Shown: positions 1-28,073 of the stretch, in pieces
How positions within the stretch are numbered: the stretch's first letter is position 1
How the letters are laid out: each line of letters opens with the position of its first letter
Origin: a virus
DNA length: 28,073 bases
Reading direction: 5' to 3' (one strand)
IMG/VR virus record: IMGVR_UViG_3300025168_000492
Coordinates: 1 to 28,073 of that record
Position numbers and translations under genes: made by a program
Notes under the pieces: model-generated
Database searches by the model: none
Told to the model about the DNA's origin: nothing
What the model saw: the letters and a program-made list of their open reading frames with translations, nothing else

Positions 1-774
1 TGTTGGTGAACCTTTTGCATAACTGCTGGGAATACCTCTGTAAGCTGAACTTTGTATGGAAGGGTCGTATATTGCAGCATTGCTCATGCCGAAAACAACA
101 CCATCTTTATTTGTTGAAGTGAATGGGTTGCCGTCACCGTCTAAATCAAAGCCAAAAAAGCTAGATTTTTTGTTTTTCTCACGTTGCTCTGGTGTTAATA
201 AACCCCCTAAAGCCGCATCACTTTGCGCTTTGTACTTATTCGTCCTAGCTATGTTTTGCTTTGCACGTGAAGGTGTAATCATTGTGTTAGTTAATTGATC
301 TAATGCGCCACCGCTAGTTCCACCACTCCAAACCGTTCCTGTGTCGGGATTAATACCAGCAACTGCACCGCGAAACGCCACTTCAGGATCAATGCCAGTA
401 AATTCATTTTCAGCTTTTTCTCTAGCGGAAACTAAATTTTCATTGTAAGGGCTGTAAAGGGTGTTGCCTGATTTACTTACTGTGTAACCTTTATCTAGCA
501 GAGCTTGTATGCCTGTATTTTTTTGCAAAAAGTTTTGAGATGTTGGAACTCCAGTGCCTTTAATACTATATTGTTGTTTTGCCTTTTGCCCAGCAGTGCT
601 AAATAAGCCACTGACAAAACTAACAGCTTTCTCAACTATGTTCTTATTTTTTGCTGGCTCTTGCTCTGGTCCTTCTCCTGGACTGAAACCAACTGATGGA
701 TCTGGATCTACATCTCCAGCTACAGCACCCTGACCATATGCGGCTGCTTTACCGGGGGACATTCCTAATGCCAT
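1..774 (-). CDS. Virion-associated-type hypothetical protein, C-terminus off left edge
   Basis: An open frame of 258 codons starts with ATG at 774 and runs to the left edge without a stop, so the C-terminus is missing. The start is supported by AAGGAG 6 bases upstream and by the stop of the previous gene lying one base away. The N-terminus is Gly/Pro/Glu-rich and low in complexity. The rest is hydrophilic, with no signal peptide and no membrane segment. Near residue 217 there is a DLDGDGN stretch that looks like an EF-hand or dockerin calcium loop (Asp at alternate positions, then Gly). Its place directly after the portal gene suggests a head, connector or internal virion protein; that is inference from position, as I do not recognise the family. 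Confidence 0.85.
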   Translation of the reverse strand, partial: MALGMSPGKAAAYGQGAVAGDVDPDPSVGFSPGEGPEQEPAKNKNIVEKAVSFVSGLFSTAGQKAKQQYSIKGTGVPTSQNFLQKNTGIQALLDKGYTVSKSGNTLYSPYNENLVSAREKAENEFTGIDPEVAFRGAVAGINPDTGTVWSGGTSGGALDQLTNTMITPSRAKQNIARTNKYKAQSDAALGGLLTPEQREKNKKSSFFGFDLDGDGNPFTSTNKDGVVFGMSNAAIYDPSIQSSAYRGIPSSYAKGSPT

Positions 775-775
775 A

Positions 776-1069
776 TTACGCTCCTTGTGCCTGTGTGGGA
801 TTAGGCATCGCTGCGGTTACGCTACTCAACGCACCCATGTCGCCCTGACCCATTCTCTTCTTAATATCTTCGACTTTCTGCGCTAAATACGCATTCATGT
901 CCAAACCACCTGGCTGATTACCACCTTGTGGCGGTGGTGTTCCCTGTGGTGGTGTTCCACCTTGACCTGGGGGACCACCTTGTTGCATCATCATTGCTTG
1001 TTCTCGTGTCATGCCGAATGCAGATGGATTAATTGGCCTGATGGATTCTAAAATATCATTCGGTGACAT
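776..1069 (-). CDS. Small Pro/Gly/Gln-rich protein downstream of portal
   Basis: This encodes 97 residues starting at ATG 1069, where GGAGG lies 9 bases upstream; a longer frame to 1111 is open but would overlap the portal gene by 56 bases and has a basic, unlikely N-terminus. The chosen start overlaps the portal end by 14 bases. Residues 20-55 are a low-complexity tract of Met, Gln, Gly, Pro and Thr, followed by a short predicted helix with the sequence YLAQKVEDIKKRM. No enzymatic motif is visible. The position between portal and the next virion gene suggests a structural or head-completion role, perhaps a flexible linker, but this is inference only. Confidence 0.75.
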   Translation of the reverse strand: MSPNDILESIRPINPSAFGMTREQAMMMQQGGPPGQGGTPPQGTPPPQGGNQPGGLDMNAYLAQKVEDIKKRMGQGDMGALSSVTAAMPNPTQAQGA

Positions 1070-3545
1070 TCTTAACAGCCTCCATCTGGATCTCTGCTTG
1101 GATCTTCTCACGTTCTAATTGTATCTTAGAGGCATTTTTCTCACGTTCAAGTTGTAAATCAGCCTCCAGCTTCTGTATTTTAGCCTGTAAGTCTTGCTGT
1201 GCCTTCATTTGCTCGATTTGCATATCTTGTTGGGCTTCAGCTTGTTTAATTTGAATTGAGGACTGTGCTTTGGCTTGATCTGATTCAATTTGAGATTGCG
1301 TACGAGCTTTAAGTGCTTCAGTTTCAAGCTGGGCAAGTTGTTGTGCATATTGTAATGGGTTTCCTTGCTGACTCTGCTGCATTGCTTGCTGCATTGCAGG
1401 AATAGGTTTCATTTGCGGTGCTTCTTGAACAACTTGCGCTGCCCTTTGGCTTATTAGCCTGTCAAGTTCTGGGTTAACATCTTCGAATTTAAAGTCTGGG
1501 TCTCTAAAGTTCGGCAAAGCAGGCAATGGAACACCAACACTTTGCTCCATTCTCACCCGGTAAAGTAAGGCTATGTGTTCAGCAATATGAGCAATTAATA
1601 TTGGCTGCATTTGTTGAGCACCGGGATTTCCACCCAGAGATGGGTCTTGCATGAATTGCATGTGAACCGCGATATGCGAGTCGTGGTCTTGCTCAACAAA
1701 AGCTCGAATTGGTTTGCCGTACATAACTGACATATTCTCATCAATCGGATCCATTTGGACAGCTTCTTCAGGTTTCTTTAATATCTCATCAATATTAGGT
1801 ATGCGAATCGCTTCGTACATTCTTTTAAACGCTTCGTACATATCATGGAGTTGGGGAGCTGCCTTCGCCATTTCTAAAATAGCTTGTGCCTGTGCTATTC
1901 TCTGGGCAGTGCTGAATATGTTAGGGTCACTTACAGGAATAACATCGATGCGTTCATTAAAGTCCGCTGCAAAGACTTCCTCGCTGCTTCCCGATAGCGC
2001 AAATGTAAATGATTCAGGCAAGTTCTCAGCATTTAGATCAGCGAGCAACTTAAACTCCTGTCCTTGCGCGTAATGCAACCTTTTATGGATAGCGGAGAAT
2101 GATTTAGAACCTTGCTCAATTAGAGCAACTGTCGTACCCACTGGTGAATTAGGGTTGACATCACCAACATTTAAGTCTGCTGTACTGGCAAACCTCTGAC
2201 CAGACTGAACTATGAATCCTAATAAATTAAACAGTGACTGGCTAGGCTCTTTAAATGGCAGTGGCATAATTGCCTTGTTTACATCGTCAACTGTTGCATC
2301 TAAATCAACAAATTCACCGGGATTAACCTGAACTTCACCTCCACTAACACGACCTCTAAGCTTAAAACCACCTTGCATATTAGCAAATGCTGCTGAGTCT
2401 AGCAAAGCTCTAAGTGAGCCAGTAGCAGCTTTGCCCAGTCCACCAATTAGATGGTACAAACCGAAACCATAAAAACCAAGGCCGGGTAAGAACTTGTAAG
2501 AAACAAACCAATCACGTCTAAGTTTACGCTCATCTTGCTCCCGCCAGTTGCGTCTTATGCTTACGATAGATTGATTGTCATAATCTATAGTTACAACATA
2601 AGGTACTGCGACTGCGGTATCGCTTTCTTCAACATCATCAATGTCATCGAATATTTCATAAACGTGCATCTCTAAAAGAGTCATCACCTCGTCTTCAGCT
2701 GAGTCTCCATACTGATCTACACCTTCAATCTCACCAACAACATCCCCGGAAGGGTCTATGTTTTCGCCATCAAATTCAGTTGGTAAGTAAAATCCCGATT
2801 GAACGTATCTGTTATAATCGTTTTTCGGCATGCGAATGACATGCGTATAGCGAGGGGAAGTTTGCAAGTCTTTGCTTTCAGGAGCAACAACAAAATCTTC
2901 TGCTCTAACAAACTGAGAACATTGTCTGTCCATATTGCTGTCCCACCAAACCTTTTTAAATGTCTGGCCAACTAACGGGAGGTGAAATAACATTTGGTCA
3001 AGATCAGGAAAGTATTCTGGCATTTCCTGTGTGATTTGGTAATTCATAAAATCACGAACTCTGCGAGCTTGTTCTTCTAGCTCTTCGTCTGGGTCGCCAA
3101 CAATTACCGTCTTAACAGGACCACCACTGGGATAAAGCTCTGCGATTGCCCGAGCATTAAACTGGGTTGCAGCTTCGGCTATCATGGGATGAACAACGGT
3201 TGACAGTCCGCGAGTAGCACGCTCGTCTTCTGATTCGTCTAAACCACCATCTGGCTCTAAAGTCTCTAAGCCATTTTTGTAACGCTCCTCCCATTCAGAC
3301 CTAGCCTCTCTGTCACTCGTATAATTAGAAACAAGATCAGCGGCTTTCCGGGATAATTCTCTGGGAGGCAAAAGCTCTGCTAAGTTAGCTCCGAATTCAT
3401 TATCCTCGTCAAATTCGAAATCAAGGGAAGGGTCGCCAATTAAAACTTCATCGTTTTCTATGTTTTCAACTTGTAAATCATCTAAGGGTGTTCCCTCAGA
3501 GAAAGGTGCTAGTGGTTCAGTTAGGGAAACAGGTTCTCTAGCCAT
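1056..3545 (-). CDS. Phage portal protein
   Basis: An 829-residue protein that fits the large portal (head-tail connector) proteins of tailed phages; it would form the ring through which DNA enters the capsid and to which the terminase docks. The first 55 residues are strongly acidic. The core carries HPMIAEAATQFNARAIAELYP near residue 119 and the GQTFKKVWWD motif at 193-202, typical of these portals. A Gly-rich segment, FGLYHLIGGLGKAATGSLRA, is followed by the stem/crown region. Roughly residues 690-829 form a very Gln/Glu/Lys-rich long helix or coiled coil, longer than in compact portals. The start ATG overlaps the TerL stop by 8 bases and has AGAAGGA upstream. Family assignment rests on these motifs and on synteny with the terminase. 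Confidence 0.92.
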   Translation of the reverse strand: MAREPVSLTEPLAPFSEGTPLDDLQVENIENDEVLIGDPSLDFEFDEDNEFGANLAELLPPRELSRKAADLVSNYTSDREARSEWEERYKNGLETLEPDGGLDESEDERATRGLSTVVHPMIAEAATQFNARAIAELYPSGGPVKTVIVGDPDEELEEQARRVRDFMNYQITQEMPEYFPDLDQMLFHLPLVGQTFKKVWWDSNMDRQCSQFVRAEDFVVAPESKDLQTSPRYTHVIRMPKNDYNRYVQSGFYLPTEFDGENIDPSGDVVGEIEGVDQYGDSAEDEVMTLLEMHVYEIFDDIDDVEESDTAVAVPYVVTIDYDNQSIVSIRRNWREQDERKLRRDWFVSYKFLPGLGFYGFGLYHLIGGLGKAATGSLRALLDSAAFANMQGGFKLRGRVSGGEVQVNPGEFVDLDATVDDVNKAIMPLPFKEPSQSLFNLLGFIVQSGQRFASTADLNVGDVNPNSPVGTTVALIEQGSKSFSAIHKRLHYAQGQEFKLLADLNAENLPESFTFALSGSSEEVFAADFNERIDVIPVSDPNIFSTAQRIAQAQAILEMAKAAPQLHDMYEAFKRMYEAIRIPNIDEILKKPEEAVQMDPIDENMSVMYGKPIRAFVEQDHDSHIAVHMQFMQDPSLGGNPGAQQMQPILIAHIAEHIALLYRVRMEQSVGVPLPALPNFRDPDFKFEDVNPELDRLISQRAAQVVQEAPQMKPIPAMQQAMQQSQQGNPLQYAQQLAQLETEALKARTQSQIESDQAKAQSSIQIKQAEAQQDMQIEQMKAQQDLQAKIQKLEADLQLEREKNASKIQLEREKIQAEIQMEAVKNVTE

Positions 3546-4980
3546 ACATAGTTATCCTTCTTTTTTCAGCAAATTCGTCATCTTCATAATCTTCAGAGTG
3601 AGTAACGAACCAACCCTTTCTTAATCTAAGCCAAGCCTGAGTGCAAGTGTCAACTATGTCGTCGTTGTCTCCTGCGGGGAAGGCTGCACATATGTCTATT
3701 AAATCTTTAGCCCACTTTTTGCCGAAAGGAAAGTAAATTCTTCCATCTTCTAATAATGCGGAACTTGCGTGTGCTCTGGCTTGCTTGTCTCTGTCTGGGG
3801 AATATTCAAGAACCGGGATACCAGCCATACGCAAGTCTTGTAGCAAAGACTGGCCAGATGCTTTCTTCTCTATCAAAACTGCGTCAGGCTCCCAGTCGTA
3901 ATATGCTTCTTGAGCGAGCTTTCTTAAATCAGGATAGCTGACCCGGTCATACCACATTTCTAAAACCATTGCGTTTATCTGGCCATTCATGCGGAAAACT
4001 CCCCATGTTGTGCGAGCCGAATAAGATGATTTTTCTTTCGTGCTAAATGCTGTGTCCCAAGACTGCAACACATATTCTATTTCCGGAAGCTCATCTTTCT
4101 CCCATGGCACCCACCAAGAAGCCTTTAGAATCCCACCACCTTTAGGCATTGGCCTTTGTTGAAGTTGTCCTGCGGCTGCATAACTGCCGAGAGATCTTTC
4201 CAAGTTTTCAAGTGTTTTATTGTCTATCCTGTCTGGCCAAAGCAACTCCCCTTCTTTCGTTCTAGGGTCTGTGAAATTAAGCCGGGTGTTGGTTGGGGTT
4301 GGGTGGCCTACCTCATAACGAGCCGGAATGCAAAGATGATCCCACTCATCATCTAATTGATTGGCGAGAATATGCCCTGTTAAATCATTTTCATGAACTC
4401 TTTGCATAATAATTATGAATGCACCAGTCTTCGGATCATTAAGCCGGGTTTGCATAGCCTGATCCCACCACTCAAGAACACCTTCCCTCACAGCTGATGA
4501 CTCAGACTCTCTAACATTGTGTGGATCATCAATAACAATTATGTCACCACCTTCCCCTGTTAAAGCACCGTCAACCGATGTTGCAATTCGAGCTCCTGTT
4601 TTGTTGTTCTCAAACCTTTGCTTTTGGTTCTGGTCAGAGGTTAACTTAAATGTTTCCCCAAAGTGATCTTTATACCAGCGGCTGTCGAGCAATCGTCTAC
4701 ACTTTACTGAATCCCGAATGGAAAGTGAGCCTGCATAAGATGCGTAAAGGAATTTCTTCTCAGGCTGGATAGTCCACGTCCAAGCCGGAAGAGCAACTGC
4801 AACTGAAATAGATTTCATGTGACGTGGGGGAATGTTAATGATCAAACGCTTTATGTCACCTTCAACAACTGCTTGTAGGTGTTCACTTATTGCATCTATG
4901 TGCCAGTTGTCATAAAAATCTCTACCGGGTTCAATCGCTTGCCAAGAGTTTTTGGTAAACTCCTTCAAACTCCTCTTCAT
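3538..4980 (-). CDS. terL: Terminase large subunit (ATPase and nuclease)
   Basis: This is the DNA-packaging motor: an N-terminal ATPase translocates DNA into the prohead and a C-terminal RNase H-like nuclease cuts the concatemer. With ATG 4980 as start (480 residues), the Walker A variant PPRHMKS is at about 51-57 and Walker B IIVIDD at 147-152. The nuclease acidic residues sit in SWDTA (about 309), LIEKKASG (about 371) and DDIVD (about 441). An in-frame ATG at 5046 would add 22 residues but would overlap the upstream gene by 116 bases and lacks a good ribosome binding site. ATG 4980 has GGAGA just upstream and a 50-base overlap. The gene is followed by portal with an 8-base overlap, the usual late-gene order. 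Confidence 0.96.
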   Translation of the reverse strand: MKRSLKEFTKNSWQAIEPGRDFYDNWHIDAISEHLQAVVEGDIKRLIINIPPRHMKSISVAVALPAWTWTIQPEKKFLYASYAGSLSIRDSVKCRRLLDSRWYKDHFGETFKLTSDQNQKQRFENNKTGARIATSVDGALTGEGGDIIVIDDPHNVRESESSAVREGVLEWWDQAMQTRLNDPKTGAFIIIMQRVHENDLTGHILANQLDDEWDHLCIPARYEVGHPTPTNTRLNFTDPRTKEGELLWPDRIDNKTLENLERSLGSYAAAGQLQQRPMPKGGGILKASWWVPWEKDELPEIEYVLQSWDTAFSTKEKSSYSARTTWGVFRMNGQINAMVLEMWYDRVSYPDLRKLAQEAYYDWEPDAVLIEKKASGQSLLQDLRMAGIPVLEYSPDRDKQARAHASSALLEDGRIYFPFGKKWAKDLIDICAAFPAGDNDDIVDTCTQAWLRLRKGWFVTHSEDYEDDEFAEKRRITMYG

Positions 4981-5473
4981 TTTCTCCGCTCGGATCTCTT
5001 TCAACGACAGCGTGTTCAAGAACTCGTTCAATTGTGGTGAGGTCATTGTCTGTTAATCTGCTTATATCAAGCACCTTTCGTTCTTCTATTTGCGCAGTTA
5101 CTTCTACTGCCTTTAAGTCTGGCATACATTTAGACAGCAAAGTTTTAGCCGCCATAATTCTTAGCTCTGGGTCTGCGCCAATTTTACCAATACTTTGCAC
5201 ATTACCTTGCTCGTCTTGTGAGTAAACCGGGAACAATTCTTTGCCTGTCATAACCGAGGCGAGGAATCCCACTGGGTCTGCTTGACCCATTATCCAATTA
5301 AGCGTGGCAGGATGGTTCCACTTCTTTGCTCTTTTGTTGCGATGTTGTGCAGGTTTCTGATTTTTTAAAGGCTCGACAGATTTAAACCGACCATCCCACT
5401 TTTCTGGCTCTACAGCACGACCATTATTAACTGGCCTTTGTACTTGTATTTTCTTTTCTTTTCCTGAAACCAA
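4931..5473 (-). CDS. Terminase small subunit-like protein
   Basis: A 180-residue hydrophilic protein directly upstream of TerL. The segment DPELRIMAAKTLLSKCMPDL followed by KAVEV is like that in small terminase or DNA-recognition proteins of marine tailed phages, and the location is right. The N-terminal 55 residues are basic (many Lys, Arg, Asn), as for a DNA-contacting arm; the C-terminus is acidic. The start is TTG at 5473: AAGGAGA lies 7-8 bases upstream, and no ATG or GTG in the same frame fits better. The 3' end overlaps TerL by 50 bases. Calling it TerS is from context and limited motif resemblance; a homology search against terminase small subunits would decide. Confidence 0.8.
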   Translation of the reverse strand: MVSGKEKKIQVQRPVNNGRAVEPEKWDGRFKSVEPLKNQKPAQHRNKRAKKWNHPATLNWIMGQADPVGFLASVMTGKELFPVYSQDEQGNVQSIGKIGADPELRIMAAKTLLSKCMPDLKAVEVTAQIEERKVLDISRLTDNDLTTIERVLEHAVVERDPSGENEEEFEGVYQKLLASD

Positions 5474-5576
5474 CTTTCACTCTCCTTAACCTTTGTTTGC
5501 AGTGGTCAACTGTGAAGCAACTGTAAACGTATTTGGCGAAAAAAGAAAGCCCACAAATTAATGCGAGCTTTTAGTT

Positions 5577-5606
5577 AAGGGAGAGAGACTTAGCGATACT
5601 CTCCTT
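5577..5606 (-). terminator. Possible hairpin between the papain-like gene and terminase genes
   Basis: On the minus strand AAGGAGAG and CTCTCCCTT can pair with one bulged base around a loop of about 13 bases, 18 bases after the stop of the upstream gene. The following bases are CTTAACTAAAA, so there is no real T-run. It could be a weak terminator or an RNA-processing hairpin before the terminase genes. The rest of the 150-base gap, 5474-5624, shows the strong ribosome binding site of the next gene and no convincing promoter. Confidence 0.35.
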
Positions 5607-5624
5607 TGGGCAAAAAGTAAAGTT

Positions 5625-6119
5625 TTATGCTACAAGATCAAAGTCGAAGCTAAACTGATCATCACACTTACTTTCAAATTTAGGGTTTTCAACCTCAAAG
5701 AAATTGTGAACTAACTTTTTATTCCAATGATGAGAAGCATCCATCGCAACCCACTCAGGCTTCTGGTTGTCGATAGTTGTCCAGTCCCTCGTGTCTACAA
5801 CAAGCACATGCTTAGTAACCTGAACAATATAAACCTTACCCGGCTCTAAGTTTTCTTTCCAGAACTTTCTAAAGATGCGTCGCTTTTCTAACTTATGCCA
5901 CTCACCTTTAATACCAAGCCTTTTACAAGCAACCTTTATATTAGAATTACTGACACCTTTACAATGTCGCTTGCCTCTTATCTTTCTGAGGGTTTGATAA
6001 GCTGGCTCGTAATCTGTGCCAGCAACTGTAGCAACAGCAAATGGTCCACACCATGTAGTTCGATGAATGCCAGTGTCGCAATAAATGATCTGTCTTTCTT
6101 TTGGGTTATGCTTTTCCAC
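5625..6119 (-). CDS. Papain-like (C39-like) cysteine peptidase-fold protein
   Basis: A 164-residue protein when started at GTG 6119, which has AGAAAGGAA 7 bases upstream, the same ribosome binding site form used by many genes here. Longer frames from ATG 6143 or TTG 6194 exist, but they lack a Shine-Dalgarno and the longest runs into the hairpin region behind the previous gene. WCGPFAVATVAG at residues 23-34 resembles the nucleophile helix of C39/papain-like enzymes (Cys24). HVLVVD at 104-109 would supply the His, and WVAMDASHHW follows at 123-132. There is no signal peptide, so it would act in the cytoplasm or virion. It could process a virion protein or be an inactive relative; no substrate can be named. 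Fold assignment is inference from the Cys/His pattern. Confidence 0.72.
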   Translation of the reverse strand: MEKHNPKERQIIYCDTGIHRTTWCGPFAVATVAGTDYEPAYQTLRKIRGKRHCKGVSNSNIKVACKRLGIKGEWHKLEKRRIFRKFWKENLEPGKVYIVQVTKHVLVVDTRDWTTIDNQKPEWVAMDASHHWNKKLVHNFFEVENPKFESKCDDQFSFDFDLVA

Positions 6120-6159
6120 AATAATTTCCTTTCTAAGTTTCATTTTGGGGAATGAAAAA

Positions 6160-6203
6160 TCCCCCGGGGACTTTTGGGTGAGCACCTTTAACAATGCTCA
6201 CCC
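6160..6203 (-). terminator. Hairpin downstream of the 77-residue gene, with shared GC-rich repeat
   Basis: On the minus strand GGGTGAGCA (6203-6195) pairs perfectly with TGCTCACCC (6184-6176) around a 10-base loop, starting 9 bases after the upstream stop. It is followed by AAAAGTCCCCGGGGGATTTTT. The 9-base stem and the later T-run make a terminator or attenuator plausible. The palindromic GC block is an exact copy of one at 6485-6499. Confidence 0.5.
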
Positions 6204-6212
6204 ATTAGTTGG

Positions 6213-6446
6213 TTATTTTATAAGACCAACCTCTTTATAGTGCTTGGTGTAAATTGGCAATTGTTTCCCATCAGCAACCTGATTTAAAAGATTAGCAATT
6301 GTCTCATGGATTTGTGCAGTTTCTAAGTGCAGCTCCATTATTCTACCAGAGTGAACACCATCTTCACGTGCCTGCTGACGAGCATCTTTTTTGCTCATCT
6401 TATAATGGCCATGGTAAGTTGGGTTTTCATATTTATATAATTTCAT
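6213..6446 (-). CDS. Hypothetical protein, 77 residues
   Basis: Start ATG 6446 has TAGGAG 6 bases upstream. The product is basic at both ends, His/Lys-rich at the N-terminus (YENPTYHGHYKMSKKDARQQ), with a probable central helix, and has no signal peptide or membrane segment. I do not recognise a family. It is the second gene of the leftward unit and is bracketed by hairpins on both sides, which suggests its own processed or attenuated message. Confidence 0.72.
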   Translation of the reverse strand: MKLYKYENPTYHGHYKMSKKDARQQAREDGVHSGRIMELHLETAQIHETIANLLNQVADGKQLPIYTKHYKEVGLIK

Positions 6447-6470
6447 TTTAACTCCTATATTAAAAATGAA

Positions 6471-6490
6471 GGGGGAGCCGAAACTCCCCC
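6471..6490 (-). terminator. GC-rich hairpin, likely attenuator or terminator
   Basis: On the minus strand GGGGGAG and CTCCCCC form a perfect 7-base stem around TTTCGG, and TTCATTTTTA follows. It lies in the 51-base gap between two minus-strand genes, upstream of the next gene's ribosome binding site. The stem plus the short T-run fits an intrinsic terminator or a partial attenuator. Confidence 0.6.
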
Positions 6491-6497
6491 GGGGACT

Positions 6498-6737
6498 TTA
6501 GTCGTATGCTTTAGCTGCCTCAAGCAAACTAGGCACAGGCAAGCCGAGCTTCTTCAGCCGAGCCGCGCACCCTTCAGCTGTGTAAAGAGCGTCAGCCGCT
6601 GCGCCATGCCCTAAAGCACTGTAGTGCTTAGAGGCGTGGTATTGATAACTAGAGAGAAGCTCGTCGCCTTCCTCTTTTATCGCGAATGCTTTAGCATCAT
6701 CTACTAAAGCCTCCGTCATTTTTGTATCGTGGCTCAT
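6498..6737 (-). CDS. Hypothetical protein, 79 residues, first gene of leftward unit
   Basis: Start ATG 6737 follows a very strong site, GAGAAAGGAGG, at 8 bases. The sequence is soluble, Ala-rich and mostly helical, with SYQYHASKHYSALGHGAAADAL in the middle and no recognised motif. It is the first gene after the leftward promoter whose -10 is at 6791-6796, so it should be among the most strongly expressed products of this unit. The function is unknown. Confidence 0.78.
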   Translation of the reverse strand: MSHDTKMTEALVDDAKAFAIKEEGDELLSSYQYHASKHYSALGHGAAADALYTAEGCAARLKKLGLPVPSLLEAAKAYD

Positions 6738-6790
6738 AAGAGCCTCCTTTCTCAGAAATATTAAAAGAACTATTTCTCTTAATATACTTT

Positions 6791-6850
6791 ATTCTATCTT
6801 ATAATGACCAAAAAGTAAATAGGTAAAGTTCCTTTTAAAAACAATGACTT
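6791..6850 (-). promoter_or_regulatory. Leftward promoter module, copy A of a three-copy 60-base repeat
   Basis: Reading the minus strand, AAGTCATTG begins at 6850, a -35-like TTTACT is at 6819-6814, then come a 17-base spacer and TAGAAT at 6796-6791. The same layout, with identical spacing and no gaps, recurs at 12532-12591 and 19747-19806 on the plus strand. The upstream 37 bases are also conserved (AAGTYATTGTTTT, then an A-rich GGAA block). This fits a host sigma70-type promoter with an added upstream binding site, driving the gene starting at 6737. Confidence 0.8.
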
Positions 6851-6854
6851 AAAA

Positions 6855-6911
6855 GGGCGTTACCGAAGGTCGGGATCGCAACTCCCCTTTTTAAGGGGAA
6901 GAGGAACGCCC
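6855..6911 (+). ncRNA. Potential three-way-junction RNA or DNA structure
   Basis: GGGCGTT (6855-6861) pairs with AACGCCC (6905-6911), closing a 57-base block. Inside it CCGA/TCGG form a small hairpin (6863-6873) and TCCCCTT/AAGGGGA form a 7-base hairpin with a TTT loop. It sits just upstream of the leftward promoter box. It may be a structured RNA, a cruciform or simply overlapping operator sites; the call as RNA is tentative. Confidence 0.25.
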
Positions 6912-7062
6912 ATAAACTTTTGTAATTGCAGGGAAAAACAGCGAAGCGTTCCCCCGTTCCCGAACAATCGTTTATTTTTTTAATTATTTTTTTAGTTGAA
7001 ATTCTGCCTATATATAAACAGCTGAAAATCTAGAACGCCTACCAAAACAACTTTTCCTAGAA

Positions 7063-7115
7063 AAGACCGGGAACGCGGTTACGCAATTGTTTTTAAATGA
7101 TAAGACCGGGAACGC
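7063..7115 (+). repeat. Direct repeat of a 14-base iteron-like motif
   Basis: The word aagaccgggaacgc occurs exactly at 7063-7076 and 7102-7115, 39 bases apart. Shorter inverted relatives (gcgttccc and cgttcccg) lie at 6946-6962. The second copy ends 10 bases upstream of the -35 of the rightward promoter, so a protein bound there could control that promoter. Origin iterons are an alternative reading. Confidence 0.7.
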
Positions 7116-7125
7116 AAAAAAATAC

Positions 7126-7154
7126 TTTACTTTTTATTTTTTATAGCAGAGAAT
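7126..7154 (+). promoter_or_regulatory. Rightward promoter core for the early unit
   Basis: TTTACT at 7126-7131, a 17-base spacer and GAGAAT at 7149-7154 match the core geometry of the three-copy promoter module. The -10 differs at one position, and the conserved upstream 37 bases are absent; the 14-base GGGAACGC repeats take their place. It lies 24 bases before the first rightward start codon. Confidence 0.55.
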
Positions 7155-7178
7155 AAAATTCTAAGAAAGGAAACGAAA

Positions 7179-7430
7179 ATGTTTTGCATTAATTGCCATT
7201 CCTCTAAAGTTATTCGCAGAGGAAGTTGGAAAAGAAAAGGCAAGCCAACTAGATTTTATTACTCTTGTTCTGTCTGCAACAGAAGGTGGAAGTCCGAAGA
7301 GGGAACCTTGGCATTCACTAATTGGGCTGCGAGTCATGGTTTTGGTTATTACAAATCACACAGACTTTCCCCTGGCTGGTATCCATGGGATAGTGATATC
7401 TGGTCGGAGATGAATGAAGTTGATATTTGA
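7179..7430 (+). CDS. Small zinc-ribbon protein, possible early regulator
   Basis: 83 residues, with ribosome binding site AAGAAAGGAA 8 bases before ATG. CxxC pairs at Cys3/Cys6 and Cys30/Cys33 frame a basic strand region (VIRRGSWKRKGKPTRFYYSC), the pattern of treble-clef or zinc-ribbon DNA-binding modules such as those at the N-terminus of IS1-type transposases. The C-terminal half is Trp/Tyr-rich and acidic at the end. Being the first gene of the rightward unit, next to the repeated operator-like motifs, it could be a DNA- or RNA polymerase-binding regulator. Function is inferred from motif and position only. Confidence 0.75.
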   Translation: MFCINCHSSKVIRRGSWKRKGKPTRFYYSCSVCNRRWKSEEGTLAFTNWAASHGFGYYKSHRLSPGWYPWDSDIWSEMNEVDI

Positions 7431-7494
7431 AAGAAAAAACTTTTAATTTTACAAAAATAAGACTAAAGTAAAGTTCTACTGAGAAAGGATTATT

Positions 7495-7863
7495 ATGCCA
7501 AAAGTTTATATTGTTAATCGGCCTGTTGAGAATAAGTTTGGTTGGACTCCCGACCTTTCTGATGCTTCTCGTTATGGTACGCTTGAGGTTGTCTTTGAAC
7601 CTAATGAGAAACCTCAATTTGTTCCAATACCAAGCATACAAAAAGCTCGTCGAATTATGAGAGATTTTGGTCCAGAAGATTACCTTTTGTGGCCAGGAGG
7701 GGGAGACCCAATAGCTGTTATGATTGCTTGCATGATTGCATCTGAAAAGTCTCCTGTCGTGCGTGTCCTAAGGTGGGAGCGTAATATGGAAGAAGGCAAC
7801 CGGGATAGAAGAAAAGGTTGGTATATGCCTGTTGCTTTAGAAATGAGAAAGGTAGAAGCATGA
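7495..7863 (+). CDS. Conserved phage protein of unknown function
   Basis: 122 residues, with GAGAAAGGA 7 bases before ATG. It begins PKVYIVNRP and contains PEDYLLWPGGGDPIAVMIAC, a layout I associate with a small protein family found in early regions of many phages (YVVN at the start, then a DDYLLLSG-like helix-strand pair). Its biochemical role is not known to me. The end overlaps the next start by 4 bases (ATGA), so the two are probably translationally coupled. The 64-base gap before it is A+T rich and shows no clear promoter. Confidence 0.8.
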   Translation: MPKVYIVNRPVENKFGWTPDLSDASRYGTLEVVFEPNEKPQFVPIPSIQKARRIMRDFGPEDYLLWPGGGDPIAVMIACMIASEKSPVVRVLRWERNMEEGNRDRRKGWYMPVALEMRKVEA

Positions 7864-8459
7864 CTATAGATCTGCTAGAAGACGTGGCACCTGCGTCGAA
7901 CACACTAGGTGCAGTGACTGCTTTAGGTCAAAGAATGTTTGATCTCGAAGAAGAGATTAAGCAATTAGAAGAAAAGCTAAAGCAAAAGAAGCAGAACCTA
8001 AATACTTTGGCTGAACAGGAATTGCCTGATTTAATGCAAGAACTGAATGTCCGGGATTTTACACTTAATAATGGTTATAATTGTACAATTCAGGAGATTA
8101 CATCTGGCTCAATCCCTTCGACTAGTGCTATTCAAAAAGCAAAAGGCGAAAAAAGGAGCGAACTAGAGACGCGCCAACAACAATGTTTCGATTGGTTACG
8201 AGCGAATAATGCTGGTGATTTAATCAAAAACGGTGTTGAGGTTCAATTTGGTAGAGACGAAGACAAAGCGTGCAACGACTTCACTAAAAGTTTGCGTGAT
8301 GGCAATCGTCTTTACAAGCGTAGTGTGGGTGTTCATTATGCAACGCTTAACAATCTTATTAAAGAAAGATTAAGCGACAACAAAAAAGTTCCCCATGACT
8401 TGTTTAAAATTTACACAGGCCGAAAAGCCAAACTGACAGGAGGAAATAATGTCAAATAA
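7860..8459 (+). CDS. Coiled-coil conserved phage protein (DUF7173-like)
   Basis: 199 residues from ATG 7860, which overlaps the preceding stop as ATGA and has GAAAGG upstream; an earlier in-frame ATG at 7818 lies well inside the previous gene. Residues about 26-55 are a charged coiled coil (LEEEIKQLEEKLKQKKQNL). The C-terminal half has FDWLRANNAGDLIKNGVEVQ and VPHDLFKIYTGRKAKL, the pattern of a common phage family of unknown function that often sits beside a putative DNA-binding protein, as here. The DUF number is from memory and unverified. Confidence 0.8.
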   Translation: MTIDLLEDVAPASNTLGAVTALGQRMFDLEEEIKQLEEKLKQKKQNLNTLAEQELPDLMQELNVRDFTLNNGYNCTIQEITSGSIPSTSAIQKAKGEKRSELETRQQQCFDWLRANNAGDLIKNGVEVQFGRDEDKACNDFTKSLRDGNRLYKRSVGVHYATLNNLIKERLSDNKKVPHDLFKIYTGRKAKLTGGNNVK

Positions 8460-9264
8460 TAAAGAAGTATCGGAAGTAAAAGAAAGCAATGTGGTTGCTT
8501 TTGACGCAAGTTTGATTTTAGATGATGTAGGCACAGCGAGCGACAACATGACCGCTGATGATATGTTGATACCACGCATCAGAATTTTACAATCGGGTTC
8601 ACCGCAAGTAAAAAAATCAGACGGTGCATATATCAAAGGTGCTGAAGAAGGTTGCATATTTGATAACGTAACCAATAAAGTTTATGATGGTGAGGTTGGT
8701 ATAACAGTTGTGCCAGTTACATATCGCAAAACTTACATTGAGTGGTCTCCGGATCGCAAATTTATCAATGATCATGGCTTAACACCTGACAATTTTAATC
8801 AATGTGTTAAAGATGATAAAGGTAAGTTGCGAACACCAGATGGCAATGAGATGTCTTTAACTGCTGAGTATTTCGCTTACATTATAGAAGACGGTGCATA
8901 TTTTCCAGCACTTATTTCTATGAGCTCATCAGGACTTAGGAAGTCGCAGCAATGGAACTCTATGCTGAACAGGTTGCAAATACCGCACCCTGATCCTGCT
9001 ATGGCTAAAAAAGGAATGACTGTAAACCCAGCATCTTTTTGGACAGCTTATCAGGTGAAGAGCACTCCTGAAACTAACGACCAAGGCAGTTGGTTTAATT
9101 GGTCTATTGAGCCAATATTTGACTCCAAGTCAGGAGGTATATTGAATCCTGAAAATGTTCCTAATGGTAAGGATCTTTACATGGAAGCTCGAGCTTTTAA
9201 AAATAAAGTAAAATCTGGTGAAATAAAGGTAAAAGCTGACACTGCGAACGATGATGTGATGTAG
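8449..9264 (+). CDS. Conserved phage protein, possible ssDNA-binding or recombination accessory
   Basis: 271 residues with an excellent AGGAGG site before ATG and an 11-base overlap with the upstream gene. It matches a widespread phage family: LIPRIRILQSGSPQV near 41-55, IFDNVTNKVYDGEVGITVVP near 71-90, a WSPDRKF stretch, and LRKSQQWNSM near 163-172. Members lie in replication regions, and some are annotated as single-strand DNA-binding proteins; I cannot confirm that from sequence. The C-terminal tail is basic, then acidic at the very end, as in many SSBs. The gene is followed by two hairpins that separate it from the primase gene. Confidence 0.8.
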   Translation: MSNNKEVSEVKESNVVAFDASLILDDVGTASDNMTADDMLIPRIRILQSGSPQVKKSDGAYIKGAEEGCIFDNVTNKVYDGEVGITVVPVTYRKTYIEWSPDRKFINDHGLTPDNFNQCVKDDKGKLRTPDGNEMSLTAEYFAYIIEDGAYFPALISMSSSGLRKSQQWNSMLNRLQIPHPDPAMAKKGMTVNPASFWTAYQVKSTPETNDQGSWFNWSIEPIFDSKSGGILNPENVPNGKDLYMEARAFKNKVKSGEIKVKADTANDDVM

Positions 9265-9292
9265 TTCCTTCACAAAGTCTTATCACATCATC
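9250..9292 (+). terminator. Inverted repeat overlapping a stop codon
   Basis: GATGATGTGAT (9250-9260) pairs perfectly with ATCACATCATC (9282-9292) around a 21-base loop. The left arm contains the last codons of the upstream gene and abuts its TAG. No T-run follows; a second hairpin begins 3 bases later. It may stabilise the upstream message or be a protein-binding palindrome. Confidence 0.45.
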
Positions 9293-9294
9293 TA

Positions 9295-9321
9295 GGGGAG
9301 AGGGTTAGAGCACCTCTCCCC
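9295..9321 (+). terminator. GC-rich hairpin between the SSB-like and primase genes
   Basis: GGGGAGAGG (9295-9303) pairs with CCTCTCCCC (9313-9321) around a 9-base loop, followed by GCATTTAGAAAGGA, which includes the primase ribosome binding site. There is no long T-run, so it is more likely a partial terminator or RNA-processing/stabilising element. Confidence 0.5.
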
Positions 9322-9341
9322 GCATTTAGAAAGGATAAATA

Positions 9342-10871
9342 ATGGAAGTCCAAAGGTTCATGTCTCTGTTTCAAGGTTATGAGTTAGCCCATGGCCAATA
9401 CAGAGTTCAAAAAAAAGAAGCCGATGGTAAAATGTCAGGAAGAGCAGTAACAGTTAGTGAGCCAGCAACTGAAAATAATTTTAACGAACATTTAAACGGT
9501 GGCGAATATATTCTAGGCATTATTATGCTTAAAATAGACAATAGCTGTAATTTCGGAGTAATTGATATTGACATAAGAGGCGATGTCAAACTTAATGAGT
9601 CTCTGGAATCACTTGAAAAGAAAATAAGAAACACTCCTTTGATTTTATGCAGAAGTAAATCAGGTGGTGCACACTTGTATTTGTTTTGCGAACCTGCGAT
9701 AGCCGCAGTTGACATGGTTACTAAATTAAATGAATTTGCCGCACAACTAGGTTATGGAGGATCAGAGGTTTTCCCCAAACAAATTAGTCGTGCAAATGAT
9801 AGAGACAGGGGCAACTGGATAAATCTTTGTTATTGGAATGGAGACAATACAGAAAGATTTGCCATTCACAAAGGTAACAAATTAAATTTAAAACAATTTA
9901 TAGAACTGGCTGAAAAGAAAAGAACTACCCATGAAAAGCTGGACAAATTTACCCCAGAGCTCGTTAAGCATTTCGAAGATGGACCACCTTGCCTCCAACA
10001 CATAATGACAATGGGTTTCCCAGAAGGTGGCAGAAATATTTCATTGTTTAATGTTGGTGTTTATTTCCGGAAGAAAAACCCTGATGACTGGCAAGAAGAC
10101 CTTATGAAGTTTAACTATGAGCATTTAGAAGATCCACTGCCCATGGGGGAGGTTAATGGTCTTGTTAAATCAGTTAGTAAAAAAGATTACGCATACACTT
10201 GTAAGCAATCTCCAATATGTAATTATTGTGAAAAATCTAAATGTATAAAAAGAGAGTTTGGGGTTGGTGGTTACGGAGGAGCGAACGCAATAGAAGTCGA
10301 CGCCATAACTAAATACGAAACTGAAAACAGACAATCAGTTCGTTGGTACATAGAAATGCAAGGTGAACGCATTGAAGTAACAACTCAGCAATTATTAGAC
10401 CAACGTCAGCTTCAAAAAATATGTGTAGAGAAGTTAAATAAATGCCCTTCAACAATGCCGGGACAAATCTGGGAGAAAAGAATAAACGAATTACTTCAAA
10501 GTGTCGAGGTAATACAAGACCCAGATGATGCCTCTCCTCAAGGTCAATTTGAAAAAATGTTAGATAGCTTTTTAACAGGTAAGGTTCAAGCACGCCAAAA
10601 AGATGAAATAATGAACGCGAAGCCTTGGCACGACAGCGAAGAAGGAAAGGTCTATTTTAGGTCTGAAGATTTATTCATTTACTTAGAGGCTCGCAGGTTT
10701 AGGTATCCGTCGCAACACCAAGTCTGGTCATGGTTAAGAACACTGGGTGGCGACAGAAAAAGCTTTAGAATAAAGTCCAAGCCAGTTAAGGTTTGGTCAG
10801 TTCCTGAGCCAGATTTTTACGATGATGACGACATATTAGACATACCAAGCAGTGTAACGGAGGACTTTTGA
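9342..10871 (+). CDS. Archaeo-eukaryotic-type (AEP) primase
   Basis: A 509-residue primase of the AEP superfamily, which would make primers for the phage DNA polymerase. The metal-binding DID is at residues 75-77, SKSGGAH with the catalytic-type His at 105-111, and GNWINLCYW, the third conserved strand, at 157-165. A helical domain with the PPCLQH...PEGGRN pattern follows at about 215-231. Then comes a Cys cluster (287, 293, 296, 301), which with Cys217 could hold zinc or an iron-sulfur centre. The C-terminal 200 residues have no recognised motif and end in an acidic tail. The arrangement resembles phage and TOTE-type primases. GAAAGGA precedes ATG. The stop overlaps the next gene as TGATG. 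No DnaB-type helicase is fused or adjacent. Confidence 0.85.
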   Translation: MEVQRFMSLFQGYELAHGQYRVQKKEADGKMSGRAVTVSEPATENNFNEHLNGGEYILGIIMLKIDNSCNFGVIDIDIRGDVKLNESLESLEKKIRNTPLILCRSKSGGAHLYLFCEPAIAAVDMVTKLNEFAAQLGYGGSEVFPKQISRANDRDRGNWINLCYWNGDNTERFAIHKGNKLNLKQFIELAEKKRTTHEKLDKFTPELVKHFEDGPPCLQHIMTMGFPEGGRNISLFNVGVYFRKKNPDDWQEDLMKFNYEHLEDPLPMGEVNGLVKSVSKKDYAYTCKQSPICNYCEKSKCIKREFGVGGYGGANAIEVDAITKYETENRQSVRWYIEMQGERIEVTTQQLLDQRQLQKICVEKLNKCPSTMPGQIWEKRINELLQSVEVIQDPDDASPQGQFEKMLDSFLTGKVQARQKDEIMNAKPWHDSEEGKVYFRSEDLFIYLEARRFRYPSQHQVWSWLRTLGGDRKSFRIKSKPVKVWSVPEPDFYDDDDILDIPSSVTEDF

Positions 10872-11110
10872 TGCTTTACCATGAATGGATATTAATGAAG
10901 ATGAAAGAAGATAATCTTTCGAATGAAGTTTTGGAGGCGTTACTTGTAATAGAAAAAGAAGTAAATAAAGTAATACAGTCTCACGAGGAAAGTCCCGACA
11001 TTGCGAGCAGAATAGAGCGCAACTGGAGGAATATAAGAATGCAAATTTCAGAAAGGAAAATAACAAATGAGGAAAGTCCAGATAATTCTGGGACCACCAG
11101 GGACAGGTAA
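10871..11110 (+). CDS. Hypothetical protein, 79 residues
   Basis: ATG 10871 overlaps the primase stop by one base (TGATG), with GGAGG 9 bases upstream. The product is highly charged and helical, with DNLSNEVLEALLVIEKEVNK and SPDIASRIERNWRNIRMQIS, and no known domain. Its 3' end overlaps the helicase start by 44 bases, which is long for this genome, so the true extent is slightly uncertain. It may be a helicase- or primase-associated adaptor by position, but there is no direct evidence. Confidence 0.62.
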   Translation: MLYHEWILMKMKEDNLSNEVLEALLVIEKEVNKVIQSHEESPDIASRIERNWRNIRMQISERKITNEESPDNSGTTRDR

Positions 11111-12530
11111 AACAACAAGGCTGTTGCGGATAGTTGAAGAAAGTTTAGAAAAAGGCATCCCCCCTGAAAGGATTGCTTACTTAGCATTCACCCGGAAAGC
11201 CGCCTCTGAAGCACAAGAGAGAGCTATGGCTCAATTTGGTTTTGATGCTGGGAGGTTTATTTATTTTAGAACTTTGCACTCTCTCGCATTTAAAGTTTTG
11301 AGATTACAAAGAGACGAAGTGATGACTGACTCTCATTACAGGAAGTTGGGAAAAGCTTTAGGTGTTGAGTTTAAGGGTATTTATGATGAAGACATTGGCA
11401 TTCACACTGGTGATGGTTTAGGTGATAAATGCTCTAGAGTTGAGTCTTTGGCGAGAGTTGGTATTCGTTCTATTGAAGACCAATACTATTTAACGAATCA
11501 AAATGATTTAACTCTACACGCAGTCAAGCAATACGGCTCTTCTCTTTTAACTTACAAAAAAGAAAACGGCATTTTAGATTTCACAGACATGTTGCAAAGA
11601 TACCAAGTTCCTTTACCGATTGACATTTGTATAATTGATGAAGCACAAGATCTTAGCTCTCTTCAGTATCGCATGGCAATAATAGCATCTTCCCAAGCAA
11701 AAGAAGTTTACATTGCCGGGGATGACGATCAGGCAATTTTTGAATGGGCAGGGGCAGATGTTAAAAAGTTTCTAAGCCTTAAAGGTGAAAAGGTTATTTT
11801 GCCGCAATCTTTTAGAATTCCTAAATCAGTGCACTCTTTAGCAAATGATGTTACAAGCAGGATTAAAAATCGATACCCCAAAGCATGGGCACCTCGAGAG
11901 GAGAAAGGTGCTGTATTCTACATAGGACATGACGAGAATATAAACTTTAATGAGCATGAAGGAACTTGGCTTTGCATGAGCCGAAGCAAATACCTTTTAA
12001 GTAGAATTAAAAAAATTGTAAGGCAACAAGGCCAAGCATATAATATGAATGGTAAAAGTTCTTTAGAGTCCTCTGAAACAAAAGCTATAACATCATGGGA
12101 AAGAATTCGGAAAGATATTAAAATTTCAATGCATGAAGCTAAAAACTTAATTAAATTCTTTAATTTTAATGTTAAGCTTAAACCTAAAGATGCTTATGGT
12201 ATAGGTGACTTGGGAATGCCTGATGATTTTAAAAATAAAGATTGGATGGAGGTTCTAAGAAATTTGCCTCCTGATGAAAGGGAATATTTGAGGTCTTGCT
12301 TGCGAAATGGGCAGCAGTTCTCAGACAAACCTAAAATAACAATTTCAACAATACACCAGAGCAAAGGTGGCGAAGCTGATAATGTTGTTTTATTAACAGA
12401 CATGGGCAAATTAAGTTGGGACAATTTAGGCACCGACGAAGAGAACAGGGTGTGGTATGTTGCTTTAACAAGAGTGAAACAAAACCTTTTTCTGGTCAGC
12501 CCTAGAGGATTAAGGTATTTTAGCATATGA
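11067..12530 (+). CDS. SF1 (UvrD/Dda-like) DNA helicase
   Basis: A 487-residue superfamily 1 helicase that unwinds DNA with ATP. Motif I LGPPGTGKTT is at 8-17, motif Ia AYLAFTRKAA at 37-46, motif II DEAQD at 191-195, motif III GDDDQAIFEWAG at 218-229, motif IV QSFR, motif V TISTIHQSKGGEADNVVLL and motif VI RVWYVALTRVKQ at about 461-472. It is shorter than host UvrD (about 720), lacking large 1B/2B insertions, and is closer in size to phage Dda-type enzymes. The start follows GAAAGGAAAATAACAA. It probably serves replication-fork unwinding or recombination alongside the primase. A promoter module begins directly after its stop. Confidence 0.93.
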   Translation: MRKVQIILGPPGTGKTTRLLRIVEESLEKGIPPERIAYLAFTRKAASEAQERAMAQFGFDAGRFIYFRTLHSLAFKVLRLQRDEVMTDSHYRKLGKALGVEFKGIYDEDIGIHTGDGLGDKCSRVESLARVGIRSIEDQYYLTNQNDLTLHAVKQYGSSLLTYKKENGILDFTDMLQRYQVPLPIDICIIDEAQDLSSLQYRMAIIASSQAKEVYIAGDDDQAIFEWAGADVKKFLSLKGEKVILPQSFRIPKSVHSLANDVTSRIKNRYPKAWAPREEKGAVFYIGHDENINFNEHEGTWLCMSRSKYLLSRIKKIVRQQGQAYNMNGKSSLESSETKAITSWERIRKDIKISMHEAKNLIKFFNFNVKLKPKDAYGIGDLGMPDDFKNKDWMEVLRNLPPDEREYLRSCLRNGQQFSDKPKITISTIHQSKGGEADNVVLLTDMGKLSWDNLGTDEENRVWYVALTRVKQNLFLVSPRGLRYFSI

Positions 12531-12531
12531 T

Positions 12532-12591
12532 AAGTTATTGTTTTAAAAGGAAATCTTTTTACTTTACTCTTTTGATGATATCAGATAGAAT
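12532..12591 (+). promoter_or_regulatory. Internal promoter module, copy B
   Basis: Beginning two bases after the helicase stop, AAGTTATTGTTTT leads into TTTACT (12563-12568), a 17-base spacer and TAGAAT (12586-12591). This has the same ungapped 60-base layout as copies at 6791-6850 (minus) and 19747-19806. The next start is at 12621, after GAGAAAGGAA. It should drive the ThyX-like to polymerase block. Confidence 0.8.
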
Positions 12592-12620
12592 AGGGGTACA
12601 TATGAGAAAGGAAATAAATC

Positions 12621-13244
12621 ATGATTGCTTATGCAATGTATAATAAATCTTTTAATTCGGCCACAGGCCACAAGTCAGAATATAAAGTTGTTAAGTTTAG
12701 TTCTCGTAAGGAGGCTTCACAGACTGGCAATGGTTTTGCTATTGTAGAGTCACCTGATGAAATAGCTAAACTTCGTGGCTGGACAATTGATGAGTTCGCT
12801 GCACTTTTTTACACACTCAAACCAGCTGACTATAAATTCGATGCAAAAGAATTTTACCCAACAACTAGAAAAGTTGCTGCAGAGAGGCTTTGGTTGTTGT
12901 TTGATGCTTGCGACCAAAAAGACCAATACAATGATGATGGTCGTTTGAGCTTTAAAACACCAATCTCTTCTTCTAAGATTCATTTGCCAACTTTAAAGCC
13001 GGGCAAAAAATTGGCCAAGCCTAAGTCTATTCGTAATGGAACGAGGTGGAGGTGGATTAAGATTAACACAAAAGTTAATCCACGCAGAGCCAACACTAAG
13101 CCTGTCTGTGGATATGCCTCATTTGAGATATTGCTGAGGCATGGTGCTGATATGCCATACGACCTTTACATAAAAGAAGGTGGCCGGGCGCAGGACATTA
13201 ATTGGGATGTTAAGAAAGGTTGGGCAGAAATTTATGAAACTTAA
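12621..13244 (+). CDS. Hypothetical protein, possible winged-helix C-terminus
   Basis: 207 residues, ATG after GAGAAAGGAA, the first gene after promoter module B. The C-terminal 60 residues (KVNPRRANTKPVCGYASF, then LLRHGADMPYDLYIKEGGR and DINWDVKKGWAEIYET) follow a pattern seen in small phage and plasmid proteins: a basic Asn-Pro-(Arg/Lys) start, a helix, a Gly-rich turn, then D-x-x-W-D and a final strand. This may be a winged-helix DNA-binding domain. The N-terminal two thirds are unlike anything I know; the SKIHLPTLKPGKKLAKPKS linker is basic. Assignment is tentative. Confidence 0.75.
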   Translation: MIAYAMYNKSFNSATGHKSEYKVVKFSSRKEASQTGNGFAIVESPDEIAKLRGWTIDEFAALFYTLKPADYKFDAKEFYPTTRKVAAERLWLLFDACDQKDQYNDDGRLSFKTPISSSKIHLPTLKPGKKLAKPKSIRNGTRWRWIKINTKVNPRRANTKPVCGYASFEILLRHGADMPYDLYIKEGGRAQDINWDVKKGWAEIYET

Positions 13245-14310
13245 AATAATATCAGACGACAGACTTTCCTCTGATGGAAAGAATTTGTCTAGGGTTGCTT
13301 GGGAGTTGTCACGAACTCCCGACGACACTACACCATTAGACACAATCTTGTCTATAGATGCACCAGTGAACGAGATACCTTCTGTTGTTATGAGTATCGA
13401 ATGCACTATATTAGAGCGAGAGATATTCGCCTCATTTAGAGACCATGTAATGTGGGCAAGAACTTCCCGGGTTGATGCACCTTCTGAATTTGATGTTCCG
13501 GATTACTTTAAATATTCTGAAACGATGGACGACATTGTTTTGCTGAAGAATAGAATTTATGCTGATATGTTTGGAGGTATAATTCAAGATGAGTATCGGC
13601 TACACATGCCCATTTGTGCAAAGACATCATTTACCACTAGGTTGTCTTGGAGAGGTTTAATAAAAATTTACAAGCTTTACAAAGAGCTTGCTAAAATAGA
13701 TGAATATTACATTATTGGTAAAACAGAGCTTGATAATAAATTCCAGTTACACAAGTATGCTGACAACTATAGCTATGTTGACCCGATACCTATGTTGCAA
13801 AAAAACGAGATGGTCAGTGGTAAAAGTGGACCAATAGTAACTGTGTTCCAGGAGATGACTATTGGGTTAAGAGCCCAAGTTGTTCGCCATCGTAACTACA
13901 CCATAAAAGACAACCTTATGGAAATAATAAAAGCAAAAGATTGTTGGACGAGAACTCTTGGTGATAAGATCAAAATATCTATTTCAGCTGAGGTTGATTT
14001 TTGGAAAACTGTTGTTAATAAAAGGCAGTGTTGGATTGCTCAGTATGGTATTTGGAAAGACATAATAGTTGTTGCTCAAGAATACATAACTATCGGAGAG
14101 CAAGACCTGCCATGTAATAAAGGCTTTTGCCCTTATACACGTGATGCCGAACTAAGGCACACAGACGATGACCCCGGAGCACCTTGCCCCATTCACAGTA
14201 ACTTAACCTCTACACCTATCGACGAAAAGTACATGCCGATGGTTAAAATAGAAGCAAGTTACAGACCTGCCTTTTGGCAAAAACATATAGAAAAAGCGGA
14301 GACAAAATAA
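13234..14310 (+). CDS. Divergent, apparently duplicated ThyX-like protein
   Basis: 358 residues from ATG 13234 (11-base overlap with the previous gene); the frame opens at 13180 but that would overlap 65 bases. LRAQVVRHRNYTIKDN at 212-227 resembles the flavin/dUMP-binding RHR signature of ThyX thymidylate synthases, but the expected Ser seven residues after RHR is absent (Leu228). QDEYRLHMPICAKTSFTTRLSWRGLIKIYK at 118-147 resembles the later ThyX part. FRDHVMWARTS (68-78) and LRAQVVRHRNY (212-222) align, suggesting two degenerate ThyX folds in tandem. The C-terminus has Cys294, Cys299, Cys318 and His321, a possible zinc site. It could act in thymidylate or modified-pyrimidine synthesis; loss of the Ser makes ordinary ThyX activity doubtful. 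Confidence 0.6.
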   Translation: MKLKIISDDRLSSDGKNLSRVAWELSRTPDDTTPLDTILSIDAPVNEIPSVVMSIECTILEREIFASFRDHVMWARTSRVDAPSEFDVPDYFKYSETMDDIVLLKNRIYADMFGGIIQDEYRLHMPICAKTSFTTRLSWRGLIKIYKLYKELAKIDEYYIIGKTELDNKFQLHKYADNYSYVDPIPMLQKNEMVSGKSGPIVTVFQEMTIGLRAQVVRHRNYTIKDNLMEIIKAKDCWTRTLGDKIKISISAEVDFWKTVVNKRQCWIAQYGIWKDIIVVAQEYITIGEQDLPCNKGFCPYTRDAELRHTDDDPGAPCPIHSNLTSTPIDEKYMPMVKIEASYRPAFWQKHIEKAETK

Positions 14311-14879
14311 TGACAATGAAAATTTACTTAGCTGGACCATTTTTTAATGAAAAGCAAATTGAAACAATATCAGCAATAGAGGCTGAATTTGATAGATATG
14401 GTTTAGAATATTTTTCACCAAGGAAAAGTGGTGGTGTAATATCTCACTTGTCTTTAGAAGACAGAACTAAAGAGTCCAAAAGGATTTACGATAGCAATGT
14501 TTCAGCAATGATAGATGCTAATGTTTTGTTTGCGATTGTTGATGGTCGAGACACAGGCACGGTTTATGAGATGGGATACTTCAAAGCTTTAGCAGACCAC
14601 TTTAAATACAAAAGCGATTTAAGTGCTGATGAGCATAAAAGATATTCTATAACATACACCAATGAAAATTTTGGACTAAACATAATGCTAAAAGAAAGTG
14701 TTGATGCGCATGTTGTTGGAACAAAAGAGTTGCGAAAGTTTGCAGCTTTAGTTTCTAGAAGTTGGGACATGCCTGAAACTGGGAGAGCTGGGTTGAGCGG
14801 TATAGACTGGAAAGACCATGTTGGCAGACGCTCGTTAATTTTAAAAGAATTCCAAGACTTTAATCCGGATGTTATTTAA
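14310..14879 (+). CDS. Nucleoside 2-deoxyribosyltransferase-like or dNMP glycosidase-like enzyme
   Basis: 189 residues, ATG 14310 overlapping the previous stop by one base (TAATG) with GCGGAG upstream. YLAGPFF at 6-12, the RIYDSNVSAMIDANVLFAIVDG stretch ending at 79 with Asp78, and DTGTVYEMGY with Glu87 are the hallmarks of the nucleoside 2-deoxyribosyltransferase superfamily, which also includes dNMP N-glycosidases. It would cleave or exchange the base of a deoxynucleoside or deoxynucleotide. Residues 100-190 carry an insertion not typical of the compact 150-residue enzymes. It lies between the ThyX-like and HD genes in a nucleotide-metabolism block. Substrate cannot be deduced. Confidence 0.8.
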   Translation: MTMKIYLAGPFFNEKQIETISAIEAEFDRYGLEYFSPRKSGGVISHLSLEDRTKESKRIYDSNVSAMIDANVLFAIVDGRDTGTVYEMGYFKALADHFKYKSDLSADEHKRYSITYTNENFGLNIMLKESVDAHVVGTKELRKFAALVSRSWDMPETGRAGLSGIDWKDHVGRRSLILKEFQDFNPDVI

Positions 14880-15556
14880 TGGACATTATAAAACTTTTTA
14901 ACATTTCTCAAAGTATGGCTGCAATAAAAAGATATTCTCAGCTGCACCTTTTAAGAGAGGAGTCGGTTTTAGAACACACTGGCTTTGTTTGTCTTTTCAC
15001 TTACCTTCTTTGCGAGGAGTTAAACTTTGTTAAAGAAGAGAAAATTTTTAACACAGGCCTTGCATTAGAAGGAGCAGTTGTTCATGATATTGATGAAGTT
15101 GTGACCGGGGACATCCCCAGACCAACTAAATATTATAGCAAAGCTTCAGCTAAAATATTCAATAAAATAGCCGAGCAAGGAATAAATCAAATTGTTAATG
15201 AGTTGTGTTTATCAAATCCAGAAAATGTAAAAAATAGGTGGGCTTTTGCAAAAGAAGGCCGGGAAGGGATTGTTGTTGCTTTAGCTGATCTTTCTTCAGT
15301 TGTTTTTAAAATTTGGGAAGAAGTTATATTGCTAGGAAACAAGAAGTTAATACCCCAAGGCTCTCAAGTAATGAATTACATTTACGACTATCGGTCTGCT
15401 ATTAGCGAGGAGAATTTAAAATTAAATGTTATCGGAACAAGACAAAGGTTAATTATAGTTGATATTTGCGAGCAATTAACTAGCCTATGTCTTGAGATAA
15501 CAGATTTAAAAAACCCATCTTTGGGAATAATTAAACCTTTAAAAGGAGAATTGTAA
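14879..15556 (+). CDS. HD-domain phosphohydrolase, YfbR/DatZ-like
   Basis: 225 residues, start overlapping the upstream stop as TAATG. The metal site of HD phosphohydrolases is complete: Arg18 in IKRYSQ, ESVLEH with His33, VVHDIDEVVTGDIPRPTKY with His69, Asp70, Glu73 and Asp78, and Asp137 in ALADLSS. This arrangement matches 5'-deoxynucleotidase YfbR and its phage relative DatZ, a dATP triphosphohydrolase of phages that replace adenine with 2-aminoadenine. From the motifs alone the two cannot be separated, and no PurZ-type gene is in the window. Either way it would act on deoxynucleotides in the cytoplasm. Confidence 0.85.
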   Translation: MDIIKLFNISQSMAAIKRYSQLHLLREESVLEHTGFVCLFTYLLCEELNFVKEEKIFNTGLALEGAVVHDIDEVVTGDIPRPTKYYSKASAKIFNKIAEQGINQIVNELCLSNPENVKNRWAFAKEGREGIVVALADLSSVVFKIWEEVILLGNKKLIPQGSQVMNYIYDYRSAISEENLKLNVIGTRQRLIIVDICEQLTSLCLEITDLKNPSLGIIKPLKGEL

Positions 15557-15888
15557 TGAAAAAATTTAGCCAAATACTTGTAGACGAGATCTTTGAAATG
15601 GATAAGGACAAGAGTCTAACCAATAAAGAAATAGCCAAATACTTTAAGCTTGATAAAGCTCAGGTTGATTATATTCTTTACAAAAGATCCCCTTCAGCCA
15701 ACCCAAGCGTACTGATAAAAAAAGAACTTGCTAAAGTAAGAAAGCTTCAAAATAAAAACGAGCCTAATTTAGATAAGGAAGTTAAGGTTAAAAAGACACT
15801 TGTTAAAGTTAAAAAGACACCTGCTAAAGTTGTCGAGAAGAAAAAACCGAAGACAATTTTCGAAAGCCTTATGGACTTTTTTACATAA
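15556..15888 (+). CDS. Small HTH-like protein with Lys-rich repeat tail
   Basis: 110 residues, TAATG overlap with the gene before, GGAG upstream. Residues about 20-46 (SLTNKEIAKYFKLDKAQVDY) look like a helix-turn-helix. The C-terminal half is very basic: two direct copies of a heptad of the type KVKKTxx, encoded by two near-identical 21-base units at 15784-15804 and 15805-15825. A DNA- or RNA-binding role is likely from charge and HTH form. I do not know a named family. Confidence 0.75.
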   Translation: MKKFSQILVDEIFEMDKDKSLTNKEIAKYFKLDKAQVDYILYKRSPSANPSVLIKKELAKVRKLQNKNEPNLDKEVKVKKTLVKVKKTPAKVVEKKKPKTIFESLMDFFT

Positions 15889-16061
15889 TGTCAGATGAAT
15901 TGAGAATTAATGGCAATGACATTGAGCTAGGTGGAGAGAAAATAGCAAGGCTTTTCGACCTAAGTAGCATTGCCAGAAGCGAACTCCAGGAGCTTTTTGA
16001 TAAAGCTAATTATTTTGACATTGAAATAGAGCGTGAAAAAGAAAGGAACGAAAATGACTAA
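15888..16061 (+). CDS. Small hypothetical protein, 57 residues
   Basis: ATG 15888 shares a base with the stop before it (TAATG), and its own stop overlaps the next start by 8 bases, so it completes the chain of coupled genes. The sequence starts SDELRINGNDIELGGEKIAR and is followed by an amphipathic helix and an acidic/basic end. Such short proteins (strand-turn-strand, then helix) are common in phage early regions; function unknown. Confidence 0.72.
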   Translation: MSDELRINGNDIELGGEKIARLFDLSSIARSELQELFDKANYFDIEIEREKERNEND

Positions 16062-16344
16062 AAGTCCAATTGAATGCATGGAAGAAGCTTTAATAACTTT
16101 CAAGGAAAGAAATAAAGAATATGGAGACAATTATTTAAGCCATGGTAAAGTTATGCTGGCTTTATTTCCTAATGGGATTGAGCTTAAAACAATTAAAGAC
16201 TATAATCGCTTTGGTATAATTAATATGCAAGTTGCAAAGCTTACCCGGTATTGCCAAGGTTGGCCGAAACCTCATATTGACTCTGTCCATGACTTAGGCG
16301 TTTACTCATTAATTCTGGAGTCAATTGACCATGATAGTATTTGA
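16054..16344 (+). CDS. MazG/Nmad1-like small nucleotide-metabolism protein
   Basis: 96 residues from ATG 16054 with GAAAGGAACGAAA upstream; a GTG 21 bases earlier is in frame but less well placed. The pattern FKERNKEYGDNYLSHGKVML, then INMQVAKLTRYCQ and HIDSVHDLGVYSLIL fits the all-alpha MazG-related or nucleotide-modification-associated (DUF1599/DUF6378-type) proteins, with Glu, Asp and Lys at the positions that bind metal and phosphate in that group. It would hydrolyse or sense a nucleotide. Family name is from memory of the pattern. It overlaps the exonuclease gene by 14 bases. Confidence 0.75.
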   Translation: MTKSPIECMEEALITFKERNKEYGDNYLSHGKVMLALFPNGIELKTIKDYNRFGIINMQVAKLTRYCQGWPKPHIDSVHDLGVYSLILESIDHDSI

Positions 16345-16870
16345 TCTTGAAACAACTGGGCTGCCTAAAGCCGAAGGTTCAGACCTAGACCTACAGCCTA
16401 AGATAATAGAATTCGGTGCAATAAGAATAACCGATGGCACTTTTGAAGAATATGACAGGTTAGAATTTATGTGCAACCCCGGCCATCAACTTGATCCTAG
16501 GATAACTAAAATAACAGGAATAACAGATGATGACTTAAAAGATAAAAAGCCATTTATTGCTCACTACAAAGATATTTGTAAATTCTTTTTGGGCGAGACC
16601 TCTATGGCTGCACACAATTTACCTTTTGATAGAAAAATATTAAGATTTGAATTAGAGAGAATTGATAAAGTCACGAAGTTCCCATGGCCAATGGATCACA
16701 TTTGCACCATAGAAATAGGTCAAGGCATATGGGGTAAAATGAGAAAGCTAGGTGATGTTTATGAAGAGGTTATGGGTAAAAAAATAGAAGGTGCCCACAG
16801 ATCTTTAAATGATGTTGAAGCAACAATAGAAATAATTAAATGGTATAAAAAGATGGGACACATGGAATGA
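16331..16870 (+). CDS. DnaQ-type DEDDh 3'-5' exonuclease
   Basis: 179 residues from ATG 16331; TTG 16325 is a possible alternative. ExoI VFDLETTGL is near the N-terminus, ExoII AAHNLPFDRKIL near 92-103, and ExoIII HRSLNDVEAT near 156-165, so all DEDDh residues are present. It is the size of the catalytic domain of the epsilon proofreading subunit and lacks an evident C-terminal extension for clamp or alpha binding. Placed two coupled genes before the DnaE-type polymerase, it is almost surely the phage's proofreader, acting in trans since the polymerase PHP domain has lost its metal ligands. Confidence 0.93.
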   Translation: MIVFDLETTGLPKAEGSDLDLQPKIIEFGAIRITDGTFEEYDRLEFMCNPGHQLDPRITKITGITDDDLKDKKPFIAHYKDICKFFLGETSMAAHNLPFDRKILRFELERIDKVTKFPWPMDHICTIEIGQGIWGKMRKLGDVYEEVMGKKIEGAHRSLNDVEATIEIIKWYKKMGHME

Positions 16871-16938
16871 CAATAGCAATAGCAGGATTTATAATAGGTA
16901 ATATTATTGTTGAAATTATAATAAAGTCCATTGGATGA
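16867..16938 (+). CDS. 23-residue hydrophobic microprotein between exonuclease and polymerase
   Basis: An ATG at 16867 overlaps the exonuclease stop (ATGA), and its TGA at 16936-16938 overlaps the polymerase ATG (ATGA). The product starts MTIAIAGFIIG and is nearly all Ile, Val, Gly and Ala with one Glu and one Lys near the end, long enough for one membrane helix. The Shine-Dalgarno is weak, so translation would rely on ribosomes finishing the exonuclease. It may be a real membrane peptide, or a relay that passes ribosomes to the polymerase start, which itself has no good site. Too short for statistical support. Confidence 0.5.
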   Translation: MTIAIAGFIIGNIIVEIIIKSIG

Positions 16939-19748
16939 TACAGCTAAGAACAAGAACAGAGTATTCTTTCCGGAAAGCTTATGGCAGAATTAATGATGTA
17001 ATAGACAGCTGCCCTGAAAAGTCTTTAGGAATAGCTGACTCAGGAACTTGGGGTCATGTTGCATTTTCTAAGGCATGCAAAAAGGCAGGTAAAAAGCCGT
17101 TATTCGGAGCTGAGATAGCTGTAGTTGAAGATGCAAAAGAACGCTCAAAACAGCCAGCAAATTACATGGCATTTATAGCTAAGAACAATGATGGTCTTTC
17201 AGAGATTTACGACCTTGTTACAAAAAGCACAGCAAAAGATAATTTTTACTATTTCCCCCGGATGAGTTATGAAGATCTTTTTGATGTTAGTGAGAATGTA
17301 ATAATGATAAGTGGGACGCACCCTGAATGGGGATTGCTTCCTTTGTCTAAAAAAGAGAATTTATACATAGAAATTAACCCGATGAGTTCCCCCAAGGCTT
17401 TAGAATTCTGTAAGCAAAAAGGGTTTAAACCAGTAGCAACTTCTGACAATTATTACCCAAGAGTTGGTGAGCGAAAAGCTTATGAAGTTTTAGTTGGCAT
17501 GAACCGCATGGAAAGAACTAAGCCGATGCATTTGCTTACTGATTGGGAAATTTTAGATTGCATTCCATGGATGCCCAAAGAGGCAATTGAAAATACCTAT
17601 AAAATATCTGATATGTGCGAGGTTGATTTACCAGTTGCGCAAATGATTTCTTTCTCCCCAGACAAAACACTCGAGCAGATGTGTATCGAAGGTGCTAAAG
17701 AAAGAAACATAGACTTGTCTGATCCCACTTATAAAGACCGTTTACGACGTGAAATAGACATGATTGCTATGAAAAAATTTGAAGATTATTTTTATGTTAT
17801 TGCTGACATGATAAGCTATGCGAAAAAACACATGTTAGTTGGTCCAGCTCGAGGCTCTTCCGCAGGTTCATTAGTTTGCTATTTAACAGGAATAACAGAT
17901 GTTGACCCTTTAAAGTTTGATCTGCTATTCGAAAGATTTATTGATGTTACGCGAGAAGACTTACCCGACATAGACATAGACTTTCAAGATGATCGGAGGG
18001 AAATGGTTTTTCAGTATTTAAGAGATAAGTATGGTGCAGAGAAAGTAGCTCATCTAGGAACTGTTAGTAGGTATAAAGCAAAAAGCACAATAACCGAAGT
18101 TGCCAAGGAGCTCGCGATACCTTCTTGGGAGGTTAATGATCTAAAAGGTGCGATAATAGAGCGGAGCTCAGGAGATGCTCGTGCAGCGATGTGCATAATG
18201 GATACTTTTAATGATTTAGAAATAGGCAAAGCAGTTCTTAAAAAATACCCACAAATGAAAATAGCAGAAAAAATGGAAAATCACGCTCGCCATTCAGGGG
18301 TTCATGCCGCAGGAATAATTGTAACAGAGGAGCCAGTTAGTAAATATTGCTCAGTAAGTGCTCAAAGTGGTGCAGCCCAAATAGACAAGAAAGATGCTGA
18401 AGACTTAAACTTGTTAAAGATTGATGCTTTGGGGTTAAGAACTTTATCAGTTTTGCAAGATGTTTTAGACCAAGTTGGTTGGGAAAGGAAAGAAATTGTT
18501 AATTTTCCTTTAGATGATGATAAAGCTTTTAAAATATTAAACGATGAAAAATATGCAGGTATATTTCAGTTTGAAGGCTATGCTTTGCAATCTTTAACTA
18601 GGCAGATGAAAGTTCATAATTTTGAAGATATATCTTCTATAACAGCTTTGGCTCGTCCTGGACCATTAAACTCTGGTGGGGCAACTGAATTTATTAAAAA
18701 AAGAACTGGGGCAGAGCCTGTTTACCATTTTCACCCAATGACTGCTGAATCAACAGAAGTTACTTATGGCATTGTTGTTTACCAAGAACAAGTGATGACA
18801 ATAGCTCGTGAAATAGGAAAATTGACTTGGGAAGAAGTCTCTCAACTCAGGAGAGCTATGAGCAAATCTTTAGGAGAGGAGTTCTTTGATAGATACTGGC
18901 AAAGGTTTAAAGTTGGTGCTGAGGAAAACGGAATAGAAGAAAAGAAAGCTCGTGAAATATGGGACAACATCAACACAATGGGTTCTATGGCTTTTAATAG
19001 AAGTCACGCAGTTTCTTATGCGATGGTAAGCTATTGGTGCTGCGTTTTAAAAAGCCGCTTTCCTTTAGAGTTCGCTGCTGCTTGTCTTAGGAATGTTAAA
19101 GATGACGATCAAGGCGTTAAGCTATTGCGCGAAGTTGCAAGGGAGGGTCTCGTTTACAAACCGTATGATAAATTTAAGTCTAAATTAAATTGGTCAGTTC
19201 AGGATGGTGAGCTGATAGGTGGATTAATAGGGATAAAAGGTGTTGGTCCAAAGCTCGCTGAAGACATTATTAATAGAAGAGAAATGAAGCAACCGCTGAC
19301 CCCTAGACAAGAAAAACTTTTAGACAATGGTGAAACGCCTTATGATGACATATTCGAGTGTGAAAGACGTTTTGGTCATATAAAGAAAGACCCTAGTTCG
19401 CATAAAATTGTAACACCAATAACTGACATACAAGACTTAGAAGCTGACAATCCGGGAACTTTTGTTTTCTTTGGTAAGTTAAAAGAGAAGAATTTACGAG
19501 ATCTTAATGAAGCAGTTAATTTGGCTAAAAGAGGTGGTCGAAGAGCTGAAACTCATAATTTGTGGCTCAATTTAACTTTCGAGGATGATACCGGACCAAT
19601 AATAGCTGGAATAGACAGATTTAAATATCCTAAATTAGGCAAGCCAATTGTTGAAGATGGAAGAATAGGGGACTGGTATCTTATAAAAGGAACAATTAGA
19701 CAAGGATATAGAAAGATAAATATAGAGAAGTGGCGAGCACTTGTATAA
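16935..19748 (+). CDS. dnaE: DNA polymerase III alpha subunit, DnaE type
   Basis: 937 residues, C-family replicative polymerase. The N-terminal PHP domain has lost its metal ligands: LRTRTEYS replaces LHVHSEYS (Arg5, Arg7) and ADSGTWG replaces TDHGN. The palm is intact: GPARGSSAGSLVCYLTGI at 303-320, PDIDIDF at 344-350 (catalytic-type Asp347, Asp349), and IDALGLRTL at 496-504 (Asp497). Fingers motifs ARPGPLNSGG, VYQEQVM and FNRSHAVSYAM follow. The C-terminal 100 residues form an OB-like region. It is about 220 residues shorter than E. coli alpha, apparently lacking the clamp-loader-binding tail. ATG overlaps the microprotein stop. Proofreading is probably supplied by the DnaQ-type protein upstream. 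Confidence 0.96.
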   Translation: MIQLRTRTEYSFRKAYGRINDVIDSCPEKSLGIADSGTWGHVAFSKACKKAGKKPLFGAEIAVVEDAKERSKQPANYMAFIAKNNDGLSEIYDLVTKSTAKDNFYYFPRMSYEDLFDVSENVIMISGTHPEWGLLPLSKKENLYIEINPMSSPKALEFCKQKGFKPVATSDNYYPRVGERKAYEVLVGMNRMERTKPMHLLTDWEILDCIPWMPKEAIENTYKISDMCEVDLPVAQMISFSPDKTLEQMCIEGAKERNIDLSDPTYKDRLRREIDMIAMKKFEDYFYVIADMISYAKKHMLVGPARGSSAGSLVCYLTGITDVDPLKFDLLFERFIDVTREDLPDIDIDFQDDRREMVFQYLRDKYGAEKVAHLGTVSRYKAKSTITEVAKELAIPSWEVNDLKGAIIERSSGDARAAMCIMDTFNDLEIGKAVLKKYPQMKIAEKMENHARHSGVHAAGIIVTEEPVSKYCSVSAQSGAAQIDKKDAEDLNLLKIDALGLRTLSVLQDVLDQVGWERKEIVNFPLDDDKAFKILNDEKYAGIFQFEGYALQSLTRQMKVHNFEDISSITALARPGPLNSGGATEFIKKRTGAEPVYHFHPMTAESTEVTYGIVVYQEQVMTIAREIGKLTWEEVSQLRRAMSKSLGEEFFDRYWQRFKVGAEENGIEEKKAREIWDNINTMGSMAFNRSHAVSYAMVSYWCCVLKSRFPLEFAAACLRNVKDDDQGVKLLREVAREGLVYKPYDKFKSKLNWSVQDGELIGGLIGIKGVGPKLAEDIINRREMKQPLTPRQEKLLDNGETPYDDIFECERRFGHIKKDPSSHKIVTPITDIQDLEADNPGTFVFFGKLKEKNLRDLNEAVNLAKRGGRRAETHNLWLNLTFEDDTGPIIAGIDRFKYPKLGKPIVEDGRIGDWYLIKGTIRQGYRKINIEKWRALV

Positions 19749-19806
19749 GTCATTGTTTTTAAAGGAAACTTTGTCTATTTACTTCTCTGGTGATAAAAGA
19801 TAGAAT
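19747..19806 (+). promoter_or_regulatory. Internal promoter module, copy C
   Basis: AAGTCATTGTTTTT begins inside the polymerase stop codon, TTTACT is at 19778-19783, the spacer is 17 bases and TAGAAT lies at 19801-19806. The layout is the same ungapped 60 bases as copies A and B. GAGAAAGGAA and a start codon follow at 19834, so it should drive the SNF2-nuclease block. Confidence 0.8.
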
Positions 19807-19833
19807 GCCTTATAAACTGAGAAAGGAAGTAAA

Positions 19834-20277
19834 ATGTTAGAGCAAATAGAAAAAGCCTTTATTGAATTAGATGGAAAAATGCTAGAGCGTCAAACAGCTT
19901 GGGCAATGGAGCGTTATGATGCTTTAAGAGCGCACAGTGGTAAATGGAATTACGCTGAGAGGTGTGAAATAGCTGGTGGCAAAGGTTGGTACAATCAAAT
20001 GTCTGGTAGCAATAAAGCAATGCTTACAGAGTATGTTGCAAAAAATATATCAGCTATAATTGCAAAGCGTAACGCAAGAATAGTAAATGCTTTAGAAAAA
20101 AAAGACATAACAACTATTCCAGAGTTTACATTAGTACATCACAGTGATGGTTCTGAAGGTTTCTTCAACGTAGGTGGACACGCAGTTATTATAGAAACAA
20201 TATTAGCTGGTGGTTATAACATTCAATGCTTGCACCAGCGCACACTTATAAAAGTAACAAAAGGAGAAATAAAATGA
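19834..20277 (+). CDS. Hypothetical protein, 147 residues
   Basis: ATG after GAGAAAGGAAGTAAA, the first gene behind promoter module C. A soluble mixed protein: a helical, Glu/Arg/Lys-rich N-terminal half with GGKGWYNQMSGSNKAML near residues 49-65, and a strand-rich C-terminal half (VHHSDGSEGFFNVGGHAVII). No motif I can name. Being the first gene after a strong promoter, it is likely well expressed. Its stop overlaps the next start as ATGA. Confidence 0.78.
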   Translation: MLEQIEKAFIELDGKMLERQTAWAMERYDALRAHSGKWNYAERCEIAGGKGWYNQMSGSNKAMLTEYVAKNISAIIAKRNARIVNALEKKDITTIPEFTLVHHSDGSEGFFNVGGHAVIIETILAGGYNIQCLHQRTLIKVTKGEIK

Positions 20278-20402
20278 CCGATAGCAAAAAACACATAATC
20301 TATGTTACACACCATGAAAGACAGATGGTTAGGAGTTCGGTCGCTTTAGAGCTTCTTTATGAAGAGATAGCGTTAGACATTTCTTATATATGGGAGAAAT
20401 AA
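20274..20402 (+). CDS. Small hypothetical protein, 42 residues
   Basis: ATG 20274 overlaps the previous stop (ATGA) and has AAAGGAGAA upstream. It encodes TDSKKHIIYVTHHERQMVRS, then a Leu/Glu/Ile helix ending ISYIWEK. The gene fills an otherwise empty 126-base gap, and its last codons carry the GGGAG site of the next gene. Function unknown. Confidence 0.62.
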   Translation: MTDSKKHIIYVTHHERQMVRSSVALELLYEEIALDISYIWEK

Positions 20403-20403
20403 A

Positions 20404-20772
20404 ATGGTACATTATGCAAAATTTAATTATAAGACAGCTTCATTAGCTTCTGATTTTGGTTTTGATTTAGCTGTTAAGTGGTTTGGTAAAGAAACAATAG
20501 ACGCACTTCCTAAATTCAAAAGAGGGAAAAAGGTCGGTAAGGCAAAGGGTACTATCCTTTGGAAAAAAGTTTTTAAAGGAGGTTGGGTTAAAACTGGCAA
20601 ATACGACTTTGAGAATGAAACTGCTGACGGTTATGTTGAGCAGAGGGTCAACCAAATTATAGGTAAGTGTTTATTAGTCGAGGCTTGGGGTGGAGCTCCA
20701 GAGGTTTTAAAAACTGAAGGTGATTTCGTATCATATTCAGAAGAAGACCTCGGCTCTTTACTATGGATGTAA
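20404..20772 (+). CDS. Hypothetical basic protein, 122 residues
   Basis: ATG one base after the preceding stop, GGGAG 8 bases upstream. The centre (residues 34-65) is Lys/Gly-rich, KFKRGKKVGKAKGTILWKKV, suggesting nucleic acid contact; the C-terminus is acidic and ends SLLWM. No known domain seen. It lies in the small-gene cluster before the SNF2-type helicase. Confidence 0.75.
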   Translation: MVHYAKFNYKTASLASDFGFDLAVKWFGKETIDALPKFKRGKKVGKAKGTILWKKVFKGGWVKTGKYDFENETADGYVEQRVNQIIGKCLLVEAWGGAPEVLKTEGDFVSYSEEDLGSLLWM

Positions 20773-20776
20773 TATA

Positions 20777-20989
20777 ATGAGCACTGAAAAAATGGTTAAA
20801 GATTATGAAACTGGCTCTCCCTACTCTAGGGGGAGTTTAGATAAATATTATGGAAGAGCTAAAAAGCCACATCATTATGCTAATTGGTGGGGTCAGCAAA
20901 TAGAAATAACTAGAAACTTCATGACCCCTGAGGAAATTAAAGAATACAATTCAGGTTATGATGAACAGGATGATGAAAAACAATGGTAA
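20777..20989 (+). CDS. Hypothetical protein, 70 residues
   Basis: Started at ATG 20777, 5 bases after the upstream stop; the open frame extends back to 20720 inside the previous gene, but that start is unlikely. Shine-Dalgarno is weak, so translation is probably coupled. The sequence has a Tyr/His/Trp-rich centre (KYYGRAKKPHHYANWWGQQ) and an acidic tail (GYDEQDDEKQW). No family recognised. Its end overlaps the helicase start by 7 bases. Confidence 0.68.
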   Translation: MSTEKMVKDYETGSPYSRGSLDKYYGRAKKPHHYANWWGQQIEITRNFMTPEEIKEYNSGYDEQDDEKQW

Positions 20990-22686
20990 TGAGAATAACA
21001 AAAGCACCTTTCGGTAAATATTGCATTGCTACTGTTCCTCTGGGTGGAGGTAATTTTGATAAATTAACTTCGCTTCCCGGATATAAAAAGTGGATTGGCA
21101 GAAGTTTAATGTTTGATCCTACTGGAGCTAGTATTGAGAGGATAAATAAATACTGGCCAGATGCTATTTGGGATGACGAGGTTTTATATATATTAGATGA
21201 TTACATTAATAATTTAAAAGAAGCTGAAGAAGTTCTTAGAATGAAAAAAGAAGATCTTCCTGAAAACGATGATTTTAATTTCGAAACTAAGCCTTTTGAG
21301 CACCAACGCAAAGCCTTTTACATGAGCCGGGATAAAAAATCTTTTGCTTTATTGATGGAGCAAGGCACAGGGAAAACTAAAGTAATAATCGACAATGCCG
21401 CCTACCTTTATGGCAAAGGTGAAATAACAGCTTTAATTGTTATTGCTCCTAATGGTGTGCACAGAAACTGGATTAATTCAGAAATTCCTATACATATGCC
21501 TAAGTGGTGTGTGCATAAGTCTGTATTTTACACAGCCGGAATGAATAAGAAAAGGACAGAAGAATATAATTCAGTTATTGGTGCTTCAGATTGTTTAAAA
21601 ATATTTAGTTTTAATGTTGAAGCTTTCACAAGCATAAAAGCAATAGAATTTATGCAAAAAGCTTTATTGAGTAATAAAGTTATGCTAGTTGTAGATGAAA
21701 GCTCTAGAATAAAACGACCGGGAGCAAAAAGAACTAAAATAATAACTAAATTCGGTAAGCAAGCTGAATACCTTAGAATTATGACTGGCACACCTGTAAC
21801 TAAAGGACCAGAAGATGTTTACTCTCAGTTTAAATTTCTAGATCACAAAATATTAGGTTACGACAGCTTTTACTCTTTTAGAGCGAGGTATTGCACAATG
21901 GGGGGTTTCGAGAATAGGCAGATTATATCTTACCAGAATATAGACGAGCTGACAAGGAACATAGAAGGGCACAGTTTTAGGGTTCTAAAAAAAGATTGCT
22001 TAGATCTGCCTGATAAAATTTACCAAAGGCATTATGTCGAGATGTCTGCTAAACAAATTAAAATTTACAAAAACATGAAAGAGTCTTTCGTCGCTGAATT
22101 AGAAGGGCAAGTGGTTAATGCACCAGAAGCAATTACAAGGCTATTGCGGCTCCAGCAGATAACCTGTGGCTGGTTTCCGACAGAAAATGGTGTAGAGCCT
22201 ATCGAAAACAAAAACCTTCGCTTAGAAGCTTTAAAAGAGATACTTGGGGATATCAACTCAAAGGTGATCATTTGGGCTAGGTTTAAAGCTGATTTAAAGG
22301 CTATAGAGGCCGCATTAGGTGATTTAGCGGTTAGTTATCACGGAGAGGTGTCAAATGACGACAGAGAGGCTGCTGTGTACAGGTTTCAAAATGATGATAG
22401 TATTCGATATTTTATCGGTCAGCCTCAGTCTGGTGGTATAGGACTAACACTAACAGCTGCAGATTATGTTGTTTATTATTCTAACAGTTTTGATTTAGAA
22501 ATAAGAATGCAATCTGAAGACAGGTGCCACCGAATAGGAACTAAAAATAACGTGACCTATATTGATATAGAAGCACGAAAAACAATCGACAGCAAGATAA
22601 TCAAAGCTCTTCGGGAAAAAAAGAGTTTAGCTGATATAATAACAAAAGACCCAATGTCTTTGTTTTTACTAGAGGAGAAGAAATGA
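20983..22686 (+). CDS. SNF2-family (SMARCAL1/HARP-like) helicase
   Basis: 567 residues. The first 65 residues, ending GASIERINKYWPDAIWD, resemble the small HARP-like domain that precedes phage and eukaryotic annealing helicases. Then come HQ at 107-108 (Q motif), EQGTGKT at 126-132 (motif I), DESS at 238-241 (motif II), MTGTPVTKGPEDVYSQ (motif III), a VIIWARF strand (motif IV), QSGGIGLTLTAADYVVYYSN (motif V) and QSEDRCHRIG at 510-519 (motif VI). SNF2 ATPases move along or anneal double-stranded DNA; in phages they sit in replication and recombination blocks. An in-frame ATG at 20989, giving a TAATG junction like its neighbours, is an equally good start. Confidence 0.93.
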   Translation: MVMRITKAPFGKYCIATVPLGGGNFDKLTSLPGYKKWIGRSLMFDPTGASIERINKYWPDAIWDDEVLYILDDYINNLKEAEEVLRMKKEDLPENDDFNFETKPFEHQRKAFYMSRDKKSFALLMEQGTGKTKVIIDNAAYLYGKGEITALIVIAPNGVHRNWINSEIPIHMPKWCVHKSVFYTAGMNKKRTEEYNSVIGASDCLKIFSFNVEAFTSIKAIEFMQKALLSNKVMLVVDESSRIKRPGAKRTKIITKFGKQAEYLRIMTGTPVTKGPEDVYSQFKFLDHKILGYDSFYSFRARYCTMGGFENRQIISYQNIDELTRNIEGHSFRVLKKDCLDLPDKIYQRHYVEMSAKQIKIYKNMKESFVAELEGQVVNAPEAITRLLRLQQITCGWFPTENGVEPIENKNLRLEALKEILGDINSKVIIWARFKADLKAIEAALGDLAVSYHGEVSNDDREAAVYRFQNDDSIRYFIGQPQSGGIGLTLTAADYVVYYSNSFDLEIRMQSEDRCHRIGTKNNVTYIDIEARKTIDSKIIKALREKKSLADIITKDPMSLFLLEEKK

Positions 22687-22871
22687 GTGATGCAATAAAA
22701 GCGATAGCGATGGCCTCAATGTCCGGAAATAGAGCCAAAACAGTAAAAGCTCTTGAGCCTATGATAGAGGCTCTTTTCCCAATTGAGCCAATAACTGAAA
22801 AAGAGAAGTCAGCTTTATGGACAAAGCTAGACGATAATCTTAAAAAGATTGCGGAGGAATTAAATGAGTGA
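22683..22871 (+). CDS. Small hypothetical protein, 62 residues
   Basis: ATG overlaps the SNF2 stop as ATGA, with GAGGAGAAG upstream. A helical protein: Ala/Met/Lys-rich start (SDAIKAIAMASMSGNRAKTV), then a Pro/Ile/Glu turn and a charged amphipathic helix. No known family. Sandwiched between the helicase and the nuclease genes with overlaps on both sides, it may be an accessory to one of them; that is positional inference. Confidence 0.72.
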   Translation: MSDAIKAIAMASMSGNRAKTVKALEPMIEALFPIEPITEKEKSALWTKLDDNLKKIAEELNE

Positions 22872-23271
22872 GAGAAATTTTTGGGTTCTTATTAGGAACT
22901 CTTTGCCAATCGAAATGTATAGAGTTGAAAATAAAGTTTCAAAAGGAATGCCAGATATTCATTATGTAAATGAAGCAAAATCAGGCTGGATAGAGTTAAA
23001 GTATCTGCCTAAATGGCCAAAGAAACGCATCAGCTCTGGGCTTATGTTAAATCAATCTCTTTGGTTAGAGAATTACAGCAAAAACCAAGGGCAAGCGTGG
23101 GTGCTAATAAGAATAGGTAGAGACTTTGTAGCTTTAATCGATGGCTCTAAAGCTGAAAAACTTTACAACAGACCTTGTATTAAAGACTTTTTAAACATGT
23201 TGTCTTGGTCTAGGAAAGGAAACTTGTCTAAAGAAGACTGGGAGGAACTGGCCGGGATAATAGCCTCTTAG
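22864..23271 (+). CDS. PD-(D/E)XK nuclease, VRR-NUC/Holliday-junction resolvase-like
   Basis: 135 residues, GGAGG 7 bases before ATG. RVENKVSKGMPDIHYV (Glu22, Gly28, Asp31) followed by GWIELKYLP (Glu44, Lys46) is the PD-(D/E)XK active site in VRR-NUC-like order, typical of branched-DNA nucleases. It would resolve recombination or replication intermediates before packaging, consistent with the coupled SNF2-type helicase. It is the last gene of the rightward unit, and its stop overlaps that of the opposing minus-strand gene. Confidence 0.85.
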   Translation: MSERNFWVLIRNSLPIEMYRVENKVSKGMPDIHYVNEAKSGWIELKYLPKWPKKRISSGLMLNQSLWLENYSKNQGQAWVLIRIGRDFVALIDGSKAEKLYNRPCIKDFLNMLSWSRKGNLSKEDWEELAGIIAS

Positions 23272-23822
23272 TCTGATAGTGGATTGTCAAAAGCCTCCTG
23301 TAATCTTTCGTTTAATTTATCTTCAAGCTTAGTCATGTCTTCTTCTATTCTATTTTCAACTTCGCGCATTGTATCACGAGCATCTTTTTCTGTCTCTCTA
23401 TTTAAAGTTTCAACTTCTCTTATTGCGGATGTTACGTCTTTTTGAACTTCGTTCATTTGGTTTAAAACATCTTCCAACACCATGTCTATAGAACCTTGCG
23501 TGGTTTTTATACGTTCCGAAGATGTTTCGATTTTTTTCTCTAGCTTATCAATGTATCCCTCTAGCTTGAGCAGGTCATCCCGTAGATTGTTTTTGATGTC
23601 TCTCGTGTAGACAATCGCATCTTCTAACTTAGTCAGAACCAGCTCATTCTCAGCTTTAATTGCGTCGATGTCTATTTCTTGAACAATCTCTTTCATGTCC
23701 ATGTAATCTTTGTAAATTTCGAAACCAGCCCAAGCACCTCCACCCAGCGTACCCAAAAGAGGTATTAACAACATAAGCTTGCCACCCTTAATAGTTGCAC
23801 CACCTATTTCTACTTCAGCCAT
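23268..23822 (-). CDS. Membrane-anchored coiled-coil protein (i-spanin-like or structural)
   Basis: 184 residues, AAGGAGAGGATC before ATG. Residues about 14-34 (GKLMLLIPLLGTLGGGAWAG) form one membrane helix; almost all of the rest is charged coiled coil to the end (FDNPLSD). The N-terminal VEIGGATIKGGK block recalls a small-protein family common in marine phages. An inner-membrane anchor with a long coiled coil is the shape of an i-spanin, but orientation and a partner are not shown. It is the last gene of the leftward unit, tail-to-tail with the nuclease gene with a 4-base overlap. Confidence 0.78.
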   Translation of the reverse strand: MAEVEIGGATIKGGKLMLLIPLLGTLGGGAWAGFEIYKDYMDMKEIVQEIDIDAIKAENELVLTKLEDAIVYTRDIKNNLRDDLLKLEGYIDKLEKKIETSSERIKTTQGSIDMVLEDVLNQMNEVQKDVTSAIREVETLNRETEKDARDTMREVENRIEEDMTKLEDKLNERLQEAFDNPLSD

Positions 23823-23832
23823 GATCCTCTCC

Positions 23833-24225
23833 TTATTCGAATGCCAACTCTCGTAGCTTATTAATTTCTTGCTTTAACTTCATTACTTCTAATTGTTTCT
23901 TTTGTAACTCTAATTCATACAGCCTATTACAATCTATCCTAGACTTAGCCCTTTTGCCTAATGGTATTGTAATTTTGCTGTAAATACCAATATCCCCTGT
24001 TTTTCCACTGTTTTCTGCTGTACCGCCTTGAATAATACTTGTAAGGCCAAACTCTATATTGGTGGCAGATCCAATGGCATTCGTGCAATCTAGATCTCCT
24101 GATCTAAAAGAGTCTGATTGGTAGTTTGTACCAGAGTTGGGTAGAGATAGGCTCAGTGAGTTTGATGTCGAGTCTGCAAAAGCAGACTTTGCAACCATTA
24201 ATAATACTATAAACCATATTCTCAT
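23833..24225 (-). CDS. Exported protein with C-terminal coiled coil
   Basis: 130 residues, the ATG directly follows the previous stop (TAAATG). A Sec signal peptide ends near AFA-DS at 17-18. The mature N-terminus is Ser/Asn/Gly-rich, with FRSGDLDCTNAIGSATN in the middle, then IGIYSKITIPLGKRAKSRID, then a Leu/Lys/Glu coiled coil. A pair of Cys (47, about 99) could form a disulfide in the periplasm. Periplasmic or virion-associated by inference; no enzyme motif. Confidence 0.8.
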   Translation of the reverse strand: MRIWFIVLLMVAKSAFADSTSNSLSLSLPNSGTNYQSDSFRSGDLDCTNAIGSATNIEFGLTSIIQGGTAENSGKTGDIGIYSKITIPLGKRAKSRIDCNRLYELELQKKQLEVMKLKQEINKLRELAFE

Positions 24226-24600
24226 TTAATTTACTTTGGAACAAATCCTCGACGCTATTTGGCTGGTTTGCTCCGCTCCCTTGAGTATTTTTGAAATTGT
24301 ACAAATGTATTGCACTTTGTCTAAGTCATCGTTTCGCACGTACACCTCAAACGGATACCGCTTGGTGTAACGCACCTTTATAAGTTTTGATGTCGAGGCA
24401 AATGGAATTTCTTTCCAATCTTTAGTAAACACACCAATCTCAAAATAAGAAATTTCGCTACGCCTGTTAAAAAGAGACATCTTAGTAACAGACACACCTT
24501 CAATGTATGACAGCTCAAACTTGGGGTATGCAGGTGTCATCTCGTGCGCTTGAGCCTGAAACCCAAGCAACATAAAGATTAATGCTACTTTGCAATACAT
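24226..24600 (-). CDS. Exported Ig-like protein, faintly PapD-chaperone-like
   Basis: 124 residues with a signal peptide cleaved near QAQA-HE. Mature part: PKFELSYIEGVSVTKMSLFN, SYFEIGVFTKDWKEIPFAST, YTKRYPFEVYVRNDDLDKV and YICTISKI, a series of alternating strands that resembles the first domain of periplasmic pilus chaperones. The second domain of real chaperones is missing. The start lies 16 bases inside the preceding gene with no Shine-Dalgarno, so it is translationally coupled. A phage-encoded periplasmic Ig domain may bind the exported neighbour protein; this is inference. Confidence 0.78.
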   Translation of the reverse strand: MYCKVALIFMLLGFQAQAHEMTPAYPKFELSYIEGVSVTKMSLFNRRSEISYFEIGVFTKDWKEIPFASTSKLIKVRYTKRYPFEVYVRNDDLDKVQYICTISKILKGAEQTSQIASRICSKVN

Positions 24601-25088
24601 TCGGCAACAATCATTGCTGTGTAGTTCCCAGCAGGTAATGCAGTATTATCCGCAGAACCGTAAGAAGCAGTTGACGCCACCTTAAACCAAGTCGAGCCAG
24701 CTAGTGTCATGGTATATTTTGTCGTGTTAGAGACAACGACCTTTGCCGCTTCATAAGCCGACATTCCAGCAACTGAGTGCGAACTTACCACTGTGCTGCC
24801 TGTCCATGTAACACCATCTGTAAGGCTGGGTGCTGAACTAAAGCTGTTGGGGTGTGTAAACTTAGTATAATAGTAGTCTGCGGCAGCAATATCTACTCTT
24901 ATAATTGCATCAGCTCCACCGTCAGCACTAGCTGTGGATAATTTCCAAGGCGACGGATTCCCATACTGCCCCGGGGTTGTTGTGTATATTGAGCAATTTG
25001 CCTGAACTAGCCCATTGATCGGTGAATTTACTGCCCAAGCACAAGTAGCTGAAAGCAAAAATATTAAAGATGTTAATTTTTTAATCAT
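24585..25088 (-). CDS. Exported, strand-rich protein, pilin- or coat-like
   Basis: 167 residues, GGAGAAAAC before ATG. Signal peptide cleaved near CAWA-VN. The mature part is Ser/Thr/Ala/Tyr-rich, low in charge and rich in predicted strands, with IIRVDIAAADYYYTKFTHP near the middle and a final ALPAGNYTAMIVAECIAK strand. Two Cys in the mature chain (near 32 and 164) could pair. The composition resembles secreted pilin-like or coat proteins. It is followed by the Ig-like gene with a 16-base overlap, an arrangement like a subunit and its chaperone. Function unproven. Confidence 0.78.
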   Translation of the reverse strand: MIKKLTSLIFLLSATCAWAVNSPINGLVQANCSIYTTTPGQYGNPSPWKLSTASADGGADAIIRVDIAAADYYYTKFTHPNSFSSAPSLTDGVTWTGSTVVSSHSVAGMSAYEAAKVVVSNTTKYTMTLAGSTWFKVASTASYGSADNTALPAGNYTAMIVAECIAK

Positions 25089-25102
25089 GTTTTCTCCATT
25101 GT

Positions 25103-25990
25103 TTATTCGCCATATTGTGAGCGAACTATGCTTCTGTGCACACCATCTTGTGCTAAATTTCTTAGTCCTTTTAAATTGTCTTTTATATCACCACCGTTTA
25201 TTTTTAAAGTGTCTTTATATACACCACCGTCTATAGCAAAATTGTAATATAATTCTAACTTTCCAATTGCTGCAATTTTAGCCATCATAGCCATTTGCTC
25301 AAGAGGGTCTGCGATTTTCTCTGCCGCACCTGCAACAGAAAGTATTTCCTCGACGGACAACTCTTCACTATCTTCTTCTTTTTGTGTTTCTAAAGCTTCT
25401 TGCTCTTCAGCCTCTGCCTGCTCCTCAAGTTGAATCTGCACCCACTGATTGTAATATGGATCTTGTACATTAGGTGTATTAAGCAAATTATTGTCTAAAA
25501 GATATTGGTAGAGCGCATCTTTAAACGCAGGGCAGCTTGGGTCGCTAAGTGGTGTGTGGCATGGATCAAACTTGTAGTGATACAGTATTGTAACGTCAGA
25601 CAAAGAACCGTCTCCTGTAACCTTTATTTCACCGTCACCAAATAGATTGCCCAACGTAGAAGGAACTGGGTCGTAGGTAACTTTAGTGCCTCCGGGGATT
25701 TTATTCCAATTATCGGTATACTCGTATATATACTTGTCACTACCTATTTTTTTATTAGTAATTGATACAGTGGAGTCTTTTGTTGGGTCTTTAGTAAGTG
25801 TGTATCGGTGGAATATCCCCTCGACTGTCAGTCCAGTCTGGCTGGGAAGTAAGTTGTTCATTGCCCATGTGTGAGCTCTGGAAGCAGCGTTTTCTGTGTT
25901 GCCATATATGTTTTCAGAGGAGCAGTAGTAAGGCCAAGAAAAGACCACCAATGCCAGCAGCACCTTTAGCGGTGTTCTTGTCATCGTCAT
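25103..25990 (-). CDS. Exported protein with acidic coiled-coil segment
   Basis: 295 residues from ATG 25990, chosen because AGGAGG lies 6 bases upstream and it gives a signal peptide (TPLKVLLALVVFSWPYYC). The open frame extends 90 bases further back without support. The N-terminal half is strand-rich, with DKYIYEYTDNWNKIPGG. The middle has a Cys pair around DPCHTPLSDPSCPAFKD, then a Glu/Gln-rich acidic stretch and helices. The first 77 bases overlap the end of the preceding gene in another frame. No family recognised; periplasmic or virion-associated. Confidence 0.75.
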   Translation of the reverse strand: MTMTRTPLKVLLALVVFSWPYYCSSENIYGNTENAASRAHTWAMNNLLPSQTGLTVEGIFHRYTLTKDPTKDSTVSITNKKIGSDKYIYEYTDNWNKIPGGTKVTYDPVPSTLGNLFGDGEIKVTGDGSLSDVTILYHYKFDPCHTPLSDPSCPAFKDALYQYLLDNNLLNTPNVQDPYYNQWVQIQLEEQAEAEEQEALETQKEEDSEELSVEEILSVAGAAEKIADPLEQMAMMAKIAAIGKLELYYNFAIDGGVYKDTLKINGGDIKDNLKGLRNLAQDGVHRSIVRSQYGE

Positions 25991-26519
25991 CCCATTCCTC
26001 CTTTTTTCCTGCAACATACCCCGGTACAAGTTGTGGATTGTTTTCCCATTCAGTCTTAGCCGCATCTCCCACAAGACCATTGATTGGACACGGGGTTCCA
26101 GAGTCTTTCATAGCAGTCCAGACTCTTTTGTCTTCGCACATCACCGCCACAGCTGCAACTTTAAGACCCATGTCATACATTACCTTGGCATTCTTCAGCC
26201 TTTCACAGTTTAAGTCACGCACTGTTTTACCTGCTGAAATACCCAGTATTTGCGTCTGCACAGCTCCTGCTACGCTTATATGGCAAGTGTCTGAGCTAGA
26301 TGAATTAATGCTCGGAGCCATAGCAGAAGGTGGTGGAGACTTAACTGTGGTTGTGCTGTCTATTGTAGATGCTGAGTTGGAATTTGTATTGCTATTCGTT
26401 TCGATGCAATTACTATTTGTCGCACTGTCACATCCTTCTGCGAATGCCATCGGTACAAGCACCGATAAATACAGTAGAGCTAGAAAGCCGCACATTAAAA
26501 ATAATAAAACTTTTTTCAT
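25914..26519 (-). CDS. Exported protein with Ser/Asn linker and C-terminal membrane helix
   Basis: 201 residues from ATG 26519, AGGGAG 6 bases upstream (inside the last codons of the previous gene). Signal peptide MKKVLLFLM onward, cleaved near AFA-EG. A Ser/Asn/Thr-rich linker follows, then KSPPPSAMAPSINSSSSD, then a conserved-looking domain with AGAVQTQILGISAGKTVRDL, NCERLKNAKVMYDMGLKVAA, VMCEDKRVW and GTPCPINGLVGDAA. Its Cys residues may form disulfides. I recall similar SPPPSA...INSSNSD proteins in marine phages, with no known function. The chain ends with GLFLALLLLL, a membrane anchor. Confidence 0.82.
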   Translation of the reverse strand: MKKVLLFLMCGFLALLYLSVLVPMAFAEGCDSATNSNCIETNSNTNSNSASTIDSTTTVKSPPPSAMAPSINSSSSDTCHISVAGAVQTQILGISAGKTVRDLNCERLKNAKVMYDMGLKVAAVAVMCEDKRVWTAMKDSGTPCPINGLVGDAAKTEWENNPQLVPGYVAGKKEEWDDDDKNTAKGAAGIGGLFLALLLLL

Positions 26520-26520
26520 A

Positions 26521-26823
26521 TTACTCCCTGTTAGCAAACGCTGACCCCGTTAGTATAGCACCAAACGCCAGATGAAACAACCCACCTCCTAAAAGCGTGA
26601 AAGGCTCGTGTTGACCTGTTAATTTTTTCATCAATTCCATTTGAACCATAGGCTCTGATGTAGCGTTAATAATATCCATAAACTGACTTATGTCTGGTCG
26701 GTTCAGACCCCACCAAACTGGGCAGAAAAGGAAGTCATAGAAACAGATTAATAAATAAAATATGAGTGCAGTCCAACGCCATGTCATGGTGGACTTCTGT
26801 TGAGCTGTAAGTTGTTTGCTCAT
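26521..26823 (-). CDS. Holin-like two-helix membrane protein
   Basis: 100 residues. A basic, Gln/Thr-rich N-terminus is followed by RWTALIFYLLICFYDFLFCP (helix 1) and, after a polar loop with DIINATSEPMVQMELMKKL, LLGGGLFHLAFGAILTGSAF (helix 2). Short phage proteins with a WRW-type start and a D-F-x-x-x-P helix end are common holins, which permeabilise the inner membrane at lysis. The ATG directly follows the preceding stop, with no separate Shine-Dalgarno. No endolysin is in the window, so the assignment rests on topology and neighbours. Confidence 0.7.
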   Translation of the reverse strand: MSKQLTAQQKSTMTWRWTALIFYLLICFYDFLFCPVWWGLNRPDISQFMDIINATSEPMVQMELMKKLTGQHEPFTLLGGGLFHLAFGAILTGSAFANRE

Positions 26824-26925
26824 TTAAAGGCAGGGAGGAGTACACATCGCCTTATCTACACCGTAAAAAATAACAGCAATAAATATTACCAGTGCCAAAC
26901 CTATCCATATCCATTTGTTTTTCAT
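26824..26925 (-). CDS. Small single-pass membrane protein, 33 residues
   Basis: ATG 26925 has GGAG 6 bases upstream, overlaps the lipoprotein stop (ATGA), and its own TAA abuts the holin-like start. MKNKWIWIG leads into one membrane helix (LALVIFIAVIFYG), then VDKAMCTPPCL. It belongs to the run of tiny lysis/envelope genes. Possible roles are a holin partner or antiholin; not determined. Confidence 0.68.
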   Translation of the reverse strand: MKNKWIWIGLALVIFIAVIFYGVDKAMCTPPCL

Positions 26926-27044
26926 TTCTTACTCCAACTACAAAAAGGCTCACCCAACTTCAAAGGGCAATCCGCTATAAAGCCCGTACATCCTGACAAG
27001 AATAGAGACAATATTAAAAGATATTTAGGTAAGCCTAGCTGCAT
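26922..27044 (-). CDS. Tiny lipoprotein, o-spanin (Rz1-like) candidate
   Basis: 40 residues, ATG 27044, AAGGA about 9 bases upstream, 20-base overlap with the gene before. A signal peptide YLLILSLFLSGC contains a lipobox (LSGC, Cys19), so the mature protein would be a lipid-anchored 22-residue peptide with two further Cys. Its size and location beside a holin-like gene fit an outer-membrane spanin component; a coiled-coil partner may be the protein at 23268-23822. The spanin role is inference; the lipobox is seen directly. Confidence 0.68.
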   Translation of the reverse strand: MQLGLPKYLLILSLFLSGCTGFIADCPLKLGEPFCSWSKK

Positions 27045-28073
27045 CTAAAATTTTCCTTCTTGCATTTGGTTTTATGTTTTCAGTTATACTGCTTAAAGCC
27101 CCTATGTTGAAACCTTTATCCATTTCTCCAGGCTCTTCTGCTTCAATGCTTGCATTCCAATCTTCAGGTGTCATTTCTCCACTTTGAACTACTGGAGGGT
27201 ATGTACTAAGATTAACATCCCCTGTCTTTAAATCGTCTTCACTAAGAGTACCTGCATTACCTTGCATAAAGTCCGCTGAGAAAGGAATGTATCTGTCTTT
27301 AATAGCACCAGCCGCGACAACACTACTTGAACCAAGGCCACCAGACACAAGTCGACCAGCACTAATCCAGCGTTTTACAATTTTGTCCATATCTGCTTTG
27401 GATGATAAAGCTGACTCTAAAGCTGCTGGGTTTGTTGACATTATAACCTGAGCAACTTGTTTTAGCTGATCATCATCCATGTCTTTAGAAAACGAACCAA
27501 GAACTTTTCTAGCTACACTTATACCAGCTAACATATCACCATTTGCAAGTCTAAGTAAGTCTCCAGCACCAATTCCTAAGCCAACCCTCTCTAAACCAGC
27601 AGTTGTTATAGCTGTTTGAGAACCACTTAAAATTTTATTCATAACATTATTAGAAGTTGCAGAAAGTTGAATTTTTTTGAAAAGTTCTTCAGCACTATCT
27701 TCTGGAAAAATTTTAGACAATATTAGAGATTCTCTTTTGTCCATATCTGCAAGTTTGTTTGTAAAATTTGTAACATTGGATCTTGAAAATTTATCTCTCA
27801 TTCTGTTTCCAAAACCTAGTCTAAGAGAGGCAAGTATTTCTAAATCTTTAGGGTTGCTCATATCTAAATCTTTAACAAAATTATCAAACATAACTTCAAA
27901 TTCATCAGCTGATTTTTTGAAAGCCTCATCACCCATTTTAAATGCCTCTTCCATTGTTCTTAGGTGTCTCCACTTGTCCCTAACAACACCTAGTTCGGGT
28001 GCTAATTCATCTAAATAAGCTCTTAATTGTTGTTCCAATTCTTTTACTGGCTTTACATTTACACTTTCATCAG
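27025..28073 (-). CDS. C-terminal part of a large virion-type protein, N-terminus off right edge
   Basis: The frame is open from 27025 to the right edge without a stop; the first codons visible read DESVNVKPVKE, so the true start lies beyond the window. The 349 visible residues are mostly helical and Asp/Lys/Ser-rich, with GLERVGLGIGAGDLLRLANG and MLAGISVARKVLGSFSK near the middle and IKPNARRKILDAARLT at the end. No signal peptide or enzyme motif is visible. Position before the lysis genes and composition suggest an internal virion or tail-associated protein, typical of very long phage genes. Confidence 0.85.
   Translation of the reverse strand, partial: DESVNVKPVKELEQQLRAYLDELAPELGVVRDKWRHLRTMEEAFKMGDEAFKKSADEFEVMFDNFVKDLDMSNPKDLEILASLRLGFGNRMRDKFSRSNVTNFTNKLADMDKRESLILSKIFPEDSAEELFKKIQLSATSNNVMNKILSGSQTAITTAGLERVGLGIGAGDLLRLANGDMLAGISVARKVLGSFSKDMDDDQLKQVAQVIMSTNPAALESALSSKADMDKIVKRWISAGRLVSGGLGSSSVVAAGAIKDRYIPFSADFMQGNAGTLSEDDLKTGDVNLSTYPPVVQSGEMTPEDWNASIEAEEPGEMDKGFNIGALSSITENIKPNARRKILDAARLT

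What the first reader, a model, noticed from the sequence alone, without database searches (positions are those of the whole stretch)
23833..26519. Five consecutive exported proteins, including a chaperone-like Ig domain and a pilin-like neighbour
Proteins at 25914, 25103, 24585, 24226 and 23833 all have clear Sec signal peptides, unusual for a phage late region where virion proteins are cytoplasmic. One is PapD-like in strand pattern and is coupled to a low-charge, strand-rich exported protein, like a chaperone with its subunit. They may remodel the host envelope in infection, for example block superinfection or coat the cell surface, or join a periplasmic lysis complex.
Basis: partly seen in the sequence, partly recalled or inferred. 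Interest (0 to 1): 0.6.

Follow-up and report, generated by a model that had tools for sequence, protein, structure and literature searches.

The report
Phage exported chaperone and partner-protein cassette
This marine phage carries a conserved run of genes for proteins sent out of the host cytoplasm, including one that folds like the helper protein of bacterial pili and its strand-rich partner; the core three genes recur in unrelated phages, so phages probably use them to alter the envelope of the cell they infect, but no known family describes them.

Summary
Genes 25914 (A), 25103 (B), 24585 (E), 24226 (C) and 23833 (D) encode exported proteins and form one operon with a sixth, membrane-anchored coiled-coil gene, 23268 (CC). 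The order A-B-E-C-D-CC recurs in most of 160 related viral contigs. The core triad E-C-D also occurs in Vibrio T5-like, podo- and siphophages and, reordered, in Klebsiella and Erwinia myophages. No Pfam or named family covers them. AlphaFold predicts C (pLDDT 91) as one PapD-like Ig domain: the 28 best PDB hits are pilus chaperones, domain 1. E is a confident beta-sandwich with pilin-like features, but its pilin match is weak. No usher was found in 26 cassette-bearing records, seven of them named phages, and C lacks the second chaperone domain, so this is not a chaperone-usher system. Best reading: a usher-less chaperone-subunit unit that remodels the infected cell's envelope, most likely for superinfection exclusion; the function is inferred.

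The parts
25914..26519 (-). Gene A: exported protein (201 aa), S/T/N-rich linker, conserved Cys core (GAVQTQILGISAG..DxNCERLK..YDMGMKVAAV..C..GTPCP), hydrophobic C-terminus in this phage
   Evidence: Signal peptide; >590 relatives in IMG/VR; in cultured pelagiphages HTVC023P/115P/202P/033P and roseophages CRP-207/810
25103..25990 (-). Gene B: exported modular protein (295 aa): N-terminal beta-rich head, one DPxCPGY-type unit, acidic linker, conserved C-terminus; overlaps A
   Evidence: Alignment A9; in short cassettes B' is 430-809 aa with swapped heads and, in two loci, many QQC..NPLY..CPGY repeats
24585..25088 (-). Gene E: exported beta-sandwich protein, conserved N-terminal PIxGxVxSKC segment and C-terminal LPAGxYxAxVxAEC; pilin-like partner candidate
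   Evidence: AF2 pLDDT 90; Foldseek FimF/CfaB/PapG pilin domain E 3e-3 to 6e-3; VIA Z at most 8
24226..24600 (-). Gene C: single-domain PapD-like exported protein (124 aa), mature N-terminal His, conserved Cys pair in the F-G hairpin
   Evidence: AF2 pLDDT 91; Foldseek and VIA matches to FaeE, Caf1M, DraB, PapD, FimC domain 1; alignment A4
23833..24225 (-). Gene D: exported protein with Cys-flanked beta-hairpin-like segment (EFGVTG..DVGVYARIxIPLG) and C-terminal helix (NCxxLYxLEL)
   Evidence: Alignment A7; homologues in Vibrio, Klebsiella and Erwinia phages
23268..23822 (-). Gene CC: N-terminal transmembrane segment plus long coiled coil ending in invariant NPL
   Evidence: Alignments A2, A10; present with A even where E-C-D are absent
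26521..26823 (-). Small membrane protein directly upstream of A; found only in the nearest relative
26922..27044 (-). 40-aa lipoprotein (LSGC lipobox); a lipoprotein also follows the triad in Vibrio phages

Best explanation
The block is a conserved phage cassette for envelope remodelling. Its core is E-C-D. C is a one-domain PapD-like periplasmic chaperone that probably folds or caps E, a pilin-like Ig subunit whose conserved N-terminal extension would act as donor strand; D is a small Cys-linked exported partner. There is no usher. In marine podophages the triad sits inside a second module, A-B-CC, that appears to span the envelope: CC in the inner membrane, A and the modular B (variable beta-rich head) outside it. 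Made late in infection, the complex most likely changes the outer surface so that further phages cannot adsorb or inject (superinfection exclusion, including protection of progeny from debris). Shown: export signals, operon, co-occurrence, C fold. Inferred: C-E donor-strand pairing, location, timing, function.
For: Gene order conserved in 60 of 83 loci of the second scan and most of the first, with E, C and D never missing where the flank was long enough and the family models could see them. Triad conserved between marine, Vibrio and enterobacterial phages (hhalign marine vs Vibrio E 1.5e-10, C 1e-6, D 3e-12; vs enteric D 1.4e-10, C 7e-5); D and E are each found in 24 enterobacterial-type records, the same accessions. 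C fold; Vibrio C keeps LxLSPMR and GRVCAKLRLYWP, resembling the PapD Arg8 and Lys112 strands (reading). E-C overlap of 16 nt suggests translational coupling. Contexts differ: between fibre genes and lysis genes in marine and Vibrio phages, in a tRNA region or beside thymidine kinase in Erwinia and Klebsiella phages, as expected for an accessory, non-virion unit. Precedent for exported phage proteins in superinfection exclusion: T5 Llp (PMC9586334, listed; details from own knowledge).
Against: No experiment shows exclusion, surface location or C-E binding. Sequence profiles do not link C to PapD_N or E to pilins. The PapD-like fold is shared with MSP/VAP domains that are not chaperones (Z 9 to 9.9). 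E scores as well against non-pilin Ig sandwiches. Proximity to holin and endolysin in many phages fits a lysis role too.
Confidence: 0.45

Rival explanations
1. Lysis accessory: CC is an inner-membrane spanin-like coiled coil and A, B, D form its outer partner; the cassette helps breach or time the opening of the outer membrane.
For: CC topology (N-terminal TM, coiled coil, conserved C-terminal NPL). GH19/GH108-type endolysin or 3TM holin-like genes were recognised on 14 of 55 full-cassette loci, downstream of it, and lie beside the triad in T5-like Vibrio phages. HTVC023P has a peptidase M15 right after CC.
Against: Spanins do not need an Ig chaperone and partner; the triad lies in tRNA or metabolic regions in Erwinia and Klebsiella phages; CC is not part of the triad there.
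Confidence: 0.2
2. Surface fibres or adhesins that glue infected cells or debris to new hosts (aggregation, 'sibling capture'), as proposed for pelagiphage curli.
For: B has swappable beta-rich heads and Cys-repeat stalks; pilin-like E; pelagiphages carry curli cassettes for which this was proposed (PMC9599517).
Against: No usher or other outer-membrane export gate found; fibre formation not shown.
Confidence: 0.17
3. C has the PapD-like fold but acts as a periplasmic scaffold or peptide binder, like MSP domains, not as a donor-strand chaperone; E is a stable Ig effector.
For: MSP/VAP domains score Z 9 to 9.9; one domain only; no profile link to PapD_N.
Against: Export, strict pairing and translational coupling with E; E's conserved, low-confidence N-terminal extension.
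Confidence: 0.2
4. Ordinary virion proteins with a misread hydrophobic N-terminus.
For: Late-gene position next to portal in some contigs.
Against: Signal peptides conserved across five families; triad shared by podo-, sipho- and myophages.
Confidence: 0.05

Closest known systems
Chaperone-usher pili (PapD/FimC/Caf1M and pilin subunits)
   Same: C has the domain-1 fold with a Cys pair placed in the F-G hairpin as in Caf1M-type chaperones; E is an exported Ig-like sandwich with pilin-like ends, coupled to C
   Different: No usher; C lacks domain 2; no sequence-profile similarity; third conserved partner D; phage-borne
Pelagiphage curli (type VIII) cassettes, PMC9599517
   Same: Multi-gene exported cassette moved between marine phage lineages
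   Different: No CsgG, CsgF or curli-repeat match in the window proteins; different genes and fold
T5 Llp and other phage superinfection-exclusion envelope proteins
   Same: Exported phage proteins made in infection; Vibrio T5-like phages carry the triad plus a small lipoprotein near fibre genes
   Different: Llp is one small lipoprotein; here three to six proteins with a chaperone-like member; function not tested
PHROGs 25895 (E), 25455 (C), 37374 (D), 20531 (A)
   Same: Same sequence families (the C family is reached through its Vibrio members), all 'unknown function'
   Different: Listed as separate unknown families; not tied to a fold or to one system there

Membership tests
Chaperone-usher system | Usher (PF00577) encoded with chaperone and pilin | tested here: not met
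   None above cut-off in 19 IMG/VR records and 7 named phage records with the triad; E. coli control rings. IMG/VR records may be fragments and 2.275.O is a partial genome
Chaperone-usher system | Two-domain periplasmic chaperone of about 200 aa | tested here: not met
   C is 124 aa, one Ig domain ending at strand G1
PapD-like domain fold | Domain-1 Ig fold of pilus chaperones | tested here: met
   Top 28 Foldseek PDB hits are pilus chaperones; VIA Z up to 10.6, rmsd 2.2-3.0 for chaperone rows
Pfam PapD_N (PF00345) | Profile match by sequence | tested here: not met
   No match in window, 39 relatives or 12 phage records; hhalign to E. coli chaperones not significant
Pilin subunit | Incomplete Ig fold completed by a donor strand, free N-terminal extension | tested here: inconclusive
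   Confident sandwich with low-confidence conserved N-terminal segment; weak pilin matches, not among top VIA rows
Curli type VIII system | CsgG and CsgF homologues | tested here: not met
   No Pfam match to either for any window protein 23268-28038
Spanin (i-spanin) | N-terminal TM plus periplasmic coiled coil with outer-membrane partner | tested here: inconclusive
   CC has the topology by sequence; partner and function untested
Virion proteins | Present in purified particles | not testable with these tools
   No proteomics available here

The most novel reading that the evidence does not exclude
A usher-less, single-domain chaperone plus pilin-like subunit plus small third partner, shared by podo-, sipho- and jumbo myophages, assembles a donor-strand complex in the envelope of infected cells that shields them from other phages.
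Probability: 0.33. Interest if true: 0.85.

Novelty: new variant of a known kind. Interest (0 to 1): 0.66.

Why it matters
It shows that a compact three-gene exported unit with a pilus-chaperone fold has spread among phages of very different build and host, including abundant marine ones, and has gone unnoticed because each protein is a separate unknown family. If the chaperone-subunit reading is right it would be an unusually small such system that works without an usher; if the exclusion reading is right it is a widespread way for phages to fence off the cell they occupy. Both can be tested in culturable Vibrio phages.

Tried and rejected
Pfam, NCBIfam and PDB sequence searches for A, B, C, D, E: nothing informative. 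hhalign of C to eight E. coli K-12 pilus chaperones and of E to nineteen pilins: no better than unrelated or reversed controls. A and D look alike by eye (Cys, hairpin, NCxRL) but hhalign does not support homology. Curli membership rejected (PMC9599517). Bacterial genome scan with the E family gave one contig, from a Bacteroidetes MAG, so no bacterial origin found at that sensitivity. E, C, D single-sequence searches of GenBank phages found nothing; consensus D did. Plasmid search with E: none. BFVD search with C: only scattered Ig-like hits. Literature searches found no earlier description in the held library.

Full report
Setting. The window is a 28-kb virus fragment. Its terminase large subunit is 79.7% identical to Roseobacter phage CRP-902 and 79.3% to CRP-901. 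Terminase and portal lie at the left, early/replication genes run rightwards to 23271, and late genes return on the minus strand from 28073 to 23268. The phage is therefore a relative of the CRP-901 group in its packaging genes, but with a DnaE-like polymerase where CRP-901 has a primase-polymerase (PMC10149686).

Observation. The five ORFs exist, and four pass a simple signal-peptide rule that 1.5% of shuffled sequences pass; the fifth, 23833, fails by one lysine but 43 of 52 of its relatives pass. Six of the nine genes from 23268 to 28038 pass, against one weak hit among the other 29 genes. The reading frame of 25103 should start near 25990.

A conserved cassette. Profile searches showed the order A-B-E-C-D-CC on one strand in most of them. 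A separate scan with C gave at least 530 relatives and 80 loci; counting the 3 other loci scanned with them, 60 of 83 showed the whole order and the rest were cut by contig ends or were the distant relatives. The two scans overlap in some contigs, and both keep the hits nearest the query, so frequencies are biased towards close relatives. Some phages have a short form, A-B'-CC, without E, C and D: pelagiphages HTVC023P, HTVC115P, HTVC202P and contigs L041, L062, L076, L085, L087. In these B' is 430-809 aa, with different beta-rich heads and, in L085 and L087, many QQC..NPLY..CPGY repeats; the window B has a single such unit. A CC-like gene follows in each.

The triad reaches further. A consensus of D found Vibrio T5-like phages and others. 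In Vibrio phage Chester, gp146, gp147 and gp148 match the E, C and D profiles (4e-6, 4e-6, 3e-13) in the same order, next to a lipoprotein gene, holin and endolysin. The same triad is in Vibrio podophage 252E42.2, siphophage 51E28.1 and pVp-1, in jumbo phage 2.275.O, and in the order C-D-E in Erwinia phage SNUABM_01 and Klebsiella jumbo phage Eowyn. For the enterobacterial set D and E hit the same 24 records. Profile comparison supports D throughout, C throughout but weakly for the enteric set, and E between marine and Vibrio; the enteric and 2.275.O E proteins are assigned by position and by their shape only. PHROGs lists these families as unknown.

Structure. C was predicted from 39 sequences with mean pLDDT 91. 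The 28 best Foldseek hits in the PDB are periplasmic pilus chaperones (FaeE, Caf1M, DraB, PapD, SafB, FimC, SfaE; best E 1.4e-4), and VIA-align gives Z about 10 with the alignment running from model residue 19 or 20, the mature N-terminus, to the last residue, matching chaperone domain 1 and nothing of domain 2. VAP/MSP domains, which belong to the same fold group, score Z 9 to 9.9, and a chitosanase Ig domain about 10, so the fold alone does not prove a chaperone. C has an invariant Cys pair in the F and G strands and, in marine and enteric members, an invariant His at the mature N-terminus. The Vibrio members keep LxLSPMR (in 252E42.2) at the start and CAKLRLYWP at the end, which read like the Arg8 and Lys112 segments of PapD; this is a reading from memory, and hhalign against eight E. 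coli K-12 chaperones is not significant. E was predicted with pLDDT 90. Foldseek's nearest PDB entries include FimF, CfaB, the PapG pilin domain and PapA at E 3e-3 to 2e-2, but VIA ranks staphylococcal adhesin and integrin Ig domains first with Z at most 8. Its conserved N-terminal PIxGxVxSKC segment is modelled with lower confidence, as a free donor strand would be; that is suggestive only.

What is missing. No usher was found in 19 IMG/VR records of 29-81 kb or in seven named phage records, with E. coli as working control. PapD_N itself is not matched. So the system may work like a chaperone-subunit pair but is not a member of the chaperone-usher family.

Function. In marine and Vibrio phages the cassette lies between tail-fibre-like genes and lysis genes; in Erwinia and Klebsiella phages the triad lies in a tRNA cluster or beside thymidine kinase. 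A unit that is exported, spread over three virion types and several genome contexts, and absent from close relatives (no A match in CRP-901/902) behaves like an accessory host-modifying unit. Superinfection exclusion is a common job of exported phage proteins (own knowledge; T5 Llp, PMC9586334) and is my first choice at modest confidence; fibre-mediated aggregation, as proposed for pelagiphage curli (PMC9599517), and a spanin-like lysis role for CC remain open.

Limits. Only two structure jobs were allowed; A, B, D and CC were not modelled. No complex could be predicted. Contig fragments limit statements of absence. No transcript or proteome data for these genes were available; the pelagiphage HTVC027P transcriptome paper (PMC12753301) does not discuss them in the section read.

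Noticed in passing
24226-24600 (mature N-terminus) and A4 relatives: C proteins of marine and enteric phages start their mature chain with an invariant His (AxA|HExTP), as metal-binding periplasmic proteins sometimes do; no reason is known.
   Followed up: partly
L085:8483-10912, L087:8359-10356: B' proteins hold long tandem QQC..NPLY..CPGY..AY repeats between a beta-rich head and a conserved tail; heads differ completely between phages.
   Followed up: partly
L005:3292-3873, L009:9162-9584, L009:7776-8531: Public annotations look wrong: CC in CRP-207 and CRP-810 is called lysozyme and A in CRP-810 is called OmpA family.
   Followed up: no
16935-19748: DnaE-like DNA polymerase III alpha in a phage whose terminase is 80% identical to CRP-901/902, which use a primase-polymerase: replication module swapped.
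   Followed up: no
26922-27044: 40-aa lipoprotein overlapping the end of gene 27025; only the nearest relative L011 shares it; Vibrio phages have a different small lipoprotein after D.
   Followed up: partly
L092:5896-6424: In Vibrio phage Chester, D (gp148) overlaps both the C gene and a lipoprotein gene (gp149), a dense arrangement just upstream of holin and endolysin.
   Followed up: partly
14274-14879: Reads like a nucleoside 2-deoxyribosyltransferase (MKIYLAGPFF...), next to an HD-type gene at 14879.
   Followed up: no
L091:2967-3461: The only E relative found in 84,980 bacterial and archaeal genomes is on a 6.3-kb contig of a Bacteroidetes MAG, probably a phage contig binned with it.
   Followed up: partly
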